Part shown: positions 1 through 64,000 of the stretch, in pieces | Position numbering within the stretch: position 1 is the first letter of the stretch | Layout: each line of letters opens with the position of its first letter | Source: an uncultured Cocleimonas sp. | Lineage (GTDB): Bacteria; Pseudomonadota; Gammaproteobacteria; Thiotrichales; Thiotrichaceae | Reading direction: 5' to 3' | NCBI RefSeq assembly: GCF_947495625.1 | Contig: NZ_CANLZW010000006.1 | Span: forward strand, 62,001 to 126,000 | DNA: 64,000 nt | The notes under the pieces: generated by a model | What the model saw: only the letters and a program-made list of their open reading frames with translations | Databases searched by the model: none | Told to the model about the DNA's origin: nothing | Made by a program: the position numbers and the translations under genes

Positions 1-1092
1 TTAGAATCCATTCCAGCTAATCTAGTAAGCGTTCAAGACTACGAAAGCTTGTTTGCGGACTTTATTCCGCATCCAGTCTATGAATATATTGCAGGTGGCT
101 CGGCGGATGATATTAGCCTTAAGAACAATCGAAATGCCTTCGATAGCATTTTGTTAAACAGGCGTGTACTTGCTGATTTTTCTGCCGCTTCTACACGCAC
201 CGAAGTATTGGGCAAAACGGTTAAATACCCTATTATGCTTGCACCGGTAGCGCATCAAAAGTTAGTACATCCTAAAGGCGAAATTGCCACTGCCGAAGCC
301 GCTAATGTTTTAGACCTTGGCTTTATCGGCAGCACTTTATCGTCGGTTCCAATGGAAGATGTCGCTGATGCTTTGCAAGGCGAAAAGTGGTTTCAACTGT
401 ACTTTCAGGAGTCCCGAGACGCCACTTTGTCACTAATTCAGCGTGCTGAAAATGCAGGTTATGGTGCCATCGTTGTGACAGTAGATGCCGCAATAAATGG
501 GCTTAGAAATAGGGTGCAGCGTGCGGGGTTTGCTTTACCCGCTGGCATGGAAGCGAATCTGGTTAATTACCAACGTCCACCGCTTATGAGTATTGAAGCA
601 GATCAGAGCATAATCTTAAATGGAATAATGCGGGATGCGCCGACCTGGCAAGATATTCAGTGGATACAAACTCAAACAAGTTTGCCTGTTATCTTAAAGG
701 GCATCACGCATAGTGAAGACGCCAAAATAGCAAAAGAGCTGGGTGTTGCAGGCATTGTGGTTTCTAACCATGGTGGTCGAACGCTTGATAGTGTGCCTGC
801 AGCAATTGATGTGCTTGCCGATATTCGAGCGACGGTTGGAGATGATTTTACGGTGTTATTTGACAGTGGAATTCGACGTGGTTCAGATATTTTCAAAGCA
901 TTGGCCTTGGGCGCAGACAGCGTCTTAATTGGTCGACCGCAGTTATATGGCTTATCAATTGCTGGCGCATTGGGTGTGGCACATATTCTTAAGCTGTTAA
1001 TTGAAGAATTTGAAGTTACCATGGCGTTGATGGGCTGTGCGACTATCGATCAGATTACGCAAGATACTCTTTATTCAAAACAATCTATATAA
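1..1092 (+). CDS. FMN-dependent alpha-hydroxy-acid dehydrogenase/oxidase (L-lactate dehydrogenase type), 5' partial
   Basis: The frame is open from the first base, so the true start lies left of the window; an internal TTG at 49 is not needed. The protein has the full FMN TIM-barrel pattern of the lactate dehydrogenase/lactate oxidase/glycolate oxidase family: YEYIAGGSADD near the N-terminus, WFQLYF, VVTVDA, LKGI, the catalytic-His motif VVSNHGGR, then DSGIRRGSDI and the phosphate-binding LIGRP near the C-terminus. These enzymes oxidise 2-hydroxy acids to 2-oxo acids and pass electrons to quinone, cytochrome or oxygen. The acceptor and exact substrate cannot be read from sequence. A hydroxylase gene follows after 23 bp in the same direction. 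Confidence 0.88.
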   Translation, partial: LESIPANLVSVQDYESLFADFIPHPVYEYIAGGSADDISLKNNRNAFDSILLNRRVLADFSAASTRTEVLGKTVKYPIMLAPVAHQKLVHPKGEIATAEAANVLDLGFIGSTLSSVPMEDVADALQGEKWFQLYFQESRDATLSLIQRAENAGYGAIVVTVDAAINGLRNRVQRAGFALPAGMEANLVNYQRPPLMSIEADQSIILNGIMRDAPTWQDIQWIQTQTSLPVILKGITHSEDAKIAKELGVAGIVVSNHGGRTLDSVPAAIDVLADIRATVGDDFTVLFDSGIRRGSDIFKALALGADSVLIGRPQLYGLSIAGALGVAHILKLLIEEFEVTMALMGCATIDQITQDTLYSKQSI

Positions 1093-1115
1093 ACTAAACT
1101 TAAAAGTCATAAACG

Positions 1116-1796
1116 ATGTTATTACCTATTGCAGAAGTGCTAACTCAGGAAGAAGTGAATCAGTTTCGAGCGCATATCGATAACGCGCCTTGGCAAGATG
1201 GCAAATTAAGCGCTGGCAGTCAGGCGTCTTTTGTAAAGTCTAATCAACAACTGGATGACAGTAACGAGATCACCCAATCGTTAAGCAATACGTTATTACA
1301 TCGTCTGCAAACTCATCCGACCTTTGTTTCTGCAACCCTGCCGTTTAAGTTTTATCCGCCTAAATTTAATCGTTATCAAAACAATGGAAGTTACGGTCTG
1401 CATGTTGATAGCTCGATAATGACAACACCGAATCAGGAAACGATTCGTACTGATATTTCAGCCACGCTTTTTCTGACTGACCCCGATGAATACGAAGGCG
1501 GAGAGTTGATGATAGAAACGCAATATGGTGCTCAGGAAGTCAAACTGAATGCAGGTGATCTAATTGTTTATCCTTCAACCAGTTTGCACGAAGTGAAACC
1601 GGTAACAAAAGGCAGCCGCATAAGCGCTTTTTTATGGGTGCAGAGTTTAGTCAAAAACAGTCAGCAACGTGAGATCTTGTTTGAATTGGATCAGTCTATC
1701 CAGGTATTAACAATGGATAGAGGGGCTGATGACACTGAAGTCCGCAGGCTCAGTGGCGTATATCATAACTCGGTTCGGCAATGGTCTGAGTGCTAG
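1116..1796 (+). CDS. PKHD-type Fe(II)/2-oxoglutarate hydroxylase (PiuC/YbiX family)
   Basis: This 226-residue protein matches the usual length of the PiuC/YbiX family. The iron ligands appear as HVD in YGLHVDSSIM (about residue 100) and a distal His in STSLHEV (about 155). The Arg in SRISAFLWVQS would bind 2-oxoglutarate. Family members are cytoplasmic dioxygenases, often encoded next to siderophore receptors and linked to iron uptake, but the target is unknown. Here the neighbour is a flavin hydroxy-acid dehydrogenase and no TonB receptor is visible. A copy of the dispersed repeat lies 28 bp after the stop, oriented so its T-run would follow this transcript. Confidence 0.9.
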   Translation: MLLPIAEVLTQEEVNQFRAHIDNAPWQDGKLSAGSQASFVKSNQQLDDSNEITQSLSNTLLHRLQTHPTFVSATLPFKFYPPKFNRYQNNGSYGLHVDSSIMTTPNQETIRTDISATLFLTDPDEYEGGELMIETQYGAQEVKLNAGDLIVYPSTSLHEVKPVTKGSRISAFLWVQSLVKNSQQREILFELDQSIQVLTMDRGADDTEVRRLSGVYHNSVRQWSEC

Positions 1797-1824
1797 CAAA
1801 TAGCAATCAAAATAAAATAAAGGT

Positions 1825-1851
1825 CACCCCCCTACTTTAGGGCACTTTTTT
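1825..1851 (-). repeat. Dispersed 27-bp repeat, copy 1
   Basis: On the + strand this reads C6, TACTTTAGGGCAC, T6. The CCCTA-CTT-TAGGG core can form a 5-bp hairpin just before the T-run. It lies between the convergent PKHD and metallopeptidase genes and could terminate the + strand transcript. Confidence 0.85.
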
Positions 1852-1895
1852 GTCAAATCTGCAATCAAGCGGAAATAAAGCGAAAGCTAACGGAT

Positions 1896-3095
1896 TTAGT
1901 GCTTACACTTCTTATGCTTATTTTTTGCTTTATATTTAGGTTTTGGCGGCATTTGATCCAACCGATCATGAATAGCGTGATGAATGAAGGATAATTTTGT
2001 GCGTACTGGCTCTGTTAATACAAACGGATAGGCGTCATTCATACCCATGCTGCGATTCAATGAATTGAGAATCACCGAAAAATCTATCCAGGTATCTATT
2101 ATGCTCGTAATGGATGTTTGCGCAGAAAAGAAGTATTCATCCTGAGGTAAATTTAAATCTTCAACCTCTTCGGTATCATCGTTATTTGCTGATGTTGAGC
2201 CAGTGATGGAAAAGTTTTTCGCCGTCTCCAGGGTATCCATAATATGCATATAATGTGCCCAGGTTTCCGCCCAATCTTCATAGGGATGCATCGTGGCATA
2301 TTCGCTAATGAATTCTTTACTCCAGTCTTTTGGCGAGCCTTCCTTATAATGTCTATCCAATGCATCCTGGTAACTCAGTTCATCATCACCAAAATACTGT
2401 TTACACAAGGCGTGTTTTTTAGGGAAGCCTGAAATCAATATATTGAAATAGTAATGACCTAGCTCGTGGCGGAAATGCCCTAACAAAGTACGATATTGTT
2501 CGCCCATTGCCAGTTTGGTTTGAGATCGCGCAACCTCATTCGCTTCGGCAAGATTGATCGTTATATGGCCACAATCATGGCCGGTGAATACCGCTTCCGA
2601 ATCTTCTAGTTTAGTCGCAAAGTGATCTTTTACATTGCGGTCAGTGGTAAAGTCAAAACTTAAGCCATTCTCTGGGTCTTCATGAGTATTGTGCAAGGGT
2701 AAGCACAGTTCTTTAAGCGTATACAGCGCACGGCGTTTGGCTGTTTCCATCTTTTTCCACAACGGAATGTGCTCAACAACGGTTAAATCCGGTACAGTTT
2801 CATTAAAACGACAGGCGAAACATAAAATCTCGTCCTGGTTTTCCTCATCAGGCTCAAAGGTTTCCATATTAACCATGCCATTACATACTTTGTATTCAGT
2901 GTTGTTATCACATTTTAGATATCGAACTTCAGGCTCAGCATCTTTGAAGTAAAAGCTCGTTTCCTTATTGAAGTTATAAGGCTCTACTTTCTCAAAATTG
3001 CCATCAATTCCAACCGTTCTGTGGCAAGCAATACAACTACTGCTTTCAAAAAATAAAATCTGGTGATCTTTGCAAGTGCAATTAAATGTTTTCAT
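1896..3095 (-). CDS. Putative zinc-binding metallopeptidase with N-terminal zinc ribbon
   Basis: The 399-residue protein starts with a cysteine-rich zinc-ribbon-like region (Cys pairs at about residues 6-8 and 21-24, CNGM near 71 and CFAC near 92). Further on is GHFRHELGHYYF, a HExxH-type zincin site, near residue 210. Downstream acidic and aromatic segments such as WAETWAHYMH may carry the third ligand. This layout matches the COG4307-type putative metallopeptidases. Substrate and role are unknown. No signal peptide is visible, so it is probably cytoplasmic. The C-terminus is strongly basic (KPKYKAKNKHKKCKH). It stands alone, convergent with the PKHD gene. Confidence 0.75.
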   Translation of the reverse strand: MKTFNCTCKDHQILFFESSSCIACHRTVGIDGNFEKVEPYNFNKETSFYFKDAEPEVRYLKCDNNTEYKVCNGMVNMETFEPDEENQDEILCFACRFNETVPDLTVVEHIPLWKKMETAKRRALYTLKELCLPLHNTHEDPENGLSFDFTTDRNVKDHFATKLEDSEAVFTGHDCGHITINLAEANEVARSQTKLAMGEQYRTLLGHFRHELGHYYFNILISGFPKKHALCKQYFGDDELSYQDALDRHYKEGSPKDWSKEFISEYATMHPYEDWAETWAHYMHIMDTLETAKNFSITGSTSANNDDTEEVEDLNLPQDEYFFSAQTSITSIIDTWIDFSVILNSLNRSMGMNDAYPFVLTEPVRTKLSFIHHAIHDRLDQMPPKPKYKAKNKHKKCKH

Positions 3096-3400
3096 GGTTA
3101 TTCTTTTTAAATTGAGAGAAGTGGATATGAATCCGGTGGGCTTAATATCTGGTCTATTACTTTAATTCTCAAGTCTTGAATTAGCTTGAATATGTAACAG
3201 AAGCAATAAAGATACGGCTAGGAATTCTGTGTGTATTTTATCCTAGTTTCAGTTGATTGAATCATTGTTTGCATTTTTGTTTTTTAAAAACGTAAATAGT
3301 ATTTATGCAGAGCTAGGTCTAGGTACTTTTTTGAGATTAATCTAGACCAATAAAAAAGCCCATCTTATAAGATGGGCTTTTTAAATATCACGAGAGTGTT
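3096..3400. other. Intergenic stretch with one terminator
   Basis: There is no credible ORF here. The left part would hold the metallopeptidase promoter. A 7-bp inverted repeat (GGTCTAG at 3316-3322, CTAGACC at 3342-3348) precedes the acuI terminator. Confidence 0.6.
3352..3382 (-). terminator. Rho-independent terminator of acuR-acuI
   Basis: An AAAAAAGCCCATCTT arm, a short loop and an AAGATGGGCTTTTT arm form a strong hairpin. A T-run follows in the acuI direction, 18 bp after the acuI stop. It could also act on the opposite strand. Confidence 0.85.
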
Positions 3401-4393
3401 TTATGCATTTACATCAACAACGACACGCCCACGTACTTTACCTTCTAATAACTGACCAGCAACATCAATAGCTTCAGACAATGCAATTTTCTTCACAACT
3501 TTTTCATAGACTTCTGGTGATAGTATTTCAGCGATCTTATCCCAGGCTTCCTGACGTTTTGCAAGTGGAGCATTTACGCTATCAATGCCCGCAAGCGTCA
3601 CGCCACGTAAAATAAATGGCATTACGGTTGCGGGTAAATCAAAGCCTCCGGCAAGTCCACAGGCTGCTACTGTTCCACCGTATTTTGTTTGAGCACAAGC
3701 ATTGGCTAGCGTGTGACTGCCGACAGCATCAACAACACCAGCCCAGCGTTCTTTTTCAAGTGGCTTACCTGGCTCTGATAATTCTGAGCGATTGATGCTC
3801 GACTTAGCACCTAGTTCAGTGAGGTAATCCATTTCTTCTGGGCGGCCTGTTGAGGCAACAACATCATAGCCATAAGCAGAAAGAATCGCGATGGCAAAAC
3901 TACCCACACCACCATTTGCACCGGTTACTAGAATCTCGCCGTCTTCTGGTTTTACGTCATGTTTTTGCAGTGCCATAACACATAGCATTGCCGTATAACC
4001 CGCAGTGCCGATTGCCATTGCCTGATATGAGTCTAAACTCTCGGGTTTGGCGATGAGCCATTCGCCTTTTACTTTGGCTTTTTGAGAAAGTCCGCCCCAA
4101 TGTCCTTCGCCAACACCCCAGCCATTAAGAATGACTTTGTCGCCTGTTTTCCATTTAGGATTTGAGCTTTCAGAGACGGTACCAGCGAAATCGATGCCAG
4201 GAACCATTGGGTATTTTCTGACGACAGGTGCTGCGCCAGTAATCGCTAATCCATCTTTGTAGTTGAGCGTTGAGTAATCGATATCAACAATCACATCGCC
4301 ATCTTCAGGTAGTTGTGATTCGTCGAGAGTTTCTAAACTAGCGCTGATTTTTTTATCTTCGCTTCTGTTTATTAATAGGGCGTTAAAGGACAT
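3401..4393 (-). CDS. acuI: Acrylyl-CoA reductase AcuI (MDR family, YhdH/YhfP type)
   Basis: The 330-residue zinc-free medium-chain dehydrogenase has the GroES-like half (DIDYSTLNYKDGLAITG, PGIDFAGTV) followed by a Rossmann half with GANGGVGSFAIA at about residues 155-170. This matches the AcuI/YhdH/YhfP family, which reduces acryloyl-CoA to propionyl-CoA with NADPH. That step protects cells from acrylate made from DMSP or 3-hydroxypropionate. It lies 74 bp downstream of a matching TetR-type regulator in the same direction, the acuR-acuI order known from Rhodobacter. No DMSP lyase gene is present, so acrylate detoxification is inferred. Confidence 0.88.
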   Translation of the reverse strand: MSFNALLINRSEDKKISASLETLDESQLPEDGDVIVDIDYSTLNYKDGLAITGAAPVVRKYPMVPGIDFAGTVSESSNPKWKTGDKVILNGWGVGEGHWGGLSQKAKVKGEWLIAKPESLDSYQAMAIGTAGYTAMLCVMALQKHDVKPEDGEILVTGANGGVGSFAIAILSAYGYDVVASTGRPEEMDYLTELGAKSSINRSELSEPGKPLEKERWAGVVDAVGSHTLANACAQTKYGGTVAACGLAGGFDLPATVMPFILRGVTLAGIDSVNAPLAKRQEAWDKIAEILSPEVYEKVVKKIALSEAIDVAGQLLEGKVRGRVVVDVNA

Positions 4394-4467
4394 CTTTGTT
4401 CTCCAGTATAAATATTAATTTACTTGTTTGTTTCTTAGCTTCTTTATTTCTTGCTTAGCTACTTAGG

Positions 4468-5109
4468 CTACGGAAGGAGCTTAAAGAATTGCTGCGAAAA
4501 CAGCTCCATCGGTTGTTTGTTTTGAGTGAGTTTGGCACGCATGACTGCACCCTCCCAGCAGATCCAGAAGAAATCCGCTAATTGATCGCTATCCGCTGTC
4601 TCTGCCAGAGTGCCTTCTGTTTTTGCCAGTTCGAGGCAATCGGCAATCAGTGACTTCCAGTTATTGAATGCCTTATTGAGTTTCTCTCTGAATTGCTCGT
4701 GTGATGAACCAAGTTCCAGAGTGAGGTTGCCCACCAGACAGCCACGCTTAAAATCGTAACGTTCAACGCCTTGTATTGCATCTTCGATAAACGCTTGTAG
4801 ACGTTCTAGTGCAGGAAGTTCTTTATTCAATAAATGCTTTTTGAGTTTATGGATAAAGAATTGAGAGTATTCTTCCAGCACCACATAACCATAAGCTTCT
4901 TTGTTTTCAAAGTAGTGATAAAAAGAGCCTTTGGGTACATTCACTTTCTTCAGGATTTGATCTAATCCCGTATTATTAAAGCCTTGTTCGGTGAGCAATT
5001 CCATACCGCAACGAATCAATGCTTCACGGGTATCATCAAAACCAAGGCCTCCTTTGGCTGGTCTTCCGCGCTTTTTAGCGTTTATTTTTGAGTCAGATTT
5101 AGTAGTCAT
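4468..5109 (-). CDS. acuR: TetR-family transcriptional regulator (AcuR-like)
   Basis: The 213-residue protein has a lysine-rich N-terminus (KKRGRPAKGG), then a TetR DNA-binding domain (DTREALIRCGMELLTEQGF, with VPKGSFYHYFENKEAYG as recognition helix and following turn). A C-terminal ligand domain follows, with CLVGNLTLELG. It precedes acuI in the same transcription unit, and a TAGAC/GTCTA palindrome sits 11-25 bp before the start codon, so autorepression is likely. Known AcuR proteins are released from DNA by acrylate. The family call is firm; ligand identity rests on context. Confidence 0.85.
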   Translation of the reverse strand: MTTKSDSKINAKKRGRPAKGGLGFDDTREALIRCGMELLTEQGFNNTGLDQILKKVNVPKGSFYHYFENKEAYGYVVLEEYSQFFIHKLKKHLLNKELPALERLQAFIEDAIQGVERYDFKRGCLVGNLTLELGSSHEQFREKLNKAFNNWKSLIADCLELAKTEGTLAETADSDQLADFFWICWEGAVMRAKLTQNKQPMELFSQQFFKLLP

Positions 5110-5119
5110 GCTGTATTTA

Positions 5120-5134
5120 TAGACCGACCGTCTA
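5120..5134. promoter_or_regulatory. Probable AcuR operator
   Basis: TAGACCGACCGTCTA has 5-bp inverted arms (TAGAC/GTCTA) and lies just upstream of acuR. Similar TAGACC-type palindromes are operators of TetR regulators such as NemR and AcuR. The site is read directly; the regulator assignment is inferred. Confidence 0.6.
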
Positions 5135-5221
5135 GTAAAGTCAAATAAGTATTAAAATAAGAGAAAATATGCTGAGCTAAGACTGAGTATGTGATACTTC
5201 TGGTTCCGACGATTTTTATCA

Positions 5222-6139
5222 ATGGTTGATAGCATGACAAAACTGAAACTAAGTATTATTGGCTGTGGCAATGTGGCTAAAACATTGGGATACCTGTGGC
5301 ATCACGCCGTGGTGGTTGAGATTTGTGATGTGGTTAATCAATCTCAACAAAGTGCGCATGACTCGGTGGCATTCATTGGCGCAGGGAATCCGCTGGATTC
5401 GCTGTCTGGCTTGCAAGTAGCGGATGTGTTTTTAATCGGCTGTGGCGATGATCAATTAGAACAGTGTATCAATCAGCTCGCAGAAACCGGAGTGGTTAAA
5501 GCGGGCAATATTGTCTTCCATTGCAGCGGCTCGAAGCCTGCTTCGATAATTAATTCTGAAAAAAGTGCCTATAAGTGGGGGGGTGTGTTTACAGCAAGTA
5601 TGCATCCTGTCAAAAGCTTTTCTAGTCCTAAAGAAGCAATTAAAAGCTTTGCAAACACGTATTGTGGGTTTGAAGGGGATGAGCAAGCAGTTAACGTTTT
5701 AAAAAAATGGGTAGAAGCTATTAATGGCGTTTGCTTTGATATCGATGCAGGTGAGGGCGGCAAGAATAAACTCATCTATCACGCGGCGAGTGTGATCGCT
5801 TGTAATTATCTGGTCGCATTGCAGGAGTTAAGCATCCGCGCATTTGCTCAAAGTGGTGTCGACCGTGATATGGCGATGAAAATTCTCGAGCCGATTGTCA
5901 AAGGTACGGCTGATAATATATTTTCGATGGGGACTGCCAATGCTTTGACGGGTCCGATTGCTCGCGGAGATTATCAAGTCGTTACAAAGCAGTTACAGGC
6001 TGTCAACGACTGGGATAATTCGGCAGGTGAGATTTATAAATTGCTTGGGAAAATCAGCGCTGATTTATCAGAAAAACAAGGTTCTGCCAGTGAAGAAAAC
6101 TTGACGAAAATAAGAGGTATTTTAAACGCTAAAAGCTAG
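5222..6139 (+). CDS. Rossmann-fold DUF2520 protein (reductase-like)
   Basis: The 305-residue protein begins with a dinucleotide-binding motif IIGCGNVAKTLG and has the two-domain form of the pyrroline-5-carboxylate/ketopantoate reductase-like DUF2520 proteins: an N-terminal Rossmann half with HCSG and MHPVKSF segments, then a helical C-terminal half (KLIYHAASVIACNYLVAL). The substrate is unknown. A second ATG at 5234 is an equally good start; neither has a strong ribosome site. A full copy of the dispersed repeat (5559-5585) is translated in frame as part of this protein, giving EKSAYKWGGV. The 3' end overlaps the convergent radical SAM gene by 11 bp. Confidence 0.82.
   Translation: MVDSMTKLKLSIIGCGNVAKTLGYLWHHAVVVEICDVVNQSQQSAHDSVAFIGAGNPLDSLSGLQVADVFLIGCGDDQLEQCINQLAETGVVKAGNIVFHCSGSKPASIINSEKSAYKWGGVFTASMHPVKSFSSPKEAIKSFANTYCGFEGDEQAVNVLKKWVEAINGVCFDIDAGEGGKNKLIYHAASVIACNYLVALQELSIRAFAQSGVDRDMAMKILEPIVKGTADNIFSMGTANALTGPIARGDYQVVTKQLQAVNDWDNSAGEIYKLLGKISADLSEKQGSASEENLTKIRGILNAKS
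5559..5585 (+). repeat. Dispersed 27-bp repeat, copy 2, inside a coding gene
   Basis: A6, GTGCCTATAAGT, G7, TG matches the intergenic consensus over essentially its full length, with one A-to-G change next to the G-run. It lies in frame within the DUF2520 gene. Confidence 0.8.
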
Positions 6140-7028
6140 TTACCTGGTGCTGAATTTCAGGGTGTGCTTTAAAATGTTCAATTGCATCGTCGATATCATC
6201 CAGCATGTTCTGTTTGTCTTTGCCAAGCACGCCTTTTAAAACCAGATGATTCGAAACGTGGTCGCTGCGGAAAATGGATTTTTCTAGCTGCGTATGCTCG
6301 ATAAATGTGCGCATTTCTTCGCACAGCTCTGCGGTATTTAATGGAGTAAATGTACCGCCAAAACCCGCTTCTACTTTTTCTTTACCGTGGCTGAAAAATA
6401 ACACCAGCGTTGCAACATAATCTGGCTGAGTCGCGTTGACCAATTCTGCTGACCTAATCGCATGTTGCTTAGAATATTCTTTACCACCCATGCCGTTAAT
6501 GATCATTACCGATGATTTGATATTCGCCGCTTTGGCTTTGAGTATGGCATCTTTCGTCGATTCGAATGTTTCGCCCTTATTGATCTTTTCAAGCACTTCG
6601 TCATCGCCAGATTCAGCGCCGATATAAATTAGTGATAAACCTAGGTCGCGTAACTCCTGGAGTTCTTCGACGGTCTTTCGTTTTAAGTTTCTAGGCAGGC
6701 AATATGTGGATACACGAGTCACAGAAGGTAAGTGTTCTTTAATCGCTTCAAGAATGGTTTTAAGACGCCGAACTGATAATGCCATGGCATCACCATCGCC
6801 TAGAAAAACACGGCGAACTTGCCCCATCTGTTGTCCACAACGTTTGATTTCTTCTAGTACTTTATCTTCGGCTTTCGGAGCGAACTTCTTTTGTGGGGCT
6901 GTGTACATCTCGCAGAATGTACAATTATTCCAACTGCAACCATTTGTTACTTGTAAAATCAGTGAACGCCCTTCGCTGGGTGGGCGAAACACGGGCTCTA
7001 TGTATTCTACGGGTGGTTGGGTAAACAT
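6129..7028 (-). CDS. Radical SAM protein
   Basis: The 299-residue protein carries CSWNNCTFC near residue 31, a C-x4-C-x2-C cluster that would bind the SAM-ligated [4Fe-4S] centre. It continues with VFLGDGDAMAL, a TIM-barrel pattern and IYIGAESGDDEVLEKINKG, typical of the Elp3/MiaB/NifB-like radical SAM superfamily. The x4 spacing differs from the classic C-x3-C-x2-C but is seen in this group of short stand-alone proteins. The reaction and substrate are unknown. It is followed, 26 bp upstream in coordinate order, by the desaturase gene in the same direction, so they may be co-transcribed. Confidence 0.85.
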   Translation of the reverse strand: MFTQPPVEYIEPVFRPPSEGRSLILQVTNGCSWNNCTFCEMYTAPQKKFAPKAEDKVLEEIKRCGQQMGQVRRVFLGDGDAMALSVRRLKTILEAIKEHLPSVTRVSTYCLPRNLKRKTVEELQELRDLGLSLIYIGAESGDDEVLEKINKGETFESTKDAILKAKAANIKSSVMIINGMGGKEYSKQHAIRSAELVNATQPDYVATLVLFFSHGKEKVEAGFGGTFTPLNTAELCEEMRTFIEHTQLEKSIFRSDHVSNHLVLKGVLGKDKQNMLDDIDDAIEHFKAHPEIQHQVTSF

Positions 7029-7054
7029 TCTTAATGCACTTAAAGTCTATTCGA

Positions 7055-7834
7055 CTACTTCTTTTTCCAAAACGGCTTTTCGTAGCAGTAATCAGGAATT
7101 TTCGCTTTTATTTGCTCGTGCAATTCAGGTAATTTAGACCAATGAATCCCGTGTTTATAATGATGAGCAGTATGATAACCGAGGTTGCCAGTGAGCCAGT
7201 TATATAACTTTGATGTGTTGTTGTAAGATGCAGCGAATTGATCCGTTGTATCCAGTCCACGGTGATGATTGGATGTCGCATAAGCCGTGTAAAACAGGCT
7301 GATTACCATTGGGAAAATAAACACAAACAATGCGCTTAATGGGCTGTATATAGTCAGGCCAATAAGTATCGCTACGGTGATACCCGTATAGATCAAAAAC
7401 TCTTTTTGCATTTTGGGATACTGTTTACCAACCTTGTAACCTCTTGGGTAAGCAGTAAGAGCAACACTTAGGGTGTACTCCAGGCGATTCATTGTCGTGC
7501 CGTCTTTTCTTTTCCAGCGACTTTGATCTTTTGTTTGATCAAGAAAATTACGGTGGTGTCCCATATTATGGTGCAAAACCCATAAATTAGTGGTGATGCC
7601 TGTATGCAGGGCATAGAAAACTTCTAGAATTCTATTTAGTGCTTTGTGCTTAAAAACCTGAGCGTGCTGATGATGATGATTCCAGGCGCTGATGCAAGCT
7701 TTTGGAAGAATCATAATGGCTAGATAGATTGAGAAAAACCAGATACTTTCGGTATTCAGAAAAACAAGAAAATCTAACAAGGTTAATAGAAGAATGATTG
7801 TAATGGGTAAACGGTCAGCAGCAAATTTAAACAA
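7055..7834 (-). CDS. Membrane fatty-acid desaturase family protein
   Basis: The 259-residue membrane protein has the His boxes expected for a di-iron desaturase/hydroxylase: NHHHQH near residue 52, HHNMGHHR near 88, NHHRG near 189 and GYHTAHHYKHGIHW near 219. Hydrophobic segments occur at about residues 10-45 and 150-190. Such proteins insert double bonds or hydroxyls into acyl chains or related lipids. The substrate cannot be told. The last 15 residues are basic and likely cytoplasmic. It may be co-transcribed with the radical SAM gene downstream. Confidence 0.85.
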   Translation of the reverse strand: MFKFAADRLPITIILLLTLLDFLVFLNTESIWFFSIYLAIMILPKACISAWNHHHQHAQVFKHKALNRILEVFYALHTGITTNLWVLHHNMGHHRNFLDQTKDQSRWKRKDGTTMNRLEYTLSVALTAYPRGYKVGKQYPKMQKEFLIYTGITVAILIGLTIYSPLSALFVFIFPMVISLFYTAYATSNHHRGLDTTDQFAASYNNTSKLYNWLTGNLGYHTAHHYKHGIHWSKLPELHEQIKAKIPDYCYEKPFWKKK

Positions 7835-7992
7835 AATTATTAGATCTCCTCAAAAATTTCGTGCTTAACATAGCATAATCACCCTATGATTTTCCAATCT
7901 TATTAATTTGGCAAGCACTGATTAGATGTTATTAAGCCTGTAAGTTTCTAGGGACTTACTTAACTTATAGAGCGTCATTAGAGTTTACTCTA

Positions 7993-9144
7993 TTATGGGT
8001 TACGGTATGCTCTTAAATACTTCCACTCAAACCCTTTTTTCGCCATGTGTAATAAACGGCAAGGTGGAATAACGATAGTGCGTTTTTCATTTCTAAACGC
8101 AAGTGTGCCCTTATCGTTAGAGTCGATAATACAGGCAAGTTCGTATTTGAAAGTATGGGTTGCGGCTTTGCCTTTCAATCCATCAAGTAAATTATTTGCC
8201 GCTGCTTCTGCCTGTAAGTCCGCCATATGTGCTTGTTTGGGTTTCCAGTCTGGGCCAGGGAAACTACCGGCATCACCAGCAACATAACAATGTTCAAAGC
8301 CTTCAATCTGGCAATTCATATTTGATTCAATCAATCCGCCAGGGCTTAACGGCATTTCTGTGTTGGCAGCGAATGAGGGGCCAGTCATGCCAGGCATAAA
8401 GATAATGAGATCAGTATCAATTTCACCGCCTTCTGTGGTCACTTTGTTTTCACTGAAGTGTTTCATTTTATGACCAAGGTGTGTTTCGATACCACGCTTT
8501 TTCATTTGTGTGAGTATGCCTTTAACCGCACCTTCACCTAAACGTGCGCCGGGCTTTTCAGCAGGGCTAAAAAATACCAGCTTGAATTTATCGCGGCGAC
8601 CTTCTTGACGTAACTGTGTGTCTAAACCAAATAGCAATTCAAACATGGGACCGCCACGCATTGCAGATGGCTCTTTGGGGTTTCCGCCAAAGCCTAGGGT
8701 AATGGTGCCACCATCTAATGCTTTGATTTTATCGCGCATTTTTTCTGCGGCTTCTATGCCTTCGCAAATGGTAATTGCGTGTTCAATGCCCGGTAATTTT
8801 TTGATGAAACGACCGCCGCTGGCAATGATAAGGGCGTCATTCTTCACTTCGCCGTTATTGCTATCACTAGCATCTGTGACAACTGTGCGTCCGCCATCTT
8901 TGATTGCGGTTACGCTACCAGCATAAAAGTTAACATTTTGTTTTTTTAGAAACGCATCAAGATTTATGCGTAAATCATCACCCGTGCGTTGGCCAGATGG
9001 AATCCAGATCAGGCTAGGGTAATAAATAAACTCGGCTTTCGGGGCTACCATCGTAATATTGATATCTTTATCGCTTTTACGGATTTCTCTGATTGCGGTG
9101 AGTGCGGCAAAACCAGCACCAATAATGGTAATATCCTGAGCCAT
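7993..9144 (-). CDS. FAD-dependent pyridine-nucleotide-disulfide oxidoreductase, sulfide:quinone reductase-like
   Basis: The 383-residue flavoprotein starts with IIGAGFAALTAIREI (FAD dinucleotide fold). It has IIASGGRF near 105, MPGMTGPSF near 250 and CYVAGDAGSFPGP near 288, the pattern of SQR/NDH-2/flavocytochrome c-sulfide dehydrogenase relatives. Cys occurs in TICEGIE, EHCYV and PPCRLL, but I cannot align them confidently with the SQR redox pair, so sulfide oxidation is not certain. There is no signal peptide. It is divergent from a MOSC gene across a 131-bp region containing a 20-bp AT-rich palindrome. Confidence 0.78.
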   Translation of the reverse strand: MAQDITIIGAGFAALTAIREIRKSDKDINITMVAPKAEFIYYPSLIWIPSGQRTGDDLRINLDAFLKKQNVNFYAGSVTAIKDGGRTVVTDASDSNNGEVKNDALIIASGGRFIKKLPGIEHAITICEGIEAAEKMRDKIKALDGGTITLGFGGNPKEPSAMRGGPMFELLFGLDTQLRQEGRRDKFKLVFFSPAEKPGARLGEGAVKGILTQMKKRGIETHLGHKMKHFSENKVTTEGGEIDTDLIIFMPGMTGPSFAANTEMPLSPGGLIESNMNCQIEGFEHCYVAGDAGSFPGPDWKPKQAHMADLQAEAAANNLLDGLKGKAATHTFKYELACIIDSNDKGTLAFRNEKRTIVIPPCRLLHMAKKGFEWKYLRAYRNP

Positions 9145-9217
9145 GATTTCTTCCAGTTGCTATTATGTAGTGAGGTATTTGCGTGAAACCTCAGCGAATG
9201 AGTAATCCAATAAGTAT

Positions 9218-9237
9218 ATATTAGTAAATACTAATAT
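9218..9237. promoter_or_regulatory. 20-bp AT-rich palindrome between divergent genes
   Basis: ATATTAGTA-AA-TACTAATAT is a perfect inverted repeat placed 74 bp before the flavoprotein start and 38 bp before the MOSC start. Its form suits an ArsR-type dimer operator, including sulfur-sensing BigR/SqrR-like ones, but no regulator gene is adjacent. Confidence 0.5.
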
Positions 9238-9275
9238 TCAATCGATAAGTCACCTCGAACAGAAGGGAAATAGTA

Positions 9276-10103
9276 ATGGAAAATGAGGGAATGACAAGTG
9301 AAGTAACAGTAACAAGTTTAATAATTTACCCTGTGAAATCATTGGCTGGTATAGAGTTGCAAGAATCTGAAGTGGATAATATGGGTTTGAAATACGATCG
9401 ACGCTGGATGCTGGTATCGCCTGAAGGTAAGTTTCTTTCACAACGGACTCTGCCGCAAATGGCATTGATTAAAACCGAAATAGACGATAGCGAACAGAAT
9501 CCCCGGTTAACCTTGAGCATGGATGGCAAAGATTCTCATATTGTTGCTGCGACTGATGACAGTTCCGAAAAAATGGATGTGGTTATCTGGGGTGATGAGC
9601 TTCAAGTACAGAAAGTTGGCCCAGAAAGTGATGCCTGGCTAAGTGATTGTTTGGGCTTAGATTGTCATCTTGTTTATATCGCTGATGATGTGATGCGGCA
9701 ATGTGATCTCGAATTTGCAGAAGAGGGCGAGCAAACAGGTTTTGCAGATGGATTTCCGATGTTGTTTGTTTCTGAAGAGTCTTTAAATGATTTAAATCAG
9801 CGTTTGGATAAAGACGTAGATATGCGTCGTTTTCGTCCTAATGTGGTTATTGCTGGTTGCGATGCTTATGCTGAGGATGAATTAAAAAGTTTCTCGATTG
9901 CGGGTGTTTCGATGAAGGGCGTAAAGCCCTGCAGCCGTTGTCCGATGCCAATGGTTGATCCTGATCTTGGGGAGCGAGTAGGGCAAGAACCGATCGCTAC
10001 TTTATCAAAATATCGTAAATGGAATAATAAAGTGTTCTTCGGGATGAATGTGATTCATCAGCAACAGGGTGTGATTCGTGTAGGTGATAGTTTAGTGTTT
10101 TAA
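9276..10103 (+). CDS. MOSC domain protein (YcbX/mARC-like, without ferredoxin domain)
   Basis: The 275-residue protein has the MOSC N-terminal beta-barrel (IIYPVKSLAGIEL, GLKYDRRWMLV) and then the MOSC domain with RFRPNVVI and the molybdenum-ligand Cys region VKPCSRCPMPMVDPDLG near residue 210. YcbX and mARC reduce N-hydroxylated compounds with molybdenum cofactor. E. coli YcbX has an added C-terminal 2Fe-2S domain that is absent here, so an external reductase is needed. An AAGGGA ribosome site stands 10 bp before the ATG. The divergent flavoprotein could be a redox neighbour, but that is a guess. Confidence 0.85.
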   Translation: MENEGMTSEVTVTSLIIYPVKSLAGIELQESEVDNMGLKYDRRWMLVSPEGKFLSQRTLPQMALIKTEIDDSEQNPRLTLSMDGKDSHIVAATDDSSEKMDVVIWGDELQVQKVGPESDAWLSDCLGLDCHLVYIADDVMRQCDLEFAEEGEQTGFADGFPMLFVSEESLNDLNQRLDKDVDMRRFRPNVVIAGCDAYAEDELKSFSIAGVSMKGVKPCSRCPMPMVDPDLGERVGQEPIATLSKYRKWNNKVFFGMNVIHQQQGVIRVGDSLVF

Positions 10104-10237
10104 ACGAATAACTTACTTGTTTGACTTGTCATTTTGGCTCCTAGTGAGCGTTGAATCGAAATATTTTGATGGTGAAACATTATTAAAAGATTATCGACCA
10201 TTGCACATCGACAATTCCTTGCGGAATCTACGATGGA

Positions 10238-10267
10238 CTTTTCTGGCTCCTGATGAGCCTAGAAAAG
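10238..10267. terminator. Strong hairpin after the MOSC gene
   Basis: CTTTTCTGGCTC and GAGCCTAGAAAAG pair with a single bulge around a 5-base loop. It is immediately followed by the C-run of repeat copy 3 rather than by a T-run, so termination would depend on the combined structure. Confidence 0.5.
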
Positions 10268-10296
10268 CCCCCCCCCTTACTTATAAGCACTTTTTT
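10268..10296 (-). repeat. Dispersed repeat, copy 3, overlapping a stop codon
   Basis: On the + strand it is C9, TTACTTATAAGCAC, T6. Read on the minus strand it encodes the last residues (EKSAYK) and the stop of the aminopeptidase gene. Confidence 0.8.
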
Positions 10297-11326
10297 CTTC
10301 AGTCTCTTGCGTCTCGTAGAAGTCGTAAAATTTCTCGAAATTGTAATTCAGCGCTTTTAACTGGCGTGAGAAGTCAGGTACCAGTTTGTAATAAACCCCA
10401 ATCGCGGAGAGTTTGGCATTGTTGACGGGGGATTTATTAAACCAGTTGTCGAAGCGTGTATCTCCATCCCAACTTTGTTTTAAGCGAGCATATTTTTCGT
10501 CGAGTTGGCGATAGATTCGTTGTTTGCCTTTTTCCATAACAGCATCTGCGTATTTGTGTGAATACCACGCTTTTAATTCCTCACTGGTGTCGATCAGCAA
10601 ATTAAAAAATGCCCAGCGTTTCTTCAGGTGTTGTTCGTATCGTTGGAGTTTATCGGGATGCTTTTCTTTCAACCATAGTCGTGTTCCTTCCTGTCCGACG
10701 GCGCTGGCAAATGCTTCATTAAACGCGGAATTATTTTTTCGATAAAGACGTTGGTGTGCTAATTCATGGAATATGACTTCCGCAGTTGAACTGATACTTC
10801 TGCTCAGCATCGTGCTCAGAATAGGATCGTCAAAGATACCTAGTGTTGAATAGGCGGGGGATTCGATAATGTGCGTGTCTCGCCCAAGTTTCTTTTGTTT
10901 TACGACTTCTTTTTCAGCGGCTTCGGGCGAAAAATAAACCAGATAACTCACACAACCCACAAAAGGAAAGCAGGATTGCACAGGGTGCATCGAGTATTTG
11001 GGAGTAGCAATGACATTCCAGCTAACCGCTTTTCTCTTTAGTTCGACATAACTGGTATAACTTTTGTTTTTTGGGAGTTTGAGTCTATCGTATGCAAATT
11101 GACGAATTTCTAACACTTCTTTAATTTGCTGTTTTCGTTTATCAGTCACGTTGCTGTCTGCAAGGACTTGTTTAACAGGTTTGCGTTGGCTCATTAAAGC
11201 CAAATGGCCTGTCGCACCTTGAACATAGTATTGAGTGGTACTGCAGGCAGTTGAGAATTGTGCGAGAAGCGCGAGAGTAGCGATGAGAAGAATTCTGTTT
11301 AAAGCAGCTTTCATCGTCTGGTTCAT
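10277..11326 (-). CDS. Putative lipoprotein aminopeptidase (COG4324 family)
   Basis: The 349-residue protein has an N-terminal hydrophobic signal ending in FSTAC, a weak lipobox suggesting an outer-membrane-attached lipoprotein. A HExxH zinc site appears in VIFHELAHQRLY near residue 190, with NEAFAS about 15 residues later, as in the predicted aminopeptidase family PF10023. The substrate is unknown. Its C-terminal EKSAYK and stop codon are encoded by a copy of the dispersed repeat, so the native end may have been replaced. A second ATG at 11314 gives a more compact signal peptide. Confidence 0.8.
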   Translation of the reverse strand: MNQTMKAALNRILLIATLALLAQFSTACSTTQYYVQGATGHLALMSQRKPVKQVLADSNVTDKRKQQIKEVLEIRQFAYDRLKLPKNKSYTSYVELKRKAVSWNVIATPKYSMHPVQSCFPFVGCVSYLVYFSPEAAEKEVVKQKKLGRDTHIIESPAYSTLGIFDDPILSTMLSRSISSTAEVIFHELAHQRLYRKNNSAFNEAFASAVGQEGTRLWLKEKHPDKLQRYEQHLKKRWAFFNLLIDTSEELKAWYSHKYADAVMEKGKQRIYRQLDEKYARLKQSWDGDTRFDNWFNKSPVNNAKLSAIGVYYKLVPDFSRQLKALNYNFEKFYDFYETQETEEKSAYK

Positions 11327-11407
11327 TAGGGTGTGTTTATTAGACAGAGTTTTCCTCGGTTAAACAATTGAGTTTTTTGATGTTACAGGAAAAAGGTCTG
11401 GTTCTGG

Positions 11408-11434
11408 AAAAATATGCCTAAAAGTAGGGGGGTG
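11408..11434 (+). repeat. Dispersed repeat, copy 4a (left half of inverted pair)
   Basis: A-rich start, ATGCCTAAAAGTA, G6, TG. It pairs with copy 4b across an 11-13 bp centre to make a long hairpin downstream of amtB. Confidence 0.8.
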
Positions 11435-11447
11435 ATCATTTTAAAGT

Positions 11448-11474
11448 CACCCCCGTACTTTTAGGCTATTTTTT
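11448..11474 (-). repeat. Dispersed repeat, copy 4b (right half of inverted pair)
   Basis: CACCCCC, GTACTTTTAGGC, TA, T6. Together with copy 4a it forms an imperfect inverted pair 40 bp beyond the amtB stop; the pair probably serves as its terminator. Confidence 0.8.
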
Positions 11475-11512
11475 AGCTGAGTTAGCTAGAAATTAACTAA
11501 GTATTAACTAGT

Positions 11513-12847
11513 TTACAGCTCGTAGCCGCGCTCTTCGTGATCGATGATATCTAAGCCTTGCGTCTCTTCATCCTGATCAACACGTAAGCCATTGGTCATC
11601 AAACTGACTATTTTGAATAGTATGTAAGTAACGATGGCAGTGTAGATAAAGGTAGAGGCAACACCAATCGCTTGAACACCAAACTGTTCGCCAATTGTAG
11701 TGATACTTTCTTTGCTAAAGCCTTGGCCACTAAAAATACCAAGTTCAGTAGATGCGAAAACAGCCGCCATTAGTGTGCCGATTATTCCACCCACGCCGTG
11801 AACCGGGAAAACATCTAGTGAGTCATCAATTTTCCATTTTTGTTTGATTATAATTACCGCGTTGAAACACACGATACCAGCGACAAAACCCATCACTAAA
11901 GCGCCAGCGGGACCCACGTATCCAGAAGCTGGTGTAATGGTGCCTAAACCTGCAACCATTCCTGTTACTGTGCCTAAAGCGGTTGGTTTACCGAACTTGA
12001 TCCACTCGTAAAACATCCAGGTGATTGCACCGGTTGCCGCTGATATATGTGTTACTAGCATTGCCATTGCAGCATCACCATTAGCGGCTAATGCACTGCC
12101 ACCGTTAAAGCCGAACCAGCCGACCCATAACATGCCAGCGCCGGTAACGGTCATTGTCATATTGTGCGGTGTTGTGGCTGCTTTGCCAAATTGTCTTCTG
12201 GGTCCTATCATAATAGCTGCTACCAATGCGGCAACACCTGCTGTGATATGAACCACGGTACCACCAGCAAAATCGAGTAGGCCCATTTGCTGAAGCCATC
12301 CACCACCCCAAACCCAATGAGTTACTGGGGCGTAAACTAAAACAATCCACAGTGCAGAAAATAGCAAAACCGCCGAAAACTTAGTGCGTTCTGCAAATCC
12401 ACCGATGATTAAAGCGGGTGTGATAATGGCGAAGGTCATCTGAAACAATGCGAATAATGACTCAGGAATATCACCAGCTAATGAGCTTTCAGTAATGCCG
12501 CTGAATAAGAATTTGCCCATGCCGCCGAAGTATGGATTACCTTCATCGAAAGCAATACTGTAGCCAATCACTAACCAGAGTATGCTGGCAATTCCTGCAA
12601 TGGCGAAACATTGCATCAGTACCGATAGCACATTTTTCTTGCCGACCAGACCGCCATAAAACAATGCCAGTCCCGGAAGCGTCATAAATAAAACTAGCGC
12701 TGTGGAGGTGAGAATCCATGCTGTGTTGGATCCGTTTAATTCGTCAGCCTGAGCTAAAAAAGGAAAACTGAGAAGCAGTAGAGAAAAGAGTTTTAAAAAA
12801 GAGTTTATAGATAAAGGAGCGTTTGCGCTTTTTGAATGACAACCCAT
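11513..12847 (-). CDS. amtB: Ammonium transporter AmtB
   Basis: The 444-residue protein has a signal-like N-terminus ending near FLAQADEL and then the 11-helix Amt fold. Signatures seen are MTLPGLALFYGGLVGKKN, the first pore His in GGTVVHITAGVAALVAA (about 200) and the second in FPVHGVGGIIGTLMAA (about 350). It moves ammonium/ammonia across the inner membrane and is blocked by GlnK under nitrogen plenty. The start codon lies 2 bp after the glnK stop, so the two are translationally linked. No sigma-54 promoter could be recognised upstream of glnK. Confidence 0.97.
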   Translation of the reverse strand: MGCHSKSANAPLSINSFLKLFSLLLLSFPFLAQADELNGSNTAWILTSTALVLFMTLPGLALFYGGLVGKKNVLSVLMQCFAIAGIASILWLVIGYSIAFDEGNPYFGGMGKFLFSGITESSLAGDIPESLFALFQMTFAIITPALIIGGFAERTKFSAVLLFSALWIVLVYAPVTHWVWGGGWLQQMGLLDFAGGTVVHITAGVAALVAAIMIGPRRQFGKAATTPHNMTMTVTGAGMLWVGWFGFNGGSALAANGDAAMAMLVTHISAATGAITWMFYEWIKFGKPTALGTVTGMVAGLGTITPASGYVGPAGALVMGFVAGIVCFNAVIIIKQKWKIDDSLDVFPVHGVGGIIGTLMAAVFASTELGIFSGQGFSKESITTIGEQFGVQAIGVASTFIYTAIVTYILFKIVSLMTNGLRVDQDEETQGLDIIDHEERGYEL

Positions 12848-12849
12848 AG

Positions 12850-13212
<363 letters not shown>

Positions 13213-13350
13213 TTAGAGCGCAGAATCATACCCTAAATTTGATTTGAAAGGGAGAGCCGCCAAATTTGAGTAAAGGTTTTTGTTTGCTTGGGTGTGATTT
13301 TCGATATAAAAAAGGTAAAATTAAGCTTTAACTCTAGTGTTGATGAGAAC

Positions 13351-14178
13351 ATGGCGATTTACGCAATTGGGGATGTGCAAGGCTGTTATGATTCATTACA
13401 ACGCCTACTAGAAAAAATACAGTTTTCTCCTGAAGACGACCAACTCTGGTTTGTCGGCGATTTAGTTAATCGCGGAACAAAATCATTAAAAACAGTGAGA
13501 TTCATAAAGGGCTTGGGAGATTCATCGCTAACCGTTCTGGGTAATCACGATATTAGTCTAATCGCTATGCATTATGGCGTTATTCCTAAAAGCCCTAGTC
13601 TTAAAAAATTCTTAAAGTCTAAGCACCGCGAAGAATTAATAGAATGGTTAAGGCATCAAAAAGTGTTTCATGTCGATAAAAAGCTGGGTGTTTGCATGGC
13701 TCATGCCGGTATCTCACCACAGTGGACGCTAAAAGAAGCCAAAAAATACGCCAAAGAAATTCAAGTGCCATTGCGCGGCGATGATACTAAAGAGTGGCTA
13801 AGGCAGGTTTATGGTAATAAGCCCAATCTTTGGAGTGAAGATTTACAATCTTATGAGCGGCATAGGTATATCCTCAATGCATTTATGCGGATGCGCTATT
13901 GCAATGTGAAAGATGGTTCGCTGGATTTAAAATTAAATGGTGTACCTAAAATGATGAAACCCGGATCGACAAAACAGGTTCCCTGGTTTTTATGGAAAAA
14001 TCGAAAACCAATCCCTTTACGTATTATTTTCGGGCATTGGTCAAGTCTAGGTTATTACCATGATGATAATGTTACATCTCTGGATACAGGTTGTGTTTGG
14101 GGACGTCAATTAACTGCGGTAAGAATCGATAGCGATGCTTATCCATTGGTTAGTGAAACGTGTGGGAATCTTTCATGA
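13351..14178 (+). CDS. apaH: Symmetrical bis(5'-nucleosyl)-tetraphosphatase ApaH
   Basis: The 275-residue protein starts at MAIYAIGDVQGCYDSL. The upstream in-frame extension to 13288 is rejected because ApaH proteins start right at this beta strand. Metallophosphatase motifs follow in order: GDVQG, GDLVNRG, GNHDISL, CMAHAGISPQW and FGHWSSLG, ending with LDTGCVWG. It hydrolyses Ap4A to two ADP and can remove Np4 caps from RNA. Its stop overlaps the start of the next gene by ATGA. In E. coli apaH sits with ksgA/pdxA; that context is missing here. Confidence 0.95.
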   Translation: MAIYAIGDVQGCYDSLQRLLEKIQFSPEDDQLWFVGDLVNRGTKSLKTVRFIKGLGDSSLTVLGNHDISLIAMHYGVIPKSPSLKKFLKSKHREELIEWLRHQKVFHVDKKLGVCMAHAGISPQWTLKEAKKYAKEIQVPLRGDDTKEWLRQVYGNKPNLWSEDLQSYERHRYILNAFMRMRYCNVKDGSLDLKLNGVPKMMKPGSTKQVPWFLWKNRKPIPLRIIFGHWSSLGYYHDDNVTSLDTGCVWGRQLTAVRIDSDAYPLVSETCGNLS

Positions 14179-14666
14179 GTGACGAGGATGATTACGAATC
14201 TAGTATTGCTCCAGCAGGCAGTTTTAAGCTTAATATAAAAGGGGATGATTATCTGGTTCGGGTAATGAAGCCTGCATCAGCTTCATCTTTGAATGAGCTG
14301 CAGATGTCCTTGAAGCGCAATCGGGAAATGCTTAAAGAAAGTTTTGAAGCAATGCACGAAACATGTCGAGATGATTTTTTAAAGCGAGTAGAGCAAAAGC
14401 ATGTGGATTATTTTTCGCCCACACAAAATGCTTTAGTAGCAAGGGCAAATATAGACTTGCTGATTCCATTGATTAATGTAAAAGGTGGAGTAGCTGCCTA
14501 CAAAGGTAAACTTGAAGGTCTTCCTATTGAAAAGCATATAGAAAAATTACGCAATAAAGCAGCGAGCGATGTTAGAGAAGAAGAAACGAAATCACGTATT
14601 GGTGGCTTCTTTTTGATGATGCTGGTGCTAGCTTTAGTGACGGCAATATTGTTAGTGTTTTTCTAG
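14175..14666 (+). CDS. Unknown small tail-anchored membrane protein coupled to apaH
   Basis: The 163-residue protein is not recognised. It begins MSDEDDYESS, with the ATG inside the ATGA overlap with apaH, which indicates coupled translation. The first 130 residues are soluble, charged and helical (LNELQMSLKRNREML, IEKLRNKAASDVREEE). The last 21 residues (GGFFLMMLVLALVTAILLVFF) form a single C-terminal transmembrane segment, so the body is probably cytoplasmic and tail-anchored. A role tied to ApaH is suggested only by the overlap. A repeat copy follows 5 bp after the stop. Confidence 0.75.
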   Translation: MSDEDDYESSIAPAGSFKLNIKGDDYLVRVMKPASASSLNELQMSLKRNREMLKESFEAMHETCRDDFLKRVEQKHVDYFSPTQNALVARANIDLLIPLINVKGGVAAYKGKLEGLPIEKHIEKLRNKAASDVREEETKSRIGGFFLMMLVLALVTAILLVFF

Positions 14667-14670
14667 TCTG

Positions 14671-14696
14671 AAAATTGGCTTATAAGTAGGGGGGTG
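14671..14696 (+). repeat. Dispersed repeat, copy 5
   Basis: AAAATTGGCTTATAAGTA, G6, TG. It starts 4 bp after the stop of the apaH-linked gene. Its T-run side faces backwards relative to that gene, so it is an exception to the terminator-like orientation. Confidence 0.75.
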
Positions 14697-14833
14697 TGTT
14701 TAGTTTCAGTCTTAGGTTGCGTAAGTAATTTTCATCTTGTTTACAAAAGATTACATAGTTTTAGATTGATTAAATATTAGAGAGTCATTATGCTGATCGT
14801 TTTTAAATTTACTTCCTTTCGGGGTTTGTTCTG

Positions 14834-16216
14834 ATGAGTTTTCAGAAAGCTAATAAATCGTTAAAATTCAAGTCGTTTCAGGGTGCTTTATTGAAGCCTT
14901 CATTTATATTAAGTGCAGTAGTTATGGGTGCAATGTCTGCGCCTGTAAATGCGGAAACGTTATTGCAGGTGTATCAGCATGCCAAGCAAAATGATGCCCA
15001 GCTTAAAGTGAGTGAAATGGGTTTTCTTGCGGCGCTTGAGGCTAAACCACAAGTTTTATCAGGCCTGAAACCGCAATTAACTCTCACTGCTGGTGCGAAT
15101 TATTCCGCGCAATATACGGGTAAAAGATCCTACGGTGGAGAAGATGCGGGTGGATATGCAAACATCGGTTACGATTTAAATTTAACAAAAGTCATTATCA
15201 ATAAGCAGTTAGATGCGCAAATCGATCAAGTTGATGCATCAATTCTTCAGTCAAAAGCTTTGCTTGAGTCGGATAGACAAGACCTAATTATCAGAGTGGC
15301 AGAAGCCTATTTTGCTTATTTAAATGCTAACGATACATTGGAGTTTAGAAAAGCAGAAAAAAATGCAATTGGTAAGCAGCTGAATCAGGTTAAAGCCTTT
15401 TTTGATGCAGGTCGATCAGCAATAACAGACGTTAAAGAAGCACAAGCCTCTTACGACCTATCTGTGGCACAGATTGAAGTTGCTAATCAGCAAATAGATG
15501 TTTCAAGAGAGTCGTTAAGAGCAATTACTACCCGTTCTTATAAGCATTTGAATGGTGCTGCTGATAGTGTACCTCTACTCGTTCCCAAGCCTACTAATAT
15601 TGAAGCTTGGTCAAAAGCAGCGGTTAGCAACAGTAAAGACTTAATCGCCGCAAAATATGCCGTTGAAGTAGCGCAAAAAACCATAGATTATGAAAGAGCG
15701 GCAAAAAAAGGAACACTTAACCTGGTTGCTAATCAGGGTGTAAATTCTGTTGCAGGCGAAGATATTTATGATTCTGATAAATTTGATGCCACAGTGGGTG
15801 TGCAATACAGCCTTAATCTTCTTGATGGCGGTAATATTTCTTCACGTGTGCGTGAAGCTCGTCATAAATTACATCAGGCCCAACAAACAGTAGAGTTACA
15901 AAAACGTTTAGCGACTCAACAATCTCGAGCAGCTTATTTAACAATCGTGTCGGGATTAGCTCAAGTTAAAGCTTTGAAGCAGGCTTTGAATTCATCACAA
16001 ACTGCTGCTAGTGCTACACAAGCCGGTTTTGAAGCGGGAACACGTACAGCGGTTGATGTGTTACTTGCGTTAAGAAATACCTTCTCTGCAAGACGCGATT
16101 ATACATCTGCCCGATACGATTTCTTGCTTAATACATTAAAGTTGAAACAAGCTGCGGGAACGTTAACTGAGGCAGATTTAGCGGCTCTTAGTAAGATATT
16201 GCTGAAGAAAGCCTAA
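14834..16216 (+). CDS. tolC: TolC-family outer-membrane efflux/secretion channel
   Basis: The 460-residue protein has a signal peptide ending around APVNAETLLQVY and the two OEP repeats of TolC: LLQVYQHAKQNDAQLK at the N-terminus and long helical segments such as DLIIRVAEAYFAYL (about 155) and GFEAGTRTAVDVLLALR (about 400). TolC trimers span the outer membrane and periplasm and serve tripartite pumps and type I secretion. No pump lies beside it; the RND system at 25-30 kb has no outer-membrane partner of its own and could use this one. Confidence 0.92.
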   Translation: MSFQKANKSLKFKSFQGALLKPSFILSAVVMGAMSAPVNAETLLQVYQHAKQNDAQLKVSEMGFLAALEAKPQVLSGLKPQLTLTAGANYSAQYTGKRSYGGEDAGGYANIGYDLNLTKVIINKQLDAQIDQVDASILQSKALLESDRQDLIIRVAEAYFAYLNANDTLEFRKAEKNAIGKQLNQVKAFFDAGRSAITDVKEAQASYDLSVAQIEVANQQIDVSRESLRAITTRSYKHLNGAADSVPLLVPKPTNIEAWSKAAVSNSKDLIAAKYAVEVAQKTIDYERAAKKGTLNLVANQGVNSVAGEDIYDSDKFDATVGVQYSLNLLDGGNISSRVREARHKLHQAQQTVELQKRLATQQSRAAYLTIVSGLAQVKALKQALNSSQTAASATQAGFEAGTRTAVDVLLALRNTFSARRDYTSARYDFLLNTLKLKQAAGTLTEADLAALSKILLKKA

Positions 16217-16522
16217 ACAATCTTTAACACCATTTTAAAGTGTTAATAACCTTATTGCTGAAGTTGTCTCTTATTTGCGGCCATTTATCTTTTGAATTTA
16301 GACGTTCAAGTGGTAATTGTCCGCTTATCTGAGAGTCACTCTTCAAATATGAAAATATGGTTTAATATCAGGTAGTCAAAAGTTGTTTAAACAACTGCAT
16401 TAGTAATAGGTACAGAATCATAATTCTGGCTGAGTTTAATAATATTAATAATTATAAAGGCTTAAATTAAAACAAACCGATGACCAATCCTTGGCCTCAT
16501 TATGGTTTGTGGACTGATTGAT
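16217..16522. other. Intergenic stretch between tolC and the pilin gene
   Basis: No gene is seen. A 7-bp inverted repeat TTAACAC-N9-GTGTTAA lies at 16224-16246, 7 bp after the tolC stop, without a long T-run; it may be a weak terminator or an mRNA end-stabilising hairpin. Confidence 0.5.
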
Positions 16523-17068
16523 ATGAAAAACAGATCTAAAATTAGAAATAATTCCGGGTTTACACTTATTGAAATGATTGTAACGGTAACTATTGTGGCA
16601 ATTTTTGCTTCAATTGCTGTACCTAGTTTTTCTCAATTAATTAAAAGTAATAAAGAGACAACAACGACAAATGAATTTATTTCATCACTAGTTTTAGCTC
16701 GTAGTGAGGCGTTGAAGCGAAGCCGAGATATAATTGTTTGCTCAAGTGATGATCAAGTAAATTGTAATGGTGGGACTGATTTTTCTGATGGTTGGATTGT
16801 TTATACTGACTGTAACGGGGACGGTTTACCCACGGCAACTGCTGTAGATTGTAATGATGATCTTCTTGAAGAAGAGCAGGAGGTCATTAAAGTGCATAAT
16901 GGATTTCATAAAATGTTTATAAATAATGCTGCCAATAATATCACTTTTCAATTTTCAGGAAGAATTGCAGCCCCTACTACGTTTAATCTTGGTCATGAAT
17001 CAGATACAACTGACATTAAAAAACAGGTAATTATTAATCGAGTGGGAAGAATTAGATCTTCGGATTAG
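16523..17068 (+). CDS. Type IV pilin-like/minor pseudopilin, FimT/GspH family
   Basis: The 181-residue protein starts at MKNRSK; an upstream ATG at 16502 adds seven residues with no merit. The prepilin cleavage site is NNSG/FTLIEMIVTVTIVAIF, with Glu at +5, followed by the hydrophobic N-helix. The C-terminal globular domain contains cysteines (VCSSDDQVNC, YTDCNGDG, VDCNDD) that may form disulfides and an Asp-rich loop. This is the GspH/FimT layout of minor pilins that prime type IV pili or T2SS pseudopili. It is a lone gene, convergent with ispH, separate from the gsp block at 22.8 kb. Confidence 0.85.
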   Translation: MKNRSKIRNNSGFTLIEMIVTVTIVAIFASIAVPSFSQLIKSNKETTTTNEFISSLVLARSEALKRSRDIIVCSSDDQVNCNGGTDFSDGWIVYTDCNGDGLPTATAVDCNDDLLEEEQEVIKVHNGFHKMFINNAANNITFQFSGRIAAPTTFNLGHESDTTDIKKQVIINRVGRIRSSD

Positions 17069-17082
17069 CCATAAAAGATTAT

Positions 17083-18027
17083 CTATGTATTGAAACGTAG
17101 TTCTTTAGGTAAAACAAAAGATACATTTTCGATAATGCCCTGATCATCTGGCATTATTTCAGCACCAAGCTCTTCAAGTCTCTTATTAACTTGTTCCACT
17201 AATATTTCTGGAGCAGATGCTCCAGCCGTTACACCGACTCTCAAAGTTTTATCAGTAAACCAGCTTTCCTTTATATCTTCAGCTCCGTCTATTAAATACG
17301 CAGGCGTGCCTTTCTTCTCTGCCAATTCTTTTAAACGATTTGAATTCGAGCTGTTAGGAGATCCAACCACAAGAATAATATCGCTTTTATCTGCCAGTTT
17401 CTTTAAGGCATCCTGACGATTTTGTGTCGCATAACAGATGTCATCTTTCTTCGGCCCTTTAATGCTAGGAAAACGGCTTCTAAGTGATTCGATGATTATT
17501 GCAGTATCGTCCATGGAAAGTGTAGTTTGAGTAACAAAACCTAAGTTGTCAGGATTATTCACTTTAAGTTTTGCAACTTCATCCGGAGAATCCACACGAT
17601 ATATGTCGCCACCAAAGCTTTTGTTGTATTGACCCATAGTCCCTTCTACTTCTGGGTGACCTTTATGGCCGATAAGTACCGTTTCTCTTCCTTCTTTGCT
17701 GTATCGTAAAACTTCCATGTGAACTTTAGTAACTAAAGGACAAGTGGCATCAAAGACATTTAAGCCTCGGGATTTTGCCTTGTCCTGGACTGCTCGAGAA
17801 ACGCCGTGAGCGCTGAAAATCACTGTGGCATCATCGGGTACTTCATCTAATTCATTGACGAAGATTGCTCCTTTGTCGCGAAGATTACTTACTACAAAAC
17901 GGTTGTGGACAACTTCATGTCGAACATAAATTGGAGCACCCAGTAGTTCAATGGCACGATCGACTATTTCGATCGCTCTATCAACGCCGGCACAGAAGCC
18001 TCGAGGGTTTGCTAAGGTAACTTTCAT
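17083..18027 (-). CDS. ispH: 4-hydroxy-3-methylbut-2-enyl diphosphate reductase IspH
   Basis: The 314-residue protein has the three conserved Fe-S cysteines in [12 protein letters not shown] (about 12), [10 protein letters not shown] (about 96) and [11 protein letters not shown] (about 197), plus [11 protein letters not shown] near 225. It performs the last step of the MEP isoprenoid pathway, giving IPP and DMAPP. Dxs and IspA of the same pathway lie about 20 kb away. It is divergent from purD. Confidence 0.97.
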
Positions 18028-18140
18028 TGCTTTAGTCTCGTAAAAGTTTCACATAAATAATTTATTGTAACAACTGAAAGGATAGTTTTGTTAAAATTCG
18101 TTCTCATGAATTTAAAAACAGCTTATAAATAGGAATAACT

Positions 18141-19427
18141 ATGAAAGTACTACTCATAGGTAGTGGCGGAAGAGAACATGCTCTAGCGTGGAAAATAGCT
18201 CAATCAGAACGTGTAGAGAAAGTCATTGTAGCTCCAGGTAATGCGGGTACAGCTTTAGAAGAAAAAGTTGAAAATGTAGATATCGGGGCAGAAGATATAG
18301 AGGGTTTATTGGCGTTTGCTCTAGAGAACTCTATTGATTTAACCGTGGTTGGCCCAGAGGCTCCATTGGTGAAAGGAGTGGTGGATCTTTTCTCTGAAAA
18401 TGGACTTAGATGTTTTGGCCCTACCAAAGGTGCTGCTCAATTAGAGGGTTCTAAGGCCTTTTCTAAAGACTTTTTTGCGCGACATAAAATTCCAACCGCT
18501 GCATATGGTAACTTTACTGATGTTGATGAAGCGATTGCCTATATAAAACAGCAAGGTGCTCCAATCGTAGTTAAAGCTGATGGGCTTGCTGCCGGCAAAG
18601 GCGTGATATTGGCTGAAACCGAAGATCAGGCAATCGAAGCCGTAAAAGACATGTTGGCAGGAAATGCATTTGGTGATGCGGGTCATCGGGTGGTAGTCGA
18701 AGAATTTTTAGTTGGTGAAGAGGCGAGTATTATCGTTATTGCTGATGGTAAGAATTACTTGCCGATGGCTTCTTCGCAAGATCATAAAGCTCGAGATGAA
18801 GGTGATCTAGGACCTAATACCGGCGGTATGGGCGCTTACTCTCCTGCGCCAGTTGTTACTGATGAAATAAGTCAAAAAATCATGCGAGATGTAATTGAGC
18901 CAACTCTCAAAGGAATGGCTGATGAGGGATATCCATTTACTGGCTTCTTGTATGCTGGTGTGATGATTGATAATCAAGGCAATTCTAAGGTTCTTGAATA
19001 CAATGTGCGTTTTGGTGACCCGGAAACTCAGCCAGTTATGATGCGCCTGAAATCCAGTATGGTTGATCTGATTGAGGCAGCTTTGGATTCAAAATTGAAT
19101 ACAAAAAGTATTGAATGGGATCAAAGGTCTTCTTTAGGAGTCGTGCTGGCTGCTGGTGGATATCCTGATAGTTACGACAAAGGTGATGTGATTTCTGGAA
19201 TTCCAGCAGAAACTGAAAACAGTAAAGTTTTTCATGCGGGAACTGTCAATGACGGTTCTCTTAAAACTAATGGTGGTAGAGTGCTTTGTGCTGTGGGCTT
19301 GGGGGATACTGTGAGTGAGGCACAGAAAGTAGCATATGAGGTTGTTGATAAAATTAGCTGGGACAATGTATATTTTCGAAGAGATATTGGGCATCGAGCG
19401 GTGACGCGCGAACAAAAATCAAGTTGA
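18141..19427 (+). CDS. purD: Phosphoribosylamine-glycine ligase PurD
   Basis: The 428-residue ATP-grasp enzyme starts MKVLLIGSGGREHALAWKIA. It shows VVGPEAPLVKGVVD, KADGLAAGKGV and the strongly conserved LEYNVRFGDPETQ near residue 290. It makes glycinamide ribonucleotide in purine synthesis. In many gammaproteobacteria purD follows purH; here it stands alone, divergent from ispH. Confidence 0.97.
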   Translation: MKVLLIGSGGREHALAWKIAQSERVEKVIVAPGNAGTALEEKVENVDIGAEDIEGLLAFALENSIDLTVVGPEAPLVKGVVDLFSENGLRCFGPTKGAAQLEGSKAFSKDFFARHKIPTAAYGNFTDVDEAIAYIKQQGAPIVVKADGLAAGKGVILAETEDQAIEAVKDMLAGNAFGDAGHRVVVEEFLVGEEASIIVIADGKNYLPMASSQDHKARDEGDLGPNTGGMGAYSPAPVVTDEISQKIMRDVIEPTLKGMADEGYPFTGFLYAGVMIDNQGNSKVLEYNVRFGDPETQPVMMRLKSSMVDLIEAALDSKLNTKSIEWDQRSSLGVVLAAGGYPDSYDKGDVISGIPAETENSKVFHAGTVNDGSLKTNGGRVLCAVGLGDTVSEAQKVAYEVVDKISWDNVYFRRDIGHRAVTREQKSS

Positions 19428-19574
19428 TTTTATTTAGAAAGCTATATTAGAAAGCCAAATTAAAATGCTAGTTAGATAGCTATAAGTGCTCTGTTATATT
19501 GGTGTTTTTTAATATCAGGTATCCTAAGTTTTGATTTTTAACTTTTGATCAATGGTTAAATATGGAAAATTCAT

Positions 19575-19865
19575 ATGAGTACAATAAATAGGCTTACAGG
19601 CATAAGTTTAACTTCTGCGGCGGCAACATTGTTGTTGGCAGCCTGTGGCGGAGAGTCAACCAAATCAGCGAGTAACGATTCTTCTGGAAACGCCGTAAAA
19701 GTAGTGCAGGTGAAATGTTCAGGAATTAATTCCTGTAAAGGAACAGCAGCGTGTGTAACTGCCACACACGCTTGTTCTGGTCAAAATGCTTGTAAAGGTC
19801 AAGGATGGATCAAAGTCACTAAGGCAGATTGCGAAGCAAAAGGTGGAAAAGTAGTCTCCGGTTGA
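19575..19865 (+). CDS. Bufferin-type Cys-rich precursor peptide (BufA2-like), lipobox copy 1
   Basis: The 96-residue protein has a hydrophobic N-terminus ending in LLLAACGG, a lipobox. A soluble region follows with six cysteines in the pattern KCSGINSCKG, ACV, HAC, NACKGQGW and ADCEAKGG. This repeated GINSCKG/CKGQGW pattern is that of BufA2-type precursors whose cysteines are modified to thiooxazoles by an MNIO enzyme; known bufferins sequester copper in the periplasm. An MNIO gene and its DUF2063 partner follow downstream, supporting the call. The lipobox implies membrane anchoring rather than a free periplasmic peptide. Confidence 0.82.
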   Translation: MSTINRLTGISLTSAAATLLLAACGGESTKSASNDSSGNAVKVVQVKCSGINSCKGTAACVTATHACSGQNACKGQGWIKVTKADCEAKGGKVVSG

Positions 19866-19930
19866 TTTTTTGCATCCAAAAATATCTATATGCGTAAGTT
19901 TCCTTTATAGCTTGTATTTTACAGGCTGTC

Positions 19931-19962
19931 GGCCACCTAATTGAATATTCTAAATAGTGGCC
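19931..19962. promoter_or_regulatory. Inverted repeat before the second bufferin gene
   Basis: GGCCAC (19931-19936) and GTGGCC (19957-19962) flank a centre containing GAATATTC. It could be an operator or a weak hairpin between the two precursor genes. An AAGGAG ribosome site follows before the ATG at 19990. Confidence 0.35.
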
Positions 19963-19989
19963 AATTAATCACAAGGAGATAAAGATAAA

Positions 19990-20280
19990 ATGAAAACAGC
20001 ATCTAAAGTAACAGGATTTACATTGGCTTCAGCAGCGGCAGCATTATTGTTAGCAGGTTGTTCTACAGGTGGTGATAGCGCAAAATCTGCATCAATGTCT
20101 AAAGATAAGAAAATGGCTGATGTAAAGTGTGCAGGTATTAATTCTTGTAAGGGTACAAGTGCGTGTGCAACAGCAACGAGTGCATGTAAAGGTCAAAATA
20201 GCTGTAAAGGTCAAGGCTGGGTAAAAGCTACTGCTACTGATTGTTCTGCGAAAGGCGGTAAAGTATTAGGTCAGGCTTAA
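19990..20280 (+). CDS. Bufferin-type Cys-rich precursor peptide (BufA2-like), lipobox copy 2
   Basis: This 96-residue protein is a tandem paralogue of the preceding one. It has lipobox LLLAGC, a lysine/serine linker and six cysteines (KCAGINSCKG, SAC, SACKGQNSCKGQGW, TDCSAKGG). All six positions are conserved between the copies while linker residues differ, consistent with cysteines being the functional core. A good AAGGAG ribosome site precedes it. A terminator-like hairpin after the stop separates it from the maturation gene, a usual way to keep precursor levels above enzyme levels. Confidence 0.84.
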   Translation: MKTASKVTGFTLASAAAALLLAGCSTGGDSAKSASMSKDKKMADVKCAGINSCKGTSACATATSACKGQNSCKGQGWVKATATDCSAKGGKVLGQA

Positions 20281-20306
20281 TTATAATAATTAGGTAGATT
20301 TTTAAA

Positions 20307-20342
20307 ATGCCCGGTCAATTCAGTTGTATCGGGTATTTTTTT
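20307..20342 (+). terminator. Attenuator-like hairpin between precursor and maturation genes
   Basis: ATGCCCG and CGGGTAT pair around a 16-base loop, followed by T7. It lies 26 bp after the bufferin stop and 16 bp before the bufB-like start. Confidence 0.6.
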
Positions 20343-20358
20343 GTCTTAAGGTTTAAAT

Positions 20359-21189
20359 ATGAAATATCCATCACTAGGTTTTGGCTTAGGTCTTCGCAAA
20401 GAGCATTACAATTCGATTCTCGAAACTTCACCTGAGGTTGATTGGTTTGAAGTTCTTACTGAGAACTATTTAGTCGAAGGTGGCAAACCACTCTATTTTC
20501 TAGATCAAATTAGTGAACGCTATCCGGTAGTGATGCACGGCGTGTCAATGTCTATTGGTAGTAGCGACCCTATCGATAAGAATTATTTAAGTCAGGTTAA
20601 ATCATTGGCTGAACGAACTAATGCCCGTTGGATATCTGACCATTTGTGTTTTACAGGTTTAGACGGTGTGAATGCTCATGATTTGCTACCACTTCCATAT
20701 ACTGATGAAACAGTAAAATTTGTTGCTGAAAAAATTTGTCAAGTACAAGATTATTTGGGAAGACGAATACTGATTGAAAATGTATCTAGCTATATTACTT
20801 ACAAACAATCCGAAGGTATGACTGAGTGGGAATTTGTCTCAGCAGTTGCTGAAGAGTCCGATAGTTTAATGCTTTTGGATATCAATAATATTTTTGTAAG
20901 TGCTTTTAATCATGGTTTTGATCCACTGAATTATTTGGATGGCGTTCCGGCTGAGCGCGTTCAACAGCATCATATTGCGGGACACAGTCAATACGATGGC
21001 TACATTATAGATACGCACGATAATGATGTGGTAGAAGGAGTATGGGATTTATATGCTGAAGCAGTGAAGCGTTTTGATAACGTATCAACAATGATTGAAC
21101 GTGATGATAATATCCCGGAATTATCTCATTTAATGAAAGAGTTACAGATAGCGAGAAATATATCTGCAGCAAATAAGAGCGCAACATAA
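20359..21189 (+). CDS. bufB: MNIO (DUF692) RiPP-maturation enzyme, BufB-like
   Basis: The 276-residue TIM-barrel protein belongs to the MbnB/BufB family of multinuclear non-heme iron oxidases. Metal-ligand segments are visible: VMHGVSMSIGS, WISDHLCFTG, LIENVSSYI, MLLDINNIFVSAFNHG, HHIAGHSQYDGYIIDTHDNDV and TMIERDDNIPE. Such enzymes convert precursor cysteines to 5-thiooxazole groups. It lies directly after two BufA-like precursor genes and overlaps its DUF2063 partner by one base (TAATG), which makes a bufferin role more likely than another RiPP. Confidence 0.92.
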   Translation: MKYPSLGFGLGLRKEHYNSILETSPEVDWFEVLTENYLVEGGKPLYFLDQISERYPVVMHGVSMSIGSSDPIDKNYLSQVKSLAERTNARWISDHLCFTGLDGVNAHDLLPLPYTDETVKFVAEKICQVQDYLGRRILIENVSSYITYKQSEGMTEWEFVSAVAEESDSLMLLDINNIFVSAFNHGFDPLNYLDGVPAERVQQHHIAGHSQYDGYIIDTHDNDVVEGVWDLYAEAVKRFDNVSTMIERDDNIPELSHLMKELQIARNISAANKSAT

Positions 21190-21962
21190 TGAGCGAACTC
21201 TATCGATTGCAAAAAAGCATGATGTCTTGGCTACTTGAAAAAGATACGGCGATTCAATCTGATGTGGTATCAACAGCCGAAGTTAGCTCTGAAGTTCGTT
21301 TAGATATTTATGGTGCTGGATATGGTTATCGTTTGATCGATGCTTTATCTGAAAATTATCCGTCTGTTCATACCTTGATGGGGGATGAAGACTTTTACGC
21401 AATGGCTTATGCCTATATGAGTGCACACCCATCACATCACTTCTCATTGCGATATTTTGGTAGTCACTTAGAGGCTTTTTTGGCCAAAGAGTTTTCAGGT
21501 ACGCCAATATTGTCAGAGATGGCGTGTTTCGAGTGGGCGCAAAGAAAGGCATTTGATAGTGATAATACGCAGCCAATAACTATGCAAGCGCTTCAGGAAA
21601 TTCCAATGGAAAGCTGGGGTAATCTGCAATTTGAATTTCATCCTTCAGTGTCACGTTTAAATTTTGAATGGAATACCCCCCAACTTTGGGCGGCAATTGA
21701 TAAACAGGATGACCCTATACCCCCAGAAAAACTGGATTATCCATTAGGATGGGTAGTGTGGAGAAATGAATTGCTTAATTATTATCGGTCATTAGATGTT
21801 GATGAAGCCTGGGCTTTAGATTCGGCTATGCAAGCAGGTAGTTTTGAGGGTTTATGTGAAGGCGTTTGTGAGTGGGTAGATGCAGAACATGCGCCAGCAA
21901 GAGTTGCAGGTTTCTTATCGCAATGGATAGAAGAAGGGTTAGTAACAGGTATAAGCTACTAA
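21189..21962 (+). CDS. bufC: DUF2063 RiPP partner protein, BufC-like
   Basis: The 257-residue protein begins LYRLQKSMMSWLL and has the DUF2063 N-terminal domain (YGAGYGYRLIDALSENYP, FSLRYFGSHLEAFLAKE, ACFEWAQRKAFD) and a longer C-terminal region. BufC/MbnC-type partners bind the precursor peptide and hand it to the MNIO enzyme. The start overlaps bufB by one base, showing tight coupling. The stop lies 8 bp from repeat copy 6 and the gene is convergent with the rhombosortase gene. Confidence 0.88.
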   Translation: MSELYRLQKSMMSWLLEKDTAIQSDVVSTAEVSSEVRLDIYGAGYGYRLIDALSENYPSVHTLMGDEDFYAMAYAYMSAHPSHHFSLRYFGSHLEAFLAKEFSGTPILSEMACFEWAQRKAFDSDNTQPITMQALQEIPMESWGNLQFEFHPSVSRLNFEWNTPQLWAAIDKQDDPIPPEKLDYPLGWVVWRNELLNYYRSLDVDEAWALDSAMQAGSFEGLCEGVCEWVDAEHAPARVAGFLSQWIEEGLVTGISY

Positions 21963-21970
21963 GCTATTCT

Positions 21971-21997
21971 AAAAAAGCACTTAAAAGTGGGGGGGTG
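21971..21997 (+). repeat. Dispersed repeat, copy 6, overlapping a stop codon
   Basis: A6, GCACTTAAAAGT, G7, TG. The inner arms change to CACTT/AAGTG, which still pair. On the minus strand it supplies the last residues (SPPHF) and stop of the rhombosortase gene; its T-run then follows that stop. Confidence 0.8.
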
Positions 21998-22592
21998 ACC
22001 TTTTCTTTATTTGGTTGTTGTTTTTACCCATATAATGATTAATTGCCAAAAATAAGCTAATTAATATTGCTCCCAATAAGCCATACTGGTGTGCATCGGT
22101 TGCCACAGGTATGCCAATCAGTTCCTCACTAGATGTGCTTCCGCCCTGAAAGAAATCCCAAATAATTTTTCCAAGAATAAGCATAGCTACAGATATTCCT
22201 GTAAATATATCTTTTTTCAAAGTCGCATTAACGCCACCTACAAAAAATAAGCCGTAAAGCGCACCAGAGAAGCCATAATAGTTATGTAATTCAGGTGTAA
22301 AATAATAGAGACCAAACCCAACTATTAAACAAAGAAAAATAGTGCTGAAAATGAATGTTTTAGCATTGAAGGTGTCTATGAATAACAAGCCTAATATCCA
22401 AAGGCCACTTAAATTTAACAAGAGGTGGGGGTAGTTTGAATGGGTAAGGTTGCCGCCGATAACTCTCCACCACTGTCCAGAGTCAATTTCGGATCGGTTA
22501 AAAACAAAGTCAGCTTGAAGTAATTGGGCAATAAAAAATAGTACGGTTAAAGAAATTATTGCAATGAATAGCGGTTGTTTCAATTTGATCAT
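21981..22592 (-). CDS. rrtA: Rhombosortase (rhomboid-family intramembrane serine protease)
   Basis: The 203-residue multi-spanning protein shows rhomboid features: HLLLNLSGLWILG in an early helix, the catalytic Ser motif YGFSGALYGLFF near residue 117, and the catalytic His in VATDAHQYGLLGA near 170. Its short length and DAHxxGLxxG pattern match the rhombosortase group, which trims proteins ending in GlyGly-CTERM tails after type II secretion-related export. Adjacency to gsp pseudopilin genes fits. No GlyGly-CTERM protein is in this window. The final SPPHF residues come from a dispersed-repeat copy. Confidence 0.82.
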   Translation of the reverse strand: MIKLKQPLFIAIISLTVLFFIAQLLQADFVFNRSEIDSGQWWRVIGGNLTHSNYPHLLLNLSGLWILGLLFIDTFNAKTFIFSTIFLCLIVGFGLYYFTPELHNYYGFSGALYGLFFVGGVNATLKKDIFTGISVAMLILGKIIWDFFQGGSTSSEELIGIPVATDAHQYGLLGAILISLFLAINHYMGKNNNQIKKRSPPHF

Positions 22593-22786
22593 TTTTAAAC
22601 AACCTTGTATAAATTATGGCAAAATGCCGTCACTTTAAAGAATTTGACTATTCGGAAGTACCAAGAGTATAAATTCTTTATGCCTTTGAAGTAAAAGTTT
22701 TGACAGGTTTTTGACCGTTTAAGATGGCTTGCTTGACTGAAAAGGTTAATTTATTAGGATATTTCAAAAGATTGTAGGGGAAGTAA

Positions 22787-23233
22787 ATGAAAAGAAGTAG
22801 AAACAAAATTCAATCATTATCACGTTCGCAACAGCTAGGTTTTACCTTGCTAGAAGTTATGGTCGTTGTCGTGATAATCGCTGTTATGGCTGCGGCTGTA
22901 GGCCCTGCTATATTTGATAACTTAAACAAGGCAAATGTAACAAGAGCCGGAACAGATATTAAAAGTATCTCATCAATGCTTGAGGTTTATAGGGCCGAAA
23001 ACTATAACTACCCAAGTACAGATCAAGGTTTAGAGGCTCTGGTAAGTAAGCCTTCAGGCGATCCAGAAGCAAAAAACTGGAGACGTTATACAAAGAAGAC
23101 GCCGATTGATCCATGGGGTAACCCTTATAAATACCTAAGTCCTGGTGCTAAAGGTGATGTTGATATCTATTCATTTGGACCAGATGGTATTCAAAGTGAA
23201 GATGATATTGGTAACTGGCAATTGGATAATTAA
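22787..23233 (+). CDS. gspG: Type II secretion major pseudopilin GspG
   Basis: The 148-residue protein has a prepilin leader cut at QQLG/FTLLEVMVVVVIIAVM, then the GspG core with NYPSTDQGLEALV, PIDPWGNPYKYLSPG and the calcium-loop region GPDGIQSEDDIGNW. GspG forms the pseudopilus shaft that pushes folded exoproteins through the secretin. A GGGGAAG ribosome site precedes the start. It heads a tight gspGHIJ run; gspC-F, K-M are not seen in the window. Confidence 0.96.
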   Translation: MKRSRNKIQSLSRSQQLGFTLLEVMVVVVIIAVMAAAVGPAIFDNLNKANVTRAGTDIKSISSMLEVYRAENYNYPSTDQGLEALVSKPSGDPEAKNWRRYTKKTPIDPWGNPYKYLSPGAKGDVDIYSFGPDGIQSEDDIGNWQLDN

Positions 23234-23251
23234 TCCTGATTCAGGCTCAAG

Positions 23252-23746
23252 ATGAAAATCTCCCAAAAGGGTTTTACCTTAATAGAGATAATGGTAGTAA
23301 TTGTTATTGTTGCAGTTCTTATGGGAGCTGTGACTTTATCATTTCCACCCGTAGGCGATAAATTACTCAAAGAAAATACAGAGCGTTTTAGCGCATTAAT
23401 TTCTCTTGCCCAAGATGAGTCGATTTTACAATCTGCTGAAATCGCTTTAGAAATTGACGATAAAGGCTATGGCTTCTATAGAAATCAAAATAATAGTTGG
23501 GCGGCTTTATCAGAAGCGCCGTTCAAGAAACGCCAACTTCCAGCTGAAATAACGTCGAAGCTATTATTAGATGGGATTTCTACAGATCTGGCAGAACGTG
23601 ATAGTGATTCTCCGCAAATCGTGTTTTTGTCCAGTGGCGAGATGACACCATTTACTTATCAGCTTTTTTACGAAAAAGAGAGTACTTCAACTATAGAAGT
23701 GAGTGCTACAGGTGAAATAAAACAGAGTTTTACCAAAAATGAATAA
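23252..23746 (+). CDS. gspH: Type II secretion minor pseudopilin GspH
   Basis: The 164-residue protein has cleavage site SQKG/FTLIEIMVVIVIVAVLMGAV and a beta-rich C-terminal domain (YGFYRNQNNSWAALSEAPFKKR, IVFLSSGEMTPF) of the GspH type. It lies 18 bp after gspG and overlaps gspI by 8 bp. Confidence 0.92.
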   Translation: MKISQKGFTLIEIMVVIVIVAVLMGAVTLSFPPVGDKLLKENTERFSALISLAQDESILQSAEIALEIDDKGYGFYRNQNNSWAALSEAPFKKRQLPAEITSKLLLDGISTDLAERDSDSPQIVFLSSGEMTPFTYQLFYEKESTSTIEVSATGEIKQSFTKNE

Positions 23747-24110
23747 AAACAACGCCGGTTTTACGTTACTAGAAGTCATGGTTGCGCTATTTATTGTTGC
23801 AGTAGCAATGGGTGGGGCGATAAAAGTCATCGAGAATTCAGCGCAAAATACTTCCAGGATGGCGGACAAGACTTTTGCAAATTGGGTGGCTATGAATAAG
23901 ATCACCGAACTTCGTCTTAATTCTGAATGGCCAAAATTAGGGACAGTAAAAGGTGAATCGGAAATGTCTGATAGAAAGTGGAAGTGGGAGCAAAAGACGA
24001 TAAAAACCGATGACGACAAGGTAAAGCGTGTAGAACTATCTGTTTGGGGTGAGAAAGATAATGATCAAAATCCATTCGTAACCGTTGTTGGATTTTTAAC
24101 CCAACCATGA
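23739..24110 (+). CDS. gspI: Type II secretion minor pseudopilin GspI
   Basis: The 123-residue protein has cleavage site NNAG/FTLLEVMVALFIVAVAMG and the GspI core (FANWVAMNKITELRL, KRVELSVW). GspI nucleates the pseudopilus tip with GspJ and GspK. It overlaps both neighbours (8 bp and 4 bp), indicating coupled translation. Confidence 0.93.
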   Translation: MNKNNAGFTLLEVMVALFIVAVAMGGAIKVIENSAQNTSRMADKTFANWVAMNKITELRLNSEWPKLGTVKGESEMSDRKWKWEQKTIKTDDDKVKRVELSVWGEKDNDQNPFVTVVGFLTQP

Positions 24111-24700
24111 AATCAGCTTCTAAAGGGTTTACGCTTCTCGAGCTTCTGGTAGCCATGAGTATTTTCTCTTTTATGGCAATTACTGCCTATACCGGCTTAT
24201 CTAATATGCTGACTAGTAATCAGGCTATCACGGAGCAGGAGCAGAAACTAAAAAAAATACAACGCACAATGTTGTTTCTAGAGAAAGACATTCGTCAAAT
24301 TGTTAGCAGACCAAGAAGAACGGGATATGGTGCAGATGAGGTTTCTCCTGCATTCTCTTATGGTCTAGATACTGATGATTCTAATGGCGTGATTGAATTC
24401 ACTAAATCAGGCGTAGCAAACCCGCTAGCATTAGCAAAAAGTTCACTTGAGAGAGTGCGCTATGATCTGGAAGATAAAATATTGATAAGGAATAGCTGGG
24501 CGTATGTTGATCATATAGACCTTGAGCCAGTTAAAATGACACTTTTGAATGATGTTGAGTCATTCGAATTGAGGTTGCTGGATGCTAATAATCAATGGAA
24601 ATCTAACTGGAGTGAGAAAAAAATACTGCCTGAGGCTGTTGAAGTAACCCTGGAGCATAAGCATTGGGGCAAAATTGTTAGATTATTTCCAATTCGTTAG
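24107..24700 (+). CDS. gspJ: Type II secretion minor pseudopilin GspJ
   Basis: The 197-residue protein has cleavage site ASKG/FTLLELLVAMSIFSFMA and the GspJ body (RTMLFLEKDIRQIVSRPRR, VRYDLEDKILIRNSW, FELRLLDANNQW). It starts inside the gspI stop (ATGA overlap). The operon stops here: no gspK follows, and the next gene is an RND adaptor more than 300 bp on. Confidence 0.92.
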   Translation: MKSASKGFTLLELLVAMSIFSFMAITAYTGLSNMLTSNQAITEQEQKLKKIQRTMLFLEKDIRQIVSRPRRTGYGADEVSPAFSYGLDTDDSNGVIEFTKSGVANPLALAKSSLERVRYDLEDKILIRNSWAYVDHIDLEPVKMTLLNDVESFELRLLDANNQWKSNWSEKKILPEAVEVTLEHKHWGKIVRLFPIR

Positions 24701-25025
24701 CTTTTAACAAAGCGATAAATACCTAAAAATAAAAAAGTAAGTCTTTCTATCCCTTATGGAACAAGATTTGTGCTGGAAATATGCTAATTTAGAAGCTATA
24801 GTAAAAATAGCAATTTTTATGAACCTTTTCTCTTGTTTCCTCCAAACCAAGAGACTATTTGCATAAAAGAACTGGCAATAGTCTAATTTATAAACGGCTT
24901 TGTCAGATTTGCTTTAACTATCGGGTGGTACTCCTGTAGCTTAGCATCGTGGAATTTTAGGAATTTCAAGAAGCTAAATGCCCAATACAGGAGCCGATGT
25001 GGAATTAATAATAGGAAAACTAATA
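24701..25025. other. Intergenic stretch before the RND-ParA-dynamin operon
   Basis: No ORF, RNA gene or clear terminator is recognised. It should contain the promoter of the seven-gene run that follows. An alternative upstream start for the adaptor at 24978 lies within it. Confidence 0.5.
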
Positions 25026-26192
25026 ATGTTGAAGTGCAAACATCAAAAAATGCTTGTTGTCAGTCTGTGTTTTTTTATTGCTCCAGTTCTCTTTTTATCC
25101 TCGTCGGTTAATGCGGCAGAAATAATTACTGTAAATCGTTCTATTTCAAGTTCCCAAACTGTTTTGGGTAGTACGGTTGTCCCTTATAAAGAGATCACAG
25201 TAACGGCTCAAGTACCTGGTAAAATCACATCTTTAGGTGGAGACGTAGGTACCAGTTTCACTAAAGGTGGAGTGCTAGCAAAAATTGACGATGCTCAATT
25301 GCTGGCTAAAAGAAATACCTTGTGGGCACAAATTACTTCGGCTCAGGCGGCGCTTAAAAATTCTCAAGCGCAATATCAACGAGAAATAGTATCACCAAGA
25401 AGTAAAAGTATTAATGGCATGCCAGGAATGGGAGTGCCATCAATGATGGATATTTTTATGACGCGCCCAATGTACGACATGATGGGCGACTCTAATCAAG
25501 GTTATAACCGTTACTCAGATTTGGTAAGCAGTGCCACTGGAGTGTCTCAGGCTGAAAGTCAGGTAATGATGGCTTGGTCTCAATTAAACGAATTAAATAC
25601 AAAAATTAAAGATACTGTTTCGGTAGCTCCATTCGAAGGCATTATTATGTCCAAGATGGTCGAAGTAGGAGATGCGGTTCAGCCTGGGCAGCCTTTAATG
25701 ACGTATGGCTTTATTAAATATTTGCGTCTTCAGGCGGATGTTCCCTCAATGCTTGTTTCAGGTTTAGCTAAAGGCATGAGTGTTCCAGTTAGAATTAGTA
25801 ATACTAACCCAACAGTTGCCAGAGTTTCTCAAATCTACCCAATAGCGGACCCTTCGCGTCATACAGTCGTTGTTAAATTTGATTTGCCTGTTGGTGTTTC
25901 AGCATCCCCAGGTATGTATGCTGAAATTTTCCTTCCAGATACTACCCCGGGTGGTAACTCGGTAATTACGATTCCAAAAACGGCGTTAATACCCGGCAGA
26001 AGCTTACCTACAGTGTTAGTCGTCGATGAGGAGTCGAAGACATCATCACTGCGTTTAATCAGGGTCGGAGTAGCTCAAAGAGATGGGTTGGTGTCTGTAG
26101 TCTCTGGTTTGAAAGTTGGTGAGAGAGTTATTAATAACCCGCCTGCAGGAGCATCTTCAGGGTGGTATCCCAAAGATTCAGCAGTACTTTGA
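25026..26192 (+). CDS. RND efflux periplasmic adaptor subunit with Met-rich insertion
   Basis: I chose the ATG at 25026: an AGGA ribosome site lies 10 bp upstream and the product then has a clean signal peptide (MLKCKHQKM, hydrophobic core, SSVNA/AEI). The 388-residue membrane-fusion protein has a lipoyl half (VPGKITSLGGDVGTSFTKG), a helical hairpin, the second half (VAPFEGIIMSKMVEVGDAVQPG) and a beta-barrel. The hairpin contains a Met-rich stretch (MPGMGVPSMMDIFMTRPMYD continuing to MMGD, about residues 120-145), unusual for the family and reminiscent of Cu(I)/Ag(I) ligands. It would bridge the RND pump to a TolC-type channel. Confidence 0.88.
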   Translation: MLKCKHQKMLVVSLCFFIAPVLFLSSSVNAAEIITVNRSISSSQTVLGSTVVPYKEITVTAQVPGKITSLGGDVGTSFTKGGVLAKIDDAQLLAKRNTLWAQITSAQAALKNSQAQYQREIVSPRSKSINGMPGMGVPSMMDIFMTRPMYDMMGDSNQGYNRYSDLVSSATGVSQAESQVMMAWSQLNELNTKIKDTVSVAPFEGIIMSKMVEVGDAVQPGQPLMTYGFIKYLRLQADVPSMLVSGLAKGMSVPVRISNTNPTVARVSQIYPIADPSRHTVVVKFDLPVGVSASPGMYAEIFLPDTTPGGNSVITIPKTALIPGRSLPTVLVVDEESKTSSLRLIRVGVAQRDGLVSVVSGLKVGERVINNPPAGASSGWYPKDSAVL

Positions 26193-26258
26193 TTCATTTA
26201 TGGTTCAAATATGGTTTGAAATTATTATAAGTCTAAAAATATAACTGAATAAATAAAT

Positions 26259-29200
26259 ATGAATGATAACGTAGCTGATCAAGGAACAAAGAAAACAGAA
26301 ACACCTAAGCATTCTTTAGGCCTTGCTGGAGGTATGGCGAAAGCCTTTATTACTTCCCCGCTTGCGCTATTGTTATTAATAGCATTCCTTGCCTTAGGTA
26401 TTTTGGGAATGCAAATGACTCCCAGGCAGGAAGACCCTCAAATATCAGTGCCGATGGTTGATATTTTTGTTAGTTATCCGGGGGCAACCTCGTCAGAAGT
26501 TGTTAGTCAGGTAGCTAGGCCTCTTGAAGGGATAATGTCAGAAATCACTGGTGTTAAGCATGTGTATTCTGCTTCTTCACGTGGTCAGGCGCTTATAACT
26601 GTCCAGTTTAAAGTGGGCGAAAACTTTGAAGCTTCTATCGTAAAATTACACGATAAAATTGAATCCAATAAAAATAAAATGCCACAAGGCATTGCTGGTT
26701 TTCTGGTTAAGCCAGTTGGGGTGGATGACGTCCCTGTCGTCTCGATAACACTATGGTCTAATGATGTAGATGATGCATCTTTAAAGCTCGTTGCTCTAGA
26801 TTTATTACAATCTTTACGTGAAGTGCCGAATGCTAGTCAGAGCTTTATTGTTGATGGGCGAACGGATCAACTTCTGGTTGAAATCTTGCCCGAGCGTCTT
26901 GCAACTTATGGTGTGTCGTTAGCGCAGGTTGCAAATACTATAAGAATGGCTAACTCTGAGAGGAATGCCGGATCTGTTGAACCCAATGATAAGTTTGTGC
27001 AGGTAGTCACGGGTTCTTTCTTGAAATCTTCTGCTGATATAAAACGTCTGATGGTAGGGGTTATAGATGGTCGCCCTGTTTATGTGCGTGATGTTGCCAC
27101 AGTAAAAGAAGGCCCAAGTGAAGCCACTAAAATTGTTGGTTACTACACAGGCGCAGCCAGTAACAATGCGGGTAATGAAATTGCACATGGTGCTCCGGCG
27201 GTTACTATTGCAATAGCAAAGAAACACGGTGCAAATGGTGTAGAAGTTGCAGAGAATGTAATAGAAAAGCTTGAGTATTTAAAAGGTCGATTAATTCCAG
27301 ATAATGTACATGTTGCTATTACCAGAAACTATGGTGAATCAGCGAAATCTAAAGTAAATGAATTGCTGTTTAAGCTTGGTGAAGCAACATTGATGGTAAC
27401 CATTTTGGTTCTATTGTTTCTGGGGTGGAGAGCATCCTTAGTTACCTTTATTATTATCCCGGTAGTAATTACGGTTACTGTTTTAGCTGCGTGGATTTTG
27501 GGTCTAACAATAGATCGTGTAAGTTTATTTGCTTTGATCTTTTCTATTGGTATTTTGGTCGATGACGCTATTGTTGTGGTCGAAAATATATATAGGCGGT
27601 GGCTGCTATCAGAGAGCTTAGATGTCGATGTGGCTGTTGATGCTGTCCGAGAGGTAGGAAATCCTACAATTCTTGCGACATTCACTGTAATTGCAGCATT
27701 GTTACCTATGGGGTTTGTTAGTGGAATGATGGGGCCTTATATGTCACCGATTCCAATACTTGGCTCAGTGGCAATGCTATTTTCACTATTTGCTGCTTTC
27801 GCTTTTACTCCCTGGCTAACTAATAAATTTAAGCCAAGCCTTAAAAAACTCAAAGTGATGGAAGAAAAAGAGCACCGTCAGGCGGCTGCTTTAGAAAAAT
27901 TCTTCCGCAAATTAATAATTCCTCTTATTCAAGACAAAAGAAAAGGAAGGTTACTTTTATTTGGAATAATTGGGGTTTTCTTCCTTTGTACAATTCTCTT
28001 TTACACAAAAGGTGTGAAAGTCAAAATGCTGCCTTTGGATAATAAGCCTGAATTTAATATCGTAGTGAATTTTCCGGAAGGCACTGCTTTGCCAGTAACC
28101 GCTAATTTAATAGGCAAAATTGCCGAAAAAATGCAAGCGGTAGAAGAAGTCACAGCTGTTCAAACGTATGCTGGAACTGCATCACCTTTCAATTTTAATG
28201 GTCTCGTAAGGCACTATTATCTAAGAGACAAGCCTTGGCAAGGTGATGTTCAAATTCAATTAACAAATAAGCATGATCGCGATAGATCCAGTCATGAAAT
28301 AGCAGAACAAGCAAGAGCAATGCTAACTCCACTGGCTAGAGAGGTTGGTGCAAGAATTCAAGTGGTAGAAATGCCGCCAGGGCCACCAGTTCTTCAATCA
28401 GTAGTTGCTGAAATATATGGACCAAGTGCTGAAACGCGTAGGCAGGTTGCTAGAGATATTACTGAAATATTTGAGAAAGCACCAAACTTGGGAGATGTGG
28501 ATAATTTCCTTGAAGAGCCTCACGATATTTTACGATTCAAAGTGGATGCTGCTAAAGCACAAAGAAATGGAATTTCAGTTGAAGATATTAATGCAACTTT
28601 AGAAATGGCTATGGGTGGTTTTGTTCTTGGTGATATCAAAAAAGATGCGCTTATAGATCCAACTCCTATAGTTATGCAAATTCCTTTAGCCGCAAGATCT
28701 CAAATAAATAGACTTATACAGTTGCCTGTGAGTAATCGTATGGGCAAAACAATGCCATTGTCTGAACTTGGTCGATTTGTAACTGAGAAGGCTGATCAGC
28801 CTATTTATCATAAAGACTTGCGTGCCGTTGAGTTTGTTACTGCTGAGACGGTCGGAGATTTGGCTGCTCCAGTATATGGAATGTTTCAGGTTCAAGATTT
28901 ACTTGCGCAAGCTAATAATGGAGAAGGTTACAAATCTCCTGACGGTACTTTAGTTACCGGTGGTAGTTGGTTTGGTAGAGAAGATACGGCAGATAAAACG
29001 AATTTTGAATGGGGTGGAGAGTGGACAGTCACATTTGAAACATTCCGTGATATGGGTATAGCCTTTATGGCGGCACTCGTTTTGATCTATATGTTGATCG
29101 TTGGATTATTTGGAAACTTCATTTTACCAGCCATTGTTATTGCTCCAATTCCTCTGACTCTGATTGGTATTATTCCGGGTCATTGGTTATGGGGAGCAGA

Positions 29201-30275
29201 CTTTACGGCGACCTCAATGATAGGATTTATCGCACTGGCAGGTATTGTGGTTAGAAACTCAATTTTGCTTGTGGATTTTTCCAAAAATGCTGTCATAAAC
29301 GAAGGTATGAGTGTCGTTGATGCGGTAATACATTCTTGCGAAGCTCGAACGCGTCCAATCGCTATTACTGCATTTGCTTTGATTGGTGGGTCATTAGTTA
29401 TTATTACAGATCCAATTTTTAAAGGTATGGCCGTATCTTTAGTATTCGGTGGCTTAGTTTCAACACTGTTAACACTTTTAGTTATTCCGTTGGGTTGTAT
29501 TAGTGCAGGAAAGGCTTTGTGTGTAGCGCCTGATGGTAGTGAAGTTACCCCCCCCGACTTTGACCCGGATTTACGAAGAAATCATTCAAATAATGTTACA
29601 AGTGTTTCATCAGGTTACGAAGAGTCATTTTTAGACAAAGTGAAAGATGCTTCGTCAACAATACTAGGTATTGTCCTGACACTAGGCGGATTAATTTTCT
29701 CATTAATTAAGAAGTTGTTTTCTTTAATATTTAGTTTGCTGAAGTCAAATAAAAATGAGAGTGATAACAGTTCTTATTCGGCTAAAACAGAGTCTATAAA
29801 AACTAATGATTCAGTTGTTGTAGCAAAGAAAAATACTGAAGAGTCAGGTGACGTTCTTAATGACGTTAGTAATCTATCCAAAAAAACGAATAAAACTACT
29901 GAAGAAACGCCAAAGCTAAAGGCAGCAACTAAGTCAGAAGCAACAACCAAGCCCAAAGCTACAACCAAGCCAAAAGCTGCAACCAAGCCAAAAGCTGCAA
30001 CCAAGCCAAAAGCTGCAACCAAGCCAAAAGCTGCAACCAAGCCAAAAGCTGCAACCAAGCCAAAAGCTGCAACCAAGCCAAAAGCTGCAACCAAGCCAAA
30101 AGCTGCAACCAGGCCAAAAGCTGCAACCAAGCCAAAAGCTGCAACCAAGCCAAAAGCTGCAACCAAGCCAAAGGCAGCAACCAAGCCAAAGGAAGATAAA
30201 GGGCTTACGGAGAATTCAGTTAGTTCCAAAACAAAGCCAAAACGTAGAGGGATACGTTTAAAAAATGATATATAG
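26259..30275 (+). CDS. RND efflux permease with extra hydrophobic segment and Lys-rich repeat tail
   Basis: The 1338-residue protein carries a complete RND permease over about residues 1-1095: TM1 after SLGLAGGMAKAF, the porter start MTPRQEDPQI, the TM4 proton-relay pair in SIGILVDDAIVVVENIYRRW (D435, D436) and the TM10 region GIVVRNSILLVDF. The family normally ends near 1030-1050 residues. Here a further 240 residues follow: an acidic linker, a hydrophobic stretch (about 1132-1162, LGIVLTLGGLIFSLIKKLFS), then a Ser/Thr/Lys region and about 14 copies of KAATKP, ending in KPKRRGIRLKNDI. The tail would be cytoplasmic unless the added stretch spans the membrane. The transported substrate is unknown. 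Confidence 0.9.
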   Translation: MNDNVADQGTKKTETPKHSLGLAGGMAKAFITSPLALLLLIAFLALGILGMQMTPRQEDPQISVPMVDIFVSYPGATSSEVVSQVARPLEGIMSEITGVKHVYSASSRGQALITVQFKVGENFEASIVKLHDKIESNKNKMPQGIAGFLVKPVGVDDVPVVSITLWSNDVDDASLKLVALDLLQSLREVPNASQSFIVDGRTDQLLVEILPERLATYGVSLAQVANTIRMANSERNAGSVEPNDKFVQVVTGSFLKSSADIKRLMVGVIDGRPVYVRDVATVKEGPSEATKIVGYYTGAASNNAGNEIAHGAPAVTIAIAKKHGANGVEVAENVIEKLEYLKGRLIPDNVHVAITRNYGESAKSKVNELLFKLGEATLMVTILVLLFLGWRASLVTFIIIPVVITVTVLAAWILGLTIDRVSLFALIFSIGILVDDAIVVVENIYRRWLLSESLDVDVAVDAVREVGNPTILATFTVIAALLPMGFVSGMMGPYMSPIPILGSVAMLFSLFAAFAFTPWLTNKFKPSLKKLKVMEEKEHRQAAALEKFFRKLIIPLIQDKRKGRLLLFGIIGVFFLCTILFYTKGVKVKMLPLDNKPEFNIVVNFPEGTALPVTANLIGKIAEKMQAVEEVTAVQTYAGTASPFNFNGLVRHYYLRDKPWQGDVQIQLTNKHDRDRSSHEIAEQARAMLTPLAREVGARIQVVEMPPGPPVLQSVVAEIYGPSAETRRQVARDITEIFEKAPNLGDVDNFLEEPHDILRFKVDAAKAQRNGISVEDINATLEMAMGGFVLGDIKKDALIDPTPIVMQIPLAARSQINRLIQLPVSNRMGKTMPLSELGRFVTEKADQPIYHKDLRAVEFVTAETVGDLAAPVYGMFQVQDLLAQANNGEGYKSPDGTLVTGGSWFGREDTADKTNFEWGGEWTVTFETFRDMGIAFMAALVLIYMLIVGLFGNFILPAIVIAPIPLTLIGIIPGHWLWGADFTATSMIGFIALAGIVVRNSILLVDFSKNAVINEGMSVVDAVIHSCEARTRPIAITAFALIGGSLVIITDPIFKGMAVSLVFGGLVSTLLTLLVIPLGCISAGKALCVAPDGSEVTPPDFDPDLRRNHSNNVTSVSSGYEESFLDKVKDASSTILGIVLTLGGLIFSLIKKLFSLIFSLLKSNKNESDNSSYSAKTESIKTNDSVVVAKKNTEESGDVLNDVSNLSKKTNKTTEETPKLKAATKSEATTKPKATTKPKAATKPKAATKPKAATKPKAATKPKAATKPKAATKPKAATKPKAATRPKAATKPKAATKPKAATKPKAATKPKEDKGLTENSVSSKTKPKRRGIRLKNDI
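29946..30192 (+). repeat. 18-bp tandem repeat coding for KAATKP
   Basis: About 14 units of 18 bp (AAAGCTGCAACCAAGCCA) run in frame at the 3' end of the RND gene. Units are nearly identical at DNA level, with an A-to-G change giving TRPK in one. Such near-identity suggests recent expansion and length variability. Confidence 0.95.
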
Positions 30276-30292
30276 AATAGGTGTTTATAGAT

Positions 30293-31267
30293 ATGAATGA
30301 TGCTAAAAAAGGAATTACTACTGCAGTCATTGCAACAGTAGTGACCTCTGCGATGATACTGATGAGTGGCGCAGGTGTTGCAGATAATAGTCAGTCTTCA
30401 GAAGGTAAAGATGAATCTAAAAGTATTGAAAAGACAACTATAGAAATTGTACAAGAAAATAATGTGACTACTGAAGTCATAACAACTGAGTCATCAATAA
30501 ACTCTGAATCGGGTAATGTTGCAACTTCAAATAATAAAGATGTATCAATCGTGCGTATACCTCCACCTCCTGGTCCTTTTTCGGAGAAAGAAGCTGAAAC
30601 CTTGGTTGTGCCAAAAGCTCCAGAGCTATCTGCTCCACCTGAAGCACCTAAGCAGCAATCAGCAGTTGGGGTGTCAGTAGTTCCTGAAGCGCCAAAAAAG
30701 GTAGTTGAAGCACCCGTTCAGAAAGAAGCAACGCCAGTAGCTCCCAAACCTATGGTAAAACCTGAAATAAAGTCAGTTGAAACTAACGCACCTGAACTAA
30801 CAACTCAAATTCCTAAACAGCCATTTGCTCCGGAAGTTCGTAGTTTAAAACCTGAACCAATAAAGTCTCCACAACTACTAAATGACAAATTAATAACGAA
30901 CCAACAAGTACCAAAGACTCCGGTTGCTCCGCAGGTTAATACTTTGCAAAAACCATCACCAAAGACAAATAGCAATGGTCAACCGATTTGGATGCAGATG
31001 CCAAGCGACCCAAATGGTGTGAGATATATGCAGCAATATAGGTATATGCCAATGCCTGTATATCCGAACTATCATTATCCACAAGCTCCACAATATAATG
31101 GTGGTTATTATTTAGCACCTAATCCTAATCAATGGATGCAAGGAGGTATGCAGAGGCCTGCGCAACAAAATAGGCAGCAAAATAGACAACAGCATATGCA
31201 ACAGAAAAATATAGGACAGAATCAATCTGCACCAGATGCAAATGAGCAAAAAGGTTTAAATAAATGA
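30293..31267 (+). CDS. Unknown Pro/Gln-rich exported or membrane-anchored protein
   Basis: This protein is not recognised. From the ATG at 30293 (a GTG at 30281 is less likely) it is 324 residues. A hydrophobic segment at about residues 8-30 (GITTAVIATVVTSAMILMSG) could be a signal peptide or anchor. The rest is low complexity: Ser/Thr/Glu-rich to about 85, then Pro/Ala/Lys-rich with PPPPGPF and many KAPE/PEAPK units, then a Tyr/Met/Pro/Gln-rich end (YRYMPMPVYPNYHYPQAP, QQNRQQNRQQ). It starts 17 bp after the RND stop and overlaps the ParA-like gene by ATGA. It may be a flexible spacer or scaffold in the envelope. Confidence 0.7.
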   Translation: MNDAKKGITTAVIATVVTSAMILMSGAGVADNSQSSEGKDESKSIEKTTIEIVQENNVTTEVITTESSINSESGNVATSNNKDVSIVRIPPPPGPFSEKEAETLVVPKAPELSAPPEAPKQQSAVGVSVVPEAPKKVVEAPVQKEATPVAPKPMVKPEIKSVETNAPELTTQIPKQPFAPEVRSLKPEPIKSPQLLNDKLITNQQVPKTPVAPQVNTLQKPSPKTNSNGQPIWMQMPSDPNGVRYMQQYRYMPMPVYPNYHYPQAPQYNGGYYLAPNPNQWMQGGMQRPAQQNRQQNRQQHMQQKNIGQNQSAPDANEQKGLNK

Positions 31268-31884
31268 TTACGGTAATAGGTAATTTAAAAGGTGGTACAG
31301 GTAAAAGTACCGTCGCCTTTAATTTATCTATATGGGTGGCTACAAGAAGAAATGTACATGTTTCTATTTATGACTTAGATCCACAAGCTACTATAACGGA
31401 TGCTTTAGAAATTAGAACTGAGGATGGCCATATGCCAGCTTTAGAACCGATTCATTTCGTCAGTCAGCTTGGTAGTGAAGGTAAGCATACAGAAGTAATT
31501 GTCGATATTGGTATCTCAGATGCTGAGGCGATGAACGCAGCCATTCAACGTGCAGATAGAATAGTTATTCCTGTTGCCCCAAGTCAGGCTGATGTTTGGT
31601 CAACACAACGATTTTTAAAATTAATTAGTAATGTCACCAAAAGTGGATCTGGACCAGAAGTAATTGGATTTATGAATCGTTCTGATACGCATGCAGCTGT
31701 AAGAGAAACAGATGATGCCTTTGAAGCTTTAAGTAGTTTAAAAGGAATTAAAATGATAGAGCCTCGGCTTTATCAAAGAACTGCATATAGACGCTCATTT
31801 AGTGAAGGATTAGCGGTATTTGAAATGGACCCTAAATCTAAAGCTGCGGCAGAAGTAGAAGAATTAGGAGAGCTATTATATTAG
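31264..31884 (+). CDS. ParA/MinD-like P-loop ATPase
   Basis: The 206-residue protein has the deviant Walker A motif GNLKGGTGKST at about residues 6-16 with the signature Lys, switch I as YDLDPQAT near 40 and Walker B as VIVDIGISD near 79. IPVAPSQADVWSTQ follows. It is short and lacks the N-terminal DNA-binding domain of plasmid ParA, resembling orphan ParA-like positioning ATPases (for example those placing chemotaxis arrays or carboxysomes). No ParB is nearby. Its ATG overlaps the previous stop, so it is made with the Pro-rich protein. A link to the Lys-rich RND tail or to nucleoid DNA is possible but inferred. Confidence 0.85.
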   Translation: MITVIGNLKGGTGKSTVAFNLSIWVATRRNVHVSIYDLDPQATITDALEIRTEDGHMPALEPIHFVSQLGSEGKHTEVIVDIGISDAEAMNAAIQRADRIVIPVAPSQADVWSTQRFLKLISNVTKSGSGPEVIGFMNRSDTHAAVRETDDAFEALSSLKGIKMIEPRLYQRTAYRRSFSEGLAVFEMDPKSKAAAEVEELGELLY

Positions 31885-31954
31885 TTTATACTAGAATAGT
31901 ATTTCTAGTATAAAATTGTGTAATAGAAATTCAAAATTTAAGGAGAATAAATAA

Positions 31955-32944
31955 ATGTATATTGTTCGTTGGTTAATGGGTCATCCTATTATTGCAACAT
32001 GGTTTGTTGGTGCAATAGCAATTCTTTTATCTATCAGTAATAGTGGTGGAGATAAAAAGGACCTGCATGTAGAAGACCATGCTGCAAATCAAGAACAGGT
32101 TGTTACTACTGATTCAACTAAATCATTAGATTCTCCTTCTGCTGTAACTTCTGCTTTGATCGAATCAGATGAAAAGGCGGTAACTGCAAAAGAATCGGCA
32201 GAAGTCGAGACTGAAGTTGTAGAAATGGTTGAGACTGCGACTGCAGAGCCCGTAAATACCGAGATAACAACAGAGTCATCAGCTACAACCGAGAGTCAAG
32301 GTGCGACAGTAAATGACGCGCAAGCAAATTCGGTCGTAGTAGAAGAAGTTGTCACTGAATCAACGGTTGATTCTACAGTTGCCACTAGTCGATCATATCC
32401 TGACGGATTAGTTGCTGATACAACAGCTCCTGCGGTTGTAGAAAAAACTGAAGTTGAAGTTACTGAAGCTGCAGCTGCAGAAGAAACTCCAGCAGCCAAT
32501 GAAGTTGTTACTGGTACAGAAAATCAATCCGATGTTGCTGTAGCAGCAACCGAAGCTGCTTCAACTATCGAAGAGACACCAAAACCTGAAGAAGCACAAG
32601 CAGATTCAGAAAGTATTCAAGACCTGGGGCAATCAAGTACTGAAGAAATGCTCTTGATGGCCCGCGAAGCTTATTGGAATAACGGTTTAGAAGAAGCTTC
32701 TCAAATATACATGCAATTAATTGAATTAGAGCCAACGGTGATAGAGCATCGTGGTGAGTTAGGCAACGTTTATTGGAGACAAGGTTATCCAAAAAAAGCG
32801 GCTGAACTTTATTCTGAGATTGCTATTCCCATGATTGAGCAGGGCAACTCTGAAAGAGTCGCGAATATGATTGGTTTTATAGGCTTGTTTTACCCGGATA
32901 GAGCTGCAGAGATACACAAGAGATTGCAAGCTACAATACATTAA
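31955..32944 (+). CDS. Membrane-anchored acidic protein with C-terminal TPR-like repeats
   Basis: The 329-residue protein has an N-terminal transmembrane segment (HPIIATWFVGAIAILLSIS, about 10-28). A roughly 190-residue Glu/Val/Thr/Ala-rich low-complexity region follows. The C-terminal helical domain (about 222-325) contains TPR-like units: MLLMAREAYWNNGLEEASQI, HRGELGNVYWRQGYPKKAAE and the end IHKRLQATIH. Function unknown. The acidic middle is a natural counterpart for basic partners such as the RND tail, but both would need to face the same compartment. An AAGGAG site precedes the start. Confidence 0.75.
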   Translation: MYIVRWLMGHPIIATWFVGAIAILLSISNSGGDKKDLHVEDHAANQEQVVTTDSTKSLDSPSAVTSALIESDEKAVTAKESAEVETEVVEMVETATAEPVNTEITTESSATTESQGATVNDAQANSVVVEEVVTESTVDSTVATSRSYPDGLVADTTAPAVVEKTEVEVTEAAAAEETPAANEVVTGTENQSDVAVAATEAASTIEETPKPEEAQADSESIQDLGQSSTEEMLLMAREAYWNNGLEEASQIYMQLIELEPTVIEHRGELGNVYWRQGYPKKAAELYSEIAIPMIEQGNSERVANMIGFIGLFYPDRAAEIHKRLQATIH

Positions 32945-32961
32945 CGAAACATTAGGAAAAT

Positions 32962-33693
32962 ATGGCTAAGAGCGAACTACATAGAGATTACATTCTTGAA
33001 ATGGAAAATGAGCTTCAAGAATTCGAAATGAAGGCTGAAGCAACTCACAAGCGTATGCAAATGCTTGTGTATCCAGCTATGGTTGCGTTCTTTGTGCTCT
33101 CTGCGTTTGGTTTTTTTCTTATCTATTCTTTAACGTCTGACGTAAATCGAATGGCAGATACCATTTCTCATATGAGTGGTTCTCTGGATGACAACATGAG
33201 TTCAATTTCTGGTGATATGAGTAATATGTCAGTTAAAATGGATAGCTTAGTCGATTCTACAGATAGCATGTCGGGTAACTTGACGAATATGACTCAGAAT
33301 ACAAATGAAATGGTAACGAGTATTGGTGGGATGAGAACCGCTACTTACGATATGGCAGCTTCTACCAATAATATGCAGCGTGACATGTGGAGTATGAATA
33401 AAAATATTTCTACACCATTAAGCTTTATGAATAACTTCCTACCATGGAAAAATAGCCAGAGCATGCCTTTCCCAGGCTCTAGAGCACCATTGCCACAATC
33501 TTATTTTGCTTATCCTGCAGAACAACAAACACCAGATTATAGCCAGGATATTCCAATGCCTGCTCCGGTATCGCCTCCGGGTTCTAATTACCAAATGCAG
33601 CAAGCGCCCATGCAGCAGCAAGTGCCTAACAATCAAGGTTCAGCCGTAATAAACACTCCCTACCTAACATTACCTGCTATTTCTATGAACTAA
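32962..33693 (+). CDS. Unknown membrane-anchored Met-rich coiled-coil-like protein
   Basis: The 243-residue protein is not recognised. A charged N-terminus (ELHRDYILEMENELQEFEMK) leads to one transmembrane segment at about 33-57 (YPAMVAFFVLSAFGFFLIY). A segment of about 100 residues follows with Met, Ile and Leu in near-heptad spacing (MSGSLDDNMSSISGDMSNMS) that could form a parallel coiled coil. The C-terminus is Pro/Gln/Met-rich (MQQAPMQQQVPNNQ), like that of the protein encoded at 30293. It resembles signalling or scaffold proteins with a helical stalk, with no known domain. It starts 17 bp after the TPR gene. Confidence 0.7.
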   Translation: MAKSELHRDYILEMENELQEFEMKAEATHKRMQMLVYPAMVAFFVLSAFGFFLIYSLTSDVNRMADTISHMSGSLDDNMSSISGDMSNMSVKMDSLVDSTDSMSGNLTNMTQNTNEMVTSIGGMRTATYDMAASTNNMQRDMWSMNKNISTPLSFMNNFLPWKNSQSMPFPGSRAPLPQSYFAYPAEQQTPDYSQDIPMPAPVSPPGSNYQMQQAPMQQQVPNNQGSAVINTPYLTLPAISMN

Positions 33694-33764
33694 GTTTAAT
33701 CGCTTGGTTTTACCCGTTTTAACCTTTAATACCAGATGTCAAAAGTGACTCGGAAGGAAATTTC

Positions 33765-35198
33765 ATGACACCCGCAAAGAGAATGCAAGACCGCCTTGAG
33801 CTTTTGCAGAAGCATCTTGAGACCGAAAATCCAGTATTAGTTTCTGTAGTAGACCGATATAGAAAACTCGATAAGATTTCTCAAAAAATGGGTTTGTTAG
33901 GGGCAGATCAGTCATATGCAACTCAGATTTCATGGTGGCCACTGGTTTCAATTTTAGGAACTTTCTCAGCCGGTAAATCAAGTTTCATCAACTCATATTT
34001 GGGACTTAATGTTCAAGACTCAGGTAATCAGGCAGTCGATGATAAGTTCACGGTTCTCACTTACAGCAGAGATTCAAAAGTACGCACACTACCCGGAATT
34101 GCTTTAGATGGTGATCCTCGTTTCCCTTTTTATCAAATAAGCGAAGACATTGAATCTGTTACTCAGGGCGAAGGCTCACGAATAGATAATTATTTGCAAA
34201 TGAAGGCAACACCAAGCGAAAAGCTTCGTGGGAAGATTGTTATCGACTCTCCAGGTTTTGACGCGGATGAGCAGCGAAAAGAAACCTTAAAACTGACTGA
34301 TCATATTATTGATCTTTCAGACTTAGTGTTAGTACTGTTTGATGCAAGACATCCAGAGCCAGGGGCAATGCAAGATACTCTAGAGCATCTTGTGCAAGGT
34401 TCACAGAAGCGCAGTGATAACAGCAAATTCCTATTTATCTTAAACCAGATAGATACATCTGCGAATGATGATAATATGGAAGATATTGTTGCTTCATGGC
34501 AAAAAGCCTTGGTACAAAGTGGTTTAAATGCGGGTCGTTTTTACGTTATCTTTAATACTGACTTAGCAACTCCGGTTCAAAATGAAGCGGTTTGGGATCG
34601 TTATTTAAACAAGCGAAATAACGACTATGCAGAAATATCTAAACGCATGGAAGATATAGATGTAGAAAGAGTCTATCGTATTATCGGCAGTATGGAATCA
34701 CTCTCGAATCAAATTGAACAACAAGCAGTGCCACAAGTGAAAATGGCAATGCAGCGCTGGAAGAAAAGAGTGTTAATCACTGATATAGTCGTTTTCGTGC
34801 CTATAATATTAGGTTTAATCACTCTTTCTGTGATTGCTGGTTATTGGCAAGGAATGGTATTTAATCCCCCATGGTTAGATGCTTTAAAACAAAATAAAAT
34901 ATTAGGAATCGGAGTGTTAGTAGCTGTGGCCGTAATCTTTTATTTGATCCATTTGATGGTTCGCTCAAAGTTAGTAAACGGTGTTGCAAAAAAGCTAAGT
35001 ACTGATGAGCCTTATGGAAATATCGAAAATGCTTTTAGAAAGAATACGAGTTGGTGGCGTGGTATTTTCAGAAAGAACCCAGTTGGTTGGGGTACAGGCG
35101 TACGTAAAAGACTAGATGGTATACGTAGTGATATCGATAAATTCGTACAAACATTGAATGATCGATATACCAGTCCGTCGGGCAAAGAAGACGCTTAA
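33765..35198 (+). CDS. Dynamin-like GTPase with C-terminal membrane segments
   Basis: The 477-residue protein has a dynamin/EHD-type GTPase domain: G1 GTFSAGKSSFIN at about 65, G3 as DSPGFDADEQRKE near 165 and G4 as LNQIDTSAND near 226. Two transmembrane segments follow at about 335-357 (VVFVPIILGLITLSVIAGYW) and 376-400 (LGIGVLVAVAVIFYLIHLMV), then a short basic C-terminal tail. Bacterial dynamin-like proteins remodel or fuse membranes and often act in pairs; this is a single gene. It closes the seven-gene run, with an inverted repeat pair 100 bp after its stop. Confidence 0.85.
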   Translation: MTPAKRMQDRLELLQKHLETENPVLVSVVDRYRKLDKISQKMGLLGADQSYATQISWWPLVSILGTFSAGKSSFINSYLGLNVQDSGNQAVDDKFTVLTYSRDSKVRTLPGIALDGDPRFPFYQISEDIESVTQGEGSRIDNYLQMKATPSEKLRGKIVIDSPGFDADEQRKETLKLTDHIIDLSDLVLVLFDARHPEPGAMQDTLEHLVQGSQKRSDNSKFLFILNQIDTSANDDNMEDIVASWQKALVQSGLNAGRFYVIFNTDLATPVQNEAVWDRYLNKRNNDYAEISKRMEDIDVERVYRIIGSMESLSNQIEQQAVPQVKMAMQRWKKRVLITDIVVFVPIILGLITLSVIAGYWQGMVFNPPWLDALKQNKILGIGVLVAVAVIFYLIHLMVRSKLVNGVAKKLSTDEPYGNIENAFRKNTSWWRGIFRKNPVGWGTGVRKRLDGIRSDIDKFVQTLNDRYTSPSGKEDA

Positions 35199-35300
35199 AA
35201 ACCTTACTTGTCGAGAAAAGGTAAATTTTTAAATAGGAAAAGAGTCATCCAAAAAATTGACGGATGTCTTACTTGAGTTAATTCTAACTTGGAATAAAAT

Positions 35301-35368
35301 AAAAAAGTGCCTATAAGTAGGGGGGTGTATTTAATTTAATACACCCCCCTACTTATAGGCACTTTTTT
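35301..35368. terminator. Perfect 31-bp inverted pair of the dispersed repeat (copies 7a and 7b)
   Basis: Copy 7a (35301-35327, +) and copy 7b (35342-35368, -) plus flanking bases form two identical 31-bp arms around a 6-base loop (TAATTT), with A6 at one end and T6 at the other. It lies between the dynamin gene and hemL and would be an exceptionally stable hairpin terminator, or a REPIN-like unit. Confidence 0.85.
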
Positions 35369-35435
35369 GCAATTTAACGCAAAAAACTACAAAAATAACC
35401 AACACGATATATTAATTAGAAAATTCGGAATCATT

Positions 35436-36716
35436 ATGACTAAATCACAATCTTTGTTTGAGCAGGCTCAACTTACAATCCCTGGTGGAGTTAATTCTCC
35501 CGTACGTGCATTTAAAAGCGTTGGTGGTACTCCGTTATTTATAGAAAGAGCAAAAGGCGCTTATTTATATGACGTAGATGGAAACAAATATATCGATTAT
35601 GTGGGTTCTTGGGGGCCGATGATCGCAGGACACGCACATCCTGAAGTAATCGAAGCGGTTAAGACTGCCAGTGAAAACGGCTTAAGCTTCGGTGCGCCAA
35701 CAGAAATAGAGGTAACAATTTCGCAGAAAATTTGCGAAATCCTTCCTTCCATAGAAATGTTGCGTATGGTGAGCTCTGGCACTGAGGCAACGATGTCAGC
35801 TATTCGATTGGCACGTGGATTCACGGGTCGTGATGATATTGTGAAGTTTGAGGGTGGTTATCATGGGCATGGTGATTCGCTGTTAGTAAAAGCGGGTTCA
35901 GGTGCTTTGACATTTGGTGAGCCAAACTCTCCGGGTGTTCCGGCTGATTTGGCAAAGCACACCTTAACGCTGGATTACAATAATCCACAGCAAGTAAAAG
36001 ACTTGTTTGCAAAAATGGGAGATCAGATCGCCTGTATTATTGTTGAGCCAGTAGCAGGGAATATGAACTGTATTCCACCTTCGGAAGGTTTCCTCGAAAC
36101 ACTCCGTGAAGTGTGTGATGAACACGGGTCCGTATTGATTTTTGATGAAGTCATGACAGGGTTCCGCGTTGCACTGGGTGGTGCACAAGCCCATTATGGT
36201 ATAAAGCCAGATTTGACTACCTTAGGTAAAATTATTGGTGGTGGCATGCCAGCGGCCGCATTTGGTGGTCGTAAAGATATTATGGAGAAACTTTCTCCAT
36301 TAGGTCCTGTCTATCAAGCAGGAACTTTATCGGGTAATCCGTTGGCAATGACTGCTGGTTTGAAGACGCTGGAAATCATCTCACGTGATGGTTTTTATCC
36401 TGAACTAACAGAGAAAACCGAATTATTCGTTAATGGCATGCTAGAGCGTGCGCAACAGAACAATATTCCATTAAGCAGTAATCAAGTGGGTGGCATGTTT
36501 GGTTTATTCTTCAGTGATGAAGATAAAATAGAAAATTTTGCACAAGTATCTAAGTGCAATATCGAGCGATTTAATCGTTTCTTCCATAGCATGTTGGATG
36601 AGGGCGTTAATCTTGCTCCTTCTGCTTATGAAGCCGGTTTTATGTCTAATGCGCATACCGTTGAGGACATAAATGCAACATTAGATGCCGCCGAAAAAGT
36701 CTTCGCAAATCTTTAA
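35436..36716 (+). CDS. hemL: Glutamate-1-semialdehyde 2,1-aminomutase HemL
   Basis: The 426-residue product from the ATG at 35436 matches HemL length; the upstream in-frame extension runs into the repeat hairpin and is rejected. Features include [22 protein letters not shown] at the start (first 20 typical), [26 protein letters not shown] and the PLP Lys in [16 protein letters not shown] near 270. It makes 5-aminolevulinate in the C5 heme pathway. Confidence 0.97.
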
Positions 36717-36758
36717 TTATTAAAAATAATTACGGATTGTCCGAAACTTTTTGTGGTA

Positions 36759-36785
36759 TTAGCACTCTAAGCCTTTGAGTGCTAA
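36759..36785. promoter_or_regulatory. CIRCE element (HrcA operator) upstream of rpoH
   Basis: TTAGCACTC-N9-GAGTGCTAA is an exact match to the CIRCE consensus (9-bp arms, 9-bp spacer). It lies 40 bp before the rpoH start codon, where HrcA binding would block transcription. No hrcA gene is in the window. Confidence 0.95.
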
Positions 36786-36824
36786 AATAGCATAACAATC
36801 TGAGGAAGTTTCAGGGGAAAAGAT

Positions 36825-37709
36825 ATGACAAACAATACATTAGTAGTAGGAAACACAGCAGCGACAAGTACAGCGATGACTATGCCGGTCCTTTCAGGAA
36901 GTCTCGAGAGTTACATTCAGTCTGTGCGTGAAATTCCGGTTTTAAAGAAGTCTGAAGAGCGCGAACTAGCAGTAAAGCTACGCGACAACGACGATCTTGA
37001 AGCAGCTCGCCAACTCATTATGCATAACTTGCGTTTTGTAATTAAAGTTGCGCGCGGTTACAGCGGTTACGGTTTACCTTTAGCTGATTTAGTGCAAGAA
37101 GGTAATGTAGGATTAATGAAAGCAGTAAAACGCTTTGATCCGACGGTAAATGTGCGTTTGGTATCTTTTGCAGTTCATTGGATTCGTGCAGAAATTCATG
37201 AATTTATTTTAAAGAACTGGAAAATTGTTAAAGTTGCGACAACTAAAGCTCAGCGCAAATTATTCTTTAATCTTAGAAGTAAAAAGAAAAGATTGGCGTG
37301 GATGAACGATGCTGAAGTTAAAGATATCGCTAATGATTTAGGCGTTACCAGCAAAGACGTAATGGAAATGGAAAAGCGCATGTCTGGTCAGGATATCGGT
37401 TTTGATCTCTCATCTGATGAAGATGAAGATAACACGTACTCTCCTAATCAATACTTACAGTCTGATGTCGTAGACCCTTCAGAAGCTGTCGAAACGGCAG
37501 ACTGGGAATCTCATACGCAGGGTTTATTCAAAAATGCGATGTCTACTCTAGATGATCGTAGTAAGGATATTCTGGCATCTCGTTGGTTAGTTGATGAGAA
37601 AGCGACATTGCAGGATCTAGCAGCAAAATATAATGTTTCTGCTGAGCGTATTCGCCAAATTGAGAGCAACGCGATTGATAAGCTAAAGAGCTCAGTTGCT
37701 GCTGCTTAA
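36825..37709 (+). CDS. rpoH: RNA polymerase heat-shock sigma factor RpoH (sigma-32)
   Basis: The 294-residue sigma-70-family protein carries region 2 (NLRFVIKVARGYSGYGLP, DLVQEGNVGLMKAVKRFDP, FAVHWIRAEIHEFI), the diagnostic RpoH box QRKLFFNLRSKKKRL near 140, and region 4 (LQDLAAKYNVSAERIRQIES). It directs transcription of chaperone and protease genes. An AGGGG ribosome site precedes the ATG. A perfect CIRCE element upstream implies that HrcA controls the sigma factor itself, placing two heat-shock circuits in series. A strong terminator follows. Confidence 0.97.
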   Translation: MTNNTLVVGNTAATSTAMTMPVLSGSLESYIQSVREIPVLKKSEERELAVKLRDNDDLEAARQLIMHNLRFVIKVARGYSGYGLPLADLVQEGNVGLMKAVKRFDPTVNVRLVSFAVHWIRAEIHEFILKNWKIVKVATTKAQRKLFFNLRSKKKRLAWMNDAEVKDIANDLGVTSKDVMEMEKRMSGQDIGFDLSSDEDEDNTYSPNQYLQSDVVDPSEAVETADWESHTQGLFKNAMSTLDDRSKDILASRWLVDEKATLQDLAAKYNVSAERIRQIESNAIDKLKSSVAAA

Positions 37710-37739
37710 TTCGTATGCTCCAAATGTGAAATCTACCAA

Positions 37740-37771
37740 TAAAAAAGGCCGCTATTTAGCGGCCTTTTTTA
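37740..37771. terminator. Bidirectional Rho-independent terminator after rpoH
   Basis: AAAAAAGGCCGCTA and TAGCGGCCTTTTTT pair around a 2-base loop, 30 bp after the rpoH stop. It would also end transcripts of the small ORF on the opposite strand. Confidence 0.93.
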
Positions 37772-37797
37772 TGATATTCAGTGAATAGTCAGTAAAC

Positions 37798-37893
37798 TTA
37801 CATGCCAAAAACTACTGAGAAAAAACTTAACCAGGCAAAAACGATTAGCGCTGTAACAATCAATAGTGGAAAACCGAAGCTAAAATCAAACAT
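37798..37893 (-). CDS. Candidate 31-residue membrane protein
   Basis: The ATG at 37893 is preceded by a strong ribosome site (AGGAGAGGAGA, about 6 bp upstream). The product begins MFDFSFGFPLLIVTALIVFA, continues WLSFFSVVFGM and is almost wholly hydrophobic, a single transmembrane segment. It is encoded opposite to its neighbours between the rpoH terminator and xseB, with that terminator placed properly at its 3' side. I do not recognise it. Small single-span proteins of this kind often modulate membrane complexes. Confidence 0.6.
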   Translation of the reverse strand: MFDFSFGFPLLIVTALIVFAWLSFFSVVFGM

Positions 37894-38065
37894 GAGAATC
37901 TCCTCTCCTTAAAACTAGCCCGATATATTAGGTGATTCTAATGCGCTCTGCAAGTTACATATAGAAATTCATTAAACATGACTTGCTTTGTAAAACACCA
38001 CTATCCTTTCAGGATTAAGCCTTTATAATTAGCTGCTAAGCTTACGTATTGGGTACACAATTGAG

Positions 38066-38320
38066 ATGAAAGATAAGGCCAGTAAAATTAAATCTACTGA
38101 TACAAAAAAACCCGACTTTGAAACAGCGATGGGTGATCTTGAAGCATTGGTTTCTAAGATTGAATCTGGAGATCTATCTTTGGAAGAATCATTAAAAGAA
38201 TTTGAAAAAGGCGTAAAACTAAGTAGGACCTGTCAGGCGGCGCTAAAAGATGCAGAGTATCGTGTGAAAATTCTAAGCGAAGATGGCGAAGAGAACGATT
38301 TTGACGATAGCTCTGTTTGA
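38066..38320 (+). CDS. xseB: Exodeoxyribonuclease VII small subunit XseB
   Basis: The 84-residue protein contains the family core FETAMGDLEALVSKIESGDLSLEESLKEFEKGVKLSRTCQ, cited here by its ends FETAMGDLE and FEKGVKLS. It associates with XseA to degrade single-stranded DNA. The order xseB-ispA-dxs is the classical gammaproteobacterial operon, which makes the call secure. Confidence 0.96.
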   Translation: MKDKASKIKSTDTKKPDFETAMGDLEALVSKIESGDLSLEESLKEFEKGVKLSRTCQAALKDAEYRVKILSEDGEENDFDDSSV

Positions 38321-38350
38321 GCTATTTTCTCAAGGTAATTAGAAAATATC

Positions 38351-39256
38351 ATGACTCGCGAAGACTACCAGCAACGTATCGAACAGTTTCTAGAATCAAA
38401 ACTTGATGCAGGTTTTACTCACAACTCTTCCTCCTCAAAATTAGATGAGGCTATGCGTTACACTGCATTAGGTGGTGGCAAGCGCGTTCGTCCCTTATTG
38501 GTCTATGCTACAGGTGAAGCGCTAGGTATTAATGCTGACTTATTGGATTTGCCCGCGGCCGCAATTGAATTAATACACGCTTACTCTCTTGTTCATGATG
38601 ATTTGCCGAGCATGGATGATGATGCACTTAGGCGCGGTAAACCTACTGCTCATATCGCATTTGATGAGGCAACAGCAATTCTCGCAGGAGATGCTTTGCA
38701 AACGATGGCGTTTCAGTTGTTATCCAATCCAATGCAGGAAATCTGCGCAGAAAATCAATTAAAAATACTCAATATCCTCGCAACTGCCTCGGGTGCAGAT
38801 GGTATGGTAAAAGGACAAGGTATAGATTTAGCCGCTGTAGGAAAGAGCTTGAGCGAAGCTGAATTAGAAACTATGCATAACCATAAAACAGGCGCACTAA
38901 TTACTGCAAGTGTAGAAATGGCGACGTATTGTATGGAAACAGCAGCAGAAGCAAATAGTGAAATAATAGTAAAACAGAGAAAGAATCTGACAGAGTACTC
39001 TAAAGCGATAGGTTTAGCTTTTCAGGTACGAGATGATATTCTTGATATTCAAAGCGATACAGAAACCTTAGGAAAACAACAAGGTGCTGATATTGCAGCA
39101 GGAAAACCAACGTATCCGTCAATCATGGGAATGTCGGCGGCTAAAGAAAAATTGTTTAATTTGAACAAAAAAGCGTTAGACTCACTCATAGATTTTGGAG
39201 AGGAAGCCGATTCATTAAGAGAGATCGCAAGTTTTATCGTTAAGCGTATTGCTTGA
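38351..39256 (+). CDS. ispA: Farnesyl diphosphate synthase IspA
   Basis: The 301-residue prenyltransferase has GGGKRVRPLLVYATG, the first Asp-rich motif in LVHDDLPSMDDDALRRG near 85 and the second in FQVRDDILDIQSDTE near 225. It condenses IPP with DMAPP and GPP to FPP. It sits between xseB and dxs, with 30 and 89 bp gaps. Confidence 0.97.
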   Translation: MTREDYQQRIEQFLESKLDAGFTHNSSSSKLDEAMRYTALGGGKRVRPLLVYATGEALGINADLLDLPAAAIELIHAYSLVHDDLPSMDDDALRRGKPTAHIAFDEATAILAGDALQTMAFQLLSNPMQEICAENQLKILNILATASGADGMVKGQGIDLAAVGKSLSEAELETMHNHKTGALITASVEMATYCMETAAEANSEIIVKQRKNLTEYSKAIGLAFQVRDDILDIQSDTETLGKQQGADIAAGKPTYPSIMGMSAAKEKLFNLNKKALDSLIDFGEEADSLREIASFIVKRIA

Positions 39257-39345
39257 CCTAGAGCAGTATTGCTTTGTATATACATAGGTACAATCACAAA
39301 GCCCCTGCTATCTAGAAACATTACCAAGGCCATAAATTAAAATAC

Positions 39346-41217
39346 ATGTTATTTGACAATATAAATACACCCGCCGAATTAAAGAGTCTGTCAATTGAAG
39401 AGTTGCCAGCCTTATGTGATGAGGTGCGCCAGTATTTATTGAAATCAGTATCAGACTCTGGTGGTCACTTAGCTTCCGGTCTTGGTGCGCTTGAATTAAC
39501 CGTTGCGTTACACTATGTGTATGACACCCCTAATGATCGATTAATCTGGGATGTTGGTCATCAGGCTTATGTGCATAAGCTATTGACTGGCAGAAGAGAA
39601 AAACTCAGAACCATAAAGAAAAAAGATGGTTTATGTGGTTTTCCGCGTCGTGAAGAAAGCAAATACGACGATTTTGGCGTAGGTCATTCCAGTACATCTA
39701 TTAGTGCTGCTTTGGGTATGGCATTAGCGGCAAAACAACAGGGTATTGATCGTCATTCTATCGCTGTGATAGGTGATGGTGCATTGACCGCTGGTTTGGC
39801 TTACGAAGCCTTAAATCATGCGGGTGATATTGATACAGAAATGCTAGTCGTATTAAACGACAATGATATGTCTATTTCACCCAATGTAGGTGGCTTAAGT
39901 AAATATCTGGCACGATTACTGTCTGGTAGTTTTTATTCAACAATGCGTGAAAACAGTAAGAAGATTCTTGCGAATACTCCAGTTATGAAGCGCTTTGCCA
40001 GACGCGCAGAAGAACACACTAAAGGCATGATCATGCCTTCTGCAACGTTATTCGAAGAAATGGGTTTTGTTTATTATGGGCCGGTTGATGGTCACGATGT
40101 CATCGAGCTCGTTAAAATTCTGGAAAACATCAAAGATATTAACGAACCTAAATTTCTACACGTAGTGACTCAAAAAGGTAAAGGTTACGAACCTGCAGAG
40201 AAAGACCCCATTGAATATCACGCAGTTTCTGTTTTTGATTTGAATGCAGGAGTACAGAAGTCTAATAAGCGGAGTACGCCGACGTACACGCAGGTATTTG
40301 GTCGCTGGCTGTGTGATATGGCAGCTAAAGAAGATAAGCTGGTTGGTATAACGCCAGCTATGCGTGAAGGTTCTGGATTAGTAGAATTTTCTAGAGAGTT
40401 TCCTGATCGTTATTACGATGTAGCGATTGCAGAGCAACACGCAGTGACACTAGCTGCGGGTATGGCTTGTGATGGTCTAAAACCTGTTGTAGCAATTTAC
40501 TCTACGTTCTTGCAGCGTGCTTATGATCAATTGATACACGATGTTGCGCTTCAAAATCTACCTGTGGTATTTGCTATAGACCGTGCTGGTTTAGTTGGTG
40601 CAGACGGGCCTACCCATTCAGGAAACTATGACCTTTCATATTTGCGCTGTATTCCAAATATGATTGTTATGGCGCCAAGTAACGAAGATGAGTGTCGGCA
40701 GATGCTTTATACGGCCTATCAGCAAAATGGCCCAACAGCTGTCCGTTATCCACGTGGTAAAGGAATAGGCGTCGAACCCCAGCAAGAGATGCAGGAATTG
40801 CCATTAGGAAAAGGTGAAGTGCTACGCAAAGGTAACAGCATTGCTATCTTGATGTTTGGCTCATTGCTGGAAGAAGCAACTATTGCAGCCAAGGCCTTCG
40901 GAGCGACTCTAGTCAATATGCGTTTTGTTAAACCTATCGATGAAGATTTAATCAGGACTTTGTCAGAGTCTCATGAGTTGTTTGTAACACTTGAAGATAA
41001 TGCGATTAAGGGTGGTGCCGGCAGTGCGGTAAATGAGTTTTTGCATGATCAAGATATTTCAATCCCTGTATTGAATTGTGGTATCCCTGATGAATACATA
41101 GAGCATGCGACTCGCGAACAACAGCTCGAAGAAATTGGCCTTGATGGGGCTGGTATCGTTAAGCAGATTGGTGAGTTTAATCAGGGTAAATACTCTGAAC
41201 ATCTTAAAACTGCCTAG
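39346..41217 (+). CDS. dxs: 1-deoxy-D-xylulose-5-phosphate synthase Dxs
   Basis: The 623-residue thiamine-diphosphate enzyme has [16 protein letters not shown] near 65, the TPP motif around [18 protein letters not shown] near 145, and the transketolase C-terminal half with [18 protein letters not shown] near 370 and [15 protein letters not shown] near 415. It catalyses the first MEP-pathway step from pyruvate and glyceraldehyde 3-phosphate. It ends the xseB-ispA-dxs operon. Confidence 0.98.
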
Positions 41218-41265
41218 GATTAATTCTTTAAAATCCACTTACTTTTAAATACTCTGACTTTGCAT

Positions 41266-41291
41266 AAAATATCATTAAAAGTAGGGGGGTG
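41266..41291 (+). repeat. Dispersed repeat, copy 8 (right half conserved)
   Basis: ATTAAAAGTA, G6, TGG is kept while the GTGCC half is degenerate. A decayed inverted half (CCACTTACTTTTAA) lies at 41235-41248, with TACTTTTAA/TTAAAAGTA able to pair, so it may be an eroded inverted pair. It follows dxs. Confidence 0.65.
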
Positions 41292-41394
41292 GCTTCGTTT
41301 TGTTTAATCTCTAATTAACTAAGCTCTAATTAATTAAAGAATAAAGTAATGTCTATCTAATCATCCTCCAGGTGATTATCTGAGATTCAAAATC

Positions 41395-42279
41395 ATGATT
41401 TATCTAAAATTGCTCTTAGCCATGTTGATATGGGGTGGTACTTTCACTTCAGCGAAAATGTTAGGTAATGAGATGGACCCAATTATTTCAGCGCTGTTTC
41501 GTTTTGTACTTGCGTCATCTGCATTATTGTTAATTGTTTTATTTAAACATGGAAAACTTCCTAAGATATCCAAAAAACAATTTTTTGCACTGTTAGGAAT
41601 GGGAGCAACTGGAATTGCTTCGTATAACCTATTATTTTTCTATGGCTTATTACATGCGGAGGCCAGCAGGGGGAGTTTAATAACAGCATCCAATCCAGTA
41701 TTAACGGCAATCGCTTCAATATTTTTATTCAAGGAAAAATTAACACCAGTTAGATTAATAGGGCTGGTTTTATGTGTTTTTGGTGCATTCTTAATTATAT
41801 CTAAAGGTGATTTCAGTATTTTATTTAATAAGGGGATCGGTATTGGTGAACTGGCTTTTATCGGTTGTGCGTTTAGTTGGGCAATATATACCTTGATTGG
41901 TCGATTTATTAGCAATGAATTATCTTCATTAGTTGCGATCACTTATGCAAGTTGTTTTGGTACGGTTTTTTTATTGGTCGTCGCTTTGATTTTTAAGCCT
42001 TTATCAATCGTATCTGCAGTTAATAATCTTAATTTAACTGTTGGGTTACATCTACTATATCTGGCCATTTTGGCAACTGTTATCGGGTTTGTATGGTTTC
42101 AAGAAGGCGTTAAAGTTTTAGGGGCCGCTAGAGCTGCGGTGTTTATTTATTTTATGCCTGTGAGTGCTGTTTTTATTGCTTTCTTTGTTCTGAATGAGCA
42201 GTTGTCGTTGGTGTTGCTGACAGGGGCAGGTTTAATAATCTCAGGCATCTATTTAGTAAATAGAAAGCCAGCAAGCTGA
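41395..42279 (+). CDS. EamA/DMT-family transporter
   Basis: The 294-residue protein has ten hydrophobic segments in two EamA repeats: MLIWGGTFTSAKMLGNEMDP starts the first and GELAFIGCAFSWAIYTLIGR the second. These inner-membrane carriers usually export metabolites or amino acids; the substrate is not predictable. It is monocistronic, convergent with aapP, with a repeat copy and a shared terminator downstream. Confidence 0.9.
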   Translation: MIYLKLLLAMLIWGGTFTSAKMLGNEMDPIISALFRFVLASSALLLIVLFKHGKLPKISKKQFFALLGMGATGIASYNLLFFYGLLHAEASRGSLITASNPVLTAIASIFLFKEKLTPVRLIGLVLCVFGAFLIISKGDFSILFNKGIGIGELAFIGCAFSWAIYTLIGRFISNELSSLVAITYASCFGTVFLLVVALIFKPLSIVSAVNNLNLTVGLHLLYLAILATVIGFVWFQEGVKVLGAARAAVFIYFMPVSAVFIAFFVLNEQLSLVLLTGAGLIISGIYLVNRKPAS

Positions 42280-42297
42280 ATTATTAGTGATTGTTAT

Positions 42298-42324
42298 AAA
42301 AAAGAGCCTATAAGTAGGGGGGTG
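42298..42324 (+). repeat. Dispersed repeat, copy 9
   Basis: A6, GAGCCTATAAGTA, G6, TG. It lies in the convergent region between the EamA gene and aapP, next to a separate classical terminator. Confidence 0.85.
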
Positions 42325-42354
42325 ACATTAAGAATATTGCTTTTATTTTTTGCA

Positions 42355-42383
42355 TAAAAAACCACCTTTAAGGTGGTTTTTTG
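42355..42383. terminator. Bidirectional Rho-independent terminator
   Basis: AAAAAACCACCTT and AAGGTGGTTTTTT are perfectly complementary with almost no loop. It serves both the EamA gene (+) and the aap operon (-). Confidence 0.9.
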
Positions 42384-42406
42384 ATTAAGTTTTTAGCAAT
42401 GTTGTT

Positions 42407-43204
42407 TTAATGGCCAATAATCTGACTTAAGAAAGCTTGTGTTCTTTCATTCTGTGGATTGTCGAAGAACTCATGTGGATTGTTCTGCTCAACGATTTGT
42501 CCTGCATCCATGAAGATAACGCGGTCTGCAACTTTCTTAGCAAAGCCCATCTCGTGAGTTACACATAGCATAGTCATGCCTTCTTCCGCGAGTTCTACCA
42601 TTACATCTAGCACTTCAGAGATCATCTCTGGATCAAGCGCTGAGGTAGGCTCATCAAATAACATGATTTTTGGGTTCATGCATAATGATCTAGCAATGGC
42701 TACGCGCTGTTGTTGACCACCCGATAACTGTCCAGGGTATTTAAGTGCCTGGTCAGGAATCTTTACACGTTCTAGATATTCCATTGCAGTTGCTTCGGCT
42801 TCTTTCTTAGGGATTTTGCGAACCCATAATGGCGCTAATGTTAGGTTCTCTAAGATGGTTAGGTGAGGGAACAGGTTAAAGTGTTGGAATACCATTCCTA
42901 CTTCTCTGCGTACCGCTTCGATATTCTTAATATCTTCGTTTAATGCAACACCATCAACCGAAAGGCTGCCTTCCTGAAATTCCTCAAGGCGATTGATACA
43001 ACGGATCAAGGTAGATTTACCAGAACCTGATGGACCACAAACAACGATTCGCTCGCCCTTGGCTACGTCTAAATCTATATCTTTAAGCACATGGAAAGTG
43101 CCATACCATTTGTTCAGACCCTCAATTTGAATAATAGAATCTGCATTCTTTGTTCTTGCTTCAGTTGTTGACGAGTTATTGTCAGACGTTGTCGTAGTAG
43201 ACAT
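42407..43204 (-). CDS. aapP: Amino-acid ABC transporter ATP-binding protein AapP
   Basis: The 265-residue ATPase has Walker [14 protein letters not shown] near 56, signature [15 protein letters not shown] near 160, Walker [15 protein letters not shown] near 180 and the switch His in [11 protein letters not shown]. An N-terminal Ser/Thr/Asn-rich extension of about 20 residues precedes the domain. It powers import by AapQM. Last gene of aapJQMP. Confidence 0.95.
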
Positions 43205-43225
43205 AAAATTTCTCCGAATATCTAA

Positions 43226-44329
43226 TTAGCTTCTTGAGTGGCCAGTATTGAGTTTCTGTTCGATGTGTACGCTGATGCGTGACATTGTGTAACAGAAAAC
43301 CCAGAACACGAACGCTACAAACACATAACCTTCTATGTGATGACCGCCGAGCCAATTTGAATTTTGCAATGCTGCTTGAATAGTACTTAGTATCTCAAAC
43401 AATCCGATGATCAATACCAAGGTTGTGTCTTTGAATAGAGCAATAAAGGTATTCACGATATTAGGAATCGAAATCTTTAGAGCTTGTGGTAACACAATCA
43501 GGCGCATGGTTTTCCAGTAGCCTAAACCAAGTGAGTTGGCTGCTTCAACCTGTCCTTTTGGAATCGCTTGTAAGCCACCACGAATAACTTCTGCCATATA
43601 TGCTGATTGGAAAAGTGTAATTGCGATGAAAGCACGCATTAACTTATCTAATTGAACGCCAGCAGGAAAAAATAGAGGTAGCATTACAGAACCCATAAAG
43701 AGGATCGTAATTAACGGAACACCACGAAATAACTCAATCGACGAAATACAGACAACTTTCACAAATGGCATTTGAGATTGACGACCAAGTGCCCAAATGA
43801 TGCCGATAGGTAGTGACATTAAGATGCCAGCAAATGCGAGAAGGATGTTAAGTGAGAACCCGCCCCATTTATCAGTACTTACTGTTTCTAATCCTAGACC
43901 GCCATACATTAGCCATATAGAGATTAAAGGGTAAACTAATAGGCTAACCCAGCCTACGCGTCGACGTAAGTGCTGAGGCAGGAAGAATTGCATGACAACA
44001 ACTGCAACTAATCCGATTAAAGCTAGATTAACTCGCCAGCGAAGTTCCTCAGGGTAAGATCCATAAAGTAACTGACCAGACCATTGTTTAATGAAAATCC
44101 AACATGCGCCAGATTTAGTGCATTCGTCTTGTGTTGTTCCAACCCAATTAGCACTAATGAAAGCCCAATCTAATACAGGTGGAATAAATCGAATAATGAT
44201 GTAAGCAAAAAATACTGTTAATAAAGTATTTACTGGTGATGAAAATAAACTTTCCTTCATCCATGCAATTGGACCAATTGCACTTGAAGGCGGTTTTCTT
44301 GCTTCTATTGGTGTAAATGTATTATCCAT
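43226..44329 (-). CDS. aapM: General L-amino-acid ABC transporter permease AapM
   Basis: The 367-residue permease is long, as is usual for AapM, with an extended periplasmic/TM N-terminus (including GTTQDECTKSGACWIFIKQW) and a C-terminal MetI-like domain whose EAA loop reads GQVEAANSLGLGYWKTMRLI. It pairs with AapQ and is followed 21 bp later by aapP. Confidence 0.94.
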   Translation of the reverse strand: MDNTFTPIEARKPPSSAIGPIAWMKESLFSSPVNTLLTVFFAYIIIRFIPPVLDWAFISANWVGTTQDECTKSGACWIFIKQWSGQLLYGSYPEELRWRVNLALIGLVAVVVMQFFLPQHLRRRVGWVSLLVYPLISIWLMYGGLGLETVSTDKWGGFSLNILLAFAGILMSLPIGIIWALGRQSQMPFVKVVCISSIELFRGVPLITILFMGSVMLPLFFPAGVQLDKLMRAFIAITLFQSAYMAEVIRGGLQAIPKGQVEAANSLGLGYWKTMRLIVLPQALKISIPNIVNTFIALFKDTTLVLIIGLFEILSTIQAALQNSNWLGGHHIEGYVFVAFVFWVFCYTMSRISVHIEQKLNTGHSRS

Positions 44330-44341
44330 AGCAATAGCCTC

Positions 44342-45535
44342 CTAGCGCTCAACGAGTTTAATACGAGCGTTATACCAATTCATAAACATGGATAACGTTA
44401 AGTTAATTAATAGATAGACCATCATCGTCATAAATACGATTTCCACAGCCTGTCCAACCTGATTTAGTGTCGAGCCCATAAATACCGCAACTAAATCTGG
44501 GTAACCGATTGCCATTGCTAGCGATGAGTTCTTAATCAAGTTTTGGTACTGACTGTTAAGTGGAGGTACGATAACGCGAAGTGCCTGTGGAATTGTTACA
44601 AAGCGTAATACCTTCGCATGAGGTAAACCTAGTGCAGCAGCAGCCTCTACTTGACCGTGTGATACGGACTGAACACCCGCACGAACGGCTTCTGCGATAA
44701 ATGCTGCAGTGTATACAGACAAAGCAACCGTTAAAGCAACAAGTTCAGGGATCAACGTCATACCACCTTTAAAGCCGAAGCCTTCCAGTTTCGGTACTTC
44801 AACAGATGCTGGTGAACCCGCAATTAAGAAAGTGAGTAAAGGTAAGCCAATTATCAATCCTAACGTTGCCCAAAGAGTTGGAAAGGGTTGTCCTGTATTT
44901 TCTTGACGTTTTCTGGCCCAGCGGCTTAAAAAGAAGGCGCCTGCAATGGCCGCTAATAAGGCGTAAAACACAATGCTAGCACCATCAGACCACACTATCT
45001 TCGGAACTGATAAGCCTCGTACATTAACAAATATCGAATCTGCAACAGAGATACTGTCGCGGACGCCCGGTAAAGTTGCTAGTACCGCAAAATACCAAAA
45101 GAATATTTGTAGTAAAAGAGGGATGTTACGAAACGTTTCTACAAAAACTGTCGCAACTTTAGCGACTAGCCAGTTAGATGATAAACGAGAAACACCAACC
45201 AGGAAGCCCAGCAAGGTCGCAAACACAATACTAATGGCCGAGACCAAAAGAGTATTTAATAACCCGACAAAAAAGGTTCTTCCATATGAGTCAGTGGCTT
45301 CAAAAGGTATCAGTGATAATAATATATCAAAGCCTGCAGGCTGGCTCATGAAACCAAAACCTGTACGGATGCCTCTAGCCTCCATATTAGTCATGGTGTT
45401 GTTGTAGATGGTGTAGAAAAAATACGCGAGTCCCAAAAATACGATTACCTGAAATATTACTGATCGTACTTCTGCACGATTGTAAAAAGCGGCCTTGGGA
45501 GTTGCGGAAGAGTTTTTGGATTTGTTAGTTTGCAT
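44342..45535 (-). CDS. aapQ: General L-amino-acid ABC transporter permease AapQ
   Basis: The 397-residue permease has the HisM-family fold with TM segments from about residue 25 on, EAVRAGVQSVSHGQVEAAAA as the EAA-loop region near 290 and LIKNSSLAMAIGYPDL. The gene order J-Q-M-P and the proteins' sizes match the Rhizobium Aap system, which imports many L-amino acids. It lies 12 bp upstream of aapM. Confidence 0.95.
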   Translation of the reverse strand: MQTNKSKNSSATPKAAFYNRAEVRSVIFQVIVFLGLAYFFYTIYNNTMTNMEARGIRTGFGFMSQPAGFDILLSLIPFEATDSYGRTFFVGLLNTLLVSAISIVFATLLGFLVGVSRLSSNWLVAKVATVFVETFRNIPLLLQIFFWYFAVLATLPGVRDSISVADSIFVNVRGLSVPKIVWSDGASIVFYALLAAIAGAFFLSRWARKRQENTGQPFPTLWATLGLIIGLPLLTFLIAGSPASVEVPKLEGFGFKGGMTLIPELVALTVALSVYTAAFIAEAVRAGVQSVSHGQVEAAAALGLPHAKVLRFVTIPQALRVIVPPLNSQYQNLIKNSSLAMAIGYPDLVAVFMGSTLNQVGQAVEIVFMTMMVYLLINLTLSMFMNWYNARIKLVER

Positions 45536-45659
45536 ATATTTAAACTATCGTTGATTAACTCATTTGTGCGCTCTGAAAGAATTAAGCGAACAGAATTTTA
45601 AGGAAAAAATAGCTGGCAAAACTAAGGGGTCAGAAGACCCCTTAATCTAGCATTTGCAA

Positions 45660-46670
45660 TTATCGCATTGCTGGAGAGTAAAGGATTCCGCCTTTGTTCC
45701 ACTGAGCGTTTAAGCCACGTGAAATTTTAAGTGCTGAGCCCATGCCCACATTACGCTCGAAAGACTCAGAGTAGTTACCAACTTGCTTGATAATCTGATG
45801 AGCCCAATCAGCGCTAAGGCCTAGTTTTTCACCTAAATCGCCTTCAGATCCTAAAAGACGTTTTTGACCAGGCTTACCAGATTTAGCCATTTCGTCTGCA
45901 TTTGCAGATGTAACGCCTTGGAATTCACCTTCGATCATTGCATTAAGTGACCACTTTACGATGTTGAACCATTTGTCATCGCCTTGGCGTACAACAGGTC
46001 CTAGTGGCTCTTTAGAGATAACTTCTGGTAATACTACTGCACCTTCAGGATCTTTAAGGCCAATACGTAGAGAGTAAAGTTGTGATTGGTCAGAAACTAA
46101 GAAGTCACAACGACCTGATTCAAAACCAGAGCGAGTCTGATCAGAAGTTTCAAAAGTTACAACTTTGTACTTCATGTTGTTTTCACGGAAGTAATCAGCA
46201 ATTGCTAATTCTGTAGAAGTACCAGCCTGGATACATGCTGCAGCACCATCTAGCTTAAGTGCGCTATCAATACCTAACTTCTTGTTAACCATGAAGCCAG
46301 CACCATCATAATAAACTACTCCAGCAAAGTTCAGGCCAAGTGATGTATCACGTGTAGCAGTCCAGGTAGTGTTACGAGATAAGATATCGATCTCGCCAGA
46401 CTGAAGTGCTGTGAAACGCTCTTTAGCCGTTAATGGCTTGTAGCTAACTTTTGAAGCATCACCTAAAACAGCTGCTGCAACTCCGCGACAAACGTCTACG
46501 TCTAGTCCGCTCCAGTTACCTTTTTCATCTTTTTGAGAAAAGCCAGCTAGGCCAGTACTAACGCCACACTTTAGCATTCCTGCTTTTTTAACATCTTCTA
46601 GTGTGTCAGCTTGTACATTTGTGCTAAAAATAGCAGCAGTTACAAGACCGAATAAAACGCTTTTTTTCAT
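45660..46670 (-). CDS. aapJ: Amino-acid ABC transporter substrate-binding protein AapJ
   Basis: I chose the ATG at 46670 because the sequence just upstream, GAGG, makes a ribosome site and the product then has a clean signal peptide (MKKSVLFGLVTAAIFSTNVQ, cut before ADTLED). The 336-residue mature fold shows GVSTGLAGFSQKDEKGNWSG, NTTWTATRDTSLGLNFAG and CDFLVSDQSQLYSLR. It binds amino acids in the periplasm for AapQMP. The 124-bp gap to aapQ allows higher expression of this subunit. Confidence 0.95.
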   Translation of the reverse strand: MKKSVLFGLVTAAIFSTNVQADTLEDVKKAGMLKCGVSTGLAGFSQKDEKGNWSGLDVDVCRGVAAAVLGDASKVSYKPLTAKERFTALQSGEIDILSRNTTWTATRDTSLGLNFAGVVYYDGAGFMVNKKLGIDSALKLDGAAACIQAGTSTELAIADYFRENNMKYKVVTFETSDQTRSGFESGRCDFLVSDQSQLYSLRIGLKDPEGAVVLPEVISKEPLGPVVRQGDDKWFNIVKWSLNAMIEGEFQGVTSANADEMAKSGKPGQKRLLGSEGDLGEKLGLSADWAHQIIKQVGNYSESFERNVGMGSALKISRGLNAQWNKGGILYSPAMR

Positions 46671-46721
46671 GGTATACCTCATTAATTGTGTAGGGGGTTA
46701 AAATGCCGCGCAAAAATAAAG

Positions 46722-46749
46722 ATTGGAATTGTCATATAGCAATTCCAAT
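46722..46749. promoter_or_regulatory. Perfect 10-bp inverted repeat upstream of aapJ
   Basis: ATTGGAATTG-TCATATAG-CAATTCCAAT lies 51-79 bp before the aapJ start. Its size suits a dimeric regulator's operator, or a leader hairpin. It does not resemble an NtrC site. Confidence 0.5.
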
Positions 46750-46991
46750 ACCTAGTATTAATTATTCGCACGAATGCATCTTACACAGAGTAAAGACTAT
46801 TTTTCAAGCTTTGTCAGGTTTATTTTTATTCTTTATAAAACAGTATATTAGTATGTACTTATGGCGCTTTTGAAGCAGTTCATATAACTAAGTAAAATTA
46901 CTTAATTTTATTGATATAAAGAGCCTTAAATAATAAAAATTGAACACTTTGTCGATTTGATAGCTCTTAATAGTTGACGCGAGTTGAAGTT

Positions 46992-47020
46992 TTGTTTTTG
47001 ACGTTTAAATTACGTATACT
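46992..47020 (+). promoter_or_regulatory. Candidate sigma-70 promoter for the ZapB-like/zapA pair
   Basis: TTGTTT at 46992-46997 and TATACT at 47015-47020 are separated by 17 bp, giving a good spacing and -10 box. It lies about 60 bp before the ATG at 47082. Confidence 0.4.
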
Positions 47021-47081
47021 CAAACTCTTTCATTTCTTAGGCATTTTTAAAGCCAACTTTCATTCAGGATTTAATGTAATT

Positions 47082-47321
47082 ATGAATAGGACATCCAATG
47101 ATGAGCAGCCTTCTATTAATACTAAAATAGATAAATTAGAAAATTCAGTAAAAGAATTGTTGGCATATTGTCAAAAACTCTCAGAAGAGAACGATGCCTT
47201 TAAGTTTAATAATCAGCAATTAATGCTGGAAAGATCAGAGCTACAGGCTAAAAACGACAAAGTAAGAGGTCAGGTAGAAGCCATGATGGAAAGACTAAAA
47301 GCAATGGATAAGGCATCCTAA
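47082..47321 (+). CDS. TIGR02449-family small coiled-coil protein (ZapB-like)
   Basis: From the ATG at 47082 it is 79 residues, mostly one long coiled coil (KIDKLENSVKELLAYCQKLS, LMLERSELQAKNDKVRGQVE). The family is found just upstream of zapA in many gammaproteobacteria and is thought to be a ZapA/FtsZ-associated division factor like ZapB. It sits 25 bp before zapA. Confidence 0.85.
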   Translation: MNRTSNDEQPSINTKIDKLENSVKELLAYCQKLSEENDAFKFNNQQLMLERSELQAKNDKVRGQVEAMMERLKAMDKAS

Positions 47322-47346
47322 GTATATAAAGGAAATAGGGGAAGCA

Positions 47347-47652
47347 ATGATGAGCAGAGAAACAATACCCGTAACAGTTAGAATTCAGGAAAAGGAATAT
47401 AAAATATCTTGCCCAGAAGGCGAACATGAATCTCTATTAATTTCGGCAAGAAGCGTTAATGAAAATATGCAGAAAGTCAGAGAAGGCGGTAAAGCCTTAA
47501 GCGCTGATAGAGTTGCGGTAATGGCTGCCATTAATATCGCTCATGATTTAATAAAATCAAATAGAGAGCCGAAAGTTGATGTTGCAGTTTCAGATAGAAT
47601 CGATGTGCTACAGCAATCAATAGACCGAGTTTTACAATCTTCAAAACTATAA
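47347..47652 (+). CDS. zapA: Cell-division protein ZapA
   Basis: The 101-residue protein has the ZapA N-domain (PVTVRIQEKEYKISCPEGEH, LLISARSVNENMQKVR) and a helix with DRVAVMAAINIAHDLI. It bundles FtsZ filaments at the Z-ring. In many gammaproteobacteria 6S RNA follows zapA; only 64 bp separate it from the next gene here, so there is no room. Confidence 0.95.
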   Translation: MMSRETIPVTVRIQEKEYKISCPEGEHESLLISARSVNENMQKVREGGKALSADRVAVMAAINIAHDLIKSNREPKVDVAVSDRIDVLQQSIDRVLQSSKL

Positions 47653-47716
47653 TTTATAATCTTATTAGATACACTTAATTATATTAACCAATCTCAAACA
47701 TCTATCAGGTCTTTGC

Positions 47717-49225
47717 ATGTCTAAGAAAACTAATATTAGAATTTTTTCATTACTTTCAACGTTGCCAGTGCTTTTTGTATCGAGCCAGTTATTAGCAAAA
47801 CCTTGGTTGGATGCTGGAGATATGAAGCTAAGGCACGAGCTGCAATTGCTATCTGATGCACGTTTATTAGACTCACCATTAACCACATGGCCACTAGCTG
47901 CAAAAGATATACATGAGAACCTTAAAGAGCCTGTAAAAGATTCTCCTCTTTTGCCGGCACTGAGAGAGGCTTATGAAAATGTTAAGCAACGATTGAAAGA
48001 AGAAGATTACAATTCTAATTTTAAAGTAACAGGCAGTGCTCAATCTAAAGAGTTACTCATTAGAGATTTTTCTGGAGAAGGCAGAGAAAATTATTCTTTG
48101 TCATATGATGGTGAATGGGGAAACCCTTTTATTGATCTCCGTTTAAAAGCTACGGTAGCTGACAACACAGATCATCCAGACGATAGTGCTTTTAGGTTGG
48201 ATGAGTCATATATAGCAAGTGACCTAGGTAATTGGAAAGTTACAGTAGGAAAGCAGTCACGATACTGGGGGCCAGGATGGGATGGATCATTAATTCTATC
48301 CAATAATGCCCGACCTATACCTAGTATTTCAATTGAGAATGTTTTATCAAAGCCTGATGCAGATGACTTTTTTCTGTTGAGATGGCTGGGTACTAGTAAG
48401 CTACATAATTTTATTGGCATCTTAGAATCAGATCGTGGAATACCAGATACCAAACTAATTGGTACACGCTTTACTTTTCGACCTTATAGGCCTTTAGAAA
48501 TAGGTTTGCATAGAACAATACAATGGGGTGGAGAGGGACAAGATGAGAGTTTCTCTGATTTCACTAAAACGTTCTTTAGTTTAAGAGTTGATGAGCAAGA
48601 TGGGGCACTTGGAACTGTAAGAGGAAATCAAATAGCTGGATTGGATTTTAGATGGAAACTACCTGTTGGAGGCACTAGCAAGCACTATTCGGTTTATGGT
48701 CAATACATTGGAGAAGATCGTGTAGACGGTTCCATTTTACTTGGTGATGAAATATTTATGCTAGGTGGCTCAGTTGCAGGTTATTCTGAAAAATTGAAAG
48801 GCTCATGGAGAGCATATTTAGAAGCGACTGATACTAGTGCGGGTAGTTATAAAGGCAGAGACAGAAATAATATTGTTTATAATCACAGTAGTTATACCGA
48901 CGGTTATCGCTATCTAGATGTATCAATGGGGCATGGAATTGATTCAGATAGTCAAATGGTAAGTGCGGGTTTAATTCTTAATCAGAATAATGGGAATTTT
49001 TGGCGAGGCTGGGTTAAGCACGCAAAATTAAATGAAGATGGCGTGGGAAATAATCCAATAGCACCAAATGGAAAGAAGTGGTCAGCGGTTGGTTTAAGTT
49101 TGGAGAAAGAGCTTAATATCGATACTAAAATAAACGTTGGTGTGCAGCTGATATCTGAAAAAGAAAATTTAAGTAAAAGAGAAAATGATGTAGCAGTATC
49201 GTTTGGGTTTACTAAATCTTTTTAA
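47717..49225 (+). CDS. wzi: Capsule assembly protein Wzi family outer-membrane barrel
   Basis: The 502-residue protein has a signal peptide ending near SQLLAKPWLDAGD and a beta-barrel body with alternating strands. Family segments include DMKLRHELQLLSD, VTVGKQSRYWGPGWDGSLIL, RPIPSISIEN and a C-terminal aromatic end FGFTKSF. Wzi binds capsule at the outer surface. It is convergent with the wza-wzb-wzc operon, supporting a capsule or exopolysaccharide role. Confidence 0.92.
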   Translation: MSKKTNIRIFSLLSTLPVLFVSSQLLAKPWLDAGDMKLRHELQLLSDARLLDSPLTTWPLAAKDIHENLKEPVKDSPLLPALREAYENVKQRLKEEDYNSNFKVTGSAQSKELLIRDFSGEGRENYSLSYDGEWGNPFIDLRLKATVADNTDHPDDSAFRLDESYIASDLGNWKVTVGKQSRYWGPGWDGSLILSNNARPIPSISIENVLSKPDADDFFLLRWLGTSKLHNFIGILESDRGIPDTKLIGTRFTFRPYRPLEIGLHRTIQWGGEGQDESFSDFTKTFFSLRVDEQDGALGTVRGNQIAGLDFRWKLPVGGTSKHYSVYGQYIGEDRVDGSILLGDEIFMLGGSVAGYSEKLKGSWRAYLEATDTSAGSYKGRDRNNIVYNHSSYTDGYRYLDVSMGHGIDSDSQMVSAGLILNQNNGNFWRGWVKHAKLNEDGVGNNPIAPNGKKWSAVGLSLEKELNIDTKINVGVQLISEKENLSKRENDVAVSFGFTKSF

Positions 49226-49320
49226 AATTTAAATGGCTTAAAAGTTAGAGTGATTCATTTTTAAGCTTTATCTTTTTGAGCTATACGCATCTTCATTATC
49301 AAAATTAAAATATCAGTTTA

Positions 49321-49368
49321 TATATCCTAATTTACTCAATCACGTGTGATCAAGTAAATTAGGATATA
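49321..49368. repeat. 48-bp near-perfect inverted repeat between wzi and wzc
   Basis: Arms of 23 bp (starting TATATCCTAATTTACT and ending AGTAAATTAGGATATA) differ at only two paired positions around a central GT. It lies in the convergent region, 95 bp after wzi and 43 bp after wzc, without an adjacent T-run. It could be a terminator-like hairpin or a protein-binding palindrome. Confidence 0.85.
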
Positions 49369-49410
49369 ACCAAAAAAGTAATAGCTACAACAAGATTAAT
49401 TACTATCAAT

Positions 49411-51609
49411 CTAATCGGATTGATAGTCTCCGTAATAAGAGTGATAGCCATAGCTGCTCTTCTTAGCATCATAGCCATTAAATATAAACCCTTTGGTCTC
49501 AATGCCGGTATTGGTTAATCGTTTAACGGCATGCTCTATTTCTTTCATAGAGTGCATATCTTGGCGTACTACCATAAACACTACTCCTGATAAGCTGCCT
49601 ACGATAGTAGGGTCAGTTACCGCATGGATCGGTGGTGTATCTATTAAAATCAAGTCATAGCGACTTGAAAGTTCTGTGAGCAAGCTTTCAAAGTTTTTGT
49701 GCATCAGGAGTTCAGAAGGGTTAGGGGGTGTCTGACCTCTGGTTATTACATCAAAGCTATTTCCATTGCATTTAGACTCATGTATGGCTTCTTCTAATGT
49801 ACACTTCTCACTGATCAAGTCAGATAAGCCAGGAGTGATAGGAACATTGACTAAATTATGCAAATAGCCTTTTCTCATGTCAGCATCGATTAGTAAAACA
49901 CGCTGATCGCTTCCTGATATAACAGCAGCTAGGTTGGATGAGATAAAAGACTTTCCAATTCCAGGCGATGGACCTGTAATCATGACTATATTGTTTTTAG
50001 CTTCTAGTAATGCAAAATGAAGGCTTGTTCTTAGACTTCTGAGGCTCTCGATCGCAGGATCATTGTTATCTTCATTTGCGAGTAATGATTTTTGTTTTTG
50101 TTTCTTTTTCTTCAATCCGCCAGTTAATTTAACTCCTTTTGATAAAGGTATAGTTGCATAAACAGGCAAACCAATTTGTTCTTCTAGTTTCTCAGGATTG
50201 TTAACTTTGTGGTATAACGCTTTTTTCAAGAATACGATTAAGATTCCTAGCATGAGACCAAGTAATGAGCCTAGAGCTAAAATTAATGCTTTCTTTGGCT
50301 TTACTGGTCTTTCATTAACTGCTGCAGTATCAAGAATATAAACATTACCTACATTACTAGCCTTAGCAATTTGAAACTCTTGAATCTTATTCAATAAATC
50401 AACATAGATTGTATTAGCTACTTTATAGTCACCTTCTAGCTTAAGAAGTTGTTGCTGGGTTTCTGGAAGCTCACTAATTTTAGAAAGGGTTTCATTTCGT
50501 CTTTTATTTAACTTGGTTTCTTGTGATACAAGAGATGTCAGGGTGGGGTGATTGGAAGTGTATTTTAAGTTTAGCTGATCTCTTCTTAGGGATAATTGTT
50601 GGAGCTGAGTGTCGATATCGGCGACTACTTTTAATATCGTCTGAGTTTCCATTGACATATCGGCAGTACGATTATTCGTTCTATATTCTTTTAACGCTGC
50701 TTCAGCCGCTTCTGAGCGTTCTTTGACCGGTTTAATTTGCTCATTCAGAAATTTAAGCGCATTGCTCGCTTCTTCAGAACTGCGTGATTTATTTTGCAAT
50801 AAATAAGAATTAGCAACATTGTTTAAAATATCTAAAATTTGATCTTGATTTTCACCTTCTAGTGCAAGGTTGATAATCCCTGTTTTTTTACCTTGTTCAG
50901 ATGCCCCTAATTTTTTCTGTAATTCTACAATAGCCTGGTAATTGCTTAATTTTTTAATCGTAAATTCTTTGCCATCGCCAGCATTTAGTTCCTGAATATT
51001 AATTTCTAATAAGCCATCAGAAGTAGACTTAAGTTCGTCGACTTTCCCCGTTAAAAGAAGCTTATCATCATGATACAAGCTATATTTTCCACCTTCATGG
51101 CTAATTAATGTCAACGTTTCATTAATGTAGCTTTTCCCAACCTCAAGGCGATTTACTTTTATGTTTTCATAGGCCCATGAATAAGTGTTTAGCCATGAAA
51201 TATTAAACGGTATAAAATTGACGTTATCTTCTTTGACGAAGCGTTTACTTAAATTGCTAAATAATGGGATTTTATTAGGGGTGGCGATAATATCTAGCTT
51301 TAAATCACTTACCGCTTTTCCTATAATTTTTCTGGATTTTAGTATTTGTAACTCAGTCCCGGCAGAGGCACTGTCACCACCGAGTCCTGCTATTTCCTCA
51401 ATTCCTGGTATTCCTGCTTTTTCAGCTTCTATTTGTAATAATGAATCAGCTCTATATATAGGTGCTTTCCCAAAAGCGTAGATACTTGCTAATAATAATG
51501 AAGCAAACATCAAAGTAAAAATTAACCACTTTCCATCTAGTAGAGTAGCTAGTAATTCTCTTAGATCTATTTCGTCATCATCAGTATGTTGTTGATTTGT
51601 AGTGCTCAT
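49411..51609 (-). CDS. wzc: Polysaccharide co-polymerase/tyrosine autokinase Wzc
   Basis: The 732-residue protein has two transmembrane helices (about 32-50 and 440-460) around a Wzz-type periplasmic domain with coiled coils. A cytoplasmic BY-kinase domain follows: Walker A GPSPGIGKSFISSN near 545, A' LLIDADMRKG and Walker B LILIDTPPIHAV. The C-terminus has a Tyr cluster (KKSSYGYHSYYGDYQSD) for autophosphorylation. It controls chain length and export with Wza, and is reversed by Wzb encoded just upstream. Confidence 0.96.
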   Translation of the reverse strand: MSTTNQQHTDDDEIDLRELLATLLDGKWLIFTLMFASLLLASIYAFGKAPIYRADSLLQIEAEKAGIPGIEEIAGLGGDSASAGTELQILKSRKIIGKAVSDLKLDIIATPNKIPLFSNLSKRFVKEDNVNFIPFNISWLNTYSWAYENIKVNRLEVGKSYINETLTLISHEGGKYSLYHDDKLLLTGKVDELKSTSDGLLEINIQELNAGDGKEFTIKKLSNYQAIVELQKKLGASEQGKKTGIINLALEGENQDQILDILNNVANSYLLQNKSRSSEEASNALKFLNEQIKPVKERSEAAEAALKEYRTNNRTADMSMETQTILKVVADIDTQLQQLSLRRDQLNLKYTSNHPTLTSLVSQETKLNKRRNETLSKISELPETQQQLLKLEGDYKVANTIYVDLLNKIQEFQIAKASNVGNVYILDTAAVNERPVKPKKALILALGSLLGLMLGILIVFLKKALYHKVNNPEKLEEQIGLPVYATIPLSKGVKLTGGLKKKKQKQKSLLANEDNNDPAIESLRSLRTSLHFALLEAKNNIVMITGPSPGIGKSFISSNLAAVISGSDQRVLLIDADMRKGYLHNLVNVPITPGLSDLISEKCTLEEAIHESKCNGNSFDVITRGQTPPNPSELLMHKNFESLLTELSSRYDLILIDTPPIHAVTDPTIVGSLSGVVFMVVRQDMHSMKEIEHAVKRLTNTGIETKGFIFNGYDAKKSSYGYHSYYGDYQSD

Positions 51610-51664
51610 TTAATATGTATGTTCTCAGTCATCTTTAAATAGGAATTAATAAACATTCTTAGGT

Positions 51665-52096
51665 TCAATTCCACAGTTTTTCTTGCCAGGCTTCTAGGCC
51701 TTTATTTATTAAACGATAAGATTCCTGGAATGCTTCAAAATCTTTTTTATAGGGATCAGGGATTTGTTCATTGTTTTGCCACTTTCCAATCAAATGGACT
51801 TTGCCGCGCGACTCAGGAAATTGAGAGATGATACTTTGAACATGTTTGTCTTCCATAGTCAATATAATGTCAGCGTTCTTTACCAGAACGCTGTTAATTT
51901 GTTGTGCTACATGATCAAAATCGATATTGATTTCCGACAGGATTTTCATCGTGCTGGGGTCTGCAGGTTTACCTGACAGAGCCCCCAAGCCAGATGAATA
52001 TACTTTTAATTCAGGTATGTTGTGTTGCAAAATAGCCTCTGCCATGGGGCTACGGCATATATTACCTATGCATACCATCATTACATTATTAAACAT
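51665..52096 (-). CDS. wzb: Low-molecular-weight protein tyrosine phosphatase Wzb
   Basis: The 143-residue enzyme has the P-loop CIGNICRSPMAEAIL at about residue 9 (C-x5-R) and the DPYKKDFEAFQESY acid loop near 115. It removes phosphate from the Wzc Tyr cluster. It lies between wza (8 bp) and wzc (55 bp) in the usual a-b-c order. Confidence 0.95.
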   Translation of the reverse strand: MFNNVMMVCIGNICRSPMAEAILQHNIPELKVYSSGLGALSGKPADPSTMKILSEINIDFDHVAQQINSVLVKNADIILTMEDKHVQSIISQFPESRGKVHLIGKWQNNEQIPDPYKKDFEAFQESYRLINKGLEAWQEKLWN

Positions 52097-52104
52097 AATT
52101 TGTA

Positions 52105-53466
52105 TTATTTCGTAAGGTTTTCAAAGGTATTCAAAATAGTGAGCGAAGGTAGAAGTAAAGCTAGGACTCTGTTCCATCTGATTGAAGGTGTAGCAGTAAC
52201 ATAGACAATATCTCTTGGTCTAATATCAAACTGTTCGGCTAATAGCATTGAATGCACAGATGCTACAGGAAGTTGATAAACCGTTGGTATGGAATCTTTC
52301 GATGACTCTTGGCGTATAACAAAAATACCTTTAGGGTTTACTGTATCTTCATTTAAGCTGCCCGCATCGTTAATGGCTTCAGCCAGCGTCATGCCATCTT
52401 CGATTTGATATCTGACGGTCCCGGGTTTGTTTATTTCTCCCATGACAAATACTTTTGCCTGTTCAGACTTCAATTCTCTTTCTAGGTCTTTCTTTTGTCT
52501 TGCTATGGCTTTTTCTTTTTCTAGTTCGAATTGTAATCGAATAGGATTAAGGATTAATTCTTTATTTATTGCTTGATCTAGTTCTTTTTTCCACTCGTCC
52601 AATTCATCAATTTCAACTACATGAAGTCTATCGCCATTACGTAAAATAAAATTCTGTCGATTATCATTAAACTTGAGCATGCGGTTTAAATCGATCGATA
52701 TTGTGTCACTACGGCGCTGCAAAGAGGCCTGGCCAGTATATTTTCTAGAAATTACCCCTCCACTTCTTGAAATAAGGTCTCTAACCGTTAGAGGTGTGTC
52801 AGAAATTGGGAGGGTAATAGGTTTTTGAACAGCGCCTGATATATAAACTTTTTGACTGCGGAAACTGGCGACCCTTACACTAACTTGTGGTTTGGCGATG
52901 AACGTTTGTAATTTTTTTTCTAGATCTTTTCTCACGTCTTCTACAGTTTTTCCAGTGGCCTGAATTTTGCCCGCATAAGGAAAGTAAAACTTGCCATCGT
53001 TACCTACGTCATGAGTCGCAGGAGAATCACCCGCGGGAATAGTAAGTTCAGGGTGATCCCAAACAGTAATACTTAATATGTCACGATCACCGATGTAGTA
53101 TTGATAATTTGATTTCACGTCATTTGCAGAAACACCTGCAAAGTTAACCGCACCTTTTGTATTAACAGAAGTAGTGTGATTAACACGGTGAGATCTACTT
53201 ATCGGTTTTGATGTTTTTTCAGCATCAGAAACATAGCTTTGGTAGCGTTTTTTCTTATTGTTTATATAGTTTTCATAATTAAAAGGTTTTTGGCTTTGAA
53301 TCATTTTTCTGTCGATAACAACAAGCTTATAATCAACTCCTTCTTTTTGGGCTTTCTCGTATCGGCTAGTTTTTGAGCTTAAGCCAGGAACTCCAGGGCT
53401 AAACGAACAACCAACAAGAGAGATGACAGCAGTAAATGTTAAAAGTGCTCGGCAAAGTTTTTTCAT
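52105..53466 (-). CDS. wza: Polysaccharide export outer-membrane lipoprotein Wza
   Basis: The 453-residue lipoprotein has a signal peptide with lipobox SLVGCS near residue 20. The Poly_export domain follows (YYIGDRDILSITVWDHPELT, KFYFPYAGKIQATGKTVEDV) and then SLBB-like segments (KVYISGAVQKPITLP, VFVMGEINKPGTVRYQ). The end (IRWNRVLALLLPSLTIL) could be the amphipathic outer-membrane helix. It forms the octameric export channel. A central charged helix-rich insert (ELILNPIRLQFELEKEKAIA) separates the two SLBB regions. Confidence 0.95.
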   Translation of the reverse strand: MKKLCRALLTFTAVISLVGCSFSPGVPGLSSKTSRYEKAQKEGVDYKLVVIDRKMIQSQKPFNYENYINNKKKRYQSYVSDAEKTSKPISRSHRVNHTTSVNTKGAVNFAGVSANDVKSNYQYYIGDRDILSITVWDHPELTIPAGDSPATHDVGNDGKFYFPYAGKIQATGKTVEDVRKDLEKKLQTFIAKPQVSVRVASFRSQKVYISGAVQKPITLPISDTPLTVRDLISRSGGVISRKYTGQASLQRRSDTISIDLNRMLKFNDNRQNFILRNGDRLHVVEIDELDEWKKELDQAINKELILNPIRLQFELEKEKAIARQKKDLERELKSEQAKVFVMGEINKPGTVRYQIEDGMTLAEAINDAGSLNEDTVNPKGIFVIRQESSKDSIPTVYQLPVASVHSMLLAEQFDIRPRDIVYVTATPSIRWNRVLALLLPSLTILNTFENLTK

Positions 53467-53622
53467 AAATAGGATTACTAGAATATTAAAAGAAGGAGAT
53501 GCAAAACATGAGGGATTTTATAGGTAATAATCAGTAATTACAAAGATCATGTTAAAAACATCGTTTTCTTTAATCAATGAATTAAAGGCAAGCAGTTGCG
53601 TAAAGATATTGCAATTAACGAC

Positions 53623-53649
53623 AAAAACGCGCCTATAAGTAGGGAGGTG
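53623..53649 (+). repeat. Dispersed repeat, copy 10
   Basis: A5, CGCGCCTATAAGTA, GGGAGG, TG. It lies 5 bp after the stop of the dehydratase gene, with its T-run downstream in that gene's direction. Confidence 0.8.
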
Positions 53650-53654
53650 CTAAA

Positions 53655-55646
53655 TTAGTGACTTTTAGTAATAGGTATAACATTTTTAGTATTATTCATA
53701 ATTGGTTTTTCGAGCCATGGCTTATAGCCATCAACAATATTGGTTAATTGTGATTTAATTTCTAAGATATTATCAACCTGCATTACTTTTTCTAGATTTT
53801 CTAATTTTTTCTCGAGAGTACTCCAGGTCATAAATTCTTCATTTGCACGCATAATACGCTGATGTTTCGTACCACTCACATTTTCACCAATCAATAGCTC
53901 TTCATAAAGCTTTTCTCCTGGTCTTAAACCATTAAATTCAATAGCTATATCGCCATCTGGGTATTTGTCATTTTTAACGGATAAGCCTGAAAGTTTAACC
54001 ATCTTTTTCGCAAGGTCAGCTATTTTGACTGATTCACCCATATCTAATACAAAAACATCTCCGCCTTTTGCCATTGCACCGGCTTGGATAACGAGCTGTA
54101 CAGCTTCAGGAATGGACATAAAGAAGCGTGTGATATCTTTGTGTGTGACCGTTATCGGGCCACCTTCTTTTATCTGTTGTCTAAACTTAGGTACAACTGA
54201 CCCAGATGAACCTAATACATTACCAAATCGGACCATGGTAAAGATTGTCTTGCATTCAGGTTTTTCAGCAAGAGCTTGAAGTACAAGTTCAGCAATGCGT
54301 TTAGAACAGCCCATGACGTTTGTTGGTCGAACGGCTTTGTCTGTTGATATAAGAATAAAAGACTCGGCATTGGCTTTCATTGCATTTTCGGCTAGCAATT
54401 GTGTGCCAAAAACATTATTGGCTAATCCGGCTACCGGGTTTTCTTCAACTAAAGGTACATGTTTGTATGCTGCGGCATGGTAAATAGTTTGAATGGTTTT
54501 ATGTTGAAATAAACGCTTTAATAATACTGCGTTAGTGATTGAGCCAAGTACGCGATTTAATTCAATGTGGGCTTCACTTTTTTTAATCAGCTCATCTAGT
54601 TCTTGTTCAATTTTGTATAGAGCAAACTCACTTTGCTCTAATAAAATTAATTTCTTTGGCGCTAAGCTAATTATTTGACGGCAAAGTTCCGATCCTATAG
54701 AACCGCCTGCGCCGGTAACCATAACCACTTTATTGGTGATATTGATGGGTAATAAAGAGCTATCAGGTTTAACAATGTTTCTTCCTAATAAGTCATCAAT
54801 ATCTATATCCTTGATATCTGCAGTTTGTAATTTTCCACTGACTAAATCTGCAAAAGCTGGAATGCTACGGACATGGACGGGTAATTTTTCTAATTGCTCC
54901 AGAATCAATCGGCGATTGCTTCTATTCGCAGAGGGTAGCGCTAATATCACTTCATCTACACAATATTTTTCAATAGAAGCGGGTAACTGTAATGGAGAGA
55001 AAACCTTCAAGCCCAATACATTCCAGCCTTCAAGGCTTTTATCATCATCAATAAACCCAATAAGTGAATATGATGGGTCAGGTTTAAGAACCATCGCTAA
55101 TTGAGAGCCAGCAGAGCCAGCGCCATAAATTAATACTTTTTTTGCAGATGAGTTTTTTGAAATTTCACCATAAAGCCATTGTTGTGCGCTTAATCTGGTT
55201 ACAGTAATAACCATGAAGGTGCCAAGCCAATAGAGAAGTGCAACTGAAGAGGGTATATGTGGAAAATTTAGGAGTACAAGTGCACCCACCCAAACCACTG
55301 TTGCTAATAAAGTAGCTATCAAAATCGAACCAATAGCATGACTACGGAAATATTTTAAAATTGCTCGGTAAAGCCCCATTTTCATATAGATAGGAATAGC
55401 AACCAATATGGCTAAGGGAAAGACTAGCCAGTTATAACTATTTTGAAGAAAAGTTTGTTTTTCAGTGCTATAGAAGCTAAGAAATAGAATCAGAGGGATA
55501 AGACAGATATCTAAAGCTATAAGAAAAAGGCGCTTTTCAGATCTAGATCTACTTAAGATTTGTTTTTTCAGATTTGATTTCATAAGAAGCTTTTGTATAT
55601 TATGCAAAAAGAAAGAGTAAATTCTGACAGGTAAATATCGTAACAT
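53655..55646 (-). CDS. Membrane-bound nucleotide-sugar 4,6-dehydratase (WbpM/CapD/PglF type)
   Basis: The 663-residue protein has four N-terminal transmembrane helices (about 40-150), a first Rossmann region (LIYGAGSAGSQLAM) and a second SDR domain (MVTGAGGSIGSELCRQI near 310). Its active site STDKAVRPTNVMGCSKR has Met in place of the SDR Tyr, as is typical for this group. Family members convert UDP-GlcNAc to the 4-keto-6-deoxy sugar, the first step to bacillosamine or QuiNAc-type sugars. It lies upstream of wza and next to a DegT aminotransferase, though the aminotransferase gene is separated by 205 bp. Confidence 0.93.
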   Translation of the reverse strand: MLRYLPVRIYSFFLHNIQKLLMKSNLKKQILSRSRSEKRLFLIALDICLIPLILFLSFYSTEKQTFLQNSYNWLVFPLAILVAIPIYMKMGLYRAILKYFRSHAIGSILIATLLATVVWVGALVLLNFPHIPSSVALLYWLGTFMVITVTRLSAQQWLYGEISKNSSAKKVLIYGAGSAGSQLAMVLKPDPSYSLIGFIDDDKSLEGWNVLGLKVFSPLQLPASIEKYCVDEVILALPSANRSNRRLILEQLEKLPVHVRSIPAFADLVSGKLQTADIKDIDIDDLLGRNIVKPDSSLLPINITNKVVMVTGAGGSIGSELCRQIISLAPKKLILLEQSEFALYKIEQELDELIKKSEAHIELNRVLGSITNAVLLKRLFQHKTIQTIYHAAAYKHVPLVEENPVAGLANNVFGTQLLAENAMKANAESFILISTDKAVRPTNVMGCSKRIAELVLQALAEKPECKTIFTMVRFGNVLGSSGSVVPKFRQQIKEGGPITVTHKDITRFFMSIPEAVQLVIQAGAMAKGGDVFVLDMGESVKIADLAKKMVKLSGLSVKNDKYPDGDIAIEFNGLRPGEKLYEELLIGENVSGTKHQRIMRANEEFMTWSTLEKKLENLEKVMQVDNILEIKSQLTNIVDGYKPWLEKPIMNNTKNVIPITKSH

Positions 55647-55851
55647 TTATAATTATCTTTCGCGCAAATTTATTTGATGGCAGGACTCCATTAACTTCAA
55701 CAGCGAGAAGCCTTTTTGTAATAGATGACTTAAGTAAAGTTAATAAACTACCTTGGTTAGTAAACTGCTAAAGATAATAGTTCATTTCAAGATTTACAGA
55801 AGTCATTCGTATTAACATATAAACATTTTTTGAAACAAATTGAAGATAATT

Positions 55852-57006
55852 TTATGCAGAGTCAATGATAAAATCAGAATGCTTTTCTAGAAAATCAAAC
55901 ACATTGTTAATATTCGATGGTGTCGTAGGTAAGTTAACAACATGTTCAGATAAATATGTGGCTACAGGAAAATCATCGCTATTAAATTTCCAAAGAGATA
56001 AATCGCCTTCTACCGGATGTAAGGGGGAAACAAACCATTCACCTAGTGCAATTCGTGCGGTTGTGGCAAGTTTCATAAATTCATCTCTATTCTTTACCAA
56101 AAGAGGATATTTTAAAAAGGAATGGTTTGGAAATAAATCTTCCGGAACATGATTTTTCTTTTTCTTTTTCAAAAATTTAGTATAGAGCAGGGCATTTTCT
56201 TTACGTTTTTGTAGATCATCCTCAAGCTTAGAAATGTTTCTCAAGCCTTCTTTAGCCTGCACGTCACTAAATGCTTTAAAGTAATCCTCAGGTATCTCTA
56301 GAGAAGTTATTTCTTCAGACGTTGATGAGCCAACAATATTTGTATTGTGGCTAAGCCAGCGATAAAAATTAACTAGAGGCCAGTAGGTGTAATTATTAAT
56401 TAAATACCTTTTTACAAAGAAGAGTAGCTTTAAGTTTAAAAGTTCTTTCCAGGTTGGTGGCATGAGTTTCGCACTTAAGTCAGTAACTTTATCAGCAAAC
56501 TCTTTATTATTAGTGACTAAATAACCACCAATACCTGTAGAAAAAGGTTTATTCCATTGGGTGGAATATATAGCAGCATCACAAGATAAGCCATTCGGGG
56601 TGCCATTATAAGTTCCTCCGAAACCATGGGTGCAATCTTCAACAGTAAATATGCCATGTTTCTTAGCAAGACTAGTTAATTGTTCTAAATCAGAAGAAAG
56701 CCCATAAGTATTTTGGCAAATGATCACCTTGGTACGATTTGTTATGGCTTTTTCTATGTGAGGAATATCAAAATTATAGGTATCAGTAGATACGTCAACA
56801 TAGATAGGTGTAGCACCTAAATAAAGGATTGCATTGGGTACTACAACACAAGTGAAAGCAGGCAGGATAACTTCATCTCCTTCTCCTACATCCATTGATT
56901 TTAATAAACTATATAGGCCTACACGAGCTTTCCAATAAAAGAATAACTTACCATCATAGTCCTGTAAGTACTCTCTAATATTATTTTTAAATTTATCTAA
57001 CGGCAT
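55852..57006 (-). CDS. DegT/DnrJ/EryC1-family PLP aminotransferase
   Basis: The 384-residue protein has VILPAFTCVVVPNAILYLGA near 45, VEDCTHGFGGTYNG near 125 and the PLP-binding Lys in YSTQWNKPFSTGIGGYL near 155. These enzymes transaminate keto-sugars in surface-polysaccharide synthesis, or in some cases act as dehydratases. The keto sugar made by the WbpM-like dehydratase is a reasonable substrate, but that is inferred. It overlaps nothing and precedes a 205-bp gap. Confidence 0.88.
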   Translation of the reverse strand: MPLDKFKNNIREYLQDYDGKLFFYWKARVGLYSLLKSMDVGEGDEVILPAFTCVVVPNAILYLGATPIYVDVSTDTYNFDIPHIEKAITNRTKVIICQNTYGLSSDLEQLTSLAKKHGIFTVEDCTHGFGGTYNGTPNGLSCDAAIYSTQWNKPFSTGIGGYLVTNNKEFADKVTDLSAKLMPPTWKELLNLKLLFFVKRYLINNYTYWPLVNFYRWLSHNTNIVGSSTSEEITSLEIPEDYFKAFSDVQAKEGLRNISKLEDDLQKRKENALLYTKFLKKKKKNHVPEDLFPNHSFLKYPLLVKNRDEFMKLATTARIALGEWFVSPLHPVEGDLSLWKFNSDDFPVATYLSEHVVNLPTTPSNINNVFDFLEKHSDFIIDSA

Positions 57007-57058
57007 TGCATAACTCTAATTTAATTGTTTCAGGCTCCCTATATTCTATATGTCGATG

Positions 57059-57928
57059 TTAAAGATTTTCTTTTCTATAGCCTAATTTTATCATTGTATC
57101 TTTAATTAGTGGGTTTATACGATCTAATGTCTCATTGTTTAATGATTGTTTCCACTTTCCAACGCTTTTCTTTGATACTCTGGAGACGAACTCTTTAAGA
57201 TGTGCTTTGTCAAACTCGATACCAATTTCTTCTAATATTGTTTGAAGTTCAGTTTCAGGCTTATCGACAAAGTTTTCATAGCTGACTCTGGTTATTCTCT
57301 CTTTGGGGATATTTCTAAAGTCATCTTCCGACTTTTCTACGCATTGTTTCCATTGAATTGCACATATTTCATCTAATGTATTTTTTTTTAAAAGATGCTG
57401 TAAATCTTTTAGTTGAGGTCCCCAAAAGGCGAGCCTCTTTTCTTGTGAAAAGACACGATATATTCTGCTCCAGAAATATCTAGTAGCATAATAAGGTAAA
57501 TCAAAAAAAGGGACATATCTCACTTTTTTAAGCAGGTAAGGTATGTCTAGTTTTGCGGTCCACCTGAGATTTGCAGAGGCTATAACATCTAGCCCATTTC
57601 TTGTAATATATATATAGTGGGCATCGGGAATAACTTGATCAACAAAGCCCACACGGAGCGAGTTTGCGCAGGTTTTTTCTATCACATATTTCAAATCTTT
57701 TTGCTGAGCGAGTTTTTTAAATTGCTTGCGTATATAAGTTTTAATAGTGGGTGTTGCAAGCGTAGCAGCAAATTCATCTGTTTCAGAGCGGATGTTGCCA
57801 TGTCTCCATATATAATTGATCTCATCGCATGGCCAAGTGCCGACGTTGTCGATAGAGGATAAAATATCTCGTAACATGTTTGTGCCAGAACGAGGTGCAC
57901 CAATGATTATTATAGTCTTGTATGTCAT
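57059..57928 (-). CDS. PAPS-dependent sulfotransferase family protein
   Basis: The 289-residue protein begins with the 5'-phosphosulfate loop IIGAPRSGTNMLRDIL near residue 6. The 3'-phosphate-binding segment is YIYITRNGLDVIAS near 105. No transmembrane segment is evident. Such enzymes transfer sulfate from PAPS, here probably to a sugar of the surface polysaccharide. The start overlaps the stop of the glycosyltransferase gene by one base (TAATG). Confidence 0.85.
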   Translation of the reverse strand: MTYKTIIIIGAPRSGTNMLRDILSSIDNVGTWPCDEINYIWRHGNIRSETDEFAATLATPTIKTYIRKQFKKLAQQKDLKYVIEKTCANSLRVGFVDQVIPDAHYIYITRNGLDVIASANLRWTAKLDIPYLLKKVRYVPFFDLPYYATRYFWSRIYRVFSQEKRLAFWGPQLKDLQHLLKKNTLDEICAIQWKQCVEKSEDDFRNIPKERITRVSYENFVDKPETELQTILEEIGIEFDKAHLKEFVSRVSKKSVGKWKQSLNNETLDRINPLIKDTMIKLGYRKENL

Positions 57929-59157
57929 TATTTTGTTTTATGGTTTTTAAAAAGTGATACCCATTTAGGCAAAACATATTGCATGCTGAAATTTATTCTT
58001 GAAAAGTCGGATACATTCTTTCTTATTTCTTCTAATCTCTCGTTATTTTTATAGAGATCTTCTATTAGATTGGCTAGTTTTTTAGCATCGCCTTGTTTAA
58101 CAGCAATGCCCAAGTTATTTATAATTACTGATTCAGATAGCTCGCTGGTTAATTCTGCCATTACAGCAACAGGGATGCCTTCGCACATATAAGTCATTGT
58201 TTTGGAAGGGTATGCGTATTTATAAATGCCTTCATTGAGTGTAATTAAACAAAGTTGTGAATCTGCAATTAAAGCTCTTGCAATTTCTATGGGTTGATGG
58301 CCAAAAAATTTTATTGTTTTTCCTAGATTTTCCCCTGCCATGTCTTCTAAAGGCAGTTTTGATACGCCTTCACCCAGAAAAACAAATTCAACACTATCAT
58401 GTTTATGCAAATAATGAGCTGTTTCAATGATAGATTCCAGTCCTTGAAAGCGACCAATATTTCCAGCAAATAATACTCTGAATATACCTTTAGGACGAAT
58501 CATGTCTATTGGGATATTGTTATTTTGTTTCTCTGCTGTTTGGTTTTTATCTAGAAATGGCACTAATTCAAAATTATTAATGATATGAATGTTTTTGCCA
58601 TGACAGCCTCGTTCAATTAGTGATTGTTTCATATCTTGAGATAACACAACCGTAGCTACAGCGTTATCACAGGTTTTCTTGTCAATGCGCTTTAATAAAC
58701 TTAGGAGATACTTGTTTTTTAAGTGCCCACTAACTAGCGCTACTTCGGGGTAAATGTCCTGACAATGATAAATGTACTTTGCGCCTACGATTTTACATGC
58801 GTATCTTACCGCAAGACCACCTATAAGTGGGGGGGTGGTCGCTATCATTACAGTATCGGGCTTTTCTTTTAGAAGCTGAATGAATAGTTTAAAAGTAAAG
58901 GTTAACATACCGACAATGCGAGAAATAAAGCTAGATTTATTTTCAGCTTTTAACTTGAGGCGTTTTACCGTAAACCCGTCAATTTTCTCAATCCAGGGTT
59001 GCTGCTCTATTACGTAATTGTTCTTATAGGAAGGTTGGGTTGATATAACGGTTACGTCATGTTTATCTTTAGCTAAGCAACCTGCTATATGTCTTAGCAT
59101 CACTGCATAAGGGGGAGTGTCAGGCCAAAAAAAGCGATGTACGAGAGTAATTTTCAA
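57928..59157 (-). CDS. GT4-family glycosyltransferase (WbuB-like)
   Basis: The 409-residue GT-B enzyme starts MKITLVHRFFWPDTPPYAVM and has ATTPPLIGGLAVRYAC, YIYHCQDIYPEVAL and a C-terminal donor domain with FAGNIGRFQGLES and NEGIYKYAYPSKTMTYMCEG. The pattern fits WbuB-type transferases, proposed to add L-FucNAc to lipid-linked GlcNAc. That suits the UDP-L-FucNAc genes immediately upstream. The TPPLIGG codons fall within a sequence resembling the dispersed repeat (58815-58837). Confidence 0.88.
   Translation of the reverse strand: MKITLVHRFFWPDTPPYAVMLRHIAGCLAKDKHDVTVISTQPSYKNNYVIEQQPWIEKIDGFTVKRLKLKAENKSSFISRIVGMLTFTFKLFIQLLKEKPDTVMIATTPPLIGGLAVRYACKIVGAKYIYHCQDIYPEVALVSGHLKNKYLLSLLKRIDKKTCDNAVATVVLSQDMKQSLIERGCHGKNIHIINNFELVPFLDKNQTAEKQNNNIPIDMIRPKGIFRVLFAGNIGRFQGLESIIETAHYLHKHDSVEFVFLGEGVSKLPLEDMAGENLGKTIKFFGHQPIEIARALIADSQLCLITLNEGIYKYAYPSKTMTYMCEGIPVAVMAELTSELSESVIINNLGIAVKQGDAKKLANLIEDLYKNNERLEEIRKNVSDFSRINFSMQYVLPKWVSLFKNHKTK
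58815..58837 (+). repeat. Partial dispersed-repeat-like sequence inside a glycosyltransferase gene
   Basis: GACCACCTATAAGT, G7, TG matches the right two-thirds of the consensus but lacks the A-run. It codes for a conserved TPPLIGG motif on the minus strand, so coincidence is likely. Confidence 0.35.
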
Positions 59158-59163
59158 AATTTA

Positions 59164-60318
59164 TTAATTCCAATCGTAACGGCTAAAATCTTCAAGGTTG
59201 CGCCAACGATTTGTAAGCTTTGCTGTGCCTTGTATTAATTTAAGCACACGTAACGAAGTATTATTGATTTGATACTCTACTGGGGTTTCCTTAATTGGAT
59301 AAAGTTTACCCTCTTGAGTAACTATCTCCACAGCTTGTAGCAATACATCTTTATCTAGGCCAGATAAAATAATACTTCCCGTATCTAATGCTTCCGGTCT
59401 TTCAATGGATTGTCTTAGAGTCACCGCAGGAAAATCCAGCATGGAAGATTCTTCACTAATCGTGCCACTATCAGAAATAGCACAGAAAGAGTCGACTTGA
59501 AGCTTATTGTAATCATGAAAACCAAAAGGTTTCAGGAAGCGAATATCCCCAATATTTTCACCTAGACCAGCTTGTTCTAATCGAGCTTTGGTGCGTGGGT
59601 GTGTAGAAACAATTACTGGTAGTTTAAAGTGTTCGTTTAATGCAGTTAAGCACTCAACGACTCTTATGAGGTTATCAAGGCTGTCTACATTTTCCTCTCG
59701 ATGAACGCTAACAATAAAATATTCTTTAGGTTTTAAATTCAGCTCACTAAGTATTTTTGATTTATTAATACTTTCTTTGTGTGTGTCTAAAACCTCTTTC
59801 ATCGGAGAGCCAGTAAGGTAGGTAAAACGATGAGATAAGCCTTCGGCAAGCAAGTGTCTTCTTGCGTGCTCGGTATATACCAAATTAAAGTCACTGATGT
59901 GATCTACCATTTTACGGTTTATTTCTTCTGGTACATTCGCATCAAAACTACGGTTGCCAGCTTCCATGTGGTAAGTTGGTATTTTCATTCGTTTGGCCAT
60001 CAATAAGCCAATAGCGCTGTTAGTGTCTCCAAGGGCGAGTACTGCATCGGGTTTTTCTTTGAGTAATACTTCTTCTGTTTTTATCAGAATTTCACCTAGT
60101 ACTTTACCTAGTGAGGAAGTGTCTACCTCAAGGAAGTAGTCGGGTTTTTTTACACTAAGGTCATCAAAAAAGACTTGATTGAGTTCGTGGTCATAGTTTT
60201 GCCCAGTATGCACAAGCACATGATCTGTGAACTTTTCTAAGGCAGACATTACAGATGCGAGTCGAATAATTTCTGGCCTAGTGCCTAGAATAGTGAGTAC
60301 TTTTAGTTTTTTGGGCAT
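59164..60318 (-). CDS. capG: Non-hydrolysing UDP-HexNAc 2-epimerase, CapG/FnlC type
   Basis: The 384-residue epimerase has VLTILGTRPEIIRLASVM at the N-terminus, HTGQNYDHELN, ALGDTNSAIGLL, YHMEAGNRSFD, VSVHREENVDS and ISDSGTISEESSML. Its length and HMEAGNR wording match the CapG/FnlC group more than WecB. It converts UDP-6-deoxy-L-talNAc to UDP-L-FucNAc, the last of three steps, fitting its location directly after capF (2 bp) and capE. Confidence 0.92.
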   Translation of the reverse strand: MPKKLKVLTILGTRPEIIRLASVMSALEKFTDHVLVHTGQNYDHELNQVFFDDLSVKKPDYFLEVDTSSLGKVLGEILIKTEEVLLKEKPDAVLALGDTNSAIGLLMAKRMKIPTYHMEAGNRSFDANVPEEINRKMVDHISDFNLVYTEHARRHLLAEGLSHRFTYLTGSPMKEVLDTHKESINKSKILSELNLKPKEYFIVSVHREENVDSLDNLIRVVECLTALNEHFKLPVIVSTHPRTKARLEQAGLGENIGDIRFLKPFGFHDYNKLQVDSFCAISDSGTISEESSMLDFPAVTLRQSIERPEALDTGSIILSGLDKDVLLQAVEIVTQEGKLYPIKETPVEYQINNTSLRVLKLIQGTAKLTNRWRNLEDFSRYDWN

Positions 60319-60320
60319 AA

Positions 60321-61430
60321 TTAGACCTCTTTAAAATAAGTATCTGGTTTTTCTCTATCAAAAACCTCGTTTGCCCACAGCAATAAAATCATTTCTTCGC
60401 TTCCAGTATTGCTTATGTCATGGGTGTAGCCAGGAATCATTTCAACCACCTGTATTTTCTGGTCACTGACTTTATATTCTATGACTTCATCACCATGAAT
60501 TTGGCGTAGTCTAATACTTGCTTCGCCTTTTACAACCATGAATTTTTCATTTTTAGTATTGTGATAATGATTGCCTCGAGTTACACCCGGGGCCGAGGTT
60601 GATATTGAGAATTGGCCGCTATCATGGGTTTTTAAAAACTCATAAAAAGTGCCTCTTTCGTCCTTGTAACCTTCAATTTCATAAGCAAATTTATCGGTTG
60701 GGAGAAAACTCAAATAGGTCGCATATAATGCCCTAAGGAACCCTCTTCCGACTGGGGGTGTTAGCAAGCTCTTTCGACTTTTAACAAACTCAGATAATAA
60801 GTTACTGATAGAACCAAGGCTTTCACGATAAACAGGAGATACACCTTCATGAGAAATGCCAGATTTGCCTGTTTCGTCTATATGTCTAATAAAGTGTTCT
60901 ATAACATCGTCAATATAAACGAGATCGAGCTCGATATTTTTATCGCTAATCTCAATAGGTATATCTCTTGAGATGTTATGACACCATGTTGCAATTACGG
61001 TGTTGTAGTTAGGCTTCGACCATTTGCCGAATACATTGGGTAAACGATATATATAAACAGCAGCTCCCGATTTTTCTGCGTATTCTTGCAGAGCAATTTC
61101 ACTGCCTAGTTTACTTTTGCCATAGTCATTATCTCGTTCAACTTGAGTTGAAGAGCTAATAAGAAGTGGCGTCTTTTTTCCAGATTTTAATAATAAGTTG
61201 ACGAGTTGTTGGGTTAACGCTTCATTGCCTTGATAAAATTCTTGAATGTCTTTAGGACGATTTATTCCTGCAAGGTGAAATATAAAATCAGCAGAGTTAA
61301 CAAAGTTTTCAAGATCATCTATTGTGGATGATCTGGTAAAAGTTATTACTTCTACTCCGTCGATTCTATGAAGGTTTTCGAGAAGATTTTTGCCAATAAA
61401 TCCATTGCTGCCGGTAACGCCGATTTTCAT
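60321..61430 (-). CDS. capF: Bifunctional SDR-cupin reductase CapF/FnlB
   Basis: The 369-residue protein joins an N-terminal SDR domain (VTGSNGFIGKNLLENL, FHLAGINRPKD, YGKSKLGSE) to a C-terminal cupin (about 245-365: TRGNHYHNTKNEKFMVVKGE, MIPGYTHDISNTG). This fusion is the mark of CapF/WbjC/FnlB, which epimerises at C-3 and reduces at C-4 in UDP-L-FucNAc synthesis. It lies 2 bp from capG. Confidence 0.94.
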   Translation of the reverse strand: MKIGVTGSNGFIGKNLLENLHRIDGVEVITFTRSSTIDDLENFVNSADFIFHLAGINRPKDIQEFYQGNEALTQQLVNLLLKSGKKTPLLISSSTQVERDNDYGKSKLGSEIALQEYAEKSGAAVYIYRLPNVFGKWSKPNYNTVIATWCHNISRDIPIEISDKNIELDLVYIDDVIEHFIRHIDETGKSGISHEGVSPVYRESLGSISNLLSEFVKSRKSLLTPPVGRGFLRALYATYLSFLPTDKFAYEIEGYKDERGTFYEFLKTHDSGQFSISTSAPGVTRGNHYHNTKNEKFMVVKGEASIRLRQIHGDEVIEYKVSDQKIQVVEMIPGYTHDISNTGSEEMILLLWANEVFDREKPDTYFKEV

Positions 61431-61492
61431 ATCTATGCCTAATATTAACTATTTGATAGTTAGCATTTTAAAATAATGGAAGTATCTATTGC

Positions 61493-61519
61493 AAAAAAGT
61501 GCCCCAAAGTAGGGGGGTG
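61493..61519 (+). repeat. Dispersed repeat, copy 11
   Basis: A6, GTGCCCCAAAGTA, G6, TG, in the 123-bp gap between capE and capF. Its T-run would be read 35 bp after the capE stop, so it might reduce capFG expression or be bypassed. Confidence 0.85.
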
Positions 61520-61553
61520 TGATTATAAGTTAGAAACTAGTGCTATTCCAATA

Positions 61554-62567
61554 TTATGAAGTATGTGAAGCAAGTTCCTCTTGCACTTCCGGTAAGGTAA
61601 GTAACAACTCTTTAACTTCTGCAATATTTAACTGATTTGTATTGTCTGAGGTGTAATCCTCATTGGGAATATCAATATCACCTTCAGAAAAATATTTTTT
61701 ATAGTTTAAATCTCTACTATCCATGCTGATCTGATAGTAATCACCATGATCAATTGAGCGGGATAGTTCTTCGGCCGATGCTAGGGCCTCATACATCTTT
61801 TCACCGTGACGAACGCCAATCATTTGTTGTTCCACATCGGAGTTAAATAATTCGCATAAGGCCGTGGCAAGGTCAGAAACGGTACAAGCAGGTGCTTTTT
61901 GAATGAAAATATCACCCTGAATAGCATGTTCAAAAGCATAATTAACTAAATCTACAGATTGAGGTAAAGACATTAAGTATCTAGTCATTTGAGGTGCAGT
62001 AATGGTTAGAGGGGTGCCTTCTTTGATGCATTTGATGAATAACGGAATGACTGAGCCTCTGGAGTACATAACATTGCCATAACGAACACAGGATATAACT
62101 GTTTCATCCTGATCTAAATTTCTAGCATGAGATTGAGCTACCTTTTCCATCATGGCTTTACTCATACCCATTGCATTTACTGGATAAACCGCTTTATCTG
62201 TACTTAAACAAACAATACTTTTAACTTGATTTTCAACGGCGGCACGAATTGTATTATCACTACCTTGAATATTGGTCAGAACCGCCTGCATGGGGAAAAA
62301 TTCACAAGATGGAACTTGTTTCAAAGCACCTGCGTGAAAGACATAATCAATACCTTTCATTGCAGATTTGATACTTGCGTAATCTCTTACATCTCCAATG
62401 TAGAATTTTAAGCGGTCATCATTGTAGTTTATACGCATATGCTCTTGTTTGGTTTCATCTCTGCTGAAAACTCGAACTTCGGCGCAACCTTTAGAGAGAA
62501 GACTATCAACCATTGTTTTACCAAAAGAGCCAGTACCGCCAGTAATTAATATTTTTTTATTTAGCAT
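61554..62567 (-). CDS. capE: UDP-GlcNAc 4,6-dehydratase/5-epimerase CapE/FnlA
   Basis: The 337-residue soluble SDR has ILITGGTGSFGKTMVDSLL, YVFHAGALKQVPSCEFFP and the active-site segment STDKAVYPVNAMGMSKAMME with Met in the Tyr position. It starts the three-step path from UDP-GlcNAc to UDP-L-FucNAc. Order capE-capF-capG agrees with the Staphylococcus and Pseudomonas (WbjBCD) gene sets. It is preceded by a GT2 gene 61 bp away. Confidence 0.95.
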   Translation of the reverse strand: MLNKKILITGGTGSFGKTMVDSLLSKGCAEVRVFSRDETKQEHMRINYNDDRLKFYIGDVRDYASIKSAMKGIDYVFHAGALKQVPSCEFFPMQAVLTNIQGSDNTIRAAVENQVKSIVCLSTDKAVYPVNAMGMSKAMMEKVAQSHARNLDQDETVISCVRYGNVMYSRGSVIPLFIKCIKEGTPLTITAPQMTRYLMSLPQSVDLVNYAFEHAIQGDIFIQKAPACTVSDLATALCELFNSDVEQQMIGVRHGEKMYEALASAEELSRSIDHGDYYQISMDSRDLNYKKYFSEGDIDIPNEDYTSDNTNQLNIAEVKELLLTLPEVQEELASHTS

Positions 62568-62628
62568 TAGTAATTTATTTCTAAGTTAAAAGAGAATTGT
62601 TTAATTAGGAGTGATTTTAGATAACGGA

Positions 62629-63477
62629 CTAGATAATATCTTTCCAAATTAGATATGATTTCTTGGATTGTTCATATCTCCAGCGACTTGTACTTTTTTT
62701 GAAAGACGCCCCTTCGGCATGCAGTACTAATAGTTCTTTATCATAAAAATTTTTCCCACTTGCTTTTAATACTTGATCAGATAGAAGCGCCTCTTCTCCA
62801 CCAAGGAAAACTCTGTCATCAAGCCGGCGTATTTTTTTGAAAAATACAATTGGTAGTATGTAGCAAGCACCTATTCCTTGATAGATAAACATTGAATCAT
62901 GTTCAATAGGTGGCTTAGAGTAACTTCTTCGCATTTTAGTCACAAAGCGTATAAAAAGCGACATAGGGTAGCTATTGAAGTAAACTTTATAAATGAGTTT
63001 TCTTAAAGGTGAAAAGCGTTTTAATACGTGAGGGTTTTGCTTTACTCCATCGAAGGTAATTACATTCGGAGATATCACTAATGTATCCGAAGAATACTTT
63101 TTAGCAAAGTATAAAGATAAAAAGTTTTTATCAAAGACTAAATCATTGTTGCATATGATAACTGAAGTGCTTTTTTCAAGAATTTCATTATAGTAATTAT
63201 CGATTGCTATATTAAATGCTGGGAAATATCCTATGTTACTGGAGGACTCAATAATCTCGATAAATTCATTTTCTCCACAAAAATCTTTGATTGCCTCAAT
63301 ATCTTCAGTTTCTGAAGCATTATCTACGATTATTATCTTTGATTTAAAGAGCGAGGTTTGTTGACTTAATATGCTTTCCACACACTTTATCGTATCGCTT
63401 GCCCCATTATAATTGACCATTATAAATAGGACATTATCAGTATAATTTTTTTTTGATTGCTTCATTGTATTAACCAT
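62629..63477 (-). CDS. GT2-family glycosyltransferase
   Basis: The 282-residue GT-A protein begins its domain at LFIMVNYNGASDTIKCVESI and has IIIVDNASETED, SSNIGYFPAFNIAID and NNDLVFDKNF as the DxD-like site near 115. It ends with a short basic helix (RWRYEQSKKSYLIWKDII). Rhamnosyltransferase-like members are common in such loci, but donor and acceptor are unknown. An internal ATG at 63465 is an alternative start. It lies 8 bp after the gene cut by the window edge. Confidence 0.88.
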   Translation of the reverse strand: MVNTMKQSKKNYTDNVLFIMVNYNGASDTIKCVESILSQQTSLFKSKIIIVDNASETEDIEAIKDFCGENEFIEIIESSSNIGYFPAFNIAIDNYYNEILEKSTSVIICNNDLVFDKNFLSLYFAKKYSSDTLVISPNVITFDGVKQNPHVLKRFSPLRKLIYKVYFNSYPMSLFIRFVTKMRRSYSKPPIEHDSMFIYQGIGACYILPIVFFKKIRRLDDRVFLGGEEALLSDQVLKASGKNFYDKELLVLHAEGASFKKSTSRWRYEQSKKSYLIWKDII

Positions 63478-63485
63478 TAATTACT

Positions 63486-64000
63486 TTATTCAACAATAAC
63501 TTTAAATACTTTTTTTCTAATTCCTATGAGTCCTTGTGAAGAGAAATACTGTATAGGAGTGTTGTCGCTATTATAAGAAAACTCAATAAGGCCCGCTTGA
63601 AAGTATTTTACAAAAAATCGCATACCAAAAAAATCTTTTTTATATTTCGAAATTAGTTTAAGCTGGTCATTAGCTACTTCTAATATTTGAGATTCTGCAG
63701 ATGATTGTGAAGGGCATAATTCAGATGTCGATCCAATTAAAACAGTTTCACCTAGAGTTGCAGAATAGTAAGAGGGGCCATTAACATTTCCTATTATAGT
63801 TCGCGCCAACGAATCTCTCTCGATCTTTAGTACATGGTTTTGTACGAATTCCGCATCCATTGCATAATAAATATTATTTTTTGTAAAGCAGGGAGTGATT
63901 GCTCTCCATGTCTCATCTCCACGACCAATTATTTCAAATGAAGAGAAGTCATTATAGGTTCGACCAATAAGGCATTCGGTTCCAATATCACCAGTTAAAA
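63486..64000 (-). CDS. Unknown polysaccharide-locus protein, 5' partial (possible beta-propeller)
   Basis: The frame stays open on the minus strand to the window edge, so at least 171 residues are present and the Met at 63860 is internal. Segments such as TYNDFSSFEIIGRGDETWR, NNIYYAMDAEFVQNHVLKIE and TVLIGSTSELCPSQSSAESQ look like repeated beta-strand blades of the BNR/WD-like kind. No catalytic motif is visible in the part seen. It lies just upstream of the GT2 gene in the same direction. Function unknown. Confidence 0.65.
   Translation of the reverse strand, partial: LTGDIGTECLIGRTYNDFSSFEIIGRGDETWRAITPCFTKNNIYYAMDAEFVQNHVLKIERDSLARTIIGNVNGPSYYSATLGETVLIGSTSELCPSQSSAESQILEVANDQLKLISKYKKDFFGMRFFVKYFQAGLIEFSYNSDNTPIQYFSSQGLIGIRKKVFKVIVE

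Follow-up and report, generated by a model that had tools for sequence, protein, structure and literature searches.

In a stretch of 64,000 nucleotides from an uncultured Cocleimonas sp. (positions 62,001 to 126,000 of contig NZ_CANLZW010000006.1; hereafter the window), we identified a cluster of seven genes that, with chances we put at about even, encodes a single assembly that spans the envelope and is linked to sulfur globules in the periplasm; a ParA-type ATPase would position this assembly via the tail of an RND pump, and its dynamin-like GTPase would remodel the membrane. The previous work that we found on the placement, enclosure, and inheritance of such globules concerns coat proteins only, and the cluster supplies named candidate genes as well as a ten-residue candidate peptide for globule organisation.

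All seven open reading frames are located on the plus strand between positions 25026 and 35198 and are separated, in order, by gaps of 66, 17, −4, 70, 17, and 71 bp, the negative value reflecting an ATGA overlap of the Pro-rich gene with parA at 31264–31267. The adaptor ATG lies at 25026, with a second in-frame ATG at 24978, and the use of a GTG start at 30281 would shorten the gap before the Pro-rich gene from 17 to 5 bp. Downstream of the cluster, hemL and a sigma-32-like gene were read from the sequence. The inverted repeat at the end of the cluster, 3′ of the GTPase gene, is perfect and carries a T run on either strand; the terminator scan revealed 23 terminator-like sites compared to 8.8 expected in shuffles, and nine of the 23 corresponded to the RND tail repeat. 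An earlier, sequence-only reading had described the genes as co-directional with gaps of at most 71 bp, one ATGA overlap, and a strong inverted repeat at the end, all of which was confirmed. The annotated features are as follows:

25026–26192, plus strand: RND periplasmic adaptor (membrane fusion protein) with signal peptide (HlyD_D23, E 9e-14; TIGR01730 RND_mfp, E 5e-37)
26259–30275, plus strand: RND permease of 1338 aa with an AcrB/TriC-type core and a long C-terminal extension (ACR_tran, E 3.5e-146)
29649–29741, plus strand: hydrophobic stretch (RND residues 1131–1161), possibly a membrane-lying or re-entrant helix (hydropathy; similar stretch in most relatives)
29913–30190, plus strand: 18-bp tandem repeat in the part encoding the RND tail, 15.4 copies (93% matches), translated as Lys-rich (KPKAAT)n (repeat analysis)
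30243–30272, plus strand: peptide RRGIRLKNDI at the C-terminus of the RND permease, predicted to dock on ParA (cross-locus motif comparison)
30293–31267, plus strand: Pro/Gln/Met-rich secreted protein that has a signal peptide and the motif PPPPGPF (30557–30580) (ORF reading)
31264–31884, plus strand: small ParA-type ATPase with deviant Walker A KGGTGKST (CbiA/ParA, E 6e-11; small-ParA model NF041546, E 2e-36, below the model cut-off)
31955–32944, plus strand: acidic protein, probably periplasmic, with a membrane anchor and a TPR-like domain conserved at its C-terminus (TM 6–30; domain conservation)
32962–33693, plus strand: membrane coiled-coil protein with a short N-terminus, TM at about 35–60, a long helix, and a Pro/Gln-rich tail (predicted structure; alignment)
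33765–35198, plus strand: GTPase of the dynamin superfamily with a double TM segment at its C-terminal end (Dynamin_N, PF00350, E 4e-16, above cut-off)
35311–35358, no strand: bidirectional intrinsic terminator separating the cluster from hemL (inverted-repeat search)

The order adaptor, RND permease, Pro-rich protein, ParA, TPR protein, coiled-coil protein, and GTPase was found to be kept across the 22 Thiotrichaceae loci with RND and GTPase genes, with adaptor, TPR, and coiled-coil genes present in 22/22 and ParA in 21/22. The relative G001, which agrees with Cocleimonas flava DSM 24830, belongs to the same genus as the window genome. Most loci with RND and GTPase genes from other families have a matching gene set, and many further families of Gammaproteobacteria have the same order, with a secreted Pro-rich protein in third position. 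When named genomes were searched with a ParA profile, similar clusters were also found in other Gammaproteobacteria, including records labelled Thiohalomonas, Sedimenticola, Thiolapillus, and Lucinoma symbiont. The conserved neighbourhood of ParA-like, dynamin-like, and RND genes, for which a search had been suggested earlier, is thus present in Thiotrichaceae and beyond. On the whole, homologues were not scattered independently over related genomes, apart from the GTPase, which also occurs alone: about half of the sampled GTPase loci were without the remaining cluster genes, 34 of 90 GTPase-bearing genomes had no ParA, and 9 of 65 ParA genomes had no GTPase. The GTPase is thus distributed more broadly than the cluster, but since the sampled loci with RND nearly always have the GTPase nearby, the cluster represents a real unit. 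A plasmid origin was rejected, as no GTPase match was obtained in 72,556 plasmids.

The core of the RND permease comprises residues 1–1087, with 6vej as its nearest solved relative (E 8e-64). The relay aspartate pair is retained in the motif LVDDA near residue 435, so that the pump would appear to be active. ORF and family searches revealed no outer-membrane channel gene within the cluster, which is compatible with pump function, since many RND pumps use an unlinked channel. Apart from that, the pump may be an anchor as much as a transporter.

In the cluster copies of the permease, the extension past residue c. 1087 is of low complexity, very variable, and mostly disordered. The (KPKAAT)n repeat of the window copy is not preserved in the close relative Cocleimonas flava, and the tail is fast-changing and possibly length-variable; a small antisense ORF (29774–30229) was discarded as the complement of this repeat. 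The end of the tail is constant, with the motif R-R-G-I-(R/K/Q)-L-K placed mostly 9–15 residues before the stop; as a rule, the next residues are an acidic one and I/L. Its occurrence was counted in a sample of 92 non-redundant RND sequences, L242, L243, L244, and L233 being left out of the analysis due to loci that reach contig ends. The motif was present in 80/80 copies whose genome has ParA, namely 77 with motif and ParA directly detected and three apparent exceptions, two with the motif in a shifted frame (L125 and L205) and one with ParA located on another contig (L200). It was found in 0/4 ParA-less cluster copies (L056, L211, L222, and L213, from at least three lineages), whose genomes revealed no ParA orthologue (best match below 62 bits). 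The probability of this split arising by chance is near 5e-7, calculated over sequences that are related and thus not independent. The motif was also absent from the close non-cluster paralogues L239–L241 and the more distant L245. As partners of ParA-family ATPases generally act via short basic peptides in disordered termini (PMC10241942, PMC12462528, PMC12204374), the pump is most simply read as the partner of ParA, with RRGI(R/K/Q)LK as the predicted docking peptide; those cited for known systems are N-terminal, whereas the RND motif is C-terminal. The tail is presumably cytoplasmic, as favoured by the basic residues after the hydrophobic stretch in many relatives, although residues 1131–1161 could form a 13th TM helix, in which case the motif would lie outside the cytoplasm. 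Gene order and the ParA-linked tail motif support the suggestion, made in the sequence-only reading, of one unit in which the ATPase positions an envelope-spanning complex and the low-complexity proteins serve as scaffolds; the link to sulfur globules had been missed there.

Regarding the remaining proteins, 96 loci were checked for PPPPGPF, of which 39 have it at the position of the Pro-rich gene; it was absent from all 901 other recognised genes. Given this limited occurrence, the motif was rejected as a general marker for the secreted protein and not used to argue homology throughout. The acidic membrane protein gave a weak Pfam TPR match (E 0.008 or worse, below cut-off), though its C-terminal domain is conserved. 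The model of the coiled-coil protein revealed a single helix (residues 3–157) with mostly high pLDDT and a disordered tail. Several genera of Thiotrichaceae also have stand-alone paralogues of this Met-rich protein at sites outside the cluster (L070–L072, L074, and L075, on contigs G034:C29, G021:C8, G012:C8, G036:C104, and G015:C59, respectively). The GTPase comprises 477 aa with TM segments at 341–366 and 376–404, and a Foldseek search with its predicted fold ranked EHD4 (E 9e-12) above bacterial dynamins and mitofusin. In several families, a secreted protein of about 260 aa without any Pfam family above cut-off is encoded between RND and ParA or TPR (L146:9090-9884, L130:9125-9889, L206:9212-9994, and L211) and is an unnamed component of the system. 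Outside Thiotrichaceae, the coiled-coil or GTPase gene is often preceded by an inserted gene for a 196-aa membrane protein (L146:11825-12415, L192, L203, and L205); the L146 protein harbors a DUF302 domain.

The connection to sulfur globules emerged from loci outside Thiotrichaceae, in which extra secreted ORFs sit between RND and ParA. Some of these in-cluster products matched the sulphur globule protein family PF17228, above cut-off in L206 (E 6.5e-15) and L150 (E 6e-7) and below cut-off in L146 (E 0.001), and PF17228 matches at most about 3 kb from ParA were obtained in 14 sampled genomes. We determined co-occurrence in 369 genomes of the class, spread over families, with statistics that ignore phylogeny. 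A ParA orthologue was found in 65 of them, PF17228 in 55, dsrA in 117, and the GTPase in 90, the last number resulting from a search seeded by the GTPase alone. PF17228 occurred in 49/65 genomes with ParA compared to 6/304 without (p c. 4e-40). Restricted to dsrA-positive genomes, the numbers were 43/54 and 6/63 (p c. 3e-15), so that ParA tracks globule proteins beyond sulfur oxidation alone. All 55 PF17228-positive genomes had ParA or the GTPase, and 46 of the 49 double positives carried a PF17228 match also away from ParA, which argues that the overlap is not solely due to in-cluster genes. In addition, SgpD of Allochromatium vinosum was localised on globules by mCherry fusion, and its gene adjoins one for a hydrophobic/amphiphilic exporter (PMC10386293).

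Several observations speak against the globule reading. Its weakest point is the window genome, which harbors dsrA but in which no protein of the PF17228 family was detected; nor does the Pro-rich protein of the window belong to this family. In Thiotrichaceae, the matches to PF17228 are weak, and none is linked to the cluster. Of the 65 ParA-positive genomes, 16 lacked a match to PF17228 and 11 a match to dsrA. Globules in many species also appear randomly placed (PMC10386293).

Natural variants of the cluster would fit a globule-related system with ParA as an add-on. In genus g4, by elimination among the GTDB genera listed in PMC10532065 Leucothrix, adaptor, RND, ParA, and coiled-coil genes are lost from this locus, and Pro-rich, TPR, and GTPase genes are kept. 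Sulfur inclusions are described as a common trait of Thiothrix, Thiolinea, and Thiofilum in a statement that does not include Leucothrix (PMC10532065). G037, probably the sulfur depositor Thiofilum, has kept the cluster with both ParA and the motif absent, showing that ParA is not essential. In the Thiolinea-like G041, a ParA relic with an internal TGA lies between the Pro-rich and TPR genes (L060, G041:C17:23934-24131), and RND and coiled-coil genes are lost from the locus as well.

Based on these findings, we propose that adaptor and RND permease would form the membrane-spanning core of the assembly, with the Pro-rich, TPR, and coiled-coil proteins on the periplasmic side beside the globule coat. 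On the cytoplasmic side, RRGI(R/K/Q)LK would dock on and stimulate nucleoid-bound ParA, whose gradient would set the spacing of the complexes along the cell, and with it that of the globule sites, and would share them between daughters. The membrane-anchored dynamin-like GTPase may bend or tether the inner membrane at sites of globule growth. That a cytoplasmic ParA gradient would position and share out a mineral inclusion across a membrane, with the RND tail as transmembrane handle and the dynamin shaping an inner-membrane pocket, is a tentative idea, which we hold to be possible if on the doubtful side; if true, the sulfur globule would qualify as an organelle that is actively organised.

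The main rival to the globule model is a sulfur-related transporter that is merely distributed by ParA. The closest RND paralogues (L239–L241) are tail-less with no ParA beside them. In L241 (2310–11104), the pump is located beside SoxYZ, and in L239 (4020–13584) and L240 (4999–15023) beside genes for an SQR-like flavoprotein and a Gly/Asn-rich secreted protein that by eye resembles the in-cluster coat proteins, in each case followed by cydAB. The tail-less paralogue sits in a sulfur-respiration locus, which counts in favor of the globule model as well. This location, the retained relay aspartates, and the association with dsrA favor a pump that moves a hydrophobic or sulfur-bearing compound or guards the envelope from polysulfide; the link to globule proteins would then reflect shared physiology and regulation, not globule placement. 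However, the PF17228 association within dsrA-positive genomes and the globule coat genes inside the cluster argue against this explanation, and the dynamin-like GTPase and scaffolds are unexpected for a plain pump, so that we consider it unlikely, though by no means negligible.

A positioning system for another envelope machine unrelated to sulfur, e.g., the type II secretion system, could be suggested by the gspGHIJ-type genes read from the sequence directly upstream of the cluster (22787–24700 in the window) and found there in nearly all Thiotrichaceae. Since this neighbourhood is specific to Thiotrichaceae, with other neighbours and no gsp genes beside the cluster elsewhere, a role in type II secretion was rejected, and in view of the strong link of the cluster to globule proteins we regard the whole explanation as improbable. 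T2SSK-like matches were located on other contigs of the window genome, so that its secretion genes seem to be split.

The Walker A motif KGGTGKST, of the deviant type KGGxGK(S/T) expected of ParA/MinD positioning systems, is invariant across the ParA alignment. Finally, the closest solved structure is plasmid ParF, which would suit an ATPase for the partition of DNA (chromosomal or once plasmid-borne) whose gene was inserted into the operon of a pump unrelated to it; this is very improbable, given that no ParB/ParG-type partner was detected among the neighbouring products (Pfam/NCBIfam), that the position of parA is conserved over many families, and that the tail motif co-occurs with ParA. A carboxysome (McdAB) reading was rejected along with DNA partition due to missing partner genes, as RND, TPR, coiled-coil, and GTPase genes, and no McdB or carboxysome genes, lie beside parA.

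In agreement with the sequence-only reading, we found no described system with this gene set in the open-access literature, nor any publication linking these genes together or connecting ParA or dynamin to sulfur globules. With McdAB and other ParA/MinD cargo systems, the cluster shares a small ParA-type ATPase beside cargo-linked genes and, if the docking prediction holds, a partner with a short basic peptide at a disordered terminus (PMC10241942, PMC12204374). It differs in its predicted partner, an RND permease with a C-terminal peptide, in a predicted cargo across the membrane, in the dynamin-like GTPase, and in the absence of mcdB and carboxysome genes. ParABS and ParF–ParG are related via ParF as nearest structure, but the cluster carries no ParB/ParG-like gene. 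Like the tripartite pumps AcrAB, TriABC, and CusBA, it encodes adaptor and permease with relay aspartates; unlike them, it has no channel gene and a permease with a long variable tail of conserved end. The GTPase resembles bacterial dynamin-like proteins, EHD, and mitofusin in its Dynamin_N domain and predicted fold (EHD4, a bacterial dynamin pair, BDLP, mitofusin), but is only 477 aa in length, with a C-terminal double TM segment and a different gene context. Similarities to A. vinosum SgpA–D comprise PF17228 members in related clusters, secreted Pro-rich proteins, and the SgpD gene beside an RND (HAE) exporter gene, whereas the components named in the SgpD paper (PMC10386293) are coat proteins alone, with no mention of ParA, dynamin, or any positioning apparatus. 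If our proposal is true, ParA-type positioning would extend to trans-membrane cargo and an RND pump would gain a structural role. Altogether, the parts are of known kinds, and the novelty would lie in how they are combined, in a pump that carries a predicted docking peptide at its C-terminus, and in the cargo predicted for the system.
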